A stretch of 64,000 nt of DNA from Terrimicrobium sacchariphilum. Its GTDB lineage: Bacteria; Verrucomicrobiota; Verrucomicrobiia; Chthoniobacterales; Terrimicrobiaceae. Within the stretch, counting starts at the first letter, position 1. The number at the start of each line of letters is the position of its first letter. The notes under the pieces are model-generated. The model was given only the letters and a program-made list of their open reading frames with translations. It was not told the origin of the DNA and did no database searches. The stretch is from assembly GCF_001613545.1 (NCBI RefSeq), contig NZ_BDCO01000001.1:124001-188000 (forward strand), given 5' to 3'. Below, in pieces: positions 1 to 64,000 of this stretch. A program made the position numbers and the translations under genes.

Positions 1-570
1 ATGCACCTCGAGAGCGAAGTTCACATTCAGCGCGTCGAAGGCGTCGAGGATAGGCGTCCAGCGTGCCGCAAAATCCTCAAACCCCTTGTCCCAGTAGGCC
101 TGCGTCGTCGGCGGAAAGGCATAGATGGAGTGCCAGATCGAGGAGCCGGTGAATCCATTGACCACGGCCAGTTCCCCGGCCTTCGCGCCCGGCTTGGCAT
201 CGAAAAACGCGCGGGCGGCCTTGCCCGTGGCGATCATCTCCTCGGCAGCCCGCTGGCGAACACCCTCGGGATTTCCATCGCCCCAGACGGCAGGCGGCAG
301 GATGTTGCGATGGCGGTCGTCAATGAGATCGCACACGGCCTGGCCGACGAGGTGATTGGAGATCGCGTGGCAGGTCAGATCATTTTCCGCGAGGAGCTTC
401 CAGTGATTCGGAATGTAGTCCGGGTCCGTGAGGGCCTTGCGGACATCGAAGTGGTCGCCCCAGCAGGCGAGTTCAACGCCATCGTATCCCATGGACTTGA
501 CGAGCGGGAGGAGTTCGCGAACCGGGAGGTCCGCCCATTGGCCGGTAAACAACGTGAGGGGTCGGGGCAT
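1..570 (-). CDS. Sugar phosphate isomerase/epimerase-like protein, C-terminus off the window
   Basis: The first 190 codons read on the minus strand from an ATG at 568-570, with no stop before the window edge. The protein opens [20 protein letters not shown] and continues with [19 protein letters not shown]. This is the beta1-alpha1-beta2 pattern of xylose isomerase-like TIM barrels (AP_endonuc_2 / sugar phosphate isomerase-epimerase family). Such proteins usually bind a divalent metal and isomerise, epimerise or dehydrate sugars or inositols in the cytoplasm. Later segments include [12 protein letters not shown]-like and NVNFALEVH stretches, the second fitting a barrel strand that carries a metal-binding Glu and His. 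The substrate cannot be read from sequence. It diverges from the transglutaminase/TPR gene about 100 bases away. The C-terminal part is missing because of the edge, not because the gene is broken. Confidence 0.8.
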
Positions 571-668
571 GAGGCCGTAATGTGTCAGCCTCGCCGCCCG
601 GGCGCAAGTCGAGGGATTCCCCCTTGTTCCTGCCTGCGATTTGCGCCAGAAACGGGAAAGTGCGACCC

Positions 669-2444
669 TTGAAGGCCTTGCGAATCTCTCCTCTTATCCT
701 CGGTATCACGTTATCTCTGGCCGCTGTGTGCGGGCTCAGCGCCCAAGACCTGCGTCGTCCTCCCACCCCGGCGGACCGTCAGCAGTTCGGCTCCACCGGA
801 TGGCCCGCCGCCCGGGATCAACTCCAGACCGCCCTGCTCGCCGCCTACGCGCCCGGCGGTTCGCAGCGTCCCGGCAGCACAGGCGTGACAGCCTTCAAGA
901 GCTGGCTGCTCCTCTGGAAATGGGCCGACCTGCTTTCCAAACCCGAGCAACCTTTCGGCACGAAACCTCAGGAAAGCGCGTCTCCATCCGCAGACATGCG
1001 AACCAATGCCGATATCCTCGATCCCGCTGTCGTTCGCGCATGGATTGCCGATGAGGCTTTCGGCACGATGCTTTTCGCCACGTTGTCGCCGGACGACAAT
1101 GCCACCCAGGTCCTGAAAAACCTCCAGGAAATCTATCAGGCCAATGCCGCGAAGTTCCGGGAATATCAGGCTCTCGCCCTGGCGCTGGCCGTGGTCTACG
1201 ACGAGCCGCTCCCCCGCTACTGGCCGCATCACCAGGTAACACAGTCGCTCATCCCGATCACCAACCAGACCGTGGCCGAGCGCTTCGCCTACTGGACCGG
1301 CGTGAATGATGGGAAGGATCTCCTGCTCGACATCCGGCGGCTGAAAGCCGACCAGCTCAAGTTCCTCGTCGACGCGCCAATCGACCCTGCCGAGTTTGCC
1401 TGGGCGCGCAAGCGGGTGCGCCTGTCGCGGTCCGAGATGCCGAAGGCCTTTTCCATGATCCGCTACGATCGCGACCGGCTCATGAACCAGCAATATTCCT
1501 GGACGGAAGGCCCGTACAAGCTGGACGAGATTTCCTCCAAAGGCGGCATCTGCGTCGACCAGGCCTACTTTGCCTGCATGGTCGGCAAGGCCCGTGGATT
1601 GCCTACCCTGTACTTCTCCGGCCAGGGTGTGGACGGTGGTCACGCGTGGTTTGGCTACATGAAGCTCGATGACAAGTGGGAGTTGGACTGTGGGCGCTAC
1701 GAAAACCAGAACTACGCCACCGGCGAAGCGCTCGACCCGCAAACGTGGACGCCGATCAGCGACCACGAGCTTCAGTTCCTCGCCAAGCGCTTCCGCGATA
1801 CGCCGCTCTACGCCGCCTCGCAGGACGACATTCTTTTTGCCGAGCTGTTCCTCGCCTCGGGCCAGAATGACCGGGCCTTGCGCGCCGCGGACAGTGCTGT
1901 TTCTGTGTGTCCGGAGAATCCGGATGCCTGGAATGAAAAGATCGCGGTGCTGGAAAAGACCCAGGCTTCGCTGCCCGTGCGCCGCACCAACCTGGAAGCG
2001 GCGAGCAAGCAATTCACCAACTACCGGGATCTCCGCGTCGACTACCAGCTCGCCCTCGCAAAGGTCGCCCGCGAGCAAGGCGACGCAGCGACCGCCGACG
2101 CTCTGGAACGCCAGGCTCAGTACCAGAACAAGAACAAGCGCTCCGACCTGAGCGTGAGCATCGCCGCCGGACGCCTCTCCACGCTGGTCGAGCAAAAGCA
2201 GTTCGACGAGGCCTTCAAGGAATACAAGAAACAGATCACCAGCCTGGGCAAAACCGGGGGCGGCAACTTTTTCTACGACATCGTCGAGCCGTTCGCCATG
2301 GCCCTCAAGGGAGCGGGTGATACCGCCAGGGCCGAAAGCGCCGTCTCTCTTGCCCGCAAGGCTCTGCGCCCCGAGACCGGCGGCATTCTCGATGTCGACA
2401 TGACGCAACTCGAGAACGCCGTTTCCGCCAAAGCGGGCAACTAG
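669..2444 (+). CDS. Exported transglutaminase-like protein with TPR-like C-terminus
   Basis: I place the start at a TTG (669). It gives a clean signal peptide, [20 protein letters not shown] followed by CGLSAQ, and has GGGAAAG-like sequence just upstream; the frame stays open back to 582. Counted from TTG the protein has about 591 residues. Its core looks like a transglutaminase/papain-like fold with a Cys-His-Asp triad: C295 in GGICVDQA, H325 in DGGHAWFGY and D340 in WELDCGRY. Residues after about 400 are alpha-helical with repeated A/L/Y patterns ([20 protein letters not shown]) resembling TPR repeats. It is probably a periplasmic protease or protein-crosslinking-type enzyme, but bacterial members of this fold are mostly uncharacterised. 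No partner is evident: upstream is the divergent sugar isomerase-like gene and downstream the convergent mdh. Confidence 0.75.
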
Positions 2445-2590
2445 CATTCGCCGCGAGCCGGAGCTGGCGAGCGGGCCGCCCGGAGCAAGCGCACTTGCGG
2501 TAGCGCCACTGGCGACTCGCCTTGCACCGCCATGCCGGTACTGCCGGGGTTTTGTTACCCGACATCTTTTCCGGAAAGCTCCCGTCCCGA

Positions 2591-2628
2591 AAAAGAAAGG
2601 ACGCCGATGTCCTGCGACACCGGCGTCC
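2591..2628 (-). terminator. Rho-independent terminator of mdh
   Basis: An 8-bp perfect stem (GGACGCCG at 2599-2606 with CGGCGTCC at 2621-2628) lies just past the mdh stop codon. On the minus strand it is followed by TTTCTTTTTC, as expected for an intrinsic terminator. Confidence 0.75.
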
Positions 2629-2650
2629 CGGAGATCAGATGATCAGCCGA

Positions 2651-3637
2651 TTAGGCGGGGATCAGTTCCTTCACCATCTCGCGCTCCTGCTTGAGCTCGT
2701 TGACGGTGGCTTCGATCTTGCCCTTGCTGAAATCGCTGAGCGGAAGGCCCTGAACGATCTCGAGCTTCGAGCCGTTGGAGCGAACCGGGAACGAGGTGAT
2801 GAGCCCGGCCTCGATGCCATAGCTGCCGTCGGAGCACAGAGCCACGCTGTGGAAATCGCCAGCGGCGGTCGGCTCGATGATCGAGCGCACAGTATCGACC
2901 ACGCCATGCGCGGCGGACTTGGCCGAGGAGAGACCGCGGGCCTCGATGATGGCCGCACCACGGAGCTGGACGCTCTTGATGAAGTCATTCTCGAGCCACT
3001 GGGTGTCCGTGATGACGGAGGTCACCGGCTTGCCGTTGATCTTCGCGTTTTCAAAATCCGGATAGAGCGTGCTGGAGTGGTTGCCCCAGATGGCGACGTT
3101 GGAAACGGCGGTGGAGTGCACCCCGGCCTTGGTGGCGAGCTGCGACTTGGCGCGGTTCTCGTCGAGACGGGTCATGGCAAACCAGCGGTCGCTGGGCACG
3201 TCGCGGCCATTGTTCATGGCGATGAGACAGTTCGTGTTGCAGGGGTTGCCCACGACGACGACGCGCACGTCGGAAGCCGCGTTCTTGGCGATGGCAGCGC
3301 CCTGGGAGATGAAGATCTTGCCATTGATGCCGAGTAGGTCCTTGCGCTCCATACCGGCCTTGCGCGGCACGCTGCCGACGAGGAGAGCCCAGTTCGCGCC
3401 GCTGAAACCTTCGTCGAGGTCAGCCGTGGCAACGATATTGGAAAGAAGCGGGAACGAGCAGTCGTTGAGTTCCATCACGACACCCTCGAGCGGCTTGAGA
3501 GCGTTGGGGATTTCGATGAGGCGAAGTTCGACAGGCTGGTCCGGGCCGAAAACGGAACCGGAAGCAATACGGGGAAGGAGAGAGTATCCGATCTGACCCG
3601 CGGCGCCGGTCACAGCGACTTTAATGGGAGCTTTCAT
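2651..3637 (-). CDS. mdh: Malate dehydrogenase
   Basis: This 328-residue protein is the usual length for NAD-dependent malate dehydrogenase of the cytosolic/plant-like branch, which interconverts malate and oxaloacetate in the TCA cycle. It has the Rossmann glycine motif near the N-terminus ([20 protein letters not shown]) and a cofactor-discriminating acidic stretch (ELRLIEIP). [18 protein letters not shown] follows, then [13 protein letters not shown] with the substrate-binding arginine, and [15 protein letters not shown] with the catalytic histidine. The start ATG begins [11 protein letters not shown]. The gene is monocistronic by spacing: HU lies upstream behind its own terminator, and a strong hairpin follows the stop codon. 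Identity is secure; nothing unusual was seen. Confidence 0.96.
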
Positions 3638-3732
3638 ACATTAATAAAACTAATGCAAGATGGCGTTTTCCCAAAGGACAAAAGCAGAAATCGTGAAGAA
3701 TTTCGCGTAAACCGCCGTTCCGGAAAATGAGA

Positions 3733-3763
3733 AACCCCGTTTGCCTCGCGGCAATACGGGGTT
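3733..3763 (-). terminator. Terminator downstream of the HU gene
   Basis: A long hairpin lies between HU and mdh: AACCCCGTTTGCC at 3733-3745 pairs with GGCAATACGGGGTT at 3750-3763, with a TCGC loop and one unpaired base. On the minus strand it is followed only by a weak T-run (TCTCATTTTCC). Confidence 0.6.
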
Positions 3764-3790
3764 CCTCGGTGCTGGGGGAGAAAGTGGTTT

Positions 3791-4060
3791 TTAGACGAGC
3801 TCCTTGAGAGCCTTGCCTGCGACGAACTTGACCGTCTTGGAGGCCTTGATCTTGATCTTCTGGCCGGTCTTCGGATTCACACCCGTGCGGGCTTTGCGGC
3901 TGGCGACCTTGAAGGTTCCGAAGCCGATGAGCTGCACCGTCTTCGTTTTCTTGACGCCGAGCTTGATGCCATCGATCACCGCGTTAACCGCGCGCTCCGC
4001 ATCTGCTTTGCTGGTTCCGAGAGATTTCTGGACGGCTTCGACGAGTGCAACTTTGTTCAT
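3791..4060 (-). CDS. HU family DNA-binding protein
   Basis: This 89-residue basic protein is a canonical bacterial HU/IHF-family histone-like protein that bends and compacts DNA as a dimer. The N-terminal helices read MNKVALVEAVQKSLGTSKADAERAVNAVID. The beta-arm region carries GFGTFKVASRKARTGVNPKT, the family signature, and the protein ends KTVKFVAGKALKELV. Length and sequence match HU better than IHF, because no IHF-specific arm is visible. It has its own downstream hairpin and diverges from the gamma-carbonic anhydrase gene, with about 150 bases of promoter-bearing sequence between them. Confidence 0.95.
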   Translation of the reverse strand: MNKVALVEAVQKSLGTSKADAERAVNAVIDGIKLGVKKTKTVQLIGFGTFKVASRKARTGVNPKTGQKIKIKASKTVKFVAGKALKELV

Positions 4061-4213
4061 TGAAGGAGAAAAGATTGAGACTAGGGCGGACTATGACTAA
4101 GTCGGCCCGCCTCTGTCAACGTTTTCAGAGGAAAAAATGAGGAAAGCACATTTTTGCAAAATAGCAAATCGACATGGAGTTGCGGGAGGCCGGCCCTGGC
4201 TTTATAGATCGGC

Positions 4214-4768
4214 ATGACCTTTGAGGAACAAATTGCCCTGTATCTCGGGCGGGAACCACAGATCGCATCCACTGCCTACATTGCTCCCGGAGCCTTTGTT
4301 GCCGGCGACGTAACGATCGGTGAGGAGGCAAGCATCTGGCCCGGATGTTCCCTGCGTGGCGATATCGCGCCCATCCTGATCGGAGCCCACTCCAATGTGC
4401 AGGACGGTTCCGTCGTTCATGTAGCGGATGACAAACCGGCCATCATCGGAGAATGGGTCACCATTGGCCACCAAGCCATTGTCCATGCCTGCGAGATCGG
4501 TGACGAGGTGCTTGTCGGCATGGGTGCGGTCGTGCTCGATGGAGCCAGGGTTGGCGCCCGGAGCATCATCGGTGCAGGCGCTGTGGTCACCGGCCGCATG
4601 GTGGTACCGCCGGGGTCGCTCGTGCTGGGGTCGCCCGCAGTGATCAAGCGGCAACTCAGCGCGGAAGAGCAGGCCAAGGTGCGCGTGTGGGCGGAACGCT
4701 ATGTCACCGTGTCGCGGGCTTACCTCTCGGGTATGGCCAAGGTTGCCCGCCCATCGACCTGCTGCTAG
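4214..4768 (+). CDS. Gamma-class carbonic anhydrase family protein
   Basis: This 184-residue left-handed beta-helix (hexapeptide repeat) protein is of the gamma-carbonic anhydrase/YrdA type. Repeats run from about residue 20 to 150 (IAPGAFVAGDVTIGEEASIW, then VLVGMGAVVLDGARVGARSIIG). The three zinc ligands of the trimeric enzyme are present: H69 in SVVHVADD, and H86 and H91 in VTIGHQAIVHAC. Family members interconvert CO2 and bicarbonate or are of unknown function, so the activity is inferred. The gene is followed after 9 bases by the DUF151 gene, which suggests co-transcription. The last residues (ARPSTCC) end in two cysteines, which is unusual but may be incidental. Confidence 0.88.
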   Translation: MTFEEQIALYLGREPQIASTAYIAPGAFVAGDVTIGEEASIWPGCSLRGDIAPILIGAHSNVQDGSVVHVADDKPAIIGEWVTIGHQAIVHACEIGDEVLVGMGAVVLDGARVGARSIIGAGAVVTGRMVVPPGSLVLGSPAVIKRQLSAEEQAKVRVWAERYVTVSRAYLSGMAKVARPSTCC

Positions 4769-4777
4769 TCTGCTCTC

Positions 4778-5254
4778 ATGAGCAAGCCGGTGGAACAGAT
4801 TTTTGTTCGAGCGATCATTCCGACGAGTGCTGGCGTCGCCGTGTTTGTCGGAAATGTCGAGAAGGTCTTCGTCATTTACGTCGACCCGAGTGTCGGCAGC
4901 GCGATCAATATGTTCCTCAACGGCACCGCCAAGGAGCGTCCCCTCACCCATGATCTCATGGCACTCATCCTGGCCTCACTCGGGGCAAAGGTCGATCGCG
5001 TCGTCATCAATGATCTCAAGAGCGGCACTTACTTCGGACGCCTGATCCTTACTGCGGAGAACGAACTCCAGCAGCGCAAGATCATCGAACTCGATGCCCG
5101 GCCCAGCGACTGTATTGCCTTGGCCTGCCAGCAAAAGGCCCCGATCTACGTGAGCCGAGAAGTTTGGGATGAGGTCGAGGATATGTCCGACGTGCTGGCC
5201 TCGATGCAGCAGCAACAGCAGGAGCAGTCTGGCGACGACGAAGAAGAGGACTAG
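4778..5254 (+). CDS. Bifunctional nuclease (DUF151) family protein
   Basis: This 158-residue protein belongs to the DUF151/BFN family, seen in Thermotoga and in plants, where members have been described as bifunctional nucleases. Typical segments are the domain core at about residues 20-135, RPLTHDLMALILASLGAKVD, VINDLKSGTYFGRLIL and ELDARPSDCIALACQ. The C-terminus is a low-complexity acidic and glutamine-rich tail (MQQQQQEQSGDDEEED). It lies 9 bases downstream of the gamma-carbonic anhydrase gene and ends 158 bases before the convergent VWA gene. The family call is firm; the biochemical role in this organism is unknown. Confidence 0.9.
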   Translation: MSKPVEQIFVRAIIPTSAGVAVFVGNVEKVFVIYVDPSVGSAINMFLNGTAKERPLTHDLMALILASLGAKVDRVVINDLKSGTYFGRLILTAENELQQRKIIELDARPSDCIALACQQKAPIYVSREVWDEVEDMSDVLASMQQQQQEQSGDDEEED

Positions 5255-5412
5255 AGCGGCCTAGATAAAGATGGAGCCGGTGCCCGGTGAATGCCCGGAG
5301 GGAGCGGCATCATACTGGGATTGCACGGAATGAATGGTTACATCCCTCCCAACGGGCCGACACCCATGGATCGCTCCAACCGAGCAATATCCATAGATGG
5401 ACCCGATCTGCT

Positions 5413-7911
5413 CTAGAGTCCTCTCCATCGCGTCCACCCGGCATCGACCAGGAAAGCCAAGGCCACGAGCAGCAGCAGCCAGTTTCCCAGCGAGGCATAG
5501 CCTTCCGTAGCGGGGCGCACCCAGGCCTGGCGCAGATCGGTGATGACTCGTCCGCCGCTGGCAGCACTCACCGCGCGCACCTCATCCACGCGTTCCGAGG
5601 CAGAATCCCACTCGGGATCGACCGATGGAGCGACCGGACCAAAACCCCAACGCAGGTCCCCGGCCCGTACAACGCCCCTCAGGGGCTTCCCAGGTCGGAG
5701 AGGAACTCTCGCTTCCAGTTTTCGCGGCTCGATTTGCTCCCAGGGAACGGTCCGGGGTTCGGCGGACAAGTCGTCCGAAACGATCAGGACCGGAGGAGCT
5801 TTCGCGAGGCGCTCGGTCCAGGAATCATCGGTAAGCAATTCGATCCGCACGTCGTTGCCCTCCGTCCTGACCTTCAGGCTGGTCCCCTGCGGGGCGTCCA
5901 GGGGCAAAAGCCATCGGGCAAGCGTTTGCACAAAGTCTGGCGCAGCAGGCCAGTCACGGAATGCCGTCGAGTATTCTCCCGCCATCGGAAAGCAAACCGC
6001 CGCCACCCGCCCGATGCCACGCTGCCAGAAAGAAACCAAGGGAGCTTTATATTCGTCGCCCGAGATCAGCGCAACAGACGCCCCTGGGCGCAAATAACTA
6101 AGGTTGTAGCCGTCGACCTGCGGCAACCAGTCCATGCGGCGAGGAGAAATCTCCGACCATCCGCCAGCGCTGACAGTCGCTACCGGCTCCTTGAGAAATG
6201 CTGACCTCGCAATCGCAACTGTTTCCTGCGCAAACAGGCCAGGGAGTTGAGCCGGGTCGGCATTAAAGAATATACGACCTCCACCCAGCGCCGCCACGTC
6301 GGCGAGGAAATTGGCGTCGCTGTCAGTGGAGGACCCCAGACCGATGACACTGACGGTCGTTCCCTGGGCCTTCATCTCCCCGAGGAGGTGCCGATAATCT
6401 CCCGGCTCCTCCGCGTCGGCCGCATCGGCAAAGAGGATCACGTGGCGCTGGCCCGCGGTGGAGGTCTTCAGCGCCTCCCAGGCTGCTTTCAACCCCGTAT
6501 ACACATAGATCCCTCCGCCGGCGCTGCGGATGCTCCGCACATCCTCCGCCATCTTCGCCTTATCCCGCCCGATCATGGAGAAGGGCACCACCTCATGCGC
6601 CTCGCTATCCACAGCATAGACGGCCACGGCGTCCATTGCGCCCAGCAGTTCGATTGCGCGGGCCGCGCCTTCGTTTGCCAGGTCCATCTTGGTAGCTCCA
6701 CCTCCGGCCGAAACGGCCATGCTCCCGGAACGATCCAGCACGATGGCCATCGCCACCGCCAGTTTGCGATGCTCCTCTCGCAACTCCATGGATACGGGCA
6801 GTAAAGGGTCCACCTGGGACTCAAAGTAGCCGCCGGCACCGAAACTCTGAGCCCCGCCGGACATAAGCAAACCGCCACCCTGCTCTTTTACAAAGAAAGG
6901 CAGCGCGCCCAGAAAAGCAGCGGGCAGACGATTGGCGGGCATATTGTTCAAGATCACAAGTCGCGACCCAGACAAGTCCCCCGCATGCAGGCGGGACGGA
7001 TCATTGACGACCTGGACCGCCACACCACCCCGAACCAAAGCCGCCGCCACGGGATCGTCTGGATAAGGACTCACGAGCAGAACGCCCGGTCCGGAAACTG
7101 TCTCGATCCAAACGGAACCTGAGTTGTTGGCCATGCGCGAGTCCTGGAGGGGAATCAACCGGACATCGTACCGATGCGCTCCCCCCTTCTCCGCCCGCAG
7201 AGCGACTCGACCGTGTCCCCGGCCCCGCCGTACGGAGACCGCCCCTGTTCCGATACGCACTCCATCACGCAGAACCTCATAAGGTATCTCCTGATCCTCA
7301 AAGGAAAACGCCTCAAATTCCACCATCATCCCCTGACCTGCCTGCACTCGCAGAGGTGCATTCACCCGGGTGATCCCGGCATCGCCTGCGGAGGAGCGGT
7401 TTTCCATGCGCAGATCGAGAGGGACTTTCGCCGCAGCCAGCCTGGTCGACATTTCGCCGAGGGACTCGGTGGAAACGCCGTCGGTAACCATGAGCAACCG
7501 CGTAGCCCTCGCCGGATCGCGCAAGCCGAGAGCGTACTCAAGAACGAGCCTCATGCGAGTCTCGCCACGCGGGGACTCAAACGATCTGCCTCCCTCGCGC
7601 TCCAGAGGGGCGGCGGCAAAGTCCACGATACGAAGCCGGTCGTCCATGCCCCGCTTGGCCTCCAACAGCCGCTCGATCTCCTCGCGGCGCGGTTCGATCC
7701 ACTCCGATGCCGACGACGATCGATCCATCAGCACGATCAAGTCCATGCCGGGCGGCGTCATGTTCCACTCAGGTCGGGCCAGATAGAAAACAAGGAGAAC
7801 CAGGCAGGAGAGTCGCAACGGGCGCCATAGCCCCGCCCGGGGCAGCAGCCAGGCAACGAGAGCGACGCAAGGCAGCAGAAGCAGCCAATACGGAGCGCCC
7901 AGATGAAACAT
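5413..7911 (-). CDS. Membrane VWA-domain protein with two MIDAS motifs (last gene of FIST-MacAB operon)
   Basis: This 832-residue protein starts with two membrane helices (about residues 8-25 and 33-47) and ends with a third (NWLLLLVALAFLVDAGW), like BatA/BatB-type and glutamine-amidotransferase-like VWA proteins. The first VWA-like domain begins MDLIVLMDRSSSASEW, carrying a DxSxS metal-ion site. The second begins AMAIVLDRSGSMAVS at about residue 390 and is complete, with TGL and FADAAD segments. Between them is an alpha/beta region (VLLVSPYPDDPVAAALVRGG, then MSGGAQSFGAGGYFE) resembling a class I glutamine amidotransferase fold. The gene follows the MacB-like permease by 5 bases and closes a five-gene operon. 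The role is unknown; VWA proteins usually mediate metal-dependent protein contacts, so it may be an assembly or surface partner of the transporter. Confidence 0.85.
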   Translation of the reverse strand: MFHLGAPYWLLLLPCVALVAWLLPRAGLWRPLRLSCLVLLVFYLARPEWNMTPPGMDLIVLMDRSSSASEWIEPRREEIERLLEAKRGMDDRLRIVDFAAAPLEREGGRSFESPRGETRMRLVLEYALGLRDPARATRLLMVTDGVSTESLGEMSTRLAAAKVPLDLRMENRSSAGDAGITRVNAPLRVQAGQGMMVEFEAFSFEDQEIPYEVLRDGVRIGTGAVSVRRGRGHGRVALRAEKGGAHRYDVRLIPLQDSRMANNSGSVWIETVSGPGVLLVSPYPDDPVAAALVRGGVAVQVVNDPSRLHAGDLSGSRLVILNNMPANRLPAAFLGALPFFVKEQGGGLLMSGGAQSFGAGGYFESQVDPLLPVSMELREEHRKLAVAMAIVLDRSGSMAVSAGGGATKMDLANEGAARAIELLGAMDAVAVYAVDSEAHEVVPFSMIGRDKAKMAEDVRSIRSAGGGIYVYTGLKAAWEALKTSTAGQRHVILFADAADAEEPGDYRHLLGEMKAQGTTVSVIGLGSSTDSDANFLADVAALGGGRIFFNADPAQLPGLFAQETVAIARSAFLKEPVATVSAGGWSEISPRRMDWLPQVDGYNLSYLRPGASVALISGDEYKAPLVSFWQRGIGRVAAVCFPMAGEYSTAFRDWPAAPDFVQTLARWLLPLDAPQGTSLKVRTEGNDVRIELLTDDSWTERLAKAPPVLIVSDDLSAEPRTVPWEQIEPRKLEARVPLRPGKPLRGVVRAGDLRWGFGPVAPSVDPEWDSASERVDEVRAVSAASGGRVITDLRQAWVRPATEGYASLGNWLLLLVALAFLVDAGWTRWRGL

Positions 7912-7916
7912 GGCGG

Positions 7917-9236
7917 CTATTCGTATCTCAGGGCGCTGATCGGGTCGAGTCGCGAAGCGCGCAGGGCCGGGTAAATACCAGACAGCACACCCGCAATGAT
8001 CGCAAACACCACGCTGATCACGATCGAGTCCAGGGACACATAGGGAACGTTCTCACTCGGCGCGACTGCAATCAGGAGCTTGATCAGCCCGAAACCCGCC
8101 GCGATGCCGATGATCCCGCCGATGAATGCAACCGAAACGCTCTCGACCAGGATCTGCAAAAAGATATCCGCCCCCCTCGCTCCCACGGCAAGACGGATGC
8201 CGATCTCACGCACGCGTTCCGTGATACTGGCCAGCATGATGTTTGTAATGCCAATGCCACCCACGACGAGACTGATGGCCGCGATCAGGCCGCCGCTCAA
8301 CCGGGTGGCGGAGATACTCGCCTCCATGCCCTGAAACCACTCCTCGCGAGTCTGAAGATCGAAGTCATCCACCCCGCGGTGGGTGATGTTGAGGGCATTG
8401 CGCACCATGCTCAAGGTCTCGCGGAATCGATCCAAGTCGCCAACGCGAAATGACAGGTTGTCCAAGCGAATGGAATCGAGAGAATCCTCGGGAAGCTGGC
8501 CGGACTTGTATTCAAAAAACATCGTGCTGAGTGGAATGATGACAGACTCGTTTTTGCGGCGAAACGGATCCCAGCGGTTCTGTGACTTGGAGGTCGGTTG
8601 CGACTGGCGAGCCTTCACGATCTCCCTCATGCGCTTGTCCTGCTCCCTCTCGTAGACATTCAGCACTCCGACAACTTTGAAGGGGGTCTGATTGATGGTT
8701 AAAATGCGTCCCACGGCATCTTCAGCCGGGAGATTCGGCCAGAACCGTTTCAGGATGGAATCTCCGATCACGACGGAGTGTGCCGCCCGGTCGACATCCA
8801 GCTGGGTCAGAAAGCGCCCCGCCGCGATCTCGTGCCGATTGACTACAAAATAATCCGGCCAGGCTCCAGAAACCTGCATACGTTGGGAGATCGGTCCGGA
8901 GGAAAGCAGCGCGCCGATATTGATCTCAGGAGAAACCTCCGTAACCATCGGCGTGGATGCCAGGATCGCGCGCGCATCCTGCACCGTGCGACCCGGGGAG
9001 AGATTGGCAAACTCGATCATCTCTGCGGAGATCTCCTTACCAATGACGGTGACGAGTTCCAGCCCGCCGACCTGCTGCATGAAGGCCTTCGTGCCGCGTT
9101 CGATACCATTGGTAAGCGACATCGTGGCAATGAGGCTGCTCACGCCCAGCACGATGCCGAGCATGGAAAGAAAGCTGCGAAACTTGTGGGCGGCGATCTC
9201 CCTCAGCCCCGTCTCGAGAGTGATCCAGAGATTCAT
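7917..9236 (-). CDS. MacB-like ABC transporter permease
   Basis: This 439-residue permease is of the MacB/FtsX type. One N-terminal membrane helix (SFLSMLGIVLGVSSLIATMS) is followed by a large periplasmic domain (about residues 45-300) and three C-terminal helices starting at ISLVVGGIGITNIMLASITE. VREIGIRLAVGARGADI is the conserved cytoplasmic coupling loop. The sequence ends ALRASRLDPISALRYE, the standard family ending. Its ATG overlaps the stop of the ATPase gene by four bases, which indicates translational coupling. MacB-type permeases use ATP energy transmitted through the membrane to drive periplasmic partners, exporting peptides, toxins or lipoproteins. The substrate is not evident here and no TolC gene is adjacent. 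Confidence 0.92.
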   Translation of the reverse strand: MNLWITLETGLREIAAHKFRSFLSMLGIVLGVSSLIATMSLTNGIERGTKAFMQQVGGLELVTVIGKEISAEMIEFANLSPGRTVQDARAILASTPMVTEVSPEINIGALLSSGPISQRMQVSGAWPDYFVVNRHEIAAGRFLTQLDVDRAAHSVVIGDSILKRFWPNLPAEDAVGRILTINQTPFKVVGVLNVYEREQDKRMREIVKARQSQPTSKSQNRWDPFRRKNESVIIPLSTMFFEYKSGQLPEDSLDSIRLDNLSFRVGDLDRFRETLSMVRNALNITHRGVDDFDLQTREEWFQGMEASISATRLSGGLIAAISLVVGGIGITNIMLASITERVREIGIRLAVGARGADIFLQILVESVSVAFIGGIIGIAAGFGLIKLLIAVAPSENVPYVSLDSIVISVVFAIIAGVLSGIYPALRASRLDPISALRYE

Positions 9237-9913
9237 GGATTGTATTCCCTGCGGACCTTTCCGTCGCGAATCTCGATGACCCGCTTTGTCACCGCCGCGA
9301 CGTCAGGATCGTGCGTCACCAACACCACAGTGCGACCAGAGGCATGGAGGTCGCGGAACATCTGGAGCACCATCTCGCCGGTGGCCGAGTCGAGATTGCC
9401 CGTCGGTTCGTCGCCGAAAATGATGCGGGGCCGATTCACCAGGGCGCGGGCGATGGCCACGCGCTGACACTGACCACCGCTGAGTTGCGTCGGCCGGTTG
9501 TTGAGACGAGCCCCCAGCCCGACAGATTCCGCCACCTCGATGGCTCTCTTCCTTCGTTCGGCCGCGGGAATGCCGGAGTACAGGAGCGGCAACTCAATGT
9601 TGCGCACCACATCGATCTTCGGAAGAAGATTGAAGGACTGGAAAACGAATCCGATCTCCTTGTTTCGCACCTGGGCCAGAGTATCGGCACGGGCCGAGGT
9701 AAGATCCCGGCCAAAGAGCTGCATACGCCCGGAGGAAGGGGTATCCAGGCAGCCGAGCAAATGCATGAGAGTGGACTTGCCACTGCCGCTGGGGCCGATG
9801 ATGGCGATGAACTCTCCCTCCTCGATACGAAGGTTGATTCCATCAAGGGCGCGGATCTCCTGATCACCGATCCGATACGACTTGACGACGTTTTCCAGGA
9901 GGACGAGAGCCAC
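9233..9913 (-). CDS. ABC transporter ATP-binding protein (MacB/LolD type)
   Basis: This 226-residue stand-alone ATPase has all expected motifs: Walker A GPSGSGKST, Q-loop FVFQSFNLLPKIDV, signature LSGGQCQRVAIARAL, Walker B IIFGDEPTGNLD, and the switch histidine in VLVTHDPD. FNLLP after the Q-loop is typical of the LolD/MacB-ATPase subgroup. It sits 8 bases after the adaptor gene and overlaps the permease start, so adaptor, ATPase and permease form one transport machine with separate ATPase and permease subunits, unlike E. coli MacB where they are fused. It powers the complex from the cytoplasmic face. Confidence 0.95.
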   Translation of the reverse strand: MALVLLENVVKSYRIGDQEIRALDGINLRIEEGEFIAIIGPSGSGKSTLMHLLGCLDTPSSGRMQLFGRDLTSARADTLAQVRNKEIGFVFQSFNLLPKIDVVRNIELPLLYSGIPAAERRKRAIEVAESVGLGARLNNRPTQLSGGQCQRVAIARALVNRPRIIFGDEPTGNLDSATGEMVLQMFRDLHASGRTVVLVTHDPDVAAVTKRVIEIRDGKVRREYNP

Positions 9914-9921
9914 GACGTTCG

Positions 9922-11019
9922 CTAGGATTTCGCCGGCATCTTGGAGGGTTCCTCAAGCAGGATCTCCTCTCCCTCATTAAGACCAGCCTTCACCTCGGCA
10001 AACGAGAAATCGGTAAGGCCGATCGTAACCTTGCGGCGCTCTGTCGTCGCTCCGCGTCGAACATAGACAATATTATCCCGCCGATCGCGAAACACTGCCG
10101 TCACCGGTACGGAGACCGCGTTGGCGACCTTGCCGATAGGTACGATCATGCTCACCGACATGCCGGGCTTCAAGCGTCCCACGCCCTGATCGATCTCTGC
10201 CTCGACCTTGAACCCTTTAACGTTGTTTTTCACGGTCGCCAGAGGGGCGATGGATTCAATGCGCGCCGTAAGGGAACCCGTCATTCCATCGACAACCGCG
10301 ATGTCTACTTTTTGCCCGACGACGAGATTCGGAGCATCGGCTTGATTGACATGCGAATCGATCATGAGCCGGGAAAGGCTGGCAAACTTCATCATCGTCG
10401 TGCCGGAGTTCACACTGGCGGCGGCCGTGACGACCTGCCCTTCGTTGACCGAATCCGGAATGTCCAGAACGGTGCCATCAAAAGGAGCCGTAATCACCGT
10501 TTTGCGCAGCTTGTCGTCCACGGTTTGAAGCCGGCGCTGGGCTTTTTCCAGGTTGTTCTCAGCGATGGCAAAATCGGACTCCAGATTGGAATAAACCTCC
10601 TTGCTGATGAGCTTCTGCTGGTAGAGGGCCTTGGCGCGCTCGTAATTCCCTCGGGTCTTGTCCACTGCCAGCTTGGCGCCTTCGATCTCGGTAAGCGCAC
10701 CTGCCCGCTCCGTCTGGAGATCACGATCGTCGATGGTGGCAAGCATGTCACCTCGCGCCACGGTATCGCCGATGGCGACATGGATCTTCTTGATCTTGCC
10801 GCCCACCTCTGGCTTTACGTCGATCTGAAGCGATGGCGTCACCTCGCCCGTGAGGAGGAGGGAAGATTCGATATCCCGGCGTTCCGCCGTCACGATCGTC
10901 TCACCGGGGGCGGGTTCCGGAGCTCCCGTCGCTGACTTTCCGGAATACCAATGGAACCCGGCGTAGCCGAGCCCGGCCACAATGACCGCGAAGAGTATGA
11001 ATCTGGTGGGAAGCTTCAT
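9922..11019 (-). CDS. Periplasmic adaptor (membrane fusion) protein, MacA-like
   Basis: This 365-residue HlyD/RND-type adaptor has an N-terminal anchor (FILFAVIVAGLGYAGFHWY) and a biotinyl-lipoyl half (GGKIKKIHVAIGDTVARGDM). A coiled coil of roughly 70 residues follows (about 95-165), then the second lipoyl half (APFDGTVLDIPDSVNEGQVV). Beta-barrel and membrane-proximal domains end in RKVTIGLTDFSFAEVKAGLNEGEEI. Its start codon overlaps the stop of the FIST gene (ATGA) and it is followed directly by the ATPase. It would link the MacB-like inner-membrane transporter to an outer-membrane channel encoded elsewhere. Confidence 0.92.
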   Translation of the reverse strand: MKLPTRFILFAVIVAGLGYAGFHWYSGKSATGAPEPAPGETIVTAERRDIESSLLLTGEVTPSLQIDVKPEVGGKIKKIHVAIGDTVARGDMLATIDDRDLQTERAGALTEIEGAKLAVDKTRGNYERAKALYQQKLISKEVYSNLESDFAIAENNLEKAQRRLQTVDDKLRKTVITAPFDGTVLDIPDSVNEGQVVTAAASVNSGTTMMKFASLSRLMIDSHVNQADAPNLVVGQKVDIAVVDGMTGSLTARIESIAPLATVKNNVKGFKVEAEIDQGVGRLKPGMSVSMIVPIGKVANAVSVPVTAVFRDRRDNIVYVRRGATTERRKVTIGLTDFSFAEVKAGLNEGEEILLEEPSKMPAKS

Positions 11020-12179
11020 GTTTCACTCCGCTCTTCGAAGAAAAGAGCGCAGGAGGCAGTATAGGAATGAATGTGGTTCTTGTCGACCACCGGGCCGATT
11101 TCCCCGCTGCAAAGGAAGCCCGCACTCGGATGATCTCCGAGGATTTCCTCCAGCAATCCGGCGTCGTGGCTTGAACTTCCAAACAATCCCGACCCACGTC
11201 CTGCACACGCAAAAAGCAATGAGGCAGAAGGCTTTACCCCCTCCAATACCGCATGCCGCAGGACGGAGCGCCACTCGTTATCCGCGGAATCTTTGTCCCG
11301 TAGCTGGTACTGCAAAGTTTGTCCGATGCGCGGGATGCCTCCGATGACAACCGCGCCAGAATTGGGGTCTGCGCCGAGAATATTGCGGATCAAAAAGTCG
11401 CCCGGTTTGAAATCCTCCACGTACTCCGTACCAGCCAGTCCGGCAAAAAGATTGCCCTTTGCCGAGGCCTTTTCGCCATCGGTCAGCCCTTCAAAAGCAG
11501 ACTCGAGCGCCTCATACGCCGGATGGGATCCGAGAGCGTAAACAATATTATTTTCCGCCTTGGTCACAGTGAGAGGCTCTCCTATCGGGCGGCACCCCTG
11601 ACTGACCAGCGGCAATACGCGCATGCCCTTTACTCCGAGCACGAGTGCATCGACAATCTTGTCATTCCAGAAAACCGCCGTGGTTTCCTCCTCCCCGGAA
11701 GCCAATCCCCCGATGCATGGAATATTCGGAAATGCCTTGTTCCATTCGGCAAGCCATGTCTCGACATCGAATAGAAACGGATTGGCCAGTGAGATCCAGG
11801 CAGAGGGATCAGTCGACCCCGCGATTTTCTTCCACGTCGATGTCCCGGCGGAACCCTCAAGGGTCGATTCCTTCAGCGTGACGACCTCAAAGGAGGCCTC
11901 TGGAGCGTCGACAGCGAGAAGGCTGAAACCTGATCCCGTCTCTTCCTCGACCCCGTTTGAGGTCAGGCCAACGCCGGTACAACCCACGACATCGACCACG
12001 TGGCCATCCACGCGTACGATCTCGGCAAACTCGGAGAGATGGGGTACATAATCCGGCGTCACAAAGGCAAACGCGATGGAGGCATTTCCTCCCGTGGCAG
12101 TCCGCAACTCGGCAGCCGCACTCACGACCTCCGCCGCGTCGAAACTCCCTTGCCTATGTACACTGGCGCATTTCTTCAT
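11016..12179 (-). CDS. FIST N/C domain sensory protein, first gene of the transporter operon
   Basis: This protein of about 388 residues has the FIST_N domain (residues 10-200, including NASIAFAFVTPDYVPHLSEF and VVGCTGVGLTSNGVEEETGS) followed by FIST_C (about 215-360, including VYALGSHPAYEALES and the end GFLCSGEIGPVVDKNHIHSY). FIST domains are proposed cytoplasmic or periplasmic sensors for small ligands such as amino acids, usually fused to or near kinases or chemotaxis proteins. I use the ATG at 12179 because AGGAAA lies about 12 bases upstream; an in-frame TTG at 12215 is the alternative. No signal peptide is seen. The stop overlaps the adaptor start, so it is translationally coupled to a MacAB-like exporter, an unusual context for FIST. 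Confidence 0.88.
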   Translation of the reverse strand: MKKCASVHRQGSFDAAEVVSAAAELRTATGGNASIAFAFVTPDYVPHLSEFAEIVRVDGHVVDVVGCTGVGLTSNGVEEETGSGFSLLAVDAPEASFEVVTLKESTLEGSAGTSTWKKIAGSTDPSAWISLANPFLFDVETWLAEWNKAFPNIPCIGGLASGEEETTAVFWNDKIVDALVLGVKGMRVLPLVSQGCRPIGEPLTVTKAENNIVYALGSHPAYEALESAFEGLTDGEKASAKGNLFAGLAGTEYVEDFKPGDFLIRNILGADPNSGAVVIGGIPRIGQTLQYQLRDKDSADNEWRSVLRHAVLEGVKPSASLLFACAGRGSGLFGSSSHDAGLLEEILGDHPSAGFLCSGEIGPVVDKNHIHSYTASCALFFEERSET

Positions 12180-12312
12180 CGCAGATGATTTTCCTGCGAT
12201 CCGCTGTATTGTCAACGCCCGTGGCGCTGATTTTCATCCCACGTAAGTGATTTAGGCCGAACGAGTCGCCGGGGAACGATCATTCCGCCCCCCGGCGTCC
12301 GTCCCTGCTCCC

Positions 12313-14784
12313 CTACTCGAAGCTGTCGACGAGTGAGAAAATCTCCAGTTGATCCTTCACTGCCGACAGGCTTGCCGCCTCGCTCAGCGTGATCGTGATC
12401 GTCCGTTCCTCGCCGGCATACAGATCGACAAAGTTGTCATCGGCGCGGAACTCGAGCGCTGGGAAGTTCACCTGCACCGCATGGTGAAAGGTCTTCGACG
12501 CCAGAGCGACTTCAAACTGTGTCTTGGACACCGCCTTCACCCTTGAGCGGATCGGCGAGCGCTTGAGGTTGAGATACCTCTGTGCCGTAAAGAATGCCGT
12601 ACGACGAGCCACAGCACCGTCCTCGGTGACCAACTCGGCCTTCAGGTAGATTTCCGACGCACCGTATTTCGCCAACTCCTTGCGAGCATCCACCGTTTCC
12701 TGGAGCACCGACTGGCCATACTCCAGCACGAACTTGCGGGAGCCGGAGCGAAGGACCTTGCCATCGAGAGTCTCGATGCTCCAATTGAGCCGTGCCTTTT
12801 GCTGCGGAGCCAGCCCGTCGTAAACGGAGTGAATCTCCACTCCATGCACAGTACTGAGAGCGATGTTGTTTTTGCCGATGGACTCCGCGCCCAGCACCTT
12901 GAGGCTCAGGAGAGCCGGAGCGAAGAAGCGTCGGGACTCGTATTGCAACGCCTTCCAGCGCCCCTTGTACTCCAGACTGCTCCACGAGGCGACCGGCCAG
13001 CAGTCATTGAGTTGCCAGTAGAGTGCTCCCATCGTACGGGGCATGGAGCGACGGAAGTGCTCAATGCCTACTTTCATGCAATATGCCTGGTTGAGTTGGG
13101 AGAGGTAAGCCAGGGAGCGGTAATCCCTCGGGAACCGATAGAGCCGGGACACGTAGTCCATGATGATGAGGTTGCCCGCGCCGTTCTTCTGGTGATTCTC
13201 CATCACCGGCCCGAAGACATTCATGTCCTCCTCGCTGCAGTAGGTCTTTGCCACCTCCGGCGAGCTGTAGGATTGCATGCCAAACTCGGAGCAGAAGCGG
13301 AAGTTCTTCTCCTCATAGGTACTTACCGGTTTGCGCATGTGCCAGACGTCCCAGAAGTGGCAGTCGCCCGCCCGCTCGTTGTTGTGGCCTTTTTCGTACC
13401 CCTCCGGATTATGCGGTGAACACGGCCAATAGGTGGTGGTTCCATCGTATAGAGCCACGGCCTCGGGCAGGATGCGGTAAAAGACCGACTCGTAGGCTTT
13501 CTTCCTCGCCTTGGTGGCGACGATCTGGTCCGGCATCTGCTCGATCTCGTTGTTGCCGCACCACAGCGCGAGACAGGCGCGATGCGCAAGCCTCTGGACC
13601 TGATACGCTGCCTCGGCCTTCACGCTGGCGAGGAATGGCCTGTCGCCCGGGTACAGCGCGCAGGCAAACATGAAGTCCTGCCACACGAGGAGGCCCTTCT
13701 CGTCGCAGAGGTCATAAAAGTCCTCCTTCTCGTAGATGCCGCCGCCCCAGACGCGGATCATATTCATGTGGGCATCTGCGGCCGAGCTTAGAAGGTTGTC
13801 GTAATCCTCGCGGGTCACCCGGGCGACAAAGCTATCGGCGGGAATCCAGTTGGCTCCTTTGGCAAAGATGACACGCCCGTTCACGACGAACTGGAAGGAC
13901 TCGCCAAATTCGTCCGGATGACGATCGAGTTCGATGGTGCGCAGCCCGATCTTTCGCTGCCAGGTGTCGATCACGCAGCCCGACTTGTCCAGCCAGCGAA
14001 GCTCGACCGTGTAGAGCGGCTGCTCCCCATGCCCATTGGGCCACCATAGCGCGGGGTCCTTGATGACGACCTCGGTGCCCTGAAACTCCGCGATCTTCTT
14101 GCCGTCGAGCGAGAGGGTTCCCGCGAGCTTACCGGCGGACCGTCGCTCCATGCGGGGGGTGAAGCTGAGCTTCACCTTGCCACGCGAATGCTCCTGGCGG
14201 ATGCCCACCGAGCGAAAGCGATTTTCGCTCCAAGCCTCGAGATACACCGATTTCCACAACCCGGAGGAGGCAAAGCGCGGACCCCAGTCCCAGCCAAACG
14301 AGCGGGCTTCCTTTCGCAGAAGGGAGCTTCCGCCCACGGGATCGTTCCACTCGATGAGTTCCTCTCCCGTGAGACGATCCCGTATCTCCTTCAACGGGCT
14401 GCGAAATCTGACCTCGAGGACATTTTCCCCGTCGGCCTTGAGCAGCCGGGTCACGTCAAACCGGTAGCCAATGAACATATTGTCCACTCTGGCGAGCTCC
14501 TTCCCGTTGAAAACGATGGTCGCGACCGTGTCGATGCCCTCAAAGACGAGATCCACCCGCTCCTCGGCGAGTACCGCCTCGTCGATGGCAAAGGTCTTGC
14601 GATAGGTGAAATCGAGCTCCTCCAGGTGCTGGAGCGCCAGTTCGTTGCGCCCCCAGTACGGGTCGGGGATCAAGTCATGGCTCAGGAGGTCGGTATGTGC
14701 ACATCCGGGTACCTGCGCGGCGAGCCAGCGACGGGATTGAGGATCGAGAAATTTCCAATCGGAGAGGAGAGGTTGTTGAAGCAT
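12313..14784 (-). CDS. Beta-mannosidase, glycoside hydrolase family 2
   Basis: This 823-residue GH2 enzyme is close to the usual length of the beta-mannosidase branch. The sugar-binding domain opens AAQVPGCAHTDLLSHDLIPD and DPYWGRNE, typical of beta-mannosidases rather than beta-galactosidases. The TIM barrel contains IRVWGGGIYEKEDFYDLCDE. The acid/base is Glu413 in ALWCGNNEIEQ, and the nucleophile is probably Glu500 in FRFCSEFGMQSY. LYWQLNDCWPVASWS follows. It removes terminal beta-linked mannose from manno-oligosaccharides. No signal peptide is visible, so it probably acts in the cytoplasm on imported oligosaccharides. It is divergent from an AraC regulator 81 bases away that likely controls it. 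Confidence 0.93.
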   Translation of the reverse strand: MLQQPLLSDWKFLDPQSRRWLAAQVPGCAHTDLLSHDLIPDPYWGRNELALQHLEELDFTYRKTFAIDEAVLAEERVDLVFEGIDTVATIVFNGKELARVDNMFIGYRFDVTRLLKADGENVLEVRFRSPLKEIRDRLTGEELIEWNDPVGGSSLLRKEARSFGWDWGPRFASSGLWKSVYLEAWSENRFRSVGIRQEHSRGKVKLSFTPRMERRSAGKLAGTLSLDGKKIAEFQGTEVVIKDPALWWPNGHGEQPLYTVELRWLDKSGCVIDTWQRKIGLRTIELDRHPDEFGESFQFVVNGRVIFAKGANWIPADSFVARVTREDYDNLLSSAADAHMNMIRVWGGGIYEKEDFYDLCDEKGLLVWQDFMFACALYPGDRPFLASVKAEAAYQVQRLAHRACLALWCGNNEIEQMPDQIVATKARKKAYESVFYRILPEAVALYDGTTTYWPCSPHNPEGYEKGHNNERAGDCHFWDVWHMRKPVSTYEEKNFRFCSEFGMQSYSSPEVAKTYCSEEDMNVFGPVMENHQKNGAGNLIIMDYVSRLYRFPRDYRSLAYLSQLNQAYCMKVGIEHFRRSMPRTMGALYWQLNDCWPVASWSSLEYKGRWKALQYESRRFFAPALLSLKVLGAESIGKNNIALSTVHGVEIHSVYDGLAPQQKARLNWSIETLDGKVLRSGSRKFVLEYGQSVLQETVDARKELAKYGASEIYLKAELVTEDGAVARRTAFFTAQRYLNLKRSPIRSRVKAVSKTQFEVALASKTFHHAVQVNFPALEFRADDNFVDLYAGEERTITITLSEAASLSAVKDQLEIFSLVDSFE

Positions 14785-14865
14785 GATAGCGAAAAACTAT
14801 TCTTTCACTCCATATTCCCCATTTACATCCGCGCCTCCACTGCATTTGATATCAAAATCCTCTGA
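14785..14865. promoter_or_regulatory. Shared divergent promoter region, beta-mannosidase / AraC regulator
   Basis: An 81-base AT-richer gap separates the two divergent start codons and must hold both promoters and the likely AraC binding site. I see a short palindromic GATATC at about 14849 but no convincing operator pair. Confidence 0.45.
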
Positions 14866-15648
14866 ATGCTTGTGAAAAGCTCTACTCCCTACGAGCTCCT
14901 CGGCGTGGCCATGTACTACCAGCCGGAAGGCAGTGAGCCCGACTACGATGTCGTCACCGACGGCATCGAGCGAGTGGAGCTGGTCATCGGGGGCCGGGGA
15001 TGGTTGCGCACTCCCGATGGGTATCTGGAAATCAAGCCCGGCCACCTGCTCTGGCACATCACCGGCGAGGAAACGATCTCCCGCAGCGACTGGAAGAACC
15101 CCTACTTCTGCCTCTCCCTCCACCTGCGCGTCGCCTCCGGCCACAGCCGCCCATGCCCGCGCATCTCCGTGTGGTCCGACCTGGAATCCGCCCGCGTCTT
15201 TTGCGACCAGGCCGTCCGGTGGAATGCGGATGAGACCGTGAGCCGCGACGGCCTCGTGCAGTTCATCATCGGCTCAATGCTGATCCAGGCCTCGCAAAGC
15301 GCCCGGCAGGAATCCGTCAAGGTTCCGATGCGGGTGAGCCGCGCGTTGCAGGCGATCGAGTATCGCCATTGCGAGAAGATCAGCGTGCCGCAGGTAGCCC
15401 GCGCTGCCGGGGTTTCCTGTTCCCATCTGCATGCCCTGTTCCGCGAATACTTCAATGCCTCCCCGCACGAAATGATCGTCAAGTACCGCCTGCGCTCCGC
15501 CCGCGAGCAACTCGCCGGCACGGATCGGTCAATCAAAGAAATCGCTCTGGGGTGCGGCTTCACCTCGGCGGCGGCTTTTTGTCATACCTTTCGATCCCGA
15601 TCCGGAGAGACGCCTCTCGCCTATCGCAAGCGGCAACTCGGACGATAA
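14866..15648 (+). CDS. AraC family transcriptional regulator
   Basis: This 260-residue regulator has an N-terminal cupin-like sugar-sensing half (about residues 20-90, including TPDGYLEIKPGHLLWHITGE) and a C-terminal pair of helix-turn-helix motifs. The first is ISVPQVARAAGVSCSHLHAL and the second is SIKEIALGCGFTSAAAFCHT. The latter is the AraC family signature, followed by FRSRSGETPLAYRKR. It starts 81 bases from the divergent beta-mannosidase gene, so it probably activates that gene in response to a mannose-containing sugar. No Shine-Dalgarno sequence is obvious ahead of its ATG. Confidence 0.92.
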   Translation: MLVKSSTPYELLGVAMYYQPEGSEPDYDVVTDGIERVELVIGGRGWLRTPDGYLEIKPGHLLWHITGEETISRSDWKNPYFCLSLHLRVASGHSRPCPRISVWSDLESARVFCDQAVRWNADETVSRDGLVQFIIGSMLIQASQSARQESVKVPMRVSRALQAIEYRHCEKISVPQVARAAGVSCSHLHALFREYFNASPHEMIVKYRLRSAREQLAGTDRSIKEIALGCGFTSAAAFCHTFRSRSGETPLAYRKRQLGR

Positions 15649-15937
15649 CGCGGCGTCGATTACGTATCATTCCTCATTTCCGCAGAATCTTCCTTTTACG
15701 TTATTACCCAAGAAGGAGTTCTTGCCGCTTGCCGCGGGAACGATCAATCCGGGGATTCGCACTCTTGTTCCGAAAACTTTTTCGCGCTCTATCAGGCAAT
15801 ACTTTGCCGCTATATGGGTACCGGCTGGAGGTTCGCACAACTGGTTTCTTCTGGCCAATGACAAAGAGATGATCTTATCTTTCAGGGAGTCTTAATTTTT
15901 ACGCAAAGTTAAGATTAACTAATACAGGAGAAGAAGC
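15649..15937 (+). promoter_or_regulatory. Leader region of the histidine kinase operon
   Basis: This 289-base gap shows no convincing gene. Near its end is an inverted repeat (TCTTAA at 15890-15895 and TTAAGA at 15909-15914) in an AT-rich stretch, followed by CAGGAGAAG, a good ribosome binding site for the TTG start at 15938. It probably contains the operon promoter. Confidence 0.45.
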
Positions 15938-17602
15938 TTGAAACCCTTCCCCCACCCCCCGTCATTCTCCCCTGACAAATTAGCATCCAGCTGGCAAACT
16001 GACGATGCCCTGCGATTTCTGGTCGACGCCATCCCAAACGCCGCCCTCCTCACCAACAAGGAAGGTGTCATTCTCCAGGCCAATGCCGAGAGCGAGCGTC
16101 TCCTGGGCTATCCCCAGGACGGGCTCAAGGGCTGTTCCGTGGATGCCCTCGTGCCGGAGCGCTACCGGAGCCAGCATCCGGCCTTCCGGGGAGAATATGC
16201 GCACAAGGCCGAGGCCCGGCCGATGGGGCACGGCCGCGAGCTTTACGCCCTGCGGCGCGATGGCACGGAGGTGCCGGTCGAGATCGGCCTGAATCCTATC
16301 AAAACCGCCGACGACCTGATGATCGTGGCGGTCATCGTCGACATCACCGAACGAAAAAAGTCGGAGGAGGCAATGCGCACCCTCAATGCCGACCTGGAGC
16401 AGCGAGTCCTGAGACGCACGGCCATGCTGCAGACGTTCCTGGAATCTCTGCCCGGCCTCTATGTGGTCCTGACGCCCACCTTTGACATCGTGGCAGCGAG
16501 CAATGCCTATCTCTCCGCGACGATGACAAAAAGAGAGGCCATCACGGGGAGGAACCTTTTTGACGTCTTTCCGGACAATCCCAATGAAGGCGGATCAACT
16601 GCGACGACGGAGCTGCGGCTGTCGCTCCATCATGTCCTCGAAAACGCCGAGGCGCACACGATGCCGATTGTGCGCTACGACATTCGTGACGACGCAGGCC
16701 GCTTTGAGGAGCGCTACTGGAGCCCCATCAATTCGCCAATTCTGGACGAAAACCGCCGCGTCCAGTTCATCATACACCGGGTCGAGGACGTCACGGCATT
16801 CATGCAGCAAAGGATGCGGCAGACGAGCAAAGCCGAGCTGACCCAGACTCAGCGCGAACAGATGGAAGCGGAGATTTTCGTCAGCTCACTCAAGGTCCAG
16901 GAGGTCAACCGCCAGCTCGAGGCGGCCAATAAGGAGCTGGAGGCGTTTTCCTATTCCGTCTCCCACGACCTGCGGGCGCCACTGCGAGCCATCGACGGCT
17001 TTTCCCTGGCGGTGGCGGAGGACTACGGCTCCCTGCTGCCCGAGGAGGGGCGCCGCTATCTGGAGATCATCCGGCAGGGTGCGCAACGGATGGGAACCCT
17101 GATCGACGACCTGCTCACCTTCTCCCGCCTGAGCCGCCGACCGCTCGCCGTGTCGCCGGTCGAGATGAACACACTGGTGCGCAATGTATTGGCTGAGCTC
17201 TCCGCCCAGCATGACCGCCGGATCGTGGAGATCCGCCAAGGCGACCTCCCGCCGGCCTCCGGCGATCTCGCCCTGCTGAAGCAGGTCTGGCTCAACCTTC
17301 TCTCCAATGCCTTCAAATACACGCGCCGGCGTAATCCTGCGATCATCGAGATCGGCGCGATATTGCAGGATGGCGAGACGGTGTATTTCGTGCGGGATAA
17401 CGGGACGGGGTTTGATATGCGGTATGCGGACAAGCTTTTTGGGGTCTTTCAGCGCCTGCACCGGGCGGAGGATTACGAAGGCACCGGCGTTGGCCTCGCC
17501 ATCGTGCAACGCGTCGTCCACCGCCACGGCGGGCGGGCCTGGGCAGATGCGAAGGAAGACCACGGAGCCACCTTTTATTTCACCCTGGGAGACCATTCAT
17601 GA
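15938..17602 (+). CDS. PAS-domain sensor histidine kinase
   Basis: This 554-residue soluble kinase starts at a TTG preceded by AGGAGAAG. PAS domain 1 spans about residues 22-135 ([20 protein letters not shown]) and PAS 2 about 165-290. A coiled-coil linker leads to the phosphoacceptor His343 in [19 protein letters not shown], in the style of phytochrome-type HisKA domains. The ATPase domain has N box [10 protein letters not shown] (453-462), G1 DNGTGFD (487-493) and G2 GTGVGLAIV (515-523). No membrane helices are seen, so the signal is probably cytoplasmic. Its stop overlaps the response regulator start by four bases, making that regulator the likely phosphate acceptor. Confidence 0.92.
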
Positions 17603-18051
17603 ACAAAAGCGACATCGTGGAACTGCTGCTGGTTGAGGATAATCCTCAGGATCTCGAACTGACCCTGAGAGCCCTCAAAAAGGCGAATCTGGCCAACAAC
17701 ATCAGGGTCGCACGCGACGGAGCGGAGGCGCTGGAGTTCCTCTTCGGTAGCGAGGAGCACATGGAGCGCCGCATCGAGAATGGCCCCAGCATCATTCTCC
17801 TCGACCTGAAGCTGCCCAAGGTCGACGGGCTGGAAGTGCTCAAACGCATCAAGGCTGACCCGCGCACGCAGTCCATCCCCGTCATCATCCTGACCTCGTC
17901 AAAGGAACACACCGACGTGTCGGAATGCTACAAGCTCGGCGCCAACAGCTACATCGTGAAGCCAGTGGAATTTGAAGGCTTCGCCAACGCCGTGCGCGAC
18001 CTCGGCTTTTATTGGCTCCTCCTGAACCAGTCACCCCGAATGGAAGTCTGA
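17599..18051 (+). CDS. Single-domain response regulator, Rcp1-like
   Basis: This 150-residue receiver has no output domain. It shows the acidic pocket (LLVEDNPQD), phosphoacceptor Asp69 in [13 protein letters not shown], the conserved Thr/Ser in [10 protein letters not shown] and Lys in [12 protein letters not shown]. The longer loop before the Asp ([10 protein letters not shown]) matches the Rcp1/CheY-like group partnered with phytochrome-type kinases. It overlaps the PAS kinase upstream by four bases and precedes the hybrid kinase by one base, so it probably shuttles phosphate between them. Confidence 0.93.
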
Positions 18052-18052
18052 A

Positions 18053-20092
18053 ATGACTCATCCTCTTCGCATCCTGATGGTCGAGGACAATCCCCTCGAT
18101 GCCGAGCTGATCCTCCGCAACATGAAGGAAGCGGGATTCCTCGTCGAATCGCAGAGGGTGGAAAGCGAAAAGGACCTGCGGGCGGCCCTCCGGCATGATG
18201 TCGACATCGTCCTCTCGGACTATTGCCTTCCGCAACTAGACGGCATGCGGGCCCTGACCATCGTCAAGGAAACCCGCCCGGACCTCCCGTTTATCATTCT
18301 CTCCGGAACGATCGGCGAAGAGACCGCGGTCGAGGCCATCAAGCGAGGAGCCAGCGACTACCTGCTGAAAGACCGCCTCGCGCGGCTGGGACCAGCCATC
18401 ACCCACGCGATCGAGCAATGCCGGACCACCCTCGAGCGCAAGCGTATCGAGGATCAGCTCCGATGGCGCACGGCTTTCTTTGAGGCCATGGTAAACTCGT
18501 CGCTCGATGGCATGCTGGTCGTCCAGACCGACGGAACCAAGATCCTGCAAAACGCCCGCTTCAATGAGCTGATGGGCATCCCTCAGGAGATTATCGACAA
18601 TCCCGACGACCAGGCGCAGCTCGCCTTTGTCATCAGCCGGATGAAAGAACCCGGGCCTTTTGCCGAGCGGGTCGCCTTCCTCTATTCGCACCCGGCGGAG
18701 ATCTCGCGAGACATCGTGGAGCTCGTCGACGGCACGATCCTCGACCGTCACACCGAGCCGGTGCGCAATGCCGAGGGCGAAATCTATGGACGGGTGTGGG
18801 TATTCCGGGACGTCACGGAAGAGCGTAGACGCGAGTCCGAGATGGCAGCTGCGCTCGCCCGGGAAAAGGACATGCTCCGAGCCGCCCAGGCGGGTAATCG
18901 CGCGAAGAACGAGTTTCTCGCGGTAATCAGCCACGAGATCCGGACGCCGATGAACAGTATCCTCGGGTTTTCCGATCTGCTGGCCAGGATGCCGGAGTTG
19001 CCCTCCACCTGCGTGGACCATGTGAAAACGATCTCCTCCAGTGCGGAGAGCCTCCTGCGCATCCTCGATGATGTGCTGGACTTCAGCCGCAGCGAGGCTG
19101 GCGAGATGAAAATCGAAAATACTTTCTTCTCTCCGCGAGAACTCATGCAGGACGTGCACACCTTCCTCCAGCCCCTTGCGGAAGAGAAACATCTCTCGTT
19201 CCTTCTCGACATCAGGGAGCCCGTGCCTGCCACTCTTTGGAATGACGCCGGCCGCCTGCGTCAGGTCCTCATCAACCTCGTACGCAATGCGCTCAAGTTC
19301 ACTTCATCAGGATCGGTTTTGCTAGGATTTCAGTCCGGATCGGACCAGGGAAAACCCTGGATCGAATACTTCGTTTGCGACACTGGCATCGGAATCCCGG
19401 AAGAGAAACAGTCTCTGATCTTCGAACCCTTTACCCAGGTGGACTACAGCACTTCGCGCCTGCACGGGGGTACCGGCCTCGGGCTGGCCATCTCCCGGCG
19501 ATTGGTCGAACTCATGTCGGGTACACTGACACTCGAGAGCACCTCGGGAGCCGGCTCGATTTTCCGCGTGCGTTTTCCCGATACAAGCGTCCCGAAGATG
19601 ACCATCCGTCCTGTGGAAGCGATCACCGATCAGGATCTCAACGAATCCTTTGCCTCGGAACATCCGCTCAACATTCTCCTCGTGGAGGATGACCTGGTGA
19701 ATCTCAAACTCCTCCGCGCGATCCTCACCAAGCTCGGGTACACTCCCTTTGTAGCGCACGATGGGGTGGATGCGGTGAAGATCTTCTCCGAGCAGCACCT
19801 TGACTGCATCCTCATGGATTTGCAGATGCCACGAAAGGATGGCCTCCAGGCGACATCGGAGATTCGCCAGATGGAAACTGCCGCCCACGTTGGGCATCGC
19901 GCCTTCATTTCCGCACTCACCGCCAATATTGTCGAGGAGACCCGGAGCCAGTGCTTCGAAGTGGGAATGGATGCTTACCTGAACAAACCCGTGCGGCGCA
20001 CCCTTTTGGCCGGCACGCTATTGCAAGCTTGGAACAATAGACAATGTCCGGTCGTCAATCCCTTGCAGCATAACGGACGACTGCGAAGGTGA
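18053..20092 (+). CDS. Hybrid histidine kinase (REC-PAS-HisKA-HATPase-REC)
   Basis: The domain order in 679 residues is: N-terminal receiver (1-125, Asp56 in [12 protein letters not shown]), PAS-like region (about 140-260), HisKA with His294 in [19 protein letters not shown], HATPase (N box at 407-417, G1 DTGIGIP, G2 [10 protein letters not shown]), and a C-terminal receiver (about 538-660, Asp589 in [13 protein letters not shown]). It is soluble by sequence. With receivers at both ends it can receive phosphate through the N-terminal receiver and pass it on through the C-terminal one. It forms an operon with the two upstream signalling genes. No output regulator is in the operon, so the end target lies elsewhere. 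Confidence 0.92.
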
Positions 20093-20115
20093 GCTGACAA
20101 ACGGCGCACTCCTCA

Positions 20116-21207
20116 TCAGGAAACCGCAATCGCATCTGCCTCGATCTCAAAAAGCAGGTCAGGTCGGCAGATATCGGCCTGAAAGCAGACCATCGAAAAA
20201 TCCGGCAATGCCCGTTCCCGCGCGATTTTCTGGAACACCGGAAGGTGCTCGTTCTTGTGCTTGAAATAGGCAATGGATCGGGAAACATCCGCCCAGGAAA
20301 ATTGCTGCTTCTTCAAGATTGCCTCCATCACGTCGAGGCTCAATTGGATCTGCCTCTCGATATCGCCGACATGAATCGTTAACCCGCCCGGCTCGATCGA
20401 GGCGGTACCCGACACATAAAGTTCGCGGAACTCTGGATGCCTCACCTCCACCGCCCGGCTGAATGAACTGCCATAGTCCTCCGCCGAGCATTGCAATGGC
20501 GAGGAATGCCGGTGCAAGGTCAACCCCGGCCCCTTGGGTTTCACAGCAAGAAGGCTGCCGACAATCGCCGCTCCGCGCGTATTCCCTGCCCCGATCCCTG
20601 TACTGGCGGGAACGATACGGTCAAAGACTCCTCGCTCCTCGTAAAAGCGGGTGCGCACTTCGTTCAAGGTGTCGTACCAGTCCAGCACATTACTCGGATA
20701 CAGCCAGGTGCGGATGCAATCTGTAAAAACGAAGCCATGTGCTTCGAGAACTCGCTCGAAGACTTCATATAGCTGCCGACACTGCACTCCCGGCCTTGCC
20801 GCGAGGTCCATCGGATACAAGTCGCCAACCTGACAATATCTCGCCAGGTCATCTTCCCAAACCACGCCATTGATCCGCCCTTCAAAGCAAACCGGAGCGG
20901 CACTTGCCCCGTTGACTTCGAAAAACTGAAAAGAAACTGGCGAATTCTCATCAGCCAGAGTCACTCCGTGCTGCTGAGGCAGTAACCGAATGGCTCCCTC
21001 AGGCAACTCCCCTCTCGCGGGGCCAAAGACATACTGCATGGCTCGACGATCCCGCCCCATCTCCGCGGGTAACGAGCCCCGGATGTCTTCAGCAAGGCCA
21101 TTCCCGGTGGCAACACGCACTCTGTTGCCAGACGACTCCAGCAAGGTCTCCCGCCAGGAGCGCCCATGAGAACGTTGCAGCAATGAGACAGTTTTAGGAA
21201 CAGACAT
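20116..21207 (-). CDS. Chorismatase (FkbO/Hyg5)-like or RidA-fold protein
   Basis: This protein of about 363 residues is read from ATG 21207 (MSVPKTVSLLQRSHGR), which has AAAGGG seven bases upstream; the frame stays open to 21303. The layout is two tandem RidA/YjgF-like halves. The first includes QYVFGPARGELPEGAIRLLP and VFTDCIRTWLYPSNVLDWYD. The second includes RELYVSGTASIEPGGLTIH and WADVSRSIAYFKHKNEHLPV. This resembles chorismate-hydrolysing enzymes of the FkbO/Hyg5 type, which feed natural-product pathways with dihydroxycyclohexadiene or hydroxybenzoate units. No biosynthetic cluster surrounds it, so substrate and role are uncertain; a housekeeping RidA-like role is the alternative. It is convergent with the hybrid kinase. 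Confidence 0.62.
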   Translation of the reverse strand: MSVPKTVSLLQRSHGRSWRETLLESSGNRVRVATGNGLAEDIRGSLPAEMGRDRRAMQYVFGPARGELPEGAIRLLPQQHGVTLADENSPVSFQFFEVNGASAAPVCFEGRINGVVWEDDLARYCQVGDLYPMDLAARPGVQCRQLYEVFERVLEAHGFVFTDCIRTWLYPSNVLDWYDTLNEVRTRFYEERGVFDRIVPASTGIGAGNTRGAAIVGSLLAVKPKGPGLTLHRHSSPLQCSAEDYGSSFSRAVEVRHPEFRELYVSGTASIEPGGLTIHVGDIERQIQLSLDVMEAILKKQQFSWADVSRSIAYFKHKNEHLPVFQKIARERALPDFSMVCFQADICRPDLLFEIEADAIAVS

Positions 21208-21459
21208 AGACAGCCCTTTCAGATTCGCTCGTAGCGCCTCTCCGGTCAATGTTGTTGGAGGTTCCCCCCTGCCAAGGCTATCGGGATGTCTCCTCGTATT
21301 CACCTGCCACCATCACGCGTAATGCTCGTCCAAGCTCCACTTTAGCAATGAAAAACAGAAGCGAGTCACGAGCAACTATCGAGAGATCACCTGAACCTTC
21401 GTGTCGGGTTCCGACGCCTACCCGATATTACTCCGCAGGATAAAAATACCCAACCGCGG

Positions 21460-21867
21460 CTAGGTAGCCGGAGAGGATGGTCTCCGGGTTTCGATGGCCT
21501 CTGCGAGAACCTGGTCCAATTGCGCCGGCGTCAGCGGTTTTAGCAGGTGATGCCGGTATCCTGCCGATAGACTCCGCGAGTGGTCCGACTTGCTGCCAAA
21601 TCCACTCATGGCCACGGCAAAGATGGGATGGGGCAGCGTCGTTTTCTCCAGCAAGTCCCATCCCGTGCCGTCGGGGAGGCCGATATCGGAGATCAGGACA
21701 TCGCATTGCGAGTCAGGCAATACTTTCATGGCCTCCGCCAGACAGGTCGCAGTGAGCACGGTATGCCCGAGGTCTTCCAGGTAAAAGGTCAGGCACTCCA
21801 GGGTATCCGGATGATTCTCAACGAGGAGGACTCTCAGCTTTTTTTCGGACGCCGCTTTTCCTTTCAT
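21460..21867 (-). CDS. Single-domain response regulator
   Basis: This CheY-like receiver is about 135 residues from ATG 21867 (MKGKAASEKKLRVLLVENHP); an in-frame ATG at 21903 is an alternative. It has the acidic pair position (ENHPD), phosphoacceptor Asp in DVLISDIGLPDGTGWDLL, the Ser/Thr position in AVAMSGFG and Lys in HHLLKPLTPAQLD. It lacks an output domain. It is an orphan, about 250 bases upstream of the chorismatase-like gene on the same strand, and may be an additional partner for the nearby hybrid kinase. Confidence 0.88.
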   Translation of the reverse strand: MKGKAASEKKLRVLLVENHPDTLECLTFYLEDLGHTVLTATCLAEAMKVLPDSQCDVLISDIGLPDGTGWDLLEKTTLPHPIFAVAMSGFGSKSDHSRSLSAGYRHHLLKPLTPAQLDQVLAEAIETRRPSSPAT

Positions 21868-22113
21868 TGGATACACATAACAAAAGGAACGTCTGGAAGC
21901 CATACGTTCACGCCATACCTGTGCTCACCGAGCACGCGAGTTACTCGACATCCTCGAACATCTTATCCTGCACGGAAGTTAATCCTCTCCCTGTAGCCGA
22001 CCGCTTCAGCGACTTTCTTGACCAAGCGCGTGCTCCCGCGAAGCAGGTAACAGGCAAAGCGCATGCAGGAAGCCCGTCGGCGTGAGGCCAGCTTAAAGCC
22101 GAAAAAGAAAGAG

Positions 22114-22187
22114 TGGAGCGGGTAGCGGGAATCGAACCCGCATGGCCTGCTTGGAAGGCAGGAACTTTACCATTAAGCTATACCCGC
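22114..22187 (-). tRNA. tRNA-Gly (anticodon TCC)
   Basis: On the minus strand the sequence folds as a cloverleaf: acceptor GCGGGTA pairs with TACCCGC, the anticodon stem-loop is CTGCC-TTCCAAG-GCAG with anticodon TCC, and the T-arm loop is GGTTCGATTCC. The CCA end is encoded (TCCA). It is 74 bases long with CCA. Confidence 0.96.
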
Positions 22188-22235
22188 GATGGGTCAGGCA
22201 GTATCTCGATCGAGGAGGCTGCCGTCAACGGGAAT

Positions 22236-22685
22236 TTATCCGATAGTTGGCAGAAGATTGGAGCCGATTGCCCGATCGATGGAAAGGTGACCGCCGCCGA
22301 GGAAAAGCAAGGCCAGGCCCGAGGATAGGATAGTCAGCGGGAGCTGGACGTTTTCAAAGGTCGTCCCACCATGAACGTAAAAAATGGCCGCCCCCATGAG
22401 AATCACTACCAGCAGACCGCCCAGGCGAGTGAGAAGACCAAAGAACAGAAGCACCACAACGAGGAGCTCTGCAATGATGGCTGCCGAGATCAGGATAACG
22501 GGAACATTCACGCCCTCGGCGGAGGTCCAGGCATGGACCGTGGCCATCCACCCCTCCCCTCCGAACCAGCCGAACGCTTTTTGACCGCCCTGATAGAGGA
22601 ATATCGCCACCAAGGCCATCCGGAGAAAAAACGGGCCAAAACTCGGCGGAGTCCGAAAGAAAAGATACACCGGATTGCTCGACAC
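22236..22685 (-). CDS. DoxX family membrane protein
   Basis: This 149-residue protein has four predicted membrane helices (about 17-35, 60-85, 88-105, 115-135). It shows the DoxX pattern, including FLRMALVAIFLYQGGQKAFGWF and ELLVVVLLFFGLLTRLGGLL. DoxX-like proteins are small inner-membrane proteins, often linked to redox stress, and their reaction is not established. It ends 48 bases before tRNA-Gly on the same strand and is divergent from the CPBP protease gene, with 84 bases between starts. Confidence 0.85.
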   Translation of the reverse strand: MSSNPVYLFFRTPPSFGPFFLRMALVAIFLYQGGQKAFGWFGGEGWMATVHAWTSAEGVNVPVILISAAIIAELLVVVLLFFGLLTRLGGLLVVILMGAAIFYVHGGTTFENVQLPLTILSSGLALLFLGGGHLSIDRAIGSNLLPTIG

Positions 22686-22769
22686 GCGGGGACGCTAGCA
22701 AACCCGGGAGCAAGGAGGAAAGGAAAACTGTTTGGCTCCGGGCATGGTGGCCGTCTAGGGTGTGCGCCC

Positions 22770-23468
22770 ATGTCCGGCCGCAAATCTCTCCCACCGCCGC
22801 TCCTGGCCTACACGGCTCCGTTCGTCGTGTTCCTGTTGTTCCTCGCCATGGAGCAGGGAATTTCATCGCTCGGGGCAGAGTCCGGCCAATGGTGGCTGGC
22901 GACTCCAAAGTACTGGGTCTTCCCACTCCAGACTCTGGTTTGCGGCGGGATATTGCTTTATTTCTGGCGGCATTACCAGTTTGGCCCGCTGGCCCCGGGT
23001 TGGATCGGCGTTCTCGGCGGGCTGGTGATTCTCGGCCTCTGGATCGCCCCGCAGGCGGTCCTCGGCTTTGCTCCTCGGACGACGGGCGGGTTTGACCCCT
23101 ACACGTTAGGTGCGGAGGGAACCACGCCCCTCTTAATGATCGCTGCCCGGTTCGCCCGCCTCGTGATCGTGGTCCCGCTGGTGGAAGAGATTTTCTGGCG
23201 AGGCTTCCTTATGCGCTACCTGATCAAGGAGGACTTTCAGAAAGTCCCCTTCGGCGCGTACTCCCACCTGTCATTTTTTGGCGTTGCGGGGTTGTTTATG
23301 CTGGTGCACAGCCAGGCCGACTGGCCCGCGGCGTTTCTCTCCGGTATCATTTTCAACGCCATTGCCGTGAAGACGAAGAGCCTGTTTGCCTGTATAGTGG
23401 CCCATGCCGTGGCTAATCTCGGCCTCGGGATGTACATCATGACAACGCGACAGTGGGGATTCTGGTAG
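22770..23468 (+). CDS. CPBP-family intramembrane metalloprotease (CAAX protease-related)
   Basis: I start it at ATG 22770 (MSGRKSLPPPLLAYTAPFVV), because everything upstream in this frame overlaps the divergent DoxX gene. The 232-residue protein has about eight hydrophobic segments. It carries the three CPBP motifs: EExxxR (E139, E140, R144 in VPLVEEIFWRGFL), FxxxH-like (H180 in LFMLVHS) and HxxxN (H212 in VAHAVANLGLG). It looks like the CAAX-protease-related family often associated with exosortase/PEP-CTERM systems. A PEP-CTERM protein is encoded 36 kb away but no exosortase is in the window. It precedes nadE by 4 bases. Confidence 0.85.
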   Translation: MSGRKSLPPPLLAYTAPFVVFLLFLAMEQGISSLGAESGQWWLATPKYWVFPLQTLVCGGILLYFWRHYQFGPLAPGWIGVLGGLVILGLWIAPQAVLGFAPRTTGGFDPYTLGAEGTTPLLMIAARFARLVIVVPLVEEIFWRGFLMRYLIKEDFQKVPFGAYSHLSFFGVAGLFMLVHSQADWPAAFLSGIIFNAIAVKTKSLFACIVAHAVANLGLGMYIMTTRQWGFW

Positions 23469-23472
23469 AAAC

Positions 23473-25104
23473 ATGAAGATCGGCTTTGCCCAGCTCAATA
23501 CGACCGTCGGCGACTTCGCCGGGAATTGTGAACGCATCCTCTCGGCCTACAAGAAGCTGGCCTCGGAGGGCGCTGATATCATCCTGACGCCGGAACTCTC
23601 AATCACCGGCTATCCGCCGCAGGACCTGCTCTTCAAATCGCAGTTCGTTCCCCGCAATCTCGAGGCCCTCGCGGAGTTGCAAAAGGCCGTGACGCGAGCT
23701 GCGCTGGTGGTCGGTTTTGTCGATCTCAACACTTCCAGCCATGGGAAGCCGTTTCGCAATGCCGCCGCTGTGCTCCAGCCAGGCATCCAGCCCGCCATCG
23801 TCCACAAGACCTTGCTGCCGACCTACGATGTGTTTGACGAGGCCCGGTATTTTGAACCCGCCGTCCACCACTCTCCTGTTGAGATCCGGGGCGAGAGCTT
23901 TGGCGTCACGATCTGCGAGGATATCTGGACCGGGGAATACCTCCCCCGCCCACTCTACGCGAATGATCCCGTGCGGGAACTGACGGCGGCAGGAGTGGCG
24001 GCCATCCTCAATCTCAGCGCCTCGCCCTTTGCCCTCGGCAAACCCCGCCAGCGGACAGCGATGATCGAGGAACTCGCCCGCAAATACGAAATCCCCTTTT
24101 ACTACTGCAATGCCGTCGGGGGGAATGACCAGCTCGTCTTTGATGGCAACTCGCTGGCTGTCTCCGCGAGCGGAAAGACATTCTGGCGCGGCGCATCTTT
24201 CACCGAGGAGCTCAGCGTGATCGACGAGAACGACCTCCAGGAGGGCCTGAAGCCCGCTCGCTCCGACATGGCCGACCTTTACGACGCCCTCGTCCTCGGC
24301 CTGCGGGACTACATGGGGAAATGCGGGTTCAAGTCCTGTGTCCTGGGGTTGAGCGGCGGCATCGACTCCGCCCTCACTGCTGTCCTAGCCGCGGAAGCGG
24401 TCGGCCGCAGCAATGTCCTGGGAGTTGCCATGCCGACGCAATACTCGTCCCAGCACAGCGTGGGCGATGCCGAGCTCCTCGCCCGCAATCTCGGCATTCG
24501 TTACCTGAAAATCCCGATCCAGGAGAGTTTTCAGGCCTTCCTCGGCCAGATGAATCCGGTCTTTGAAGGGCTGAAGGAGGATACGACAGAGGAAAACATG
24601 CAGGCCCGCCTGCGAGGCCTCACCCTCATGTCGCTTTCCAACAAGTTCGGCAGCCTGCTCCTGACCACGGGCAACAAGAGCGAGCTGGCCGTAGGGTATT
24701 GCACCCTCTACGGGGACATGTGCGGAGGATTGGCCGTGATCTCCGATGTCCCCAAGACAGTCGTTTACGAACTCTCCGAGTACATCAATCGCAATGGCGA
24801 CATCATCCCCCGCAACACGATCGTCAAACCTCCCAGCGCCGAGCTGCGCCCGGACCAAAAGGATCAGGATACACTCCCGCCCTATGATCTGCTCGATTCC
24901 ATACTCTCCCTTTACGTGGAGGAAAATCTCTCCGGCGCAGACATCATCCAGAAAGGATTCGATGCCGATACGGTGCGGTGGATCATTCGCCGGGTGGACC
25001 TCAATGAGTACAAACGCGAGCAGGCGGCCCCGGGATTGAAGGTCACCGGCCGCGCCTTTGGGATGGGTCGACGCATGCCGATTGCCCAGAAGTTTGTGGC
25101 CTGA
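23473..25104 (+). CDS. nadE: Glutamine-dependent NAD+ synthase
   Basis: This 543-residue enzyme has two domains. An N-terminal nitrilase-type glutaminase (1-260) carries the Glu41-Lys112-Cys148 triad (LTPELSITGYPP, VHKTLLPTYDVFDEARYF, GVTICEDIWTGE). A C-terminal ammonia-dependent NAD synthase has the ATP pyrophosphatase P-loop LGLSGGIDSALT at about 291-302 and LLLTTGNKSELAVGYCTLYG. It converts deamido-NAD plus glutamine and ATP to NAD+. The C-terminal end (KVTGRAFGMGRRMPIAQKF) is standard. It starts 4 bases after the CPBP gene. Identity is secure. Confidence 0.96.
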   Translation: MKIGFAQLNTTVGDFAGNCERILSAYKKLASEGADIILTPELSITGYPPQDLLFKSQFVPRNLEALAELQKAVTRAALVVGFVDLNTSSHGKPFRNAAAVLQPGIQPAIVHKTLLPTYDVFDEARYFEPAVHHSPVEIRGESFGVTICEDIWTGEYLPRPLYANDPVRELTAAGVAAILNLSASPFALGKPRQRTAMIEELARKYEIPFYYCNAVGGNDQLVFDGNSLAVSASGKTFWRGASFTEELSVIDENDLQEGLKPARSDMADLYDALVLGLRDYMGKCGFKSCVLGLSGGIDSALTAVLAAEAVGRSNVLGVAMPTQYSSQHSVGDAELLARNLGIRYLKIPIQESFQAFLGQMNPVFEGLKEDTTEENMQARLRGLTLMSLSNKFGSLLLTTGNKSELAVGYCTLYGDMCGGLAVISDVPKTVVYELSEYINRNGDIIPRNTIVKPPSAELRPDQKDQDTLPPYDLLDSILSLYVEENLSGADIIQKGFDADTVRWIIRRVDLNEYKREQAAPGLKVTGRAFGMGRRMPIAQKFVA

Positions 25105-25195
25105 ATGAGAAAATTCCCCTGTCTGCCTCTCGGGGAAATAACTGCCCCCTAGGCTTTATCGCGGCTCTATGCTATTGGTCAGGCTTGCCTTCCAA

Positions 25196-26461
25196 ATGAA
25201 AAAACACGGCCTTGTGTGGCTCATCGCAGCATCTGCTGCATTCGTAACTTCTGGAGCTCCGGCGACCGAACGCGGCAACTCCGACCTCGTTTTCCAGGGA
25301 AAATCCATCGACCAGATGGTCGTCGAGTACATGCGGGAAAAGAAAATCCCGGGCCTCTCCGTGGCCATAGTACAGGCTCCGTACATCACGCGTGTCACCG
25401 GCTACGGATATTCCGATACGGGCCGCAAGCTCCTCAGCGCCTCCCGGACCTTGTTTCAGATCGGGCAGATGGCCGAGGCCTACACAGCGGTAGCCGTGCT
25501 CCAACTGGTCGAGGACGGCAAGGTCAAGCTGGATGATCCCATCGAGCAGCACGTCCCCCTCACCCCGGCACCATGGCACGGCGTGACGGTCCGCCAGTTG
25601 CTTCAGCATCAATCCGGCCTGCCTGACTACACAAAGGCCACTCCGAAAAACCCGGGAGATCCGCCGGCCCAGATGTTCCAGGCAGTCGCCGAGCAGGGAC
25701 CTCTTTTCCCTCCCGGTTCCCAATACGCACCGAGCGCCACGGATTACCTGCTCCTTCAGCTTCTCATCGAGACAGCGAGCGGACAGAGTTACGAGAGTTT
25801 CGTTCGCGCCCGCCAGTTTGACCGGCTGGGACTCAAGGAAACCTTCTTCGCCGGAGAAATCCCCCAGTTACCCCGTGACCTGCCTGAGGGCGGCGAGAAG
25901 CCGAAAAAATTTCTCCAGGAGGCTGTCTTCATCAATCCTGTGGAACCCGCCACCGGCTACCGGGACGATGACCTGAAACCTGTCCCCCTTTCCGACGCCC
26001 TCTTTCGCTCCGCCATTTACGCCTCGGCCTCCGATATCAGCTTCTGGGACATCGCACTGGCTGGTGACCTGATGCTGAAAAATGCCGACCTCAAGAAGCT
26101 CGTCTTCACCCCGGCCAGCATCAAGACAGACATCCCGACCTCCGGCCCATGGCGCTTTCCGGGGCGTCCCGGTCTCATGATTGCCTCGGGTAGCGCAGAT
26201 GGATTCTCGTCCGTGCTCTGCCGCTTCACCGACCCCAAGGACCTGCTTTGCGTGACCGTCCTCGCCAACCGCGAGGGCATCGACCTTGAGCCGCTCGCCC
26301 TGCAAATCGCTGGTGCTTACGATCCCTCGCTCGGTCCCAAGCCAAAAGCCACCCCCGCCGCCACGCCCACTCCTGCACCCGCAACCTCGCCCACTCCAGC
26401 CCCGAAACCGACGACAACGCCTGTCCCGAAGCCCTCATCGACTCCGACTGCCACCCCGTAA
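25196..26461 (+). CDS. Exported beta-lactamase-fold protein without catalytic residues
   Basis: Read from ATG 25196, it has a signal peptide (MKKHGLVWLIAASAAFVTSG) and about 421 residues. The serine beta-lactamase/DD-peptidase fold is clear (PGLSVAIVQ, VLQLVEDGKVKLDDPIEQ, VRQLLQHQSGLPDYT). The catalytic motifs are gone, however. The usual SxxK is Q91-M-A-E94, the usual YxN aligns with P179-S-A181, and the HTG/KTG position reads A-S-G. It is therefore predicted to be non-enzymatic, perhaps binding peptidoglycan or a peptide. The last 45 residues are a proline/threonine/alanine repeat (KATPAATPTPAPATSPTPAP and similar), like a wall-spanning or linker tail. The next gene, also exported, starts 68 bases downstream. 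Confidence 0.85.
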   Translation: MKKHGLVWLIAASAAFVTSGAPATERGNSDLVFQGKSIDQMVVEYMREKKIPGLSVAIVQAPYITRVTGYGYSDTGRKLLSASRTLFQIGQMAEAYTAVAVLQLVEDGKVKLDDPIEQHVPLTPAPWHGVTVRQLLQHQSGLPDYTKATPKNPGDPPAQMFQAVAEQGPLFPPGSQYAPSATDYLLLQLLIETASGQSYESFVRARQFDRLGLKETFFAGEIPQLPRDLPEGGEKPKKFLQEAVFINPVEPATGYRDDDLKPVPLSDALFRSAIYASASDISFWDIALAGDLMLKNADLKKLVFTPASIKTDIPTSGPWRFPGRPGLMIASGSADGFSSVLCRFTDPKDLLCVTVLANREGIDLEPLALQIAGAYDPSLGPKPKATPAATPTPAPATSPTPAPKPTTTPVPKPSSTPTATP

Positions 26462-26529
26462 GGCGAAAGCCCGGGTTGACCGGAGGTCGCAGGTGCGTTA
26501 AGTCGCACGGAAAACCGCACTCTGCCTTC

Positions 26530-27300
26530 ATGCCTCGATCGCCTCTACCCTGCCTCGCCATACTCGGCTGCGTCATCACCCTGACGGGAGCACCACTGGC
26601 CGCGCAACAGGTCATCGTGCCTGAGGACCCGATCTCGGAGGCTCCCATCGCCTTGCAGGAGATGCGCGCTGGATACCCTCGACTCTCCAAGGCCACTCCC
26701 GACCAATTGCAAGAGTATCTGGACCGCGTCGACAAACTGCAAAAAGCGGCGGAAGCTTACGCGCAGACCGGCAAATCGCTCCAAGCCTCCCTATATTACA
26801 GTCAGGCCCTGGAGGGTATCTCAAAGCTGTCGACGTCACGCCCGCAATGGAAGCCCGAGGAAATGCAGCAGCAAAAGAGCGTGATCCAATCCGCAATTGC
26901 AGCGTTGCCTCCGACCACGCCATCGAGTGCGGATGAAACAGCCACGATCGCCCTGCTGGCCGATCAGGTGAGCGATGGTAAGCTTGCCCTCTCCTGGAGC
27001 TTGCATGCGGTGAATCTCTCCGCCGATGAAGCCGCCCGGCACCTCGATGTCTCGGTGAGCTACGACTCCCTGCCCGCCAAGCAGCGCAAGGCCCGCCTGC
27101 TGGCCAATCAGGTGTCGCCAGATCCGTCCGGGGAAAGTGGCCGGTTTGCCGTTCGACAGGAGTTCGCCTGCCCCGCAGGAGTGACCAAGGCTTCAATACG
27201 CGCCGATTTCTTCGACCAGGACCTCTTCACAGAGTCCAGGGCCCTCGTGCGCGGCACCGAGGAAGCATCCAACAGGCAGACTCCGAAATCCGCCGACTAA
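26530..27300 (+). CDS. Exported protein of unknown function
   Basis: I choose ATG 26530 because it yields a signal peptide (MPRSPLPCLAILGCVITLTG, cleavage after LAAQ). The mature part of about 230 residues has a central helical region (AEAYAQTGKSLQASLYYSQALEGI) that looks like one or two TPR-type hairpins. A beta-rich end follows (DVSVSYDSLPAKQRKARLL). No family was recognised. It follows the inactive beta-lactamase-like gene on the same strand by 68 bases, so the two may act together in the periplasm. It ends just before a hairpin shared with the convergent OsmC gene. Confidence 0.65.
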   Translation: MPRSPLPCLAILGCVITLTGAPLAAQQVIVPEDPISEAPIALQEMRAGYPRLSKATPDQLQEYLDRVDKLQKAAEAYAQTGKSLQASLYYSQALEGISKLSTSRPQWKPEEMQQQKSVIQSAIAALPPTTPSSADETATIALLADQVSDGKLALSWSLHAVNLSADEAARHLDVSVSYDSLPAKQRKARLLANQVSPDPSGESGRFAVRQEFACPAGVTKASIRADFFDQDLFTESRALVRGTEEASNRQTPKSAD

Positions 27301-27337
27301 AAAAAAGACGGCGGCACATCGCGAGATGCACCGCCGT
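27301..27337. terminator. Terminator between the exported-protein gene and OsmC
   Basis: A 7-bp perfect stem ACGGCGG (27308-27314) pairs with CCGCCGT (27331-27337), and the loop can extend the pairing. On the minus strand it is followed by CTTTTTTTA, so it best serves the OsmC gene. It may also stop plus-strand transcription. Confidence 0.65.
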
Positions 27338-27413
27338 TTCAAATCAAGTCCCGCTCAGGAAGCGGCGGCGAGATAACTCACCGCCTTCTCCGAGGAAAAC
27401 CGGGAGCGAACGC

Positions 27414-27842
27414 TCAGGAGATCAGCTTAGCATCGAGCGTGATCGTCGCATTGAGGAGCTTCGAGATCGGGCAGTTTGCCTTGGCGAACGCCGCGAGCTC
27501 GTCAAATTTCTCCGCGTCGATGCCCGGCACTTCTGCCTCGAGAGAAAGATGCACCTTGGTCACGGCCCACGCGCTCTTGACCTGCTCGAGGATGACCTCG
27601 GCAGTGGTATTGAGCGCCTTCGGCGTGAAACCTGCGTTGCCGAGGAAAAGGCTCAGCGCCATCGTGAAACATCCGGCGTGAGCAGCCGCGATCAACTCCT
27701 CGGGATTGGTTCCCGAGCCATTCTCGAAACGAGCCTTGAACGAGTAAGGCGTCTGATCGAGCACCTTGCTCTTCGTTGTGATGGTTCCCTTGCCATCGTT
27801 GAGGTTACCTTCCCAGTGTGCAGAGGCGGTATTTGTGATCAT
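27414..27842 (-). CDS. OsmC family peroxiredoxin
   Basis: This 142-residue protein is read from ATG 27842 (MITNTASAHWEGNLNDGKGT), the normal OsmC start; the frame is open further upstream to 27962 without a plausible start. Both family cysteines are present: one in AHAGCFTMALSLFLG and one in AKANCPISKLLNATITL. These reduce organic hydroperoxides, with lipoyl or other thiols restoring the enzyme. The motif order matches OsmC more than Ohr. It is monocistronic by spacing, convergent with the exported-protein gene, and divergent from tRNA-Asp. Confidence 0.93.
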   Translation of the reverse strand: MITNTASAHWEGNLNDGKGTITTKSKVLDQTPYSFKARFENGSGTNPEELIAAAHAGCFTMALSLFLGNAGFTPKALNTTAEVILEQVKSAWAVTKVHLSLEAEVPGIDAEKFDELAAFAKANCPISKLLNATITLDAKLIS

Positions 27843-28014
27843 CGTCGTTCGTGTAATTTGGATGCAACCAAGGAGCCCGGTTGCGAGTCCTCTACATTGC
27901 CGCGAGACCGCCCGGCGATCAAGCCCAACCGATTTTTCGCAAGCCGTGTAAAATTTTCGCAAAAAAGAATTGGAAAATCCGCGGAAGCAGACATATTTAC
28001 CGTCCCTCGCGCAA

Positions 28015-28091
28015 GGAGTCTTAGCTCAATCGGTTAGAGCGCTGCCCTGTCACGGCAGAGGTTGCGGGTTCGAGCCCCGTAGACTCCGCCA
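28015..28091 (+). tRNA. tRNA-Asp (anticodon GTC)
   Basis: The 77-base cloverleaf has acceptor GGAGTCT pairing with AGACTCC, D-arm AGCTCAATCGGTTAGAGCG, anticodon stem-loop CTGCC-CTGTCAC-GGCAG with GTC, and T-arm GGTTCGAGCC. The CCA end is encoded (GCCA). The accessory-looking stretch begins right after it. Confidence 0.96.
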
Positions 28092-28107
28092 CTCACTCGA
28101 GTGGCGG
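28086..28107 (+). terminator. Hairpin at the 3' end of tRNA-Asp
   Basis: CCGCCACTC (28086-28094) pairs perfectly with GAGTGGCGG (28099-28107) around an ACTC loop, overlapping the tRNA CCA end and followed by ATTTCCC. It probably acts as an intrinsic terminator for the tRNA gene. Confidence 0.6.
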
Positions 28108-29301
28108 ATTTCCCTCAGAAGTCCTTTATTTATCAGCCTTTCCGGTCGACTGGTGGTTTTCTCGTGGATGCAAAATCCACGTGTTTCATGCAAAACGTTT
28201 GTTACCTTTTGTTACCTCTGCCTGGGAGCAATTTCGAGGCCTCCATTTCCCTGATCACCCTCTCCCGGTGAGCAACCAGGGTTGGCATCGGCATCTGTAG
28301 GGCCTAAACGAGCTATCTCCGCCAGACGCTCAATTTTGATGGCTTCCCTGGCAACGGCTCAAAGATCCCTCCGGATCGCCCCAAAGTGAAAAACCGGCTC
28401 CCCCTTGCCCAAGGTCGAGGAAAAGGTTCCCGGGGCGTTCCGGCACCTTTCCGCCGACAGCATCACCTCGAAAATCAATCGACTCACGCCAGCCTGAGCC
28501 CTGCGGATCGCAGCACGCCCCAGCCACAGACAGTCCCAAATACACCCCCCGATGGTCTTTCCAACACGCCTGACCGGGTGATGCGTTCGATTATTTCCCA
28601 AAGCGCACGCGTGAGCACAACAGATAACGAGTGTTCCAAAGAGATCGGTGAGATCGCTTTCATTCTCATCATTTCGATGTGTGTCCAGACATTGAAATTT
28701 CGAAAGAGAAGCGACCCCAAACCTTCGAGGGTCATGCTGGCGGAACCAGAGGGTCAGCCACGCGCCAAGGCTTCCAGCAGAGGCGGACACGTCCGAATGT
28801 ATCCCCCTGCAAAAGCCAATGTCTTTAGGGGTCCGCGCAGGATGCGGCAATACAAGCAGAGCTGAAGAACAGAAATCTTGAAGGCCCGATTTTCTTATCG
28901 CTCGTTTTCAGGCTTCCTCGTCCGAAACACCACTTCGAAACCGCAAAGAACTCCAGAAAGCTAAAAGACTCCGCCCCGAACAGGCATACCAAAAAGCCCG
29001 ATCTCAACAACCTCGAGATGGGACTCAATGACGCATTGAACGCCATCGAGGCATGGGGAGACAACTGTCAGGTCTGCTCAGTCCAAAAGACAAAAATCTA
29101 CGTGGAAGGCCTAGAGCTCCACTATCCGAGGTGACAATATCGACTATTCCCGACGGCTGATGAAGCCGAAAACCGAACCCCGCATTTCCCCAGGAATCCC
29201 AAAAATGATAGCGGGACGGCGACTTCTGCATGAAGTTGTCAGAAAACGATGAGAGAGCGAGGACTAGACGATCCTGTGGCAAGCAAAACGTGATGCTCCA
29301 G
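28108..29301. other. Gene-poor stretch after tRNA-Asp
   Basis: No convincing gene is visible in nearly 1.2 kb, unusual for this dense window. Small frames exist on both strands (for example minus 28359-28850 and 28484-28735, plus 28386-28865) but none resembles a known family. On the minus strand an in-frame TGA at 28359-28361 is followed by a protein-like stretch (AVAREAIKIERLAEIARLGP) ending at 28212, which may be a gene remnant. Short repeats near 28163-28216 are listed separately. The stretch may be the decayed end of an integrated element. Confidence 0.4.
28163..28216. repeat. Cluster of short direct and inverted repeats beside tRNA-Asp
   Basis: CGTGGAT (28163-28169) is inverted at 28175-28181. 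ATGCAAAA occurs twice, at 28168-28175 and 28188-28195, exactly 20 bases apart. TTTGTTACC occurs twice in tandem (28198-28206 and 28208-28216). Such clusters resemble arm sites of tyrosine-recombinase attachment regions, but no integrase is present. Confidence 0.45.
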
Positions 29302-29814
29302 TCACCACGACTCAACATATCTCCGATCAGGCGGTATGTTGTTCGTTTTCTTCGGATCCTGCTTACTTGGATCGGTCCATACAGCGTACATCGACCTAAC
29401 TTTTGCCTTGCCGTTCGTCCCTGCATTTTGGATGTCGCTGGAGTAGTTCGTGTCGTAGGCGATCTGGTACGGCCCTCCCCACGGATCGAGAAACGCGCCA
29501 TTCGTATACCCTCCCTTACCGGATTTGTAGTACGGAACCTCGATGAAAATGATCCTTCTGGCGTTCGTTCCCATGAGTGCATCGAGCAACGCGCCTCTCA
29601 CCTCGGTGAAGCTGTTGGTTCCCCATGGACCAACGCCGTACTCGGTTTCGTAGGCTCGACACGCGGTAGCGATCTGCACCGCGTCATTTCGAGCCTGCGC
29701 CTTCCTTGCAGCTGTAATGGCTGATCCAACCGCCGGGAAAAGGAGAGCCATCAGGATACCTATGATCGCGATGACGATCAGGAGTTCTATGAGCGTAAAG
29801 GCTTTCGAGCGCAT
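29302..29814 (-). CDS. GspG-like type II pseudopilin / prepilin-type protein
   Basis: This 170-residue protein opens MRSKAFTLIELLIVIAIIGI, a type IV prepilin signal with the conserved +5 glutamate. The residue before the cleavage site is Ala instead of the usual Gly. A single N-terminal helix runs into a soluble domain with ACRAYETEYGVGPW and FLDPWGGPYQIAYDTNYSSD. The latter resembles the DPWG-PY calcium-loop region of the major pseudopilin GspG. It is an orphan: no other secretion genes lie nearby. Many Verrucomicrobiota carry numerous such stand-alone proteins. It follows a small membrane protein gene with one base between stop and start, so the two are translationally linked. Confidence 0.85.
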   Translation of the reverse strand: MRSKAFTLIELLIVIAIIGILMALLFPAVGSAITAARKAQARNDAVQIATACRAYETEYGVGPWGTNSFTEVRGALLDALMGTNARRIIFIEVPYYKSGKGGYTNGAFLDPWGGPYQIAYDTNYSSDIQNAGTNGKAKVRSMYAVWTDPSKQDPKKTNNIPPDRRYVESW

Positions 29815-29815
29815 A

Positions 29816-30169
29816 TCAGTTTCCGGCGATTACCGGCATTACCCAACCACGCGAAGTGAGAACTGGCTCCCCCTGCCCTGCTGCAGATATCGTGGCAAGA
29901 GCCTGTTTTGCCTCGGCCTCAGGAAGCTTTCCGGCCGCAACCTGGGCGGAAAGAAACTCGGAGAACGTCTTGGAGGTCGTTCCAATCCCGCTGCCTAATT
30001 TGTACTTTTGGAGAAGCGGGGCGAGGACCTCGATCTGGACATCCGTAGCGGCCTGCAGATCATGGATCTTTTGTTCTCGCGAGTCGGTGTAGGACCGGAG
30101 AGAGAAAAACGCACCCAGGGCGATTACCGAGGCAACCAGAACGAGCGCGAGGGGTACTGGGAGTTTCAT
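29816..30169 (-). CDS. Small membrane-anchored protein preceding the pseudopilin
   Basis: This protein of about 117 residues is read from ATG 30169 (MKLPVPLALVLVASVIALGA). It has one N-terminal membrane anchor or signal (residues 4-24) and a mostly helical outer part with SREQKIHDLQAATDVQIEVL and SEFLSAQVAAGKLPEAEAKQ. The in-frame GTG at 30196 is an alternative start. I do not recognise the family. Its stop is one base from the pseudopilin ATG, so it probably works with that protein, for example as an assembly partner or minor subunit. It is divergent from the small XRE regulator. Confidence 0.6.
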   Translation of the reverse strand: MKLPVPLALVLVASVIALGAFFSLRSYTDSREQKIHDLQAATDVQIEVLAPLLQKYKLGSGIGTTSKTFSEFLSAQVAAGKLPEAEAKQALATISAAGQGEPVLTSRGWVMPVIAGN

Positions 30170-30242
30170 TTGGTTTTCTGAACCGTGATCAGGCACGAGA
30201 AAAAACTCCAGAAAAATCGTATACTGCTATAGGATTTTAGCG

Positions 30243-30509
30243 ATGCATCTAGCGTATAGTTACGTAATGGCCGGTCGTAAAGGCGCGAAGGCTGGAGAGC
30301 GTAAAAACCTCTTCGGAGCCAAGCTCAAGGCATTTCGCCTTGCGCAGGGCATCGCTTTGCGCGACATGGCTGCCCGCCTGGAGGCCAAAGGCTGGGAGGT
30401 ATCTGAGGGTACCTGGGGCCATGTAGAAGCAGGCCGACGCGTTCTGAGCGACATCGAGTTGGCCCTCGCTCTCAAAGTCCTTCGCAGGAAGTTCCGGGAT
30501 CTAGACTAG
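30243..30509 (+). CDS. Small XRE-type helix-turn-helix protein
   Basis: This 88-residue basic protein is read from ATG 30243, which has AGGA eight bases upstream; ATG 30267 is an alternative. It carries an XRE-like fold: FGAKLKAFRLAQGIALRDMA begins helices 1-2 and SEGTWGHVEAGRRVLSDIEL gives the recognition helix and the following helix. There is no extra domain. It lies divergent from the small membrane protein and pseudopilin pair with about 73 bases between them, so it may control that pair. Proteins of this size and context are common on mobile or accessory islands. Confidence 0.7.
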   Translation: MHLAYSYVMAGRKGAKAGERKNLFGAKLKAFRLAQGIALRDMAARLEAKGWEVSEGTWGHVEAGRRVLSDIELALALKVLRRKFRDLD

Positions 30510-30696
30510 AGCAGTCCCGATATAGAAAGCACCGGAACGACCCGCGCCAGGGCAAACACCGCAGTACCGCGACTCCGTCGACAATCACTCCGAGAAAGCC
30601 GAACCGTCTGTCAGAAGCACGCAGAAGTGCTGCGAACAGATAACCAGCGGGGATCCAGACAAGGGCGCGTGTGATTGCCACCCTCCCCATGTCGAC

Positions 30697-30965
30697 TTAC
30701 ACAAGGATCTCACCCTCGGCTGTGATCCGAAATTTCTCCATACCAGCAGCCAAGTCTGCCTTTTTGAATAGTCGGAGCTTTCCGAGATGGTAATGGAGTA
30801 CCCAGCCCTTGCTGACGCAGGCGTGATATTGTCGGCCCGGAGAAGCTACCGCTCTAGCTTGGCAAGCTCCTTGGCGGTGTCCCTCGGGTACCTGTAGTTG
30901 CGCCAGATGTGGAGGGGCACAGGATACCGAGGATTGCCAGGATCTAGGAGAGTGGAACAGTTCAT
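30697..30965 (-). pseudogene. Frameshifted excisionase-type HTH gene
   Basis: Two minus-strand frames join into one plausible small DNA-binding protein if a single base is restored near 30846-30850. The first frame, from ATG 30965, ends RYPRDTAKELAKLER and then stops. Adding one G to the GAGCGG run gives ERVASPGRQYHACVSKGW in the other frame, continuing VLHYHLGKLRLFKKADLAAG and ending at the TAA at 30697. AKELAKLER-VASPGRQYHACVSKGW followed by GKLRLFKKADL matches the layout of MerR-like excisionase/HTH_17 proteins (helix, recognition helix, then strand and RLFKKADL). The span is 269 bases, one short of 90 codons. No integrase is seen, so the element is probably a remnant. Confidence 0.55.
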
Positions 30966-31293
30966 GCCGGTGACGTCGAGATTGACTGCAAAATGCGCTG
31001 ACAACACCCGTGACCTCCTCCAGCCACCTGCAGGCGTATAAAGTTTATGCAGTCTGACGCGTGACGAAGCCTCATCGCATGGTCGTTCTGGATTCTCTCC
31101 CGAGGCCACAATGCAGAATCAGTTCATGCCTCGCAGGAAGTCAGGACCTTCATCCCCCTTTCCTGTACCGCCCTCACCAAAAGGACGTATCCCATTGATA
31201 CCTGATTCCGGCCTATGGAGCGAAGGTGAAACGGATTGCCTCTCTTGAAATTTGAAATTGAGTTCGATTCAAGAGTCGGAGTAGAAGCCTCTT
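30966..31293. other. Gap upstream of the phosphatase-like gene
   Basis: No gene was recognised in this 328-base stretch. An inverted repeat (CTCTTGAA at 31242-31249 and TTCAAGAG at 31268-31275) lies shortly before the next start codon and could be an operator or part of the promoter. Confidence 0.4.
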
Positions 31294-31923
31294 ATGCGCT
31301 TGATGGTCTGTTCTCGTGAGAGTGTGGAGAACTACCATGGCCATCCCGTTTCCCACTTCGTCAGTCTGATTGATCCTGGAGAAAAAGACCCCTCAATCCC
31401 GCCGCCGTCGGTGGAAAAGGACTTGTCCCTGGCATTCAGCGACCTGGACGACATCGAGGTCACATTGCCGCGGTTCAAGCGCTACCAACCGCCGGAACGG
31501 GAGCACATTGAGGAGTTGGTGGGTTTCGGGCGTGAAATGAGCGATCTTTCGGAATGGGGGTTGCTGTTAAACTGCGAGGCCGGCATCAGCCGCTCTCCTG
31601 CGGCAGCCATTATTATTCTGACCGCGGCCGGATATCGTCCGCAAACGGCGTTTGGCCTCGTTCGCCGGGTGCAGCCCGAGATGCTGCCCAATCGCCGCAT
31701 GCTGCGTCTTTCCGATGAGGTCCTGGACACGGGCGGCGCCCTTCATCGCATGGCGGAGATTCACCGCCAGAAAGCTTTCCTCCGCGCGGGTTACGAAGAC
31801 CCGACGCTCGTCCGGCAACGGGAAGCGCAACTGGAAGCACAGCAGTCCTGGTGGAAACGCTGGATGCGGTCCGTGGCTCGCCGATTGCGTCGGGAAAATC
31901 GCAAGGTGCCGGGTCCGAAATAA
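31294..31923 (+). CDS. Tyrosine/dual-specificity phosphatase-like protein
   Basis: This 209-residue protein has the CX5R P-loop of cysteine phosphatases, C94 to R100 in LLLNCEAGISRSPAAAIII, with the following Ser. The residue before the Cys is Asn instead of the usual His. An acidic region upstream (AFSDLDDIEV) could supply the general acid. The C-terminal 50 residues are basic and helical (SWWKRWMRSVARRLRRE). It resembles small bacterial DSP-like proteins found near unrelated genes. Whether it acts on phosphotyrosine or on another phosphate ester is not clear. It is convergent with the CDF transporter gene. Confidence 0.75.
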   Translation: MRLMVCSRESVENYHGHPVSHFVSLIDPGEKDPSIPPPSVEKDLSLAFSDLDDIEVTLPRFKRYQPPEREHIEELVGFGREMSDLSEWGLLLNCEAGISRSPAAAIIILTAAGYRPQTAFGLVRRVQPEMLPNRRMLRLSDEVLDTGGALHRMAEIHRQKAFLRAGYEDPTLVRQREAQLEAQQSWWKRWMRSVARRLRRENRKVPGPK

Positions 31924-31941
31924 ACTCGGGCGCACGACATC

Positions 31942-32859
31942 TCAGCTCACCGTCGCCGATGTTGAGGCGTCGTCTGCGCTCTCGTGGTCGCCTGAGGCAG
32001 GCTCTATATGCACGACGGTGTCGATGACCCTAGGGACTTCGTTCTGAACTCGATTTTTTACGAGATGCCCGATGCGGTGCCCTTCCCAAACACTGAGGTC
32101 TCCATCAATCCAGACGTGGAGTTCGATAAACATGCCGATACCGCTCTTGCGGATGCGACATTTCTCGATTTTGCGCACGCCGTCCACCTGCGCTGCGATG
32201 GATCGCATTTCGTTAATCAGGTCTTCCGAGACGTTCCCGTCCAGCACGTCATGGAGCGCGTTTTTCGCGATGATGGTCCCATTCACGATGATGATGCCGC
32301 AGGCCAGCAATGCTGCGTAATCGTCCGCAGATTCCCAGCCGGGGCCACCGATTAAGGCAACAGCGATACCGATGGCCGCCGCTCCCGAGGTAATTGCGTC
32401 GGAGAGATGATGCCAGGCGTCCCCTTCCAGCGCACGGCTATCCACCTGCTTGTTCACTTTCTGAATGACCCGGGAAAGGGTCCATTTGGCAATGACCACG
32501 CCGAAAAGAACCGGCAGCGTAAACCACGCAGGAGCATGGTGAGGCGTCAAAATCTCCAGTACGGAGTGCCATCCGATCACGACAGCCGCTATCAAAAGAG
32601 CGGCACCCGAAAAGAATCCGGCGAGAGACTCTATCTTGCCATGTCCGTAAGGGTGATCCTCATCGGCTGGACGAAGGGACAGCTGAAACCCTGCCCAGGT
32701 GATAATCGACGACAGGATGTCTCCGGCAGACTCAATGCCATCAGCAATCATGGCGTAGGAATTGCCGATGATGCCGACGGATATCTTTACCGCCATCAGG
32801 ACGATGTTGACGCAAAGAGTCAACATGCCGAGGGCGAGGGTCTTACCTGTATCGATCAT
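31942..32859 (-). CDS. Cation diffusion facilitator (CDF) metal transporter
   Basis: This protein of about 305 residues is read from ATG 32859 (MIDTGKTLALGMLTLCVNIV); an in-frame TTG at 32877 is an alternative. It has six predicted membrane helices. The transport site shows ADGIESAGDILSS in TM2 (Glu-x3-Asp) and GDAWHHLSDAITS in TM5 (His-x3-Asp). The C-terminal cytoplasmic domain is present, including IRKSGIGMFIELHVWIDGDL. CDF proteins export zinc, iron, manganese or similar ions by proton antiport; the exact metal cannot be read from sequence. It is convergent with the phosphatase-like gene. Confidence 0.93.
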   Translation of the reverse strand: MIDTGKTLALGMLTLCVNIVLMAVKISVGIIGNSYAMIADGIESAGDILSSIITWAGFQLSLRPADEDHPYGHGKIESLAGFFSGAALLIAAVVIGWHSVLEILTPHHAPAWFTLPVLFGVVIAKWTLSRVIQKVNKQVDSRALEGDAWHHLSDAITSGAAAIGIAVALIGGPGWESADDYAALLACGIIIVNGTIIAKNALHDVLDGNVSEDLINEMRSIAAQVDGVRKIEKCRIRKSGIGMFIELHVWIDGDLSVWEGHRIGHLVKNRVQNEVPRVIDTVVHIEPASGDHESADDASTSATVS

Positions 32860-33077
32860 AGCTGGATTGGCTCGCAAAGGAGCTGCGCCCCATTACCGAT
32901 TTTCCATCATTCTGTCAACGAAGGCCGCACAGAAGGTCCCCAGGCCAGAACAATCGCAAAGGAAAGACGGGACGCGGTGGCTGGCAGGACTGCAAGGAAC
33001 GGACCTGGGCATCGGAATCCCAGTCACATATTTGCGCATCGCCATCCACCACGTCTCTCCCGACTTTGCCTGCCGCC

Positions 33078-33461
33078 CTAGCCGCGCAGGACGTTCTCGA
33101 CCTTTAGTTTCATGGTGCCTCCCGGCATCGTCCACTCAAAGACGTCGCCGCGGCGAAATCCCAGCATTGCGGTGCCGAGCGGCGCGAGAATCGAAATACG
33201 TCCCTCGCTCACGTCGGCCTCCTGCGGCAACACGAGCGTGTAGTCGAGCACATCGCCCGACTCCAACTCCACCAGGCGAGCCCGGCGTCGCAGGGTAATG
33301 ACATCGGGCGCAATCTCCGCCTCCGGCAATATATCTGCCCGAAGCAACTCGCTGAGCAGGGCGCCCTGCCGCGTCTTTTCATCGTTCGTTTCGCCCGGAT
33401 TGCGGGCGAGGAGTTCCATCAAGGTGTTGTAGTCGTTTTGAGTGACTTGGATCGTGTTCAT
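33078..33461 (-). CDS. Rnk/GreA-type C-terminal domain protein
   Basis: This 127-residue protein is read from ATG 33461, which overlaps the stop of the upstream metallophosphoesterase gene (ATGA). It has a short helical N-terminus (DYNTLMELLARNPGETNDEK) and the FKBP-like GreA/GreB C-terminal domain (DVITLRRRARLVELESGDVL, ISILAPLGTAMLGFRRGDVF, ending TMKLKVENVLRG). This matches Rnk, the nucleoside diphosphate kinase regulator, which binds RNA polymerase. The overlap suggests translational coupling to the phosphoesterase. Confidence 0.88.
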   Translation of the reverse strand: MNTIQVTQNDYNTLMELLARNPGETNDEKTRQGALLSELLRADILPEAEIAPDVITLRRRARLVELESGDVLDYTLVLPQEADVSEGRISILAPLGTAMLGFRRGDVFEWTMPGGTMKLKVENVLRG

Positions 33462-34162
33462 GGATGTTGTGGTGTTGTTGAGGGAAAAGGCGCGGAAAAG
33501 GCGTCGAGGCGGATGCATTCGTGACCATCGGCATGCCTCCAGACCGCCTCGCGTTTCGCGGTATTCAGCAGGATGTGGCACGGAAATTCGCCATCAGGGT
33601 TGAATCCGGCATTAAAAATCACGGTGGCGCCGCGTCGGTCCCACCAGCATCCGCCCGGCTCCCATGGGGCGCTCCGCATATGGCCTGTCAGCAGGAAATC
33701 CGGGTGATAGGAAAGCGCAGCCGAGTCCTCCTGCAAATTCGCCCCGGCACCTACGCCAACCGCCGCTCCAGCAGGTGGTTCATGCTCCATAACCAGCCAG
33801 CGACATCGCGTCTGCCGCCGCCAGCGATCCGGCATTTCAAACCAATGCTTGTTTTGACTTCTCCATGGGAGAGCAGTGATGGCCACATCGTCATGGCACC
33901 GCGTGCCGGACTGCGATTTCAGCCAATACCATCGCGCGCCCAGGAGATCCTGCTCCCCTTCAGAAGCATAAAAGCCCACGCGCGCCTGGCCGATACGCCA
34001 TGCGGCGAACTCAGCAGCCTCGCGCTGAGCATCGATGTTACCAAGGCACGGGTCCACGAGATCCCCAGCGACACAGATCGCATCGACGCGCGGCGCGCAA
34101 CGAACAAGCCATTCGTACCAATGTTGTTTTCCCAGCAAATCGCTGGTCAGTAGCAGAGTCAT
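33458..34162 (-). CDS. Metallophosphoesterase-like protein
   Basis: This 234-residue protein starts at ATG 34162 (MTLLLTSDLLGKQHWYEWLV). Calcineurin-like signature fragments are present: VAGDLVDP (usual GDxxD), then SEGEQDLLGA where the usual motif is GNHD, MEHEPPAG, and a final LLTGHMRSAPW matching GHxH without the second His. Several metal ligands are thus altered, so activity is doubtful. The start region is preceded by a perfect hairpin at 34194-34213. It overlaps the downstream Rnk gene, giving a two-gene operon. Confidence 0.7.
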   Translation of the reverse strand: MTLLLTSDLLGKQHWYEWLVRCAPRVDAICVAGDLVDPCLGNIDAQREAAEFAAWRIGQARVGFYASEGEQDLLGARWYWLKSQSGTRCHDDVAITALPWRSQNKHWFEMPDRWRRQTRCRWLVMEHEPPAGAAVGVGAGANLQEDSAALSYHPDFLLTGHMRSAPWEPGGCWWDRRGATVIFNAGFNPDGEFPCHILLNTAKREAVWRHADGHECIRLDAFSAPFPSTTPQHP

Positions 34163-34545
34163 TTTCAATACCTGTGGATGAAACCGGCAGAGAGCGCACA
34201 CAGGTGTGTGCGCGAGAGGAAGGTCCCCCAAGGAACCATTCAAGACTGGAGACGAGCGGGCTGATCCTGGAGCAAGCGCCTCACAAAAAGAGGCACACCG
34301 GACGCCCGCCTACGACATGAAGACGAGGCAGAGAAAACCTCGCGAGCGCTTGGGATGGCGCATCGCCGCATCCAGGCACACTTCTCCCCCGACGGGGGCA
34401 AACGAGGACGAAGATAGTGAGCTCATGGTGACCTCATAATCATCCCCTCTGTTTGAAAAAAATCAACCCCCTTCCGATATTTCAAGGTACAGCTTCCCCC
34501 GACCGTCGTGGCGCGAAGTTCATCGCCCTTATTTCGCGCCCGCTG
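34163..34545. other. Intergenic region between divergent phosphoesterase and alpha-galactosidase genes
   Basis: No gene was recognised in this 383-base gap. It holds a perfect 20-base inverted repeat at 34194-34213 (GCGCACAC, loop AGGT, GTGTGCGC) just upstream of the phosphoesterase. A CCCCC-GAC-GGGGG hairpin lies at 34386-34398. The palindrome ahead of the alpha-galactosidase is described separately. Confidence 0.5.
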
Positions 34546-34567
34546 CGTTGATATATTTATATCGACG
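34546..34567. promoter_or_regulatory. Palindromic operator-like site upstream of alpha-galactosidase
   Basis: A 22-base AT-centred near-palindrome at 34546-34567 has half-sites CGTTGATATAT and, reverse complemented, CGTCGATATAA (9 of 11 positions match). It lies 46 bases before the gene start, a good position for a transcription-factor operator. Confidence 0.5.
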
Positions 34568-34612
34568 TATTTTTCTTTTTACACCTGCCATCCAAACGCT
34601 TTTCCTTGGCGC

Positions 34613-36196
34613 ATGCGCAGAGCTTTTATCGCCCTTGTGTCCGCCATCTCGGTGTTTTTGTCTCCAAGTCTCACTATCGCATCCGAGAACGGACCATCTC
34701 CGGGCAATGGAATGATCCTGACGCCCCGACCAGGCCCCACCCCTCGCTTAAACGGGCCGAGCGTGTTTGGAGTCCGTCCGGGTTCGCCGGTGCTTTATAC
34801 GATCCCCGCTACGGGTGAACGACCCATTGCCTTCTCCGCCGACAATCTGCCCCCCGGTCTCGCCCTCGACGCTTCGAATGGTTTCATCACCGGTACCCTC
34901 AAGGAAAAAGGAGAATATCGGCTCACCCTGCATGCGACAAACCGCCTCGGCAGCGCACGTAAGGCTTTTCGTATCATCGTGGGGGATACGATCGCCCTTA
35001 CTCCGCCGATGGGATGGAATAGCTGGAACTGCTGGGGGGCATCAGTGAGCCAGGAAAAGGTACTGAGTTCCGCTCGTGCTCTCGTGGAAAAGGGCCTGCG
35101 CGATCACGGGTGGAGCTACATAAATATCGACGATGGCTGGCAGGGAAAACGCGGTGGCGTATTCAACGGCATTCAAGCCAATCCAAAATTTCCCGATATC
35201 AGCGAACTCGCCGATGATATTCACAGGATGGGGTTGCGGTTTGGGATTTACTCCACACCGTGGAATGTCACCTATGCCGGTCACATCGGTTCGTATGCAG
35301 ACCATGAAGATGGCAGCTACACGTGGATCTCCAGCGGACAGCATAACGAGAACTTTAAAATCAACCGCAACGGCAACAAGCCTGACGATGTCGGAAAGAA
35401 GGAAGAGATCGATGGCTCCCATTCCTTTGTCCTCAACGATGTCTCACAATGGGCGGCTTGGGGAGTGGATTTCCTGAAGTACGACTGGCACGTGATCGAT
35501 GTTCCCCGGGTGAAAGAAATGCACGATGCGTTGGCCGCCGCATCCCGCGATATCGTTTACAGCCTGTCGAATAGCGCACCTGTGGAGGAGGCGGCAAATT
35601 TTGCCCGCTATTCCAATCTCTGGCGCACCACGGGTGACATCGAGGACTCATGGAAAAGCATGAGTACGATCGGATTCAATCAGGATCAGTGGGCTCCCTA
35701 CTCCGGGCCCGGTCATTGGAACGATCCCGACATGCTGATCGTGGGACATGTGGGATGGGGCAATCCCCATCCCACCACGTTGACTCCCGACGAACAGTAT
35801 ACGCACATCTCCCTATGGTCCTTGCTGGCGGCTCCCCTGCTGATCGGCTGCGACCTCTCGGCGCTGGATGATTTTACCCTCAGCCTCCTGACCAATGACG
35901 AAGTGATCGAGGTCAACCAGGACCCGCTCGGCAAACAGGGAATCTGCGTCGCCAAGGACGGGGACCTCCGCGTTTATGTCAAGCCGTTGGAAGACGGCTC
36001 CCTGGCGGTCGGCCTTTTCAATCTCGGAGCGCAAAACGCCGAGGTCACGGCGTCATGGGCCGATCTCAAAATCTCGGGCAGGCAGCGCGTGCGGAATCTC
36101 TGGACGCAAAAGGACATCGGGACGTACGAGGACAGTTTTCGCTCTTCCGTCGCCTCCCATGGCGTCGTGTTCCTCCGCCTTTTCCCGGAGGAGTGA
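34613..36196 (+). CDS. Alpha-galactosidase, glycoside hydrolase family 27
   Basis: This exported protein of 527 residues is read from ATG 34613 (MRRAFIALVSAISVFLSPSL), where the signal peptide begins. Residues about 45-125 form a putative Ig-like (He_PIG) domain (SADNLPPGLALDASNGFITG). The catalytic TIM barrel starts LTPPMGWNSWNCWGASVSQ, the GH27 hallmark. The nucleophile is Asp291 in DFLKYDWHV and the acid/base is Asp342 in WRTTGDIEDSW, with NDPDMLIVG after it. It hydrolyses terminal alpha-galactosides such as melibiose, raffinose or galactomannan side chains. It is single by spacing, convergent with an esterase gene, and preceded by a palindromic site. Confidence 0.95.
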   Translation: MRRAFIALVSAISVFLSPSLTIASENGPSPGNGMILTPRPGPTPRLNGPSVFGVRPGSPVLYTIPATGERPIAFSADNLPPGLALDASNGFITGTLKEKGEYRLTLHATNRLGSARKAFRIIVGDTIALTPPMGWNSWNCWGASVSQEKVLSSARALVEKGLRDHGWSYINIDDGWQGKRGGVFNGIQANPKFPDISELADDIHRMGLRFGIYSTPWNVTYAGHIGSYADHEDGSYTWISSGQHNENFKINRNGNKPDDVGKKEEIDGSHSFVLNDVSQWAAWGVDFLKYDWHVIDVPRVKEMHDALAAASRDIVYSLSNSAPVEEAANFARYSNLWRTTGDIEDSWKSMSTIGFNQDQWAPYSGPGHWNDPDMLIVGHVGWGNPHPTTLTPDEQYTHISLWSLLAAPLLIGCDLSALDDFTLSLLTNDEVIEVNQDPLGKQGICVAKDGDLRVYVKPLEDGSLAVGLFNLGAQNAEVTASWADLKISGRQRVRNLWTQKDIGTYEDSFRSSVASHGVVFLRLFPEE

Positions 36197-36202
36197 GTTC
36201 GA

Positions 36203-37048
36203 TCAAGGGACCTGCCGGGCGGGAGTATTTTCTTCCACCCGTTTGATGAAGCCCGGGATAAGCAGGCAGGCGCCATTGACGACCCCGCCATGATCGAGCC
36301 CTCCCATCTCGTAAAGCTCGACGAAAGGATGGCCCAGGTTGCGCAGGCTCACGGCTAGGAGATCATTCTCCTCCACGCGATTCTTATACTCGATCCTCCG
36401 GTCGCCCAGAATGAGACAGATCGGCGGCAGGTCTTTGGATGCGTAATAAAGCGGAGCATACTCATCAATGATCGGGCGTAGCTCGGGCTGCGTATCGCCC
36501 CGCACCTTTTTCACCTGGAAATGCGTCGAGACCTGCCCGCTGACCGGGATGATGCCGGCGAGCTGCCGATTGGAAAGCCCAAGCGCCGCGAGCCAGCGCG
36601 GGTCCATGCCGATCATGGCCGCTAGATACCCGCCCGCAGAATGCCCGGCGATGAAGACCTTCTTCGGATCGCCGCCCCTCGCCTCGATGTTTTTCAAGAC
36701 CCACGCGGTGGCTGCCGCTGCGTCCTGAAGGATTTCATCCGGGGTAGCCTTGGGGGAAAGCCGGTAGCCCACGGCAGCTGTCGCGATACCCTTTTCCTGG
36801 AGAAGCTTGGGAATCTCCCGCTCGCCGCCAGTCAGTCCGCCGCCGTGAAACCAGATCACCGTCGCAAAACCCGGCTTATTGGTTGGGTATACGAGATCCA
36901 GGACGCAGGTTTCCTTCTGGTACGCATCGGCCTTTTCCAGCCGGGCAGATTCATAATAGGACAGGGCTGCCTCCGTGCGATACTCCTCCGCGCCCAGGTC
37001 GGCATGGATTGCGAACAGCGCCAGGGAGAAACAAAGTAGGGCCTTCAT
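36203..37048 (-). CDS. Exported alpha/beta-hydrolase (HSL/acetyl esterase-like)
   Basis: This protein of about 281 residues is read from ATG 37048 (MKALLCFSLALFAIHADLGA), a plausible signal peptide; upstream starts in frame (ATG 37060, GTG 37084) are less signal-like. It has the HGGG oxyanion motif (VIWFHGGGLTGGE), the nucleophile elbow GHSAGG (VFIAGHSAGGYLAAM) and an Asp/His end (YEMGGLDHGGVVN). This is the hormone-sensitive lipase/acetyl esterase group, often acting on acetylated or feruloylated sugars. Its position next to alpha-galactosidase fits a polysaccharide de-esterification role, though the two genes are convergent. Confidence 0.88.
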   Translation of the reverse strand: MKALLCFSLALFAIHADLGAEEYRTEAALSYYESARLEKADAYQKETCVLDLVYPTNKPGFATVIWFHGGGLTGGEREIPKLLQEKGIATAAVGYRLSPKATPDEILQDAAAATAWVLKNIEARGGDPKKVFIAGHSAGGYLAAMIGMDPRWLAALGLSNRQLAGIIPVSGQVSTHFQVKKVRGDTQPELRPIIDEYAPLYYASKDLPPICLILGDRRIEYKNRVEENDLLAVSLRNLGHPFVELYEMGGLDHGGVVNGACLLIPGFIKRVEENTPARQVP

Positions 37049-37173
37049 GGAGGGATTCATTCCTAGCAAAACAGCCTGCTGCACCCAGCCAAATATCGGA
37101 ATAACGTAAAAATCAGAAAACGGGCGGCGAATTCAGATTGCGGACTGGAAAGCCTGGGGGGTATTACCTGCCC

Positions 37174-37572
37174 ATGTCCAAGATCACCAAAATCGCGGCG
37201 GCGATCGCCGGAGTTATTCTCGGCGGCTTATTCATCATGGCGGCTGTGGTCGTCTTGCTTAATCTCGTAAAGGACGGCCCCGTTCCGGCAGAGGGCACTC
37301 CCGCCGCGGCATTCATGGCCGCCTTTATCCCGACGGGGTACATGACGTTCGTGAAAATCTTCGAACTCCTCGGTGGTCTGTTGGTCATCGTTCCGAAGAC
37401 CCGCAACTTTGGCCTTCTCATTCTCGGCCCGATCCTGGTGAACATCCTCGCCTTTCACGTCTTTATCGAAAAGGGAGCAGGACTCCTCGACCCGATGCTG
37501 ATCCTTATCGTGGTGTGCGCGGCCTTCCTGCTTTGGGTTGAGCGCAAGGCCTTCCTTTCCCTGCTGAAATAG
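37174..37572 (+). CDS. DoxX-like small membrane protein
   Basis: This 132-residue protein is read from ATG 37174 (MSKITKIAAAIAGVILGGLF) and has four membrane helices (about 7-30, 55-78, 82-100, 105-125). It includes FIPTGYMTFVKIFELLGGLL and PKTRNFGLLILGPILVNILA, a DoxX/SURF4-like pattern. The function is unknown. It ends four bases before the stop of the convergent adenylate cyclase gene. Confidence 0.7.
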   Translation: MSKITKIAAAIAGVILGGLFIMAAVVVLLNLVKDGPVPAEGTPAAAFMAAFIPTGYMTFVKIFELLGGLLVIVPKTRNFGLLILGPILVNILAFHVFIEKGAGLLDPMLILIVVCAAFLLWVERKAFLSLLK

Positions 37573-37576
37573 CGAC

Positions 37577-38899
37577 CTACACCAGCTGGTAGAGATGTAC
37601 CGGCTTGGGCTGGCCCTTGAGCTCGACCAGGCCGAGATCGACCGCACCAGCCACATCGGGACCGCACTGCTCCGCCACAGCGTCGGACACCAATAGCTGG
37701 GCGCGGAATTGCTTCGTGGCCTGCTCGATCCGCGCGGCGACATTCACCGTGTCGCCGATGACTGTGTATTCCTTGCGCTGCTCGGAGCCGACGTTGCCGG
37801 TGATCGCGACTCCAACGTGCAGTCCGATGCCGAGCCGGGTCGGCGGGATCTCGCCCGCCGCCACCAGCCGGTCGGTGGAGGAAAGAATCTCGCGGGCGCA
37901 GGCCACGGCGTTACGGGCCAGCTTGAGATCTTCGCTCGGCGCGCCAAAGACAGCCATGAATCCATCGCCGAGGAACTTGTTCACGATGCCTCCGTGATCG
38001 TTGACGACCTGGATCATGGGCCCGAAAAGCTGATTCAGATATTCCACGATCTCACCTGGAAGTTTGGCGGCGGCGAGGTTGCTGAAGTCGCGAATGTCAA
38101 CAAACATCACGCACACCTGACGCTCCTCGCCCGTAAGCTCCACCGACTGGTGCAGGAGACGGTCGGCCACGCTCGGCGAAACATGCTGGCCAAAGATGCT
38201 CACGGCGCGATCGCGCTCCCTGGCGACCTTGAGAGACTCGCCAAGCTGCTTGCGCAGCCGGTGACCGACGTAACCAGCGGCAAGGCCCGTCAGCACGATG
38301 AGAATCCCTTTCATCCCATAGTGCGGAAACGAAACGAGCACCGCCGTGCTGGGCGTCGCCTCCAGGCCATGCACCGCAAAAAAGGCTGCGACATTAAACC
38401 CGATAGCCGCCGTGATACCGCTGACGAGGCTCAACCGCAGGCTGAGACTCAGAGCCGACAGCGCCAGATAGGGGAAATAAATATATGGCGCCGGACCCGC
38501 CATGCCATTAAGCGGCCCGACAAAGACGATCAGAAAGGCGAGCACTGCCGTGAAAAACAGCGGCTCGATGACCGCATTCACCACGCGGACCCAGTAAACC
38601 GGCTCGTACCCTTTGCGAATCAGCTGGGTGAGCCAGCCAAAGGACGTGCATTCGTAAAGAAACATGACCGTCAGCATTCCGATGCCAAACGGGAGGCTGG
38701 CCCGCACCTTTTCCCGGAGTTCCGGCTGCATCACTACCGGGCCAAATACCGACCACAGCAAGGCGGCGATCAGCAGCACGATCAGCACAGCCAGCACGCC
38801 GACGCGCTGCCTCTCACTTTTGACCACGCCAAAAGCAAGTGAACCGCCCAGCGAGTCGTCCGTTCCGCCAGCGCTGTCAAGAGGTCGACTGAGATTCAT
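37577..38899 (-). CDS. Membrane-bound class III adenylate/guanylate cyclase
   Basis: This protein of about 440 residues is read from ATG 38899; TTG 38941 in frame is the alternative. The first half has about six membrane helices in three pairs (including VGVLAVLIVLLIAALLWSVF and GILIVLTGLAAGYVGHRL). The C-terminal cyclase domain starts REVQVCVMFVDIRDFSNLA-like at about residue 265, with the two metal-binding aspartates (FVDIRDF and NKFLGDGFMAVFG). The purine-specifying Lys and Asp positions are K (NKFLGD) and D (EYTVIGDTVNVAARIE), pointing to adenylate cyclase. It makes cAMP at the inner membrane. It is divergent from the TetR efflux regulator. Confidence 0.88.
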   Translation of the reverse strand: MNLSRPLDSAGGTDDSLGGSLAFGVVKSERQRVGVLAVLIVLLIAALLWSVFGPVVMQPELREKVRASLPFGIGMLTVMFLYECTSFGWLTQLIRKGYEPVYWVRVVNAVIEPLFFTAVLAFLIVFVGPLNGMAGPAPYIYFPYLALSALSLSLRLSLVSGITAAIGFNVAAFFAVHGLEATPSTAVLVSFPHYGMKGILIVLTGLAAGYVGHRLRKQLGESLKVARERDRAVSIFGQHVSPSVADRLLHQSVELTGEERQVCVMFVDIRDFSNLAAAKLPGEIVEYLNQLFGPMIQVVNDHGGIVNKFLGDGFMAVFGAPSEDLKLARNAVACAREILSSTDRLVAAGEIPPTRLGIGLHVGVAITGNVGSEQRKEYTVIGDTVNVAARIEQATKQFRAQLLVSDAVAEQCGPDVAGAVDLGLVELKGQPKPVHLYQLV

Positions 38900-38991
38900 G
38901 GCGAGATACAAGCGGCTCACCTTCCCTCTCCGCAAGCGCAATACCGCAGCACTTCAGCACTTTCATCTCCTTATCCCTCATGCAGAACGGG

Positions 38992-39033
38992 TTATACATT
39001 TGTTTAAAACATCTGTTTGAAACGGATGTATAA
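38992..39033. promoter_or_regulatory. Putative TetR operator between cyclase and efflux operon
   Basis: A 42-base inverted-repeat site has outer arms TTATACAT (38992-38999) and ATGTATAA (39026-39033). Inside are two copies of a TGTTTnAAAC core at 39001 and 39014, 13 bases apart. It lies 18 bases before the TetR start, where autorepression would be expected. Confidence 0.55.
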
Positions 39034-39051
39034 ATCGGGATAGTAACGCAC

Positions 39052-39696
39052 ATGGCAACACTCTCGGCAGCATCCGTCCCCGCTCGCGAACGCCTCATCG
39101 AGGCAGCGGGAGAGGTTTTCGGGGATCACGGCTTCGAAGGGTCGACCGTCCGGGAGATCACGCGTCGCGCGAAGGTGAATCTCGCCGCAATTAACTACTA
39201 CTTCCGGGACAAGGAGGAACTTTACCTGGAGGCCCTCAATCATGCGATGCGCACCATTTTTGTTCGCACCCAGCCAGAGGAACTCGGAACGACTCCGAGC
39301 GAACAACTTTTTGCCTACATCTCCGGCCTCCTCCAGCGTGTTCTCAATTCGGCCCGACCAGGCTGGCACGGCAAGCTGCTGGCCCGTGAACTCACCTCAC
39401 CCTCCCGGCTCCTGAATGTCCTGGTAGAGACCTTCATTCGTCCGCATCGGGATACCTTGCACAAGATCATCCAGTCCGCCGCTGGCGGCAAACTCTCAGA
39501 AGCCCAGATTTCCCTCATCGGAGCCAGCGTGATCGGCCAGTGCCTCTACTACCGAAACTGCCGCGCCGTCTCCGAGCGTCTCTCCCCGGAACTCCTCGAG
39601 GCCCCCGATTACCTCGACCGTATCGCTGCACATATCACCGATTTTTCCCTCGCCGGCATCGCCGCCACGGCGGCATCCGCACCACGCCACCAATGA
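39052..39696 (+). CDS. TetR/AcrR family regulator, CecR-like
   Basis: This 214-residue regulator has an N-terminal TetR HTH (ERLIEAAGEVFGDHGFEGST, with recognition region VNLAAINYYFRDKEELYLEA). A ligand-binding C-terminal domain of the CecR/YbiH type follows, including QLFAYISGLLQRVLNSARPG and LLARELTSPSRLLNVLVE. CecR relatives control efflux-pump genes with an adjacent HlyD-type adaptor, as here. Its TGA overlaps the adaptor ATG (ATGA), so regulator and pump are one transcript. It probably represses its own operon via the palindrome just upstream. Confidence 0.92.
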   Translation: MATLSAASVPARERLIEAAGEVFGDHGFEGSTVREITRRAKVNLAAINYYFRDKEELYLEALNHAMRTIFVRTQPEELGTTPSEQLFAYISGLLQRVLNSARPGWHGKLLARELTSPSRLLNVLVETFIRPHRDTLHKIIQSAAGGKLSEAQISLIGASVIGQCLYYRNCRAVSERLSPELLEAPDYLDRIAAHITDFSLAGIAATAASAPRHQ

Positions 39697-40754
39697 GCAC
39701 ACCCGCACCCTCTCCCGAGTCCAGCCCCGAGCCAAAACCGAAGCGACGGCTTCAACGCCGGTATTTCATCGCGATCTTTGCCGCCATAGCCGTGGTGGCG
39801 CTCCTCATGTATTTTCTCAATCGCGGAATGGAATCCACGGACGACGCGTTCGTCGAGGCTCACATCCTGCAGGTGAGCCCGCAGATCGCCGGTCAGGTCA
39901 GCAAGGTTTATGTCGACGACAACCAGGAGGTGAAAGCCGGGGACCTCCTCGTCGAAATCGACCCGAGAGACAACCAGGCCGTCTACGATTCCGCCTCGGC
40001 GAACCTCGCCTCCGCAGAGGCCAAATACGCCCAGGCGCAGGCCCAGCTCAGCATCTCCGAGGCGGCGCTACAGCAGGCGAAGTTTGAGGTCGAGAACGCC
40101 CAGGCCAATGCCGACAACACCGACAAGGAGCTCAAGCGCAGCCAGGAACTCCGCACCCGCGGCGTCATCTCCCAGCAGGATCTCGACAACGCCGACACCG
40201 CCCAGAGAACGGCCAAGGCAACCCTCGACGGACGCAACAAGCGAGTCATCGCCGCGGGCGCCGAGGTAACGATGAACCAGGCGGCGGTCAAATCCGGCCA
40301 GGCTCAGGTGGAACTCGCCAAGGCCATGCTGGAAACCGCCAGACTGCGGCTCTCCTACAATAAAATCTACGCTCCGCAGGACGGACGCGTGACGCGCAAG
40401 AACGTCGAGCCGGGCAACTATGTGCAAACCGGCAGCGCCCTCATGGCGGTCGTCCCGCACGACGTCTGGGTGGTGGCAAACTACAAGGAAACCCAGCTCG
40501 ATCACATGCGCAACGGCCAGCCTGTGGAAATCAAGGTCGACGCCTACCCGGCGCTGCACCTCACCGGGCGCGTCGAAAGCATCCAGAAAGGCACGGGCGC
40601 TCGCTTCAGTCTGCTGCCTTCCGAGAATGCCACGGGCAACTACGTCAAGGTCGTGCAGCGCGTCCCGGTGAAAATCGTCTTCGACAAGCTGCCGACGGAT
40701 ACCCCGATCCTCGCTCCCGGCATGTCGGTCATTCCTGTAGTCAATACTCGCTAA
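39693..40754 (+). CDS. HlyD/EmrA-type efflux adaptor protein
   Basis: This 353-residue membrane fusion protein is read from ATG 39693, overlapping the TetR stop. It has a short cytoplasmic N-terminus rich in Pro/Lys/Arg, one membrane helix (YFIAIFAAIAVVALLMYFLN) and a lipoyl half (VSKVYVDDNQEVKAGDLLVE). An alpha-helical coiled coil of about 110 residues follows (residues 80-200, alanine/glutamine rich). The second lipoyl half is IYAPQDGRVTRKNVEPGNYV. It bridges the MFS pump encoded downstream to an outer-membrane channel. Its EmrA-like features match the EmrB-type partner. Confidence 0.93.
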   Translation: MSTPAPSPESSPEPKPKRRLQRRYFIAIFAAIAVVALLMYFLNRGMESTDDAFVEAHILQVSPQIAGQVSKVYVDDNQEVKAGDLLVEIDPRDNQAVYDSASANLASAEAKYAQAQAQLSISEAALQQAKFEVENAQANADNTDKELKRSQELRTRGVISQQDLDNADTAQRTAKATLDGRNKRVIAAGAEVTMNQAAVKSGQAQVELAKAMLETARLRLSYNKIYAPQDGRVTRKNVEPGNYVQTGSALMAVVPHDVWVVANYKETQLDHMRNGQPVEIKVDAYPALHLTGRVESIQKGTGARFSLLPSENATGNYVKVVQRVPVKIVFDKLPTDTPILAPGMSVIPVVNTR

Positions 40755-40758
40755 CCGC

Positions 40759-42324
40759 TTGAATACCCCGTCGGGAGACAAGGTGAATCCCTGGGTGGTG
40801 ACGGTCGTCATCTCCCTGGCCACATTCATGGAGGTGCTGGATACCAGCATCGCCAATGTGTCGCTTTCCCACATCGCCGGCGGCCTCGCGGCGGGACTCG
40901 ATGAAAGCACCTGGGTGCTGACCACCTATCTCGTCGCCAATGCCGTGATGATGCCCATCAGCGGCTGGCTCAGTACGATCTTTGGGACAAAACGATTTTA
41001 CATGACGTGTGTGGCAGTCTTCACGGCAAGCTCCCTGCTCTGCGGCATGGCCCCCTCGCTGAACTGGCTCATCGCCTTCCGGCTGATCCAGGGCATCGGA
41101 GGCGCTGGCATGGCTCCGGTCGTGCAGGCGATGCTCGCCGATATCTTTCCTCCCGAGAAACGAGGAATGGCATTTTCTGTTTATGGCCTGTCTGTCGTTT
41201 TCGCTCCCGCCATCGGGCCGACGCTCGGCGGGTGGATCACCGACAACTACAGCTGGCACTGGATCTTCCTCATCAACGTGCCAGTGGGAATCATCTCGCT
41301 CATGCTCACCGCAGTGCTGGTGAGCGAACCGGAGGCGGCCAAGGTGGAGCGAGCGCGCGTGTTTCGCAATGGTCTGCGGATCGATTGGATCGGGTTCTTT
41401 CTGGCGGTAGTCGGCATCGGGTGCCTCGAACTATTCGTCGATCGTGGCGAGCGCAGCGACTGGTTTTCCTCTCCTGCGATTCTCACTGCGGCAATTATCG
41501 CCGGCATCAGCCTTTTGACCTTGGTATTCTGGGAGATCCGGCAAAAGGAACCCATCGTCGATATCCCGTTGCTGAAACTTCCCTCATTCCTTGCGTCTTT
41601 CGTCACCATGTTCTTCATGGGCTTCATCCTTTTTGGCACGACCGCCCTGCTCCCGCAGTTCCTCGAGCAACTCCTCGGCTACACCGCCCAGCAGGCCGGG
41701 CTGGCTCTCACGGCAGGCGGAGTATTCCTCATGTTCATGATGCCGCTGGTGGGCGGCGTACTCATCCCCAAGTTCCCGGCCAAGTACCTTGTCGCCGTGG
41801 GGCTGGTCATTCTGGCGGCGTCTTTGTTCAACATGACTCGCTTCAATCTTGGGATCAGCTTCGACATGGCCGTGCAGGCTCGCATTTTCCAGGTGGCGGG
41901 CATCGCCCTGATCTTCGCGCCCATCACGCAGGCGGCTTACAATGGTCTACCCCCAGGAAAGAACAACAACGCCTCCGCCCTGATCAACCTCGCACGCAAT
42001 CTCGGTGGCAGCATCGGCATCGCCGTTTGCAGCACGATCATCGCGAGGCGCGGACAGTTTCACCAGGCCCGGATCGTCGAGCATGTCTCAGCCTTTGACA
42101 CGGAGACGCAATCCGCTCTGGTCCATTTGAAGGCCATGCTTCCGCATGACCCGTCTTCCCTCCAACCTCTTCGATATATTTACGGAGAGGTCCAGCGGCA
42201 GGCAGGCATGCTCTCCTACATCGATGCCTTCTGGCTGATGGGCATCTTGACTCTCCTTGTCCTGCCTCTCGCCTTCCTCCTTCGCCAGAGCCACGGTCGC
42301 AGCGATGCGCCGGTGGGGCACTGA
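40759..42324 (+). CDS. MFS drug efflux transporter, DHA2 (EmrB/QacA) family
   Basis: This 521-residue protein has 14 predicted membrane helices, the DHA2 topology. It opens VVTVVISLATFMEVLDTSIA and includes the conserved GWLSTIFGTKRFYM loop and RLIQGIGGAGMAPVVQAML. It starts at a TTG (40759) 4 bases after the adaptor stop; a GTG at 40783 with GGGAGA upstream is an alternative start. As in EmrAB, it uses the proton gradient to expel lipophilic compounds or metabolites through the adaptor. The TetR regulator two genes upstream probably senses the substrate. Confidence 0.94.
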   Translation: MNTPSGDKVNPWVVTVVISLATFMEVLDTSIANVSLSHIAGGLAAGLDESTWVLTTYLVANAVMMPISGWLSTIFGTKRFYMTCVAVFTASSLLCGMAPSLNWLIAFRLIQGIGGAGMAPVVQAMLADIFPPEKRGMAFSVYGLSVVFAPAIGPTLGGWITDNYSWHWIFLINVPVGIISLMLTAVLVSEPEAAKVERARVFRNGLRIDWIGFFLAVVGIGCLELFVDRGERSDWFSSPAILTAAIIAGISLLTLVFWEIRQKEPIVDIPLLKLPSFLASFVTMFFMGFILFGTTALLPQFLEQLLGYTAQQAGLALTAGGVFLMFMMPLVGGVLIPKFPAKYLVAVGLVILAASLFNMTRFNLGISFDMAVQARIFQVAGIALIFAPITQAAYNGLPPGKNNNASALINLARNLGGSIGIAVCSTIIARRGQFHQARIVEHVSAFDTETQSALVHLKAMLPHDPSSLQPLRYIYGEVQRQAGMLSYIDAFWLMGILTLLVLPLAFLLRQSHGRSDAPVGH

Positions 42325-42377
42325 TTTCCGGAAAAACGAGTGACAACGCCTGCGATTTCTGCGACTGGCATGGCCCA

Positions 42378-45017
42378 ATGCCTGAAGCGGAATCTGAACG
42401 CATTCTAGCTCGCGACCAGGGCCGGGAGCACTGGGACCTTTGGGGTCCCTATCTCCCGGAACGCCAATGGGGTACGGTTCGCGAGGATTACTCGGCCAAC
42501 GGCGACGCCTGGACGTACTTCCCTCACGACCATGCCCGCTCCCGCGCATACCGATGGGGTGAGGATGGGCTGCTGGGCATCTGCGACAGCGACTGCCGCC
42601 TTTGTTTCTCCGTCGCCTTCTGGAACGGCAAGGATCACATCCTCAAGGAGCGTCCCTTCGGCCTATCCAATCCCGAGGGCAACCACGGCGAGGACATCAA
42701 GGATTACTTCTATCACCTCGACAACACGCCCACGCACAGCTTCATGCGCGGGCTGTACAAGTACCCTCAAACGGAGTTCCCCTACCAGCAACTTCGCGAG
42801 GCCAACGCTGGGCGTTCGCGGGAGGAACCGGAGTACGAATTAGTCGATACTGGCATCTTCAACGAAGGACGGTATTTCGACATTGTGATCGAGTACGCGA
42901 AGTTTTCGCCAACCGATATTGCCATCCGCATCATCGCGACGAACCGGGGACCGGATGCCGCGCCGCTCACGATCCTTCCCACCCTGTGGTTCCGAAACAC
43001 GTGGTCCTGGGGGGAAGAAGGCGTCACCACACCCGAGATGCACCTCACTCCCGATGGTTCGATTCGCGCGACACCATGGGGGCTTCCCGTGCATCAGCTT
43101 TACGGGGACGCGCCGGATGAAGTCCTGTTCACCGAGAACGAGACGAACAACCAGCGGCTTTTTAACGCACCCAACGCGACGCAATACGTCAAAGACGCGT
43201 TCCACGAGTATATCGTGAACGGAAAGAAAGATGTGGTGAACCCAGCCAACAGCGGGACGAAGAGCGCCATGGTCTTCCGTCGCATGGTGGAGCCGGGACA
43301 GACCACGGTGGTGAATCTCCGGCTTACCGAGCATCCCCAGCCTGCACCGTTCAGCACGGAGTTTGACGCGCTTTTCAAACTGCGTGAGGAGGAGAGCACG
43401 GAGTTTTATAAGGCCATCGCGCCTGGCGCATCGGAGGAGGATCTCCGTATCCAAAAGAGTGCACTGGCAGGGCTCCTCTGGTGCAAAAAGTTCTACTTCT
43501 TCCCCGTCCTCCTGTGGCTCGAAGGCGACCCCACCATGCCCAAGCCCCCAGCGGAGCGTTGGAAACTGCCCAATGCGTTCTGGAAGGAGATGCACGCCCA
43601 TGACGTGATCTCGATGCCAGACTGCTGGGAGTACCCGTATTTCTGCGCCTGGGATCTGATGTTCCAATCCGTAGCCTTTTCGCTCATCGATTCACAGACG
43701 GCGAAGAAGCAAAACCTGCTGCTGCGCGGGGAGCGGTACACCTCCCCAAGTTCACAGATGCCCGCCTACGAATGGGCGCTCTCCGATGCCAACCCTCCGA
43801 TCGGCGGCTGGGCGGCATGGCGCATCTATTCCATCGAACGAGGCATCAAGGGTGTGGGTGACCGGGACTACCTCAAGCGTGCCTTCAACAAGCTCCTCAT
43901 GGGATACTCCTGGTGGGCAAACCGCGTCGACCAGACAGGTGACAATGTCTTCGAAGGTGGCTTCCTTGGCTTGGACAACATCGGAGTCTTCGACCGTCGC
44001 TATCCCCTGCCCGATGGCAGCCGCATCGAGCAGAGCGATGGCACGTCATGGATGGCGACCTATTCGCTCAACATGCTCAACATCGCCCTCGAGCTGGCTC
44101 GCGAAGACCCCATCTACGAGGATATTGCCGACAAGTTCCTCAACGATTTCATCTACCTCGCAGCATCCGTCAATGCCAAGGGCACCCACGGCTTCAGCCT
44201 CTGGGATGACGAAGATGGATTTTACTACGATGTACTGCGCCGTCCCGATGGGTCTGTCGAGTATCTGCGGACTCGGTCCATCGCCGGACTCACGCCGCTC
44301 TTTGCGGTGGAGAGCTTCGGATCGGAAGTGGCGGATTTATTCCCGCTCATGCGCAAGCGCATCGAGTATTTCCAGAAACACCGCCCGCACCTGCTCGACG
44401 AACTCCACCACATCGGCAAGGAAATCGACGGCCGCCGCCTCGTCTCTCTCGTGCCGCCCGAGCGTCTGCGCCGCATCTGCGAAAGGCTGTTCGATGAAAA
44501 CGAATTCCTCTCGCCCCACGGCATCCGCGCGCTTTCGCGGTATTACCTCGACCATCCGTACACTTTCACAGAGGGTACGGAGACCGAGACCCTGAGCTAC
44601 AGTCCAGCGGACAGCCCGGTCGGGATGTTCGGCGGAAACTCCAACTGGCGAGGGCCGGTCTGGATTCCCATGAATTACCTGCTCATCGAGGCCCTGCAAA
44701 AGTTTGGCTTCTACTTTGGAGATACCTTCAAGGTGGAATTTCCCACCGGCAGCGGAAACGAGATGAACCTCTGGGACATCTCGATCGAGCTACAAAAGCG
44801 TCTCGTCTCGATCTTCCAGCAGGATGAAAATGGCAAGCGCGCCTTCAATGGCGATGTCGAACTCTTCCAGAACGATCCGCACTGGAAAGACCTGCTGATA
44901 TTCAATGAATACTTCAACGGCGACACCGGGGCGGGAGTCGGCGCCAGCCACCAGACCGGCTGGACCGCGCTCATCGCCAAGATGATCCGCCAGATCCACA
45001 CCTTCCAAGCCGATTAA
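42378..45017 (+). CDS. GH63/MGH1-like glucosidase
   Basis: This 879-residue enzyme has no signal peptide. It starts MPEAESERILARDQGREHWD and shows LWGPYLPERQWGTVREDYSA and AWTYFPHDHARSRAYRWGED, typical of bacterial GH63 (MGH1-like) proteins. The (alpha/alpha)6 barrel lies in the second half with YFCAWDLMFQSVAFSLID and GMFGGNSNWRGPVWIPMNYL, the regions holding the catalytic acid and base. GH63 enzymes release alpha-linked glucose or act on mannosylglycerate-type glycosides; the substrate here is open. It starts 53 bases after the efflux pump gene and is followed 19 bases later by the SDR gene, so those two are likely co-transcribed. Confidence 0.9.
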   Translation: MPEAESERILARDQGREHWDLWGPYLPERQWGTVREDYSANGDAWTYFPHDHARSRAYRWGEDGLLGICDSDCRLCFSVAFWNGKDHILKERPFGLSNPEGNHGEDIKDYFYHLDNTPTHSFMRGLYKYPQTEFPYQQLREANAGRSREEPEYELVDTGIFNEGRYFDIVIEYAKFSPTDIAIRIIATNRGPDAAPLTILPTLWFRNTWSWGEEGVTTPEMHLTPDGSIRATPWGLPVHQLYGDAPDEVLFTENETNNQRLFNAPNATQYVKDAFHEYIVNGKKDVVNPANSGTKSAMVFRRMVEPGQTTVVNLRLTEHPQPAPFSTEFDALFKLREEESTEFYKAIAPGASEEDLRIQKSALAGLLWCKKFYFFPVLLWLEGDPTMPKPPAERWKLPNAFWKEMHAHDVISMPDCWEYPYFCAWDLMFQSVAFSLIDSQTAKKQNLLLRGERYTSPSSQMPAYEWALSDANPPIGGWAAWRIYSIERGIKGVGDRDYLKRAFNKLLMGYSWWANRVDQTGDNVFEGGFLGLDNIGVFDRRYPLPDGSRIEQSDGTSWMATYSLNMLNIALELAREDPIYEDIADKFLNDFIYLAASVNAKGTHGFSLWDDEDGFYYDVLRRPDGSVEYLRTRSIAGLTPLFAVESFGSEVADLFPLMRKRIEYFQKHRPHLLDELHHIGKEIDGRRLVSLVPPERLRRICERLFDENEFLSPHGIRALSRYYLDHPYTFTEGTETETLSYSPADSPVGMFGGNSNWRGPVWIPMNYLLIEALQKFGFYFGDTFKVEFPTGSGNEMNLWDISIELQKRLVSIFQQDENGKRAFNGDVELFQNDPHWKDLLIFNEYFNGDTGAGVGASHQTGWTALIAKMIRQIHTFQAD

Positions 45018-45036
45018 CCCAACCCACTCCACATCT

Positions 45037-45804
45037 ATGAAACTCGAAGGAAAAGTAGCTCTCGTCACAGGCAGCGCCCAAGGCATCGGCCAGGCCATCG
45101 CAATCCGTCTCGCCAAGGAAGGCGCTGACGTCATCATCGACGACCGTCTCGGCAACACCGGAGCACAGGAGACATGCAAAGAGATTGAGTCCCTGGGGCG
45201 GAAGTCCCTCGTCGTCGGAGGCGACCTCGCCAATCTCGCCGATAACCGCCGCCTCATCACCGAGGGCGTGTCGAACTTCGGCAAGATCGACATCCTCGTC
45301 AACAACGCCGGCGTCGAGAAGGGCGCGGACTTCTGGAATGTCACCGAGGCCGACTATGACTTCGTCCTCAACATCAACCTCAAGGGCACGTATTTCCTCA
45401 CCCAGGATTTCGTCAACCACCTCCGCGACACGAAGCGTACCGGCAAGATCATCAATGTCAGCTCCGTACACGAGGAGCTTCCCTTCCCGCACTTCTCGAC
45501 CTACTGCGCGAGCAAGGGCGCGCTGAAGATGCTGTGCCGCGACCTGGCGATCGAACTGGCCCCGCTCGGGATCACAATCAACAACATCGCCCCGGGCGCG
45601 ATCGAGACACCGATCAACACCAAACTCCTCAACAGCCCCGACCTCATGAAGGCGCTGCTGAGCAACATCCCGCTCAATCGACTCGGTAAACCCGGCGATG
45701 TCGCTGGCGTGGCGGCGTTCCTTGCCTCTGAGGATGCAGACTACATCACCGGCACGACCATCGTCGTCGACGGCGGCCTGCTCTGGGACTATTCCGAACA
45801 GTAA
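45037..45804 (+). CDS. SDR family oxidoreductase (glucose 1-dehydrogenase-like)
   Basis: This 255-residue classical short-chain dehydrogenase has the cofactor motif TGSAQGIGQA (11-20), NNAGV (89-93) and catalytic Ser143, Tyr156 and Lys160 (NVSSVHEELPF and STYCASKG). The acidic residue pattern at the end of beta2 (VIIDDRLGN) suggests NAD preference, although related glucose 1-dehydrogenases use either cofactor. It ends ITGTTIVVDGGLLWDYSEQ. It lies 19 bases after the GH63 glucosidase, which suggests it oxidises the sugar released there. That link is inferred from position. Confidence 0.9.
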   Translation: MKLEGKVALVTGSAQGIGQAIAIRLAKEGADVIIDDRLGNTGAQETCKEIESLGRKSLVVGGDLANLADNRRLITEGVSNFGKIDILVNNAGVEKGADFWNVTEADYDFVLNINLKGTYFLTQDFVNHLRDTKRTGKIINVSSVHEELPFPHFSTYCASKGALKMLCRDLAIELAPLGITINNIAPGAIETPINTKLLNSPDLMKALLSNIPLNRLGKPGDVAGVAAFLASEDADYITGTTIVVDGGLLWDYSEQ

Positions 45805-45812
45805 AGATAACC

Positions 45813-48125
45813 TTAGTGCGAGGCGGCGGCGCGGAAATCCGGCCCCGCCTCCTCCGCCTGAGCCTGGGCTCGACGGGCGGTGATCTTTACAAAGAGCCAC
45901 ATTCCTCCCACGTAGGCAAATGTCGCAAAGGGGATCAGGATGCCCTCCCAGGTCGGATACAGTCCCAGCCAGATGCCCATCCATGAGGGCAATTCCAGCC
46001 CCGGGATCGGGTGCACTGGCAGCCAACCGACCGTCTGGAAAAGTCGCGTGGTCGAGCCGAGGAACGTGAAGAGTACGAAGATCACCAGCACACCAGTGAC
46101 GACGAGCATCTTGCGATACGGGAGCTTGGCCCCGATCGCGAAGACGGCCACACCGAGCGTACCGATGAGCAGGAAACCGATGAGCAGGCCGAGCGACACG
46201 GCTTTCATTCCCGCCTCCAGGATGAGAGACTGCATGAAGAGCGTCGTCTCAAAACCCTCGCGGAAAATCGTCATGAAGCCGACACCCATCAAGGCGAGAT
46301 TCTCCCAGCGGGTGGCGCGTTTGCGTTGAGCCGCCTTGCTCAGATCACGCAGGCGGGCATTCCATCCAGTCCAGTAATATTTATGGAAGACCCAGTTGGT
46401 CACCATGAGCAGGATGATCACCGCGATGACCGAGATCACGGCCTCCAGGGTTTCCCCATAGCGGGAGAGACCTTGGAGTAAAGTCTTGGAAGCAGCAAAA
46501 AGCCCTGCGCTAGCCCCCAGCGCGAGCCATGCTCCCAGACCGATACGACGGCGAATTCCCGCATTTTCCGGCCCGCGCAGTCCAGCCAGCAAGGCGGCAA
46601 GAATCACCACAGCCTCCAATCCTTCACGAGACACGATGAGCACGGTGCTGATCGTCGCGGCCATCGGGGAAAGCCCCACCTTGACCAGCGCGGCGCATTC
46701 ATCGAGCGCGTCCAGCGCATGATCGTATGCACCGCTCAGCGTCTCTCCCTTGGCGCGGCTGTCGAGCGCAGCCTTGATGCCAGGCCGCCCCGGCGAGCCA
46801 TCGAGAAAAGCCTTCTCCGCCTTGATCGCGAGCTGTGGATCGCGAGGCAGGGCTCGGGATTCGATTTCCAGGTCAAAGCTGGCGTAGGCGTCGACGCGCA
46901 GTTGCTCCGCCTTCCGCCACTGGCCGTCCATGGCTGCGGCAAGGGACTGGCCCAGCAGCGCGCGAATCTCCAGCACCGTCTCCGTCACTACATCCGCGCC
47001 CGTACCTGCCTTCTTCAGAGCCAGACCAAATTCCTTTTGCAGCAGCGAGGAGATCTCCTTTACGTCTGACTCGATCTCGGAAAGGGCCACCTTGCGGTTG
47101 ATACCTGACTCCAGCTTCTCAAAGCCCGCGAGCAGCGTGCTGCCGTATTGGTTCAGTGCCTCCGCCTTGGTCTGACGCCACACGGGCATCAGTTCGTTCA
47201 CGATCTGCCCCGCCTGGATCGTGAAGGTCTTCGCCTCGCGATATTCGAGAGGAATGATGATCTCCCCATCCCTCACTCCGGACTGGTATTCCATCGGGAT
47301 CAACCGGAGGAGCTTGAGGACGATGCGCTCACGACGCTGGACGTCTTCGGCGGAGAGGAGGTTCGGATAACCCGCCTCGAGCGCGAGCCGCCATTCCGAG
47401 ATCAGCTTGGGCAGATCAGTGTTTCCCGCCAGAGCCGCAGCGACGAGCTGGGTCGAGGTCACCTCGGGGGCCTGGGTCGGGGGCTTGGCCCCGACGAGAG
47501 CGAGGATCGAGGGCGGGATCAAAGAAAGCTGCTCGATCTCCGCCGAGCGGGACGCGATCAGCTGCGGTGTCGCACGTCCGTCGAGGACAAGTCGATACAG
47601 TGCATCGCTCTTTTCCCGGGCGCGGGTGATCTGCCAGAGGACATATTCCTTCGCCAACAATTGAGCGACCTGTTCGCGATGAATCCCCTCGCCGCCCAGC
47701 CGTTGCAGGGCGAGAGCGCCCTCCACCGCGCTGACGTATTTCGGCAGTTTGATGATGGCACGCCACTCGCGGGCCTTCTCGACATCACCCGCCGAAAGTG
47801 CGGCCAGCATCTGGAGCGCCGCGACGTGCTGGAGGCGCGCCTGCAAATTGCCCAGCGATTGCGCCGCATCGGCTTGGGAAAAATTCTCCGATTTGTCCCA
47901 GATCGCCTTGGCGGCGGGATCAGTCAGATCCGGCAGAAAGGCCGCCCGCGCTGCCTGGATGCGGGCCTCGTCCTCGCTCGACCAGCGATTTCCATGCAGG
48001 TCGAGCAGGCTTTCATCGATTACGCCTTGCAGGGTGCTGACGTCGTCGATCACGTCAGCCCGGGACGAGTGGACCGTCAGGCCCAAGACGCCCGCGAGGA
48101 GGACGGCTTTTGCAAGGGTACGCAT
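45813..48125 (-). CDS. FTR1 family iron permease with long periplasmic N-terminal domain
   Basis: This 770-residue protein has a signal peptide (MRTLAKAVLLAGVLGLTVHS), then about 450 residues of mostly helical periplasmic sequence. The C-terminal FTR1 region has seven membrane helices. The two conserved REGxE ferric-binding motifs are present: VSREGLEAVVILAAL and TIFREGFETTLFMQS. Classical EfeU/FTR1 proteins are about 280 residues, so the N-terminal half is an extra domain that may deliver iron or accept electrons. It sits 15 bases downstream of the imelysin-like gene and forms an Efe-like ferrous/ferric iron uptake pair with it. Confidence 0.92.
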   Translation of the reverse strand: MRTLAKAVLLAGVLGLTVHSSRADVIDDVSTLQGVIDESLLDLHGNRWSSEDEARIQAARAAFLPDLTDPAAKAIWDKSENFSQADAAQSLGNLQARLQHVAALQMLAALSAGDVEKAREWRAIIKLPKYVSAVEGALALQRLGGEGIHREQVAQLLAKEYVLWQITRAREKSDALYRLVLDGRATPQLIASRSAEIEQLSLIPPSILALVGAKPPTQAPEVTSTQLVAAALAGNTDLPKLISEWRLALEAGYPNLLSAEDVQRRERIVLKLLRLIPMEYQSGVRDGEIIIPLEYREAKTFTIQAGQIVNELMPVWRQTKAEALNQYGSTLLAGFEKLESGINRKVALSEIESDVKEISSLLQKEFGLALKKAGTGADVVTETVLEIRALLGQSLAAAMDGQWRKAEQLRVDAYASFDLEIESRALPRDPQLAIKAEKAFLDGSPGRPGIKAALDSRAKGETLSGAYDHALDALDECAALVKVGLSPMAATISTVLIVSREGLEAVVILAALLAGLRGPENAGIRRRIGLGAWLALGASAGLFAASKTLLQGLSRYGETLEAVISVIAVIILLMVTNWVFHKYYWTGWNARLRDLSKAAQRKRATRWENLALMGVGFMTIFREGFETTLFMQSLILEAGMKAVSLGLLIGFLLIGTLGVAVFAIGAKLPYRKMLVVTGVLVIFVLFTFLGSTTRLFQTVGWLPVHPIPGLELPSWMGIWLGLYPTWEGILIPFATFAYVGGMWLFVKITARRAQAQAEEAGPDFRAAASH

Positions 48126-48140
48126 GGCAGAAACTACGTT

Positions 48141-49157
48141 TTAACTCTGCACCTTGACGCCGGAAACTGCGGCGCTCTGCTCGATCTGAGGCACGAGCTT
48201 GTCGGTCTTTTCCTTCGCCTGGGTGGCGAGTTCGTCGATCTCGGCGGCGGAGATTTCACCCTGCTTCTCGCGCTTCTCGATCAGATCGAGGAAGTGCTGG
48301 ATTTCGTCAAAACCGGAGACCACGGACTTGGCGAGCGCCTTGTCCTTGGCGGCGACGCCGGATTTTACGGCATCGTACATGACTTCGCAGCTGCTCATGA
48401 TGCCACGCATGTCTGAGATACGGCTGACGGCCTGGAATCGGCCCGACTTGCTCGACGAGTAGCGGGATTCCTTCCAGTCCTCAAAGTAATCGGAGAGCGT
48501 TGGTGTCATCACAACCATCGCTCCGAAACAGTCATTCACCGAGGCATTCCAGGCTTTCGCGTCGGCCACGAGTTCGCCGATCTTCTTGTTCACGTCCTTG
48601 GCCGCCGCCACGAGCACCTCCGGCTTCGGCATCGTCTTGTTGTCACCGACGGGAACCACCCAGCGCTTGTCGCCACCCCATAAGGCCGGCTCGATGATGT
48701 AGGTGAAAAGGCTGCCCTGCTTGTCGATCTTCTTGCCATTGCCGAGATCCAGCACGACCGGTGCGACACCATCAGGACCCTCCGAGGCCGGGACACCGGC
48801 ATCGAGGTAGACATCATAATCCGCCATCGACTCCACGCCCGCCACGATACCCTCGACGGTTTCGTAGCCGAAGCTATCCATCGCCTTGTAGTTCTCCTGC
48901 ATCTTGCCGACCAGGGCGTCCATCTTCTTTGGGTCCGCCTTGTAAGCCGCCTCGACTGAGTTTCCATTCGCGGCCACGACCGCCGCGTAGGCATCGCTGT
49001 TTTTGACGAACTCCTCGGAGGCGTTGTGCATGCGCTCCAGGCGCTCGACCAAGTATTTCTTCACGCTGGCAGCCGTGGCGGGCGCATCCTGCGCCTGCAC
49101 TGCACCGCAAATTGCCAGAGTCAGCATACCTGCCCGAAGAAAAGACGAAAACTTCAT
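48141..49157 (-). CDS. Periplasmic imelysin/EfeO-like protein
   Basis: This protein of about 338 residues is read from ATG 49157, with a signal peptide (MKFSSFLRAGMLTLAICGAV, cleavage after QAQ). It is highly helical (VKKYLVERLERMHNASEEFV and similar), with SLFTYIIEPALWGGDKRWV recalling the (I)EkaLWG region of imelysin/EfeO proteins. The usual GxHxxE metal motif is not evident; SFGYETVEGIVAGV lies nearby. The assignment rests on these fragments plus its tight linkage to the FTR1 gene. It probably binds iron in the periplasm and feeds the permease. The upstream region contains the shared AAACGGTTTGC box at 49190-49200. Confidence 0.6.
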   Translation of the reverse strand: MKFSSFLRAGMLTLAICGAVQAQDAPATAASVKKYLVERLERMHNASEEFVKNSDAYAAVVAANGNSVEAAYKADPKKMDALVGKMQENYKAMDSFGYETVEGIVAGVESMADYDVYLDAGVPASEGPDGVAPVVLDLGNGKKIDKQGSLFTYIIEPALWGGDKRWVVPVGDNKTMPKPEVLVAAAKDVNKKIGELVADAKAWNASVNDCFGAMVVMTPTLSDYFEDWKESRYSSSKSGRFQAVSRISDMRGIMSSCEVMYDAVKSGVAAKDKALAKSVVSGFDEIQHFLDLIEKREKQGEISAAEIDELATQAKEKTDKLVPQIEQSAAVSGVKVQS

Positions 49158-49284
49158 ATTGAGATTGAGTCGCACTCTTAACCAGTCCGAAACGGTTTGC
49201 GAGGGAAAAATTTGGCGGGGAATTGCGACAAAAAGACCCGGATTTGCGCTTGAGATCACGTTTTTGGCAGAGAAACTGACCCCC
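49158..49284. promoter_or_regulatory. Divergent promoter of the iron-uptake pair, with AAACGGTTTGC box
   Basis: This 127-base region lies between the divergent imelysin-like and lactonase genes. It contains AAACGGTTTGC at 49190-49200, identical to a box at 52197-52207 between the two CobW genes. A metal-responsive operator is a reasonable inference. Confidence 0.5.
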
Positions 49285-50421
49285 GTGAGACACCTCCACC
49301 TGTCCCTCATTCTCTCTCTTGCCATGATATCCATCGCCCACAGCCAGTCTGAACCCTTCTATATCGGCACCTACGGGAAAGCCTCGGAGAACCAGGGCAT
49401 CTGGCGCTCGACGCTCGACACCAAAACGGGAAAACTGAGCAAGCCCGTGCTGGCCGCCGCAGCGGATAACTCCGGGTTCGTCGCCATCACCCCGGACAAC
49501 GAATACCTTTATGCGGCGGTGGAAAGCGGAGACGCCTCGATGGCAGCCGCTTACAGGGTCGATGAAGACGGAAAGCTCACCCTGATCAACCAGCAGCCCT
49601 CTGGCGGCAAGGGAACCTGCCACGTCTGGCTCGCGCCGGGTTACGTGTTCGTGGCGAATTACGGCGGAGGCAGCGCCGCGTGCTTCGTCACCAACCCCGA
49701 TGGAGCCCTCGGCGAGCGCACCTCGCTCGTCTCCTTTACCGGGTCCGGCCCAAACCCCAAGCGCCAGCAGCGCCCGTACGGACACTCCGTCATCACCGAC
49801 CCGGAGCTGAAGTTTGCCTATGTCTGCGATCTTGGATCAGACAATGTCTGGAGCTACCAGTTTGACCGCTCCACCGGCACCCTCACGCCCACTGATCCGC
49901 CGAGCGGCCGTCCACAGCCTGGTGCCGGACCGCGTCACTCCGTCATGTCGTCCGATGGCAAGTACCTCTACGTGAACGGCGAGCTGGATCTCACCTTGAA
50001 TGTATTTTCCCGCGATCCTGCCAAGGGGACCCTGACGCTCATCCAAACCGAGCCTCTTTTGCCCGTGGGCACCAATACGGAAAATATCACCAGCTCCGGG
50101 ATTCAGATGCATCCCTCGGGCAAGTGGATATATGTCTCCAACCGCGTCCATGACTCGATCTCGGTCTTCGCCATCGGAGAGGATGGAAGGGTCACATTCG
50201 TGGAAAATGTCCCCGCCCTCGTTCAGGTCCCCCGCGCCTTCGGCATCGATCCTATTGGGAAATGGCTCATCACCGCCGGGCAGAAAGACGGCAAACTCGC
50301 CGTCCTGAAGATCGACCCGGCGACCGGCCGCCTCACCGCCACCGATCATCGAGCAGACGTGCTCAATCCGTCCTGCATCACCTTCGTCAATCCGACTCCC
50401 AAAAATGGCGGCGCACACTGA
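49285..50421 (+). CDS. Exported lactonase (YbhE / 6-phosphogluconolactonase-like beta-propeller)
   Basis: This protein of about 378 residues is read from GTG 49285, giving a signal peptide (VRHLHLSLILSLAMISIAHS). The seven-bladed propeller repeats are obvious: FVAITPDNEYLYAAVESGDA, GHSVITDPELKFAYVCDLGS, HSVMSSDGKYLYVNGEL and IQMHPSGKWIYVSNRVHDSI. This is the COG2706 lactonase family (6-phosphogluconolactonase Pgl-like). Because it is exported, the natural substrate is likely an extracellular or periplasmic lactone such as gluconolactone. It overlaps the YjbQ gene by 17 bases. Confidence 0.9.
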   Translation: MRHLHLSLILSLAMISIAHSQSEPFYIGTYGKASENQGIWRSTLDTKTGKLSKPVLAAAADNSGFVAITPDNEYLYAAVESGDASMAAAYRVDEDGKLTLINQQPSGGKGTCHVWLAPGYVFVANYGGGSAACFVTNPDGALGERTSLVSFTGSGPNPKRQQRPYGHSVITDPELKFAYVCDLGSDNVWSYQFDRSTGTLTPTDPPSGRPQPGAGPRHSVMSSDGKYLYVNGELDLTLNVFSRDPAKGTLTLIQTEPLLPVGTNTENITSSGIQMHPSGKWIYVSNRVHDSISVFAIGEDGRVTFVENVPALVQVPRAFGIDPIGKWLITAGQKDGKLAVLKIDPATGRLTATDHRADVLNPSCITFVNPTPKNGGAH

Positions 50422-50824
50422 TACCTTTGAAGTCGCCACGCGCGGCAAGGGCACCTACGAGATCACCGACGAGGTCGAGCGCATCGTCCGCGCCAGCGGC
50501 ATCCGCACGGGCACGGTGACGGTTTTCATCCAGCACACCAGTGCCAGCCTCATCATCTTTGAAAACGCCGACCCTTCGGCCCAGACAGACCTGAAGACGT
50601 TCTTCGAGCGCCTCGTGCCCGAAGATTCCAAAGGATTTGTCCATACCCTGGAGGGGCCGGACGACATGACATCCCACATCCGCATGGTGCTGACCCGGTC
50701 GAGCGAGGTGATTCCCCTCGCCCAGGGCCGCATGCAGCTCGGCACCTGGCAGGGCATCTTTGTCTTCGAGCACCGGCGGGCTCCCCACCGACGGCGCCTC
50801 GTCGTCAGCGTGGTCGGCGAGTGA
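50405..50824 (+). CDS. YjbQ family (UPF0047) protein, secondary thiamine-phosphate synthase-like
   Basis: This 139-residue protein belongs to the YjbQ family, described as having weak thiamine-phosphate synthase activity. Signatures are TGTVTVFIQHTSASLIIFEN and DMTSHIRMVLTRSSEVIPLA, and the conserved end GTWQGIFVFEHRRAPHRRR. It overlaps the lactonase gene by 17 bases and abuts the convergent DUF423 gene with no gap. A thiamine link fits the thiC riboswitch elsewhere in the window, but the physiological role of the family is unclear. Confidence 0.92.
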   Translation: MAAHTDTFEVATRGKGTYEITDEVERIVRASGIRTGTVTVFIQHTSASLIIFENADPSAQTDLKTFFERLVPEDSKGFVHTLEGPDDMTSHIRMVLTRSSEVIPLAQGRMQLGTWQGIFVFEHRRAPHRRRLVVSVVGE

Positions 50825-51163
50825 TCAGCGCGGCTTGATCACCAGCGTCAGCCACCCGGCCAGGAAAAGCAGTCCGCCGATCGGCGTGATGGCTCCCAGC
50901 CATTTGATGTTGGTAACGGCGAGGATGTAGAGGGAGCCGGAAAAAATCAGAATGCCGGCCGCCCAGAACCAAACGACAATCGGCTGACGTTCCGCCGCCC
51001 AGAGAGCAGCCACGGCGTGGAGCAGGTGATACAGCACCGCTGTCTGCCAGATGGCCAGCGTGTCATTGGCGGTCAGGGTGGCCTTGAGCCCGTGGGCTCC
51101 AAAAGCTCCGAGAGCGACTCCGAGAAATCCCAGGACGGCGGCGACTTGAATGGCGAGAGACAT
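50825..51163 (-). CDS. DUF423 membrane protein
   Basis: This 112-residue protein is read from ATG 51163 (MSLAIQVAAVLGFLGVALGA). It has four membrane helices and the DUF423 signature FGAHGLKATLTANDTLAIWQ, HLLHAVAALWA and a C-terminal PIGGLLFLAGWLTLVI. DUF423/YgdD-like inner-membrane proteins have no assigned activity. It lies 32 bases downstream of the first CobW gene on the same strand and is probably co-transcribed with it. Confidence 0.9.
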   Translation of the reverse strand: MSLAIQVAAVLGFLGVALGAFGAHGLKATLTANDTLAIWQTAVLYHLLHAVAALWAAERQPIVVWFWAAGILIFSGSLYILAVTNIKWLGAITPIGGLLFLAGWLTLVIKPR

Positions 51164-51195
51164 GGCTGGAAACTTTGGCGGGTTCCGGCCTAAAA

Positions 51196-52164
51196 TCAAC
51201 TCTCGGAAAATCGGGAGATTCCGTCGCGCAGGCGATCCTCGGGAATCTCCGGGCCGATAAAGAGCGCCAGAGGGACACGGACTGTGGGTTCCTTTCCCAC
51301 GGAGAAAAACTGCGGTTCCTCGAAGCGATCCACCTTCTGAAAGACGAAAAACTCCTCTGGTTCCTCGATGAAACGGACGAGGCCCTTGGCGCGAATCACC
51401 TCGTCGGGCAGGCCGCGCAGGAACGCGGAGAAATCCGACTTTTTCACCAGTTCGGGCAGAGCGAGTTCGATCGACGAAAAGTGGCTGTCCTGGTGATGGT
51501 GATGCGAGTGCCCTTCGTGTTCGCAATGATCATGGTCGCACCCGCAGCCCGCCTTTTCCACCAGCCGGGCGCTTACGATGCTGGCCCGGGCGACGACCCT
51601 GGCCAGTTCCGCCGCCACCGTGGCGACGTCGGAAATCTGGCCCCGCACCTTGTGCTCGCGCAGGGACTCCTTCACCTCCTCGACCCGCTTCGCATCGACC
51701 ACATCCTGCCGGGAGATAACGACATGCGCCGCAGTGCGGGCCTGTTCGCGCTCCAGCGCGTTGTGCCAAAAGCGCTTTTGCCAGCGCTTCCCATCGATCA
51801 GGGAAATCTGGATCGGGAGGGTGAATTTCTCGAGCCCGGGCTCCAGCGAGAGCATCTCGATCAACTGCTCGGCATCGGTAGTTCCATTGGTCTCCACCAC
51901 GGCAATCGAGCCCGGCGTGTGCTGAAAAGACTCCAGTGAGGAAACCAGCTCTTCGCGCGACCCGCAGCAGACGCAATCCCCGCTAATGGCGCGGATTTCC
52001 TCGGTAAATGCCCGCAGTTGCTCCGCGTCGACACCGGCGTTCTGGTAGTCGTTGATGATCACCTTGGGGGCGACGCCCTGGGATTTCAGCTCCGGGAGGA
52101 GCGATTTCAAAAACGTGGTTTTGCCCGAACCCAGAAACCCAACGATCACGACGAGAGGCGTCAT
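51196..52164 (-). CDS. CobW/COG0523 GTPase with His/Cys-rich loop (first copy)
   Basis: This 322-residue protein is read from ATG 52164 (MTPLVVIVGFLGSGKTTFLK). The P-loop GFLGSGKT, the CxCC motif (SGDCVCCGSREE) and the switch region VVETNGTTDAEQ identify a COG0523 metallochaperone GTPase. A metal-binding loop (CGCDHDHCEHEGHSHHHHQD) lies at about 212-231. The guanine-recognition NKxD motif reads S-R-Q-D in VVISRQDVV, an atypical change that could alter nucleotide choice. The CobW C-terminal domain closes the protein. It is divergent from a second CobW gene, 79 bases apart, and is followed by DUF423. Confidence 0.9.
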   Translation of the reverse strand: MTPLVVIVGFLGSGKTTFLKSLLPELKSQGVAPKVIINDYQNAGVDAEQLRAFTEEIRAISGDCVCCGSREELVSSLESFQHTPGSIAVVETNGTTDAEQLIEMLSLEPGLEKFTLPIQISLIDGKRWQKRFWHNALEREQARTAAHVVISRQDVVDAKRVEEVKESLREHKVRGQISDVATVAAELARVVARASIVSARLVEKAGCGCDHDHCEHEGHSHHHHQDSHFSSIELALPELVKKSDFSAFLRGLPDEVIRAKGLVRFIEEPEEFFVFQKVDRFEEPQFFSVGKEPTVRVPLALFIGPEIPEDRLRDGISRFSES

Positions 52165-52243
52165 GCGGGGAACATGGCAGAAAACTTCATTTCGGCAAAC
52201 GGTTTGCAATTGCCAGAAATGCCTCCGTGGGTTCGTGTATGGC
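52165..52243. promoter_or_regulatory. Divergent CobW promoter with palindromic box GCAAACGGTTTGC
   Basis: The 79-base gap holds a 13-base perfect palindrome GCAAAC-G-GTTTGC at 52195-52207. An outer imperfect pair flanks it (TTTCGGCAA and TTGCCAGAAA). The core AAACGGTTTGC matches the box upstream of the iron-uptake pair. A Zur- or Fur-type operator is the likeliest reading. Confidence 0.6.
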
Positions 52244-53329
52244 ATGGCCACAGAAGACACACGCGTACCGGTGACGATCCTGACTGGATTCCTCGGCGCG
52301 GGCAAAACCACTCTCCTCAACCGCATCCTCACCGAAGAGCATGGGTTGCGCATCGCCGTGATTGAAAATGAGTTCGGCGAAATCGGCATCGACCATGAGC
52401 TGGTCATCAACACGGATGAAGAGCTCTTTGAGATGAACAACGGCTGCATCTGCTGCACCGTGCGCGGCGACCTTATCCGCATCCTTGGCAGCCTGATGAA
52501 ACGGCGGGACAAGTTTGACCACATCCTCATCGAGACCACCGGCCTCGCCGATCCCGGCCCGGTCGTGCAGACCTTCTTTGCCGACGAGGAAATGCAGGAC
52601 AAGCTCAAGGTGAATGCCGTGGTCACCCTCGTCGACGCGAAGCACATCCTGCTTCACATCGACGACAGTGAGGAGGCCAAGGAGCAGATCGCTTTTGCCG
52701 ATGTCATCATCCTCAACAAGTGCGACCTCGTGACGCCGGAGGAACTCAACGCGCTGGAGCGGCGCATCCGCGGCATGAACGCGCTTGCGAAGATTCACCG
52801 TACAACCAATGCGCAACTCCCGATCGCCGACGTGCTCGACGTGGGAGGCTTCAACCTCGACCGCGCGATGGAACTCGATCCCCACTTCCTTGAGGAAGAG
52901 GAGGACGAACACGATCACTCCCACTGCGACCACGAGCATGGCCATTGCGAGCATGACCACGACCACTCGGATTGCGATCACGACCACGGCGAGTGCAAAC
53001 ACGAGGAGCATCACCACCACCATCATCACCACGATGAAACGGTCACCAGTGTGGCCTTGGAGCACGTGGGTGATTGCGACGGCGAAAAACTGAATGCCTG
53101 GCTGAGCGAACTCCTTCGCACCAAGGGACAGGACCTCTTCCGCACCAAGGGTATCGTTGCCATGCGCAACAACCCGAAGCGCATTGTCTTCCAAGGTGTT
53201 CACATGATCATGAACGCGGCGGACGGCGGGCCCTGGGGCGAGCGCCAGCGCAAGAGCGTGCTGGTTTTCATCGGTCGCCACCTTGATCGTGCGGAACTCT
53301 CCAAGGCCTTCCAGGCCTGCACCCTGTAA
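52244..53329 (+). CDS. CobW/COG0523 GTPase with long His-rich loop (second copy)
   Basis: This 361-residue protein is read from ATG 52244 (MATEDTRVPVTILTGFLGAG). Motifs are GFLGAGKTTLLN, CxCC in NNGCICCTVRGD, IETTGLADPGPV and NKCD (LNKCDLVTPE), all intact. A 45-residue stretch of His, Asp, Glu and Cys follows at about 220-265 (HDHSHCDHEHGHCEHDHDH and a later run of eight His), a strong zinc or other metal-binding loop. The C-terminal CobW_C domain is complete (TSVALEHVGDCDGEKLNAWL). It is divergent from the first CobW gene and followed by a WD40 gene after 6 bases. It is a candidate zinc chaperone expressed under metal limitation. Confidence 0.95.
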   Translation: MATEDTRVPVTILTGFLGAGKTTLLNRILTEEHGLRIAVIENEFGEIGIDHELVINTDEELFEMNNGCICCTVRGDLIRILGSLMKRRDKFDHILIETTGLADPGPVVQTFFADEEMQDKLKVNAVVTLVDAKHILLHIDDSEEAKEQIAFADVIILNKCDLVTPEELNALERRIRGMNALAKIHRTTNAQLPIADVLDVGGFNLDRAMELDPHFLEEEEDEHDHSHCDHEHGHCEHDHDHSDCDHDHGECKHEEHHHHHHHHDETVTSVALEHVGDCDGEKLNAWLSELLRTKGQDLFRTKGIVAMRNNPKRIVFQGVHMIMNAADGGPWGERQRKSVLVFIGRHLDRAELSKAFQACTL

Positions 53330-53335
53330 ATCCCC

Positions 53336-54322
53336 ATGGGCTTGAAAAAATACGCCGCCGTCCAGGCGGATGACTGCATCCTGAATGTTCAGTGGGCCGG
53401 CGACCACCTGTGCGTCACGCCGGTCACCGGGGCGACCCTGGTGATCGACAAGGAAGGCGAGATCACCAGCGCCCTGCCCGACCATGGTCTTGGAAATGGA
53501 GCTTCCTCCGCGACGCCCGACCTCATTGCGACCTGCGGGTTCGATGGCAGGGTGCGCTTTCACTCCCTTCCTGCCTGTGAACCCGTCGCCGAGGTCAAAC
53601 TCGGCCGCAGCGTGATTGAGCGCGTCGTCTGGAGTCCGGACGGCCAGCACCTCGCGGTCGGCTTCGGCAAGAATCTCCTCGTCCTCGACCGCAAGGGAGA
53701 AACCGTCGCCACCTTCGGCGAACATCAGACCTCGGTGACTGATGCGGCGTGGAATCCAAAAAGCGCCCGCGAGGTTGCCGCTGTCAGCGGAGGCGGTGCG
53801 CGCATGTGGCGCCTCGGGGCCACCGAGCCATTCGCGAAGTTTGACTGGGGCGGCGCAAGCCTTTCCGTGGCCTGGAGTCCGGATGGCCGCTGGCTCGTAA
53901 CCGGCGACCAGACCGCGAGTGTTCACCTCTACGATTTCAATCGCGACTACCCCCTGCACATCCAGGGTTACGAGACGAAGGTCAAAGCCATGGCGTTCTC
54001 GCCAGATGGCAAGAAGCTCGCCACCGGGGGAAGCCCGATGGTTACCGTCTGGGATTGCACTCCGAAAAACGGCCCGGAGGGCTCGACCCCCAGCCAGTTG
54101 CAGTTTCACCAGGGAGACGTCGAGGCCATAGCGTGGTCGCCCGACGGCAAATATCTCGCCACCGGCGATATCCTCGGCAGGCTGGTCCTGTCGGCCAACG
54201 ATAAGCCCGTTTCAGCCTTCCAGGGCGAGAATAACATCACCTCTCTGGCGTGGAACGCCGACAGCACCCTCCTCGCCGTCGGGGATGGCGACGGGCTGGT
54301 GGTAGTGTTTCAGGCCGTTTAG
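53336..54322 (+). CDS. WD40-repeat protein linked to CobW
   Basis: This 328-residue cytoplasmic protein consists of WD40-type repeats with the DGxxLAxG pattern: VWSPDGQHLAVGFGKNLLVL, VAWSPDGRWLVTGDQTASVH, MAFSPDGKKLATGGSPMVTV, IAWSPDGKYLATGDILGRLV and LAWNADSTLLAVGDGDGLVV. There are about seven blades, so the whole protein is one propeller with no extra domain. It starts 6 bases after the CobW stop, implying joint expression. It may be a docking partner or client of the metallochaperone; this is inferred from context only. Confidence 0.88.
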   Translation: MGLKKYAAVQADDCILNVQWAGDHLCVTPVTGATLVIDKEGEITSALPDHGLGNGASSATPDLIATCGFDGRVRFHSLPACEPVAEVKLGRSVIERVVWSPDGQHLAVGFGKNLLVLDRKGETVATFGEHQTSVTDAAWNPKSAREVAAVSGGGARMWRLGATEPFAKFDWGGASLSVAWSPDGRWLVTGDQTASVHLYDFNRDYPLHIQGYETKVKAMAFSPDGKKLATGGSPMVTVWDCTPKNGPEGSTPSQLQFHQGDVEAIAWSPDGKYLATGDILGRLVLSANDKPVSAFQGENNITSLAWNADSTLLAVGDGDGLVVVFQAV

Positions 54323-54343
54323 CGCACCGCTACTTCGTTCAGA

Positions 54344-55639
54344 ATGATCGCCCGGACCATCCAGATGCTTCAACGAGCCTTTGGGCAATCATTGATCACC
54401 GCCTCTCCGGGAAAAGGCTCCAACCTGGATATACCAGCGTGGAGCCTGCTGGCATTCCTGCTCCTGATTCTGTTCTTCGCTCCCTTTGTCGTTAGGACCA
54501 GCGTCTTCTCGGGCGATGAGCCTCATTACTTGATGGTGGCAAACAGCATTATCCTGGATCACGATCTGGATCTGAAAGACGACTACATCGCAGTCGCCAA
54601 CGGCTCCGCACGCGCCGGCGAGCACTTCGTTAAGCAGAAACTGGCGCACCACACCGCGGTGGTCCAGACGATCGACAGGAAACCAGAAATCATTGGATTC
54701 GGGTTTGAGCCCGATGCTGCCGAGTTACTTCAGAGACCCGCTACCGTGGAAAAATCCGTCCGCGCAGTCGGATGGCCCTTCATTATCGCGGCATTCTCTG
54801 CGCCGTGGCCATCTCAGACGGAGATCGTGGCGAAGATCCTTTCCCACTTCCTTGTCCTCGGTACGGCACTCCTCGTCGCGCTCACTGCCAGGTCTCTGGG
54901 CTGCAGCATCACCAGCGCTGCCATCGGTGCGATAACTATCGCCTTCGGTTCACAGTATTGGATTTATGCCAACACGGCATTCGCGGAACCCCTGCTGGGA
55001 TTTTGCATCGCCCTGTCTATCTATGCTCTCCAGGTCCGAAAACATGCCGCCTTGTTTGGTCTGGCTCTTGTGACCGGCATTTGGGCCAAGTTCCAGTTTA
55101 TACCCCCGGCCTGCGTTTTTCTCGTCCTGGCCTTCTTCCGTTTCTCCCGCCCTCGCTTCGCCTTGGCGGCGGCCGTGCTGTTCGTGGGAGGAGTGGGAGT
55201 GCTTGTCTTCAACCATTATCAATACGGCCAACTCCAGCCTCCCATGAAGTGGGAAACCGGCTCGCCGCTCGCCGCGATGTATTATTACTTCGTGAGCAGT
55301 GAGACTTCCGTCTTCTCGAAAAATACCTGGCTCGTTGTTGTTGCTGTAGGCCTTGCCGCGTCATTTCTTCCCGGAGTTCCTCGTCCCAATATCTTCTGGT
55401 GGGTGATCCTGCTGGCTCTTTCCCTTCCCTCGATTTTCTGGGCCTATTTCAATGGCGGCTTTTGTTTTCCGGGGCGGCTCTTCATGTCTCCCTTCATACC
55501 GGCGGCGATTTTCTTCGCCGTCCTCGCGGAGACAAAGATCCGATCCGTCCGTTATCTAGTCATTGGCATCCTCATAGCATCCATCCTTCAAAACTTTTTG
55601 GGAGCCATGACCAATCCAGACCTCACCTGGACGTACTAG
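54344..55639 (+). CDS. GT-C fold glycosyltransferase-like multi-pass membrane protein
   Basis: This 431-residue protein has about ten membrane helices. The first extracytoplasmic loop begins VFSGDEPHYLMVANSII; D58-E59 in GDEPHY is the typical acidic motif of GT-C transferases of the ArnT/PMT type that use polyprenyl-phosphate sugars. The fifth hydrophobic segment is ILSHFLVLGTALLVALTA. There is no large C-terminal soluble domain. It probably moves a sugar onto a lipid or cell-envelope polymer. It follows the WD40 gene by 21 bases and may be in the same transcript, although a functional link is unclear. Confidence 0.7.
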   Translation: MIARTIQMLQRAFGQSLITASPGKGSNLDIPAWSLLAFLLLILFFAPFVVRTSVFSGDEPHYLMVANSIILDHDLDLKDDYIAVANGSARAGEHFVKQKLAHHTAVVQTIDRKPEIIGFGFEPDAAELLQRPATVEKSVRAVGWPFIIAAFSAPWPSQTEIVAKILSHFLVLGTALLVALTARSLGCSITSAAIGAITIAFGSQYWIYANTAFAEPLLGFCIALSIYALQVRKHAALFGLALVTGIWAKFQFIPPACVFLVLAFFRFSRPRFALAAAVLFVGGVGVLVFNHYQYGQLQPPMKWETGSPLAAMYYYFVSSETSVFSKNTWLVVVAVGLAASFLPGVPRPNIFWWVILLALSLPSIFWAYFNGGFCFPGRLFMSPFIPAAIFFAVLAETKIRSVRYLVIGILIASILQNFLGAMTNPDLTWTY

Positions 55640-55668
55640 TAAATCAGGCTACGGTACGCTCAATGCAC

Positions 55669-56103
55669 CTACGGCCCGACAGCCGGGCGAATCTCGCAAT
55701 GCGACCGCGAGAAATCCAGGCGCACTCCGGAGCCTTGAATGCGAAATTCCGTCGTCGAAATATCCAGGAAAGCGGCCTTTCCGCGAGAAGCCGTCAGTTG
55801 ATCGCAAAACAGGTCGAAGGCGCCGCCATCATCGGGTGAGCTATTCTGGATGGAGAGATGATTTTTCACGTTTGCGGTATCGACGAGTTGACCATCGCTT
55901 CCCGTAACCACGAGTTTCCCCGAGAACTCCACCTCCACGTCAGACATCGTTTTCCGGTCGACGTGGCTAATTACACAGTCAGGAACCATCACAAATGCAG
56001 TCGCCGGGGCTAGAATGTCCAATTCAGCTTTTGCTGCCAGGACACCACAGAGAAAGGCCAGAAGTGCCAGGAGAGTGGTACGGAGAGAAGAAATCCGGCG
56101 CAT
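55669..56103 (-). CDS. Exported protein of unknown function
   Basis: This protein of about 144 residues is read from ATG 56103 (MRRISSLRTTLLALLAFLCG), with a clear signal peptide ending AKAE. The mature part is beta-rich (VEVEFSGKLVVTGSDGQLVD and FDLFCDQLTASRGKAAFLDI), with two cysteines. This pattern loosely recalls the OstA/LptA-like beta-jellyroll, but it is short and not confirmed. It is convergent with the GT-C gene and lies about 100 bases downstream of fabG on the same strand, behind a terminator. Confidence 0.55.
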   Translation of the reverse strand: MRRISSLRTTLLALLAFLCGVLAAKAELDILAPATAFVMVPDCVISHVDRKTMSDVEVEFSGKLVVTGSDGQLVDTANVKNHLSIQNSSPDDGGAFDLFCDQLTASRGKAAFLDISTTEFRIQGSGVRLDFSRSHCEIRPAVGP

Positions 56104-56147
56104 TGGTATCAAATCCCGATGCTCAAAATACGCGATTTCCAGAAATA

Positions 56148-56180
56148 GAAAACGCGGATCGATGACCGACCCGCGTTTTC
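56148..56180 (-). terminator. Terminator of fabG
   Basis: GAAAACGCGG (56148-56157) pairs perfectly with CCGCGTTTTC (56171-56180). On the minus strand the hairpin lies just past the fabG stop codon and is followed by TATTTCTGG. Confidence 0.65.
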
Positions 56181-56205
56181 CAAAAGCAACAGATGGCTTC
56201 GAGCC

Positions 56206-56949
56206 TTACATGCTCATGCCGCCATCGACGGCGAGCACCTGGCCGGTGATGTACCCGGCCTCGGGGCTGGCGAGGAAGGCGACCGCCGAGGCGATGTCGT
56301 CAGTGGCACCCATGCGAGCCTGCGGGATCTGGGCGAGTGCGCCCTTGCGGATTTCCTCGTTGAGCACCGCCGTCATGTCGGTCTCGATGAAGCCGGGGGC
56401 AACGACGTTGGCCGTGATGCCGCGACTGGCGAGTTCGCGGGCGAGCGTCTTGGTGAGGCCCACGAGACCGGCCTTGCTCGCGGCGTAGTTGGCCTGCCCG
56501 GCGAGGCCGAGGAGTCCGCTCACCGAGCTGATGTTGATGATGCGGCCCGAGCGCTGCTTGACCATGGCGCGGAGGACGGACCGGGTGAAGTTGAAAGCGC
56601 CCTTGAGGTTCGTGTTGAGCACGACATCCCAGTCGTCAGAGCTCATGCGCATGGCGAGAGTGTCGCGGGTGATGCCCGCGTTGTTCACGAGGATGTCACA
56701 ACGACCGAAGTCGGCCAGGATCTGCTCGCCGACCTTCTGCACAGCGTCAAAATCGGCGACGTCCACCGCGTAGGGCTTGGCGGAGTCTGGCGTGGCGGCA
56801 TTGATGGCTTCGGCGGTCTTGACGGAATTGGCCTCGGTCCGGCTGACGATGGCCACACGGGCTCCCTCGGCTGCGAGGCGTTTGGCGATGGCTTCACCGA
56901 TGCCGCGTCCGGCGCCGGTCACGATGGCGACTTGGTTTTGAAATCTCAT
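56206..56949 (-). CDS. fabG: 3-oxoacyl-[acyl-carrier-protein] reductase
   Basis: This 247-residue SDR matches FabG in length and motifs: TGAGRGIGEA for NADPH binding, NNAGITRD, and the Asn114-Ser142-Tyr155-Lys159 tetrad (LNTNLKG, NISSVSGLLGLAGQANYAAS). The FabG-typical ends VAPGFIETDMT and GYITGQVLAVDGGMSM are present. It reduces 3-oxoacyl-ACP in each cycle of fatty acid elongation. It is separate from fabF (5 kb away) and has its own terminator, so the fatty acid genes are not in one operon here. Confidence 0.93.
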   Translation of the reverse strand: MRFQNQVAIVTGAGRGIGEAIAKRLAAEGARVAIVSRTEANSVKTAEAINAATPDSAKPYAVDVADFDAVQKVGEQILADFGRCDILVNNAGITRDTLAMRMSSDDWDVVLNTNLKGAFNFTRSVLRAMVKQRSGRIINISSVSGLLGLAGQANYAASKAGLVGLTKTLARELASRGITANVVAPGFIETDMTAVLNEEIRKGALAQIPQARMGATDDIASAVAFLASPEAGYITGQVLAVDGGMSM

Positions 56950-57063
56950 GGCTACGAATTAAAGGGAAGCGGTCACTTCAACACACCGAGGCGGGGCGAA
57001 AAGCAAAAAATGACGCCCTCCCTTGCATTGACGCGCCGCCGGAATCGCATAATCTCTCCCAAA

Positions 57064-59124
<2,061 letters not shown>

Positions 59125-59157
59125 CATTGTTAGGCAAGCAGAATTAGGAATTGCAAC

Positions 59158-59191
59158 GAATCTGTTACGCAACTCATAGCGTAACGGATTC
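59158..59191 (+). terminator. Hairpin terminator after thiC
   Basis: GAATCTGTTACGC (59158-59170) pairs with GCGTAACGGATTC (59179-59191), one mismatch in 13. Only TTAACAATC follows, so the T-run is weak. Confidence 0.55.
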
Positions 59192-59251
59192 TTAACAATC
59201 AAGCGGTAGGCAACCCGGAGCCTGCCGCGTATTTCAGCGCGCTTTCACCCG

Positions 59252-61162
59252 ATGAAAGCGCGCCTTCTCTTTTCGACCCTCGCGGCGGTGGCAGCATCCA
59301 CGCCCTTCACTCACGCCAACGACTTCCCAATCAGCACCTCCGTCACTAATGCGCAGTCGATGACCGGCGGAGAGAGCGCGATTATTACCTCTACAGGTTC
59401 ATTGATTGTTGGCGGAAGTTTTGTTGCGGTCACCGTGACAGGCAGCGGCACCTCCTCCCTCGAGAACAGCGGGATAGTCCGACAAACAGGAACAGCCAGA
59501 GCGCTCTACATCAATAGTGCTGGAATATCATTCACTCTGAGAAACAACTTTGGCGCGACGATGGAAACAGTCTCCGCCGATGTCGTACAGGTCAACAAGG
59601 CCGGAGCTAGCATAATCGTCCAGAATTCTGGAACCCTTAGCGCAGGGGGTGGAAATCAGGCCCTCGATCTCAAGACCATCACCAGCGGCACCAATTCCAT
59701 CTACAACGAATCCACCGGTATCATTCGAGCGGACGCCGCTGACGCTGTGCGCCCGGGCGTGAACGGCTACATCGAGAACAGTGGAACGATCGAGGCGATA
59801 CCTGTCGTGGAGGGCAGCGACGCAAGCGGGAGTGATGGCATCGATTTTCAGACAAATTCCGGAGGACAGGTCATCAACAGCGGCTCGGTTTCCGGTCGCC
59901 ACGGCATCACCGGCGGTTCGGCGACGTTCAGCATCGAGGTCACAAACAACTTGGGCGGAACGATCACAGGCGTGAACGGTTCCGGCGTGAATATCGATGA
60001 TCCCGGGTCATTCGCCAAGGTGACCAACTACGGCACGATCACCGGCAATTTCGACAACACCAAGTACTCCATCGGTGACGGCGACGGCGTTGACGTGGAT
60101 GGCACAGTCAATATCTCCAACTACGGCAACATCATCGGCAACGGCGCATCGGCGGGCAACAACTCCGAGGGCATCTCCATCGGAGGCGGCACCATCACCA
60201 ACGCCGCCGGAGCCTCGATCTACGGCCAGAACAACACGGGCACGTCGTCTGCTGGCAATGGCATCCTCGTTGACGATTCCAATGGCGGCGCAGCTTATTC
60301 TGCCACCACGGTAACGAACTCCGGCACGATCCGCGGCTACAGTGGCTTTGGCATCAAGATGATCGGGTCCTACAACGACACAATCACCAACAATGCGGGA
60401 GGCACGATCCGCGGCGCAGGCACGGGCGCAGCGATCCAGACTGGCGACGGCAGCGACACCGTGACCAACGCGGGAGCAATCATCGGCGACAACGGCTCCG
60501 CTATCGACCTGGAGGGCGGCAATGACTCGCTGAAAATCCAGGGCGGCAGCGCCAGCATCACCGGCAATGTCTCCGGCGGCTTGGGCACGAACACAGTCGA
60601 GATCGACCTCGGAAGCGGCAACTCCTTTGCCTACGCCGGATCGTTCTCGAACTTCTCGACCGTCCAGGTCAAGAGCGGCACAACCACCCTCACCGGGGCC
60701 AATGCCTACACCGGCGCGACCCAGGTCACCGGGGGCACGCTCGTCCTCGATGGCAATGGCCGACTGAGCGATACGAGCACGCTGAATCTTGATGGTGGCC
60801 GTCTGGAGCTTTCCGATAACTCCACCCAGACCTTTGCCAGCATCTCGCTCACAGCCAATTCGGTGATCGATCTGAATAGCGACACCGTCCTTACCCTGGC
60901 TGCTTTCGGCACGATCAACGGAGCATCGACGCTTTCCGTGATCAACAGCGGCGGATCAACCTTTCGGTTCCTCGGAGATCTGACTTCCGACGTAAACTTC
61001 CAGACACTGCTCGGCAATACGACAGTCAATGGTGGAGCCGCCACAGCTAGTTACGACGGCACCTACACCACGGTCGTTCCAGAACCCGGCACGGTCGGCC
61101 TCATCGGCCTCGGCATCGCCTTTGCCATCGGCATGGCCCGCCGCCGCCGCAAGTCTTCCTAA
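59252..61162 (+). CDS. PEP-CTERM autotransporter-repeat beta-helix protein
   Basis: This 636-residue exported protein has a signal peptide (MKARLLFSTLAAVAASTPFT). It continues with Gly/Asn/Ser/Thr-rich beta-helical repeats such as NSGTIRGYSGFGIKMIGSYN and ITNNAGGTIRGAGTGAAIQT. An autotransporter-associated strand repeat follows (TTTLTGANAYTGATQVTGGT). The C-terminus is the PEP-CTERM sorting signal: VPEPG, a membrane helix (TVGLIGLGIAFAIGMA) and RRRRKSS. Such proteins are thought to be anchored or processed by exosortase and may form cell-surface or matrix material. It is single, with a strong terminator after it. Confidence 0.92.
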   Translation: MKARLLFSTLAAVAASTPFTHANDFPISTSVTNAQSMTGGESAIITSTGSLIVGGSFVAVTVTGSGTSSLENSGIVRQTGTARALYINSAGISFTLRNNFGATMETVSADVVQVNKAGASIIVQNSGTLSAGGGNQALDLKTITSGTNSIYNESTGIIRADAADAVRPGVNGYIENSGTIEAIPVVEGSDASGSDGIDFQTNSGGQVINSGSVSGRHGITGGSATFSIEVTNNLGGTITGVNGSGVNIDDPGSFAKVTNYGTITGNFDNTKYSIGDGDGVDVDGTVNISNYGNIIGNGASAGNNSEGISIGGGTITNAAGASIYGQNNTGTSSAGNGILVDDSNGGAAYSATTVTNSGTIRGYSGFGIKMIGSYNDTITNNAGGTIRGAGTGAAIQTGDGSDTVTNAGAIIGDNGSAIDLEGGNDSLKIQGGSASITGNVSGGLGTNTVEIDLGSGNSFAYAGSFSNFSTVQVKSGTTTLTGANAYTGATQVTGGTLVLDGNGRLSDTSTLNLDGGRLELSDNSTQTFASISLTANSVIDLNSDTVLTLAAFGTINGASTLSVINSGGSTFRFLGDLTSDVNFQTLLGNTTVNGGAATASYDGTYTTVVPEPGTVGLIGLGIAFAIGMARRRRKSS

Positions 61163-61180
61163 AAAGAAGGAGAAAAGGTC

Positions 61181-61219
61181 AGGCGGTCGTCCCGTGAGGC
61201 GACCGCCTGTTTCTTTTAG
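61181..61219. terminator. Bidirectional terminator between PEP-CTERM gene and fabF
   Basis: A 9-bp perfect stem (AGGCGGTCG at 61181-61189 with CGACCGCCT at 61200-61208) is flanked by GTTTCTTTT on the plus side. On the minus side it is flanked by a pyrimidine-rich run complementary to AAAAAGAAGGAGAAAAGGTC. It can serve both convergent genes. Confidence 0.8.
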
Positions 61220-62457
61220 TCGACAAACTCCTTTACGACGATGGAAGCGTTGTGCCCGCCAAAGCCGAAGGAGTTGTTCAAAGCCGCCCGCACCTTCATT
61301 TCCCGCGCGGTGTGCGGCACGTAATCCAAGTCACACTCGGGGTCTGGATTATCGAGATTGATCGTTGGCGGAACCACCCCGCGATTCACCGCCAGCACAC
61401 ACGCAGCAAGCTCAATGGCACCGGCAGCACCAAGCAGGTGACCTGTCATCGACTTGGTGGAGCTGACCGCGACCTTGCGGGCATTGTCGCCCAAAGCGCG
61501 CTTGATGCCGTTCGTTTCGCAAATATCGCCGATCGGTGTCGAGGTCGCGTGGGCATTGATGTAATCCACCGTCTCGACTCCGGCGTCCTGCATGGCGAAG
61601 CGCATGGCATTTGCCACCTCCTGCCCTTCCGGGTGCGGCTGGGTGAGATGCCAGGCATCAGCGGATTGTCCATAGCCGCCCAATTCCGCATAGATGCGCG
61701 CTCCGCGCTTCTTGGCATGTTCGAGTTCCTCGAGCACCAGGATGCCTGAGCCCTCGCCCATGACAAAACCATCGCGGTCGCGATCAAAAGGACGCGATGC
61801 CTGCTCTGGATTGTCGTTACGCAAACTCACCGCCCGCATGGCGGAGAATCCCGCCATGGCCAGCGGAGTCACAGTAGCCTCGCTGCCTCCAGCCACACAG
61901 ACGTCGGTGATGCCATCACGGATCATGCGGCTGGCTTCCCCAATGGCATGCGCCGACGTGGCGCAGGCGCTGACCGGGCAGTAGTTCGGCCCGCGAAGAC
62001 CAAACTCGATCGATACCAGCGCTCCGGCGGCATTGGCCATCATACCGGGTATGACAAAGGGCGACACGCGCGACGGGCCCTGCGCGATTAGTTTCCGCGC
62101 AGCCTTCTCCAGGGTATCCAACCCTCCGACGCCCGTTCCGATGATGACGCCGATGCGGTTCAGATCCTCCTTGTCGAGTTCGAGACCGGAATCCTTCATC
62201 GCCATGATCGAGGCGGCCATCGCGAAATGAACAAATCGATCCGTGCGCCGGAGCAGTTTGGAATCCTTGAAATAGGGCTCCGGGTCGAACCCGCGAATCT
62301 CGCCGCCGATACGGCACGGATAATCCGAGGTGTCAAAACTCTCGATGGTCCGCACGCCGCTGCGTCCGGCGATCAGGCTCGCCCAGTATTCCTCCGTATT
62401 CAGTCCATTGGGAGCGAGAATGCCGAGACCGGTAATTGCAACGCGTCGCCTGCTCAT
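61216..62457 (-). CDS. fabF: Beta-ketoacyl-ACP synthase II
   Basis: This 413-residue thiolase-fold enzyme matches FabF in length. The catalytic Cys165 lies in CPVSACATSAHAIGEA. The two histidines lie in INAHATSTPIGDICET and KSMTGHLLGAAGAIELA, and the end is NNSFGFGGHNASIVVKEF. It condenses malonyl-ACP with acyl-ACP in fatty acid elongation. It is divergent from a TetR regulator 112 bases away, which might control it, although no acyl carrier protein gene is adjacent. A bidirectional terminator follows. Confidence 0.95.
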   Translation of the reverse strand: MSRRRVAITGLGILAPNGLNTEEYWASLIAGRSGVRTIESFDTSDYPCRIGGEIRGFDPEPYFKDSKLLRRTDRFVHFAMAASIMAMKDSGLELDKEDLNRIGVIIGTGVGGLDTLEKAARKLIAQGPSRVSPFVIPGMMANAAGALVSIEFGLRGPNYCPVSACATSAHAIGEASRMIRDGITDVCVAGGSEATVTPLAMAGFSAMRAVSLRNDNPEQASRPFDRDRDGFVMGEGSGILVLEELEHAKKRGARIYAELGGYGQSADAWHLTQPHPEGQEVANAMRFAMQDAGVETVDYINAHATSTPIGDICETNGIKRALGDNARKVAVSSTKSMTGHLLGAAGAIELAACVLAVNRGVVPPTINLDNPDPECDLDYVPHTAREMKVRAALNNSFGFGGHNASIVVKEFVD

Positions 62458-62569
62458 CTGTTGCGATCCTTTCGATTCATGATGTTCACGGTTTAGAAAA
62501 TTACTTCGGCGGCAGCGCCAGGCGATTCGGGATTTCCCGCTCTTGTTTTCGCTCGATTCAGGCTATTGT

Positions 62570-63166
62570 ATGACGAGCGTAATTCAACGACTTTCTGCCA
62601 TGCGATATGACAAGGACCATAAGGACCGTACGCATCGTCACGTTCTCGCTGTGGCATCAGAGCGATTCCGGCGCGATGGATTCGCCGGTGTGGGCGTGGC
62701 CTCGCTGATGAAGGACGCCGGGCTTACCCATGGCGGATTCTACGGTCATTTTCGTTCCAAGCAGGCCCTTGTCGAAGCGGTCATCAGTGAAGGTCTTGAG
62801 GATACTCTGCACCATCTTGAGACCGCCGCCACCGATATCGAGTCACTAGTCGATTTTTATCTCCGCCCGGAGCATCGCGAGAACCGCGCCCAAGGGTGTG
62901 CCGCCGCCGCCCTGGCCGCCGAAATCGTCCGCGAACCAAAACGCGCCCGTGTGGCGTTCACCCGGAAACTTGCGCGGATCATTGCTCACATCCGATCGCT
63001 GCTACCGGACAGAAGCGAACACCGGGCGCAGGCCATCTTCGCCCTTCTCGTCGGCACCCTGCAGCTTTCACGGGCTGTATCCGACCGCTCCCTTTCGGAT
63101 CAACTCCTCCAGGCAGGCCGTATAGCTGTCCTCGCTCTCGCAGATTCGCGTATCGAGGATACATAG
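62570..63166 (+). CDS. TetR/AcrR family transcriptional regulator
   Basis: This protein of about 198 residues is read from ATG 62570, with AGG about 7 bases upstream; TTG 62543 and ATG 62600 are alternatives. It has a TetR HTH (ASERFRRDGFAGVGVASLMK) with recognition helix region AGLTHGGFYGHFRSKQALVE. The C-terminal ligand domain has RENRAQGCAAAALAAEIVRE. This is the subgroup commonly described as AcrR-like with a GGFYGHF motif. Its target is unknown; it lies divergent from fabF, which is a candidate target. Confidence 0.88.
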   Translation: MTSVIQRLSAMRYDKDHKDRTHRHVLAVASERFRRDGFAGVGVASLMKDAGLTHGGFYGHFRSKQALVEAVISEGLEDTLHHLETAATDIESLVDFYLRPEHRENRAQGCAAAALAAEIVREPKRARVAFTRKLARIIAHIRSLLPDRSEHRAQAIFALLVGTLQLSRAVSDRSLSDQLLQAGRIAVLALADSRIEDT

Positions 63167-63220
63167 CGACCGATCTCCTCGGTCATCCCCAAACTTCCCC
63201 TTGCGAAACACGGCGGCGTG

Positions 63221-63256
63221 ATATAGCAACTATATACGCTATATTAACGCTATAGC
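63221..63256. promoter_or_regulatory. TATAGC/GCTATA repeat cluster upstream of the last gene
   Basis: The site has one TATAGC (63222-63227), an inverted GCTATA (63238-63243) and another GCTATA 11 bases on (63249-63254), all in an AT-rich patch 20 bases before the start codon. ATATAGC and GCTATAT form a 7-base inverted repeat with a 10-base gap. Spacing of one helical turn suggests a protein-binding array. Confidence 0.55.
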
Positions 63257-63276
63257 TCATCCCACTCCTCCCACCG

Positions 63277-64000
63277 ATGAAATTTCGCCTCGCCGCTCTC
63301 GTCCTGACCACCCTCTTCGCTCTGGTCCCGTCCCGGCTTTCCGCCGAAGAAGCCAAATCGCTGATCTCAAATGGTGATTTTCAGAAAACAGGTGCTGACA
63401 CCAGCTGGCCCGCCGACTGGGAACAGGACAAGGAAGCTCCGATCACTTGGGAAAAGGAGGAGGATACGGCTTTCCTCAAACTGGTCGCGACGCAACCCGA
63501 GATGACAGTCCAGCAGACGCGTACGATCGATCTCCCGGAATCGACCAAGGGCGTGGACCTGGGTATTCGCTTCCGAGTGGAGGGCTTCAAGTTTGGCACC
63601 AATGCCGCCGGGGGGCCTGTCTTCAGCAAGGACATGCACTTCAACTACCAGTTCCTCGATGCCGAGGGGAACCGGGTACCCAAATCCGGAGGAGGCTTCG
63701 TTCTCGACTCTCATGCGAAGGAATGGACGGATGTGAATCGCCGGGCCATGGTCCCCGAGGGTGCGAAGAAGCTCAAAATCATCGTCATCCTCAACAAGCT
63801 CACCGCCGGCACACTGGAAGTGGCCCGCATCACCGCGACCGAAGCACCGGAGGCTGAGATAAATGCCATCAAGGAAGCAAAAGCCGCAGCCGTCCAAAAG
63901 GCGGTGGAAGACGAGGCGGCAATCCCTGGAATCCTTGCCCTGCCCACCAAAACCGAGCCCTTGAAGGTCGAGGGCAACCGGCTGGTCACGCCCGAGGGCA
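63277..64000 (+). CDS. Exported protein, possible cellulase-type glycoside hydrolase, cut by window end
   Basis: The first 241 codons are read from ATG 63277 with a signal peptide (MKFRLAALVLTTLFALVPSR, cleavage after LSA). Residues about 25-185 look like a carbohydrate-binding-type beta-sandwich (NGDFQKTGADTSWPADWEQD). The last visible stretch, PLKVEGNRLVTPEG, has the form that typically opens a GH5-type catalytic domain (N-x-I/LV-x-G). The catalytic domain would therefore lie beyond the edge. This assignment is an inference from that fragment. Upstream is a cluster of TATAGC/GCTATA repeats that may regulate it. Confidence 0.6.
   Translation, partial: MKFRLAALVLTTLFALVPSRLSAEEAKSLISNGDFQKTGADTSWPADWEQDKEAPITWEKEEDTAFLKLVATQPEMTVQQTRTIDLPESTKGVDLGIRFRVEGFKFGTNAAGGPVFSKDMHFNYQFLDAEGNRVPKSGGGFVLDSHAKEWTDVNRRAMVPEGAKKLKIIVILNKLTAGTLEVARITATEAPEAEINAIKEAKAAAVQKAVEDEAAIPGILALPTKTEPLKVEGNRLVTPEG

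Follow-up and report, generated by a model that had tools for sequence, protein, structure and literature searches.

The gene at positions 25,196 to 26,461 of the window (the whole 64,000-nucleotide stretch of Terrimicrobium sacchariphilum DNA analysed here) encodes a protein of the class C beta-lactamase/S12 fold in which the catalytic letters of all three active-site motifs are gone. This loss is common to all 14 aligned members of a family that forms its own clade. The shared loss and the purifying selection acting on the domain are best explained by an exported protein that is maintained but does not hydrolyse, and to this extent the original prediction of a purpose-built non-enzymatic periplasmic protein holds. 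Its envelope location would follow from a signal peptide read by eye. We put at roughly 0.6 the probability that the protein is a maintained pseudoenzyme, that is, an exported S12/class C fold that does without Ser-Lys-Tyr acyl-enzyme chemistry and serves as a binding, sensing or adaptor component.

Gene and domain organization

The features of the gene are as follows (window coordinates).

25196..26461, + strand: gene for an apparently catalytically dead S12/class C beta-lactamase-fold protein (open reading frame of 421 aa; PF00144, E 2.5e-47)
25196..25264, + strand: probable Sec signal peptide, residues 1-23 (KK, hydrophobic core, A-P-A), read by eye; largely conserved in both congeners
25307..26278, + strand: PF00144 domain, residues 38-361 (profile match)
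25373..25384, + strand: family-specific Q60-A-P-Y63, invariant in the family and rare or absent in other S12 proteins
25466..25477, + strand: former SxxK motif, now Q91-M-A-E94 (sequence and alignments)
25730..25738, + strand: former YxN motif, now P179-S-A181 (Ser180 in 14/14 and Ala181 in 13/14 family members)
26183..26191, + strand: former H/K-x-G motif, now A330-S-G332 (Gly332 kept in 14/14 family members)
26249..26251, + strand: Cys352 (family 14/14, other S12 rows 3/41)
26333..26458, + strand: Pro/Thr/Ala-rich tail, aligned with the place at which fused relatives carry a C-terminal DUF302; evolves faster than the domain
26530..27300, + strand: downstream exported protein with no family assigned, a neighbour within the genus

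In a profile search the window protein scores 162 bits against PF00144 (curated cut-off 27), and its best solved structure by sequence is 2qmi (E 3.1e-27, or 5.2e-33 with the family profile). These matches bear out the beta-lactamase fold that had been predicted. NCBIfam class C models also match, although all 25 matches listed are far under their cut-offs. An alternative ATG at 25169 would add nine amino acids; the start at 25196 is common to both congeners and is followed directly by the signal-peptide-like stretch. AlphaFold2 models had mean pLDDT values of 31.9 (3-row alignment) and 44.1 (6-row alignment), too poor for reading the pocket. The 50 Foldseek hits listed for the 6-row model all belong to the beta-lactamase and wider S12-type group; at TM scores of about 0.2 and rmsd values of about 21 Å, however, they add nothing beyond the sequence.

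Loss of the catalytic motifs

We compared the motifs in an alignment of 14 family rows and 41 other S12 rows. Ser91 is present in none of the 13 readable family rows and in all 40 readable rows of other S12 proteins, and Lys94 in 0/14 and 40/40 readable rows, respectively. Tyr179 is likewise missing from the family (0/14 versus 41/41), as is His330 (0/14 versus 37/41), and Lys does not stand in for His at position 330 in any of the 14 family rows. The window protein therefore has none of the SxxK, YxN and K/H-[ST]-G motifs by which active S12/class C enzymes are recognized. The readings Q91-M-A-E94, P179-S-A181 and A-S-G given in the original prediction, together with their numbering, proved correct, and so did its claim that all three active-site elements are changed. 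Orthologues with an intact SxxK had been named as the observation that would speak against it; none occurs among the 14 family members, an outcome that favours the claim.

The control set is broader than the alignment. Outside the family, 44 distinct S12 loci were read, and every one keeps SxxK. They comprise the 41 alignment rows plus L089, L091 and L092, some of them mutually orthologous; very short or tail-only matches (L015, L016) and repeat copies of the same genes were left out. One alignment row, L070, lies outside the 40 of 41 readable for Ser and Lys, and its motif reads SITK. Within the window genome, SxxK is likewise kept by each of the six further PF00144 proteins found.

Position 91 in the family is Q, P, E or R (the letter in row L055 is less sure, owing to a one-residue insertion here), and position 94 is E, D or Q. 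At the latter, E or D is found in 7/7 rows of the branch that contains the window protein and Q in 7/7 rows of the branch fused to DUF302. Each branch keeps to its own kind of replacement, which looks like fixation and not like drift.

The family also has residues of its own. The window protein carries QAPYI in the family alignment, and QAPY is present in 13/13 readable family rows; among other S12 proteins, Q occurs in 2/38 rows, A in 2/39, and P and Y in 0/39. Invariant or nearly so in readable rows, and family-specific, are Q60-A-P-Y63, R66, Q103, Q207, S282, F321, M328 and C352.

Distribution and phylogeny of the family

A first search of 39 genomes, mostly of the same family and order, found the gene proper only in the genus of the window; the other matches that were read are ordinary S12 proteins. 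In 387 genomes of the phylum, matches listed at E <= 1e-25 came from the genome of the window, eight members of genus g23, one genome of another class (G173) and G317, whose gene keeps SxxK and is an ordinary S12 protein. At least two g23 genomes (G043 and G061) have no match at this threshold. Genus g23 may be Akkermansia, for which two putative beta-lactamase genes are named in the accessible part of one report (PMC9415379). Of the eight g23 genomes with the gene, seven are represented in alignment A2 and two in alignment A6, L032 being omitted (in-frame TAG). A search of 137 genomes of the order of G173 added only G403, and the gene there keeps SxxK.

The class search (384 genomes, same threshold) added the family genomes G591, G489, G574, G486 and G466. 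It matched 52 genomes: 16 with a family member, 14 with other matches that were read, and 22 without a locus, which were left out of the reading. The family is thus scattered, with 16 of the 384 genomes of the class among the 30 matched genomes whose matches were read. A plasmid search found three relatives in soil bacteria, on Novosphingobium resinovorum pHR1a and in Novosphingobium sp. P6W and Rhizobium sp. 11515TR, at 92% query coverage and 45-48% identity to a g23 protein. The viral contigs searched held no family relative; they gave four S12-like matches, three of which were used as alignment rows. To date, members of the family have come from Verrucomicrobiota and Alphaproteobacteria.

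A 55-row tree places all 14 members, including the window protein, together on one side of a branch with support 100/100. Within this clade, the window branch (the window protein, L002, L003 and L055-L058; support 100/99) has Lys94 replaced by Glu or Asp, and the other branch (support 96/93) has it replaced by Gln and is fused to DUF302. The other clade members are 36-92% identical to the window protein and mostly have open frames. Most simply, the catalytic set would have been lost once, in the ancestor of the family. In the open-access literature we found no paper on a family of dead beta-lactamases fused to DUF302; subscription papers were mostly outside this search.

Selection and integrity of the gene

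Two congeners, LR76 (QAYZ01000016.1; filed under Spartobacteria, Verrucomicrobiota) and a metagenome-assembled genome (JAFKMU010000016.1), encode proteins 92% and 88% identical to the window protein that keep QMAE, [PQ]SA and ASG. The frame is open over its full length in the window and in both. For the three congener pairs, dN over residues 25-378 is 0.030, 0.054 and 0.050 and dS 0.81, 1.41 and 1.44 (Nei-Gojobori), giving dN/dS ratios of 0.034-0.038 that are rough, since two dS values exceed 1. Selection on the domain is clearly purifying. The Pro/Thr/Ala tail evolves faster, with dN of 0.11-0.20 over 39-41 codons.

Two relatives have interrupted frames. In G574 the orthologue (L080:7380-9000) is split over several frames, with DUF302 in a different one; the breaks are either a metagenome assembly error or real breakage. 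In G147 (L032 / L047), a g23 genome, there is an in-frame TAG in the N-terminal part of a fusion gene that is otherwise open.

Fusion to DUF302

A profile search found PF03625 (DUF302) in the L031, L035 and L039 proteins and in the three plasmid proteins, and G591 has a DUF302 match inside the gene. Among the 11 verrucomicrobial family genomes, five (G574, G591, G058, G067 and G173) have a DUF302 match, in each case a single one located at the family gene. The window genome, both of its congeners, G489, G486 and G466 gave no DUF302 match, and the window protein itself is without PF03625. As the window protein belongs to a branch mostly without DUF302, the C-terminal fusion defines one branch and not the clade. 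Given that G574 is a member of the window branch and that DUF302 follows its gene, in another frame, the simplest history is probably that the fusion is ancestral and that DUF302 has since disappeared from most of the window branch, including the window gene. Just upstream of the fusion gene in G591 is an ORF of 95 aa (L078:6800-7087) with no Pfam or NCBIfam match.

Gene neighbours in relatives

In G466 (locus L082) the gene directly follows TetR, OEP, HlyD and RND (AcrB-type) genes on the same strand, as assigned by Pfam, and the ORF order in G486 (L081), of the same genus, is identical. For G173, the gene just upstream is of ArsR type. As the neighbours differ between lineages (RND pump, ArsR regulator, nadE), context gives no single role.

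The plasmids have a neighbour in common. At all three loci the fusion is directly followed, on the same strand, by a gene that matches NF052225 (thiosulfate dehydrogenase; 332-344 bits against a cut-off of 300), the sole match in each record. An NCBIfam scan of two of the products gave this name, and searching the records located the match on all three; the products have no significant Pfam match and no PDB match. Relatives of this protein occur on 24 plasmid records, and the fusion is present at 80% or more of its length in 3 of the 24. We read these three records and six others, two of the latter being from Paraburkholderia fungorum. Annotated near the gene at five of the six are DoxD, substrate-binding proteins, c-type cytochromes, DsrE, DsbC/DsbD/TlpA or a TauE-type exporter. 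The sixth is from Methylocella: there DUF302 is encoded by a gene of its own, two genes upstream, and ArsR and RND genes lie further up. The fusion is not among the annotated features of any of these six loci. In the annotated plasmid records listed, the NF052225 relatives (L077:9527-10327, L075:9724-10305, L076:9524-10309, H19-H39) are called 'hypothetical protein' or 'transcriptional initiation protein Tat', the latter perhaps because of a Tat signal.

We infer that the NF052225 protein is of the same kind as the thiosulfate dehydrogenase AFE_0042 of Acidithiobacillus ferrooxidans, which the accessible part of a review describes as a roughly 25-kDa enzyme whose gene is present in two copies, clustered with doxDA and rhd (PMC6335251). 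DUF302 genes are also reported in sox clusters of Acidithiobacillia and Sulfitobacter, and in some Sulfitobacter the DUF302 gene adjoins that for 5-aminolevulinate synthase, according to the portions available to us (PMC5037610, PMC11034169); a hemA gene is present in the P6W plasmid cluster as well. In Thiobacillus thioparus, by the available part of another report, DUF302 is absent from the sox operon and present elsewhere in the genome (PMC5248467). The family shares DUF302 with these proteins of sox or thiosulfate clusters, and on the three alphaproteobacterial plasmids it likewise adjoins a predicted thiosulfate gene. The Thermithiobacillus DUF302 protein differs in being 191 aa long, with no fusion to a beta-lactamase fold mentioned in the accessible text, and the window protein differs in having no DUF302 (PMC5037610, PMC5248467, PMC11034169).

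NF052225 has no match in the 11 verrucomicrobial family genomes, the window genome included, and SoxB has none above cut-off in 14 genomes or records (three weak matches lie below it), with none in the window genome. The sulfur link may therefore not hold outside Alphaproteobacteria. Also weighing against the preferred reading are the presence of the fusion in just 3 of the 24 plasmid records, the sox operon of T. thioparus without DUF302 and the scattered distribution of the family.

Possible functions

The protein keeps the fold, the export signal and a strong sequence constraint, and has lost the nucleophile, the Lys/Tyr general base and the His or Lys of the third motif, so it most likely binds. 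In such a scenario the altered pocket or the QAPY stretch would be the candidate site for a small ligand or a partner protein, and the protein may act as a binding, sensing or adaptor component in the envelope. In the DUF302 branch this role could lie in the metabolism of thiosulfate or another sulfur oxyanion, as the adjoining predicted thiosulfate dehydrogenase suggests. In the window branch DUF302 would have been mostly lost and, here, replaced by a flexible Pro/Thr/Ala tail.

A more specific proposal is that the DUF302-fused members are an envelope component of thiosulfate or polythionate metabolism, in which the pocket and DUF302 would bind a sulfur oxyanion or a sulfane-carrying partner and hand it over to, or regulate, the exported thiosulfate dehydrogenase, the window branch having been re-used for another ligand. 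We offer this tentatively, and regard it as possible but doubtful.

Alternative explanations

The motif columns could in principle be misaligned, with the true Ser and Lys elsewhere in the protein, and the general divergence of S12 proteins is the one thing that speaks for this. We reject it as extremely improbable, because the alignment to 2qmi has no gaps across the SxxK position, pairwise or with the family profile, the flanking blocks are typical of the family, and the same columns hold Ser and Lys in all the readable rows of other S12 proteins. Decay of a former S12 enzyme into a pseudogene would account for the lost catalytic residues, for the frame breaks in G574 and for the in-frame TAG in one g23 genome. 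This is also rejected, as very unlikely, on the full-length open frames and low dN/dS in the window and its congeners and on a loss common to a clade whose members are so divergent and mostly open. Strong purifying selection would equally be expected of a protein that has remained an enzyme by remodelling its active site for another reaction (involving, for example, Cys352, Ser180, Glu94 or QAPY/Arg66), and the family-specific, invariant or nearly invariant polar residues Q60, Y63, R66, Q103, Q207, S282 and C352 are consistent with this. However, no residue replaces the Ser or the Lys in both branches. Ser180 is common in other S12 proteins (24/41 rows) and so is not a new nucleophile, and Cys352 aligns with a position that is mostly T or A in them. 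We consider a rebuilt enzyme quite unlikely.

Another reading gives the protein a non-hydrolytic part in sequestering or sensing antibiotics or envelope stress, in concert with an efflux pump, on the model of MipB and MexXY-OprA. In Pseudomonas aeruginosa, according to the accessible part of the report (PMC10936184), MipB lacks SXXK, has degenerate YXN and KTG motifs and co-purifies with MipA; the pair is reported as a polymyxin sensor, and deletion of mipBA leads to less MexXY-OprA on polymyxin B. The family resembles MipB in being an envelope beta-lactamase fold without SXXK, with degenerate second and third motifs and a C-terminal extension, and an RND pump, affected by the MipB system there, is encoded by a neighbour gene of the G486 and G466 members here (PMC10936184, as far as available). 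Yet this pump neighbourhood is found in two genomes of one genus only, and the neighbours in the window are a CAAX protease, nadE, an exported unknown and OsmC. Moreover, MipB, which we compared by its description in the available text only, is a lipoprotein whose C-terminus consists of two eight-stranded beta-barrel domains, in contrast to the DUF302 or Pro/Thr/Ala tail of the family (PMC10936184). A role of this kind thus seems unlikely, and we prefer the maintained pseudoenzyme.

Implications for annotation

The family shares whole-domain homology and export with class C beta-lactamases and MEROPS S12 proteins (PF00144; e.g., PDB 2qmi and 4gdn, AmpC), and differs from them in being without the Ser, Lys, Tyr and His of the three motifs and in forming its own clade. 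Two of the three plasmid relatives are annotated as 'serine hydrolase' and the third record is without annotation. The Pfam name Beta-lactamase or a 'serine hydrolase' label is insufficient for counting such proteins as hydrolases or resistance enzymes. A dead beta-lactamase fold in the envelope has a precedent in MipB, as described in the accessible text (PMC10936184). What was observed in the window protein extends to a whole pseudoenzyme family spanning two phyla, a natural example of a drug-degrading fold that has become a probably non-catalytic protein. For the fused DUF302, whose function is unassigned, the neighbouring gene suggests a role in sulfur chemistry.

Neighbourhood of the window gene

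Within the genus the gene order is kept: DoxX, CAAX protease, nadE, the dead beta-lactamase gene, the exported protein and OsmC. The pairing with an exported unknown downstream that had been predicted holds at this level and is not supported beyond it. Of 213 genomes of the order, three encode the downstream protein, and these belong to a single genus; it has no tblastn match at E 1e-4 in 11 loci outside the genus. When 12 window genes were compared with these 11 loci (tblastn, E 1e-4), only a histidine kinase was matched besides the beta-lactamase-fold gene, at one locus. The P6W plasmid has an annotated type II CAAX endopeptidase two genes after the fusion, without a match to that of the window at E 1e-4.

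A scan for consensus promoters and terminators gave nothing useful, and an anti-phage role was discarded, there being no PADLOC match. The CAAX protease gene (22803-23468), directly upstream of nadE, encodes a PEP-CTERM-type CAAX-protease-related protein (TIGR03008, 163 bits, cut-off 81). The DoxX protein (22236-22685) matches DoxD weakly (E 4e-4); it also matches, at a score under the cut-off, the HvfX family, whose members are copper-binding RiPP maturation proteins. On the reverse strand, the protein encoded at 29302-29814 has, by eye, a type IV pilin-like N-terminus (FTLIELLIVIAIIGIL).
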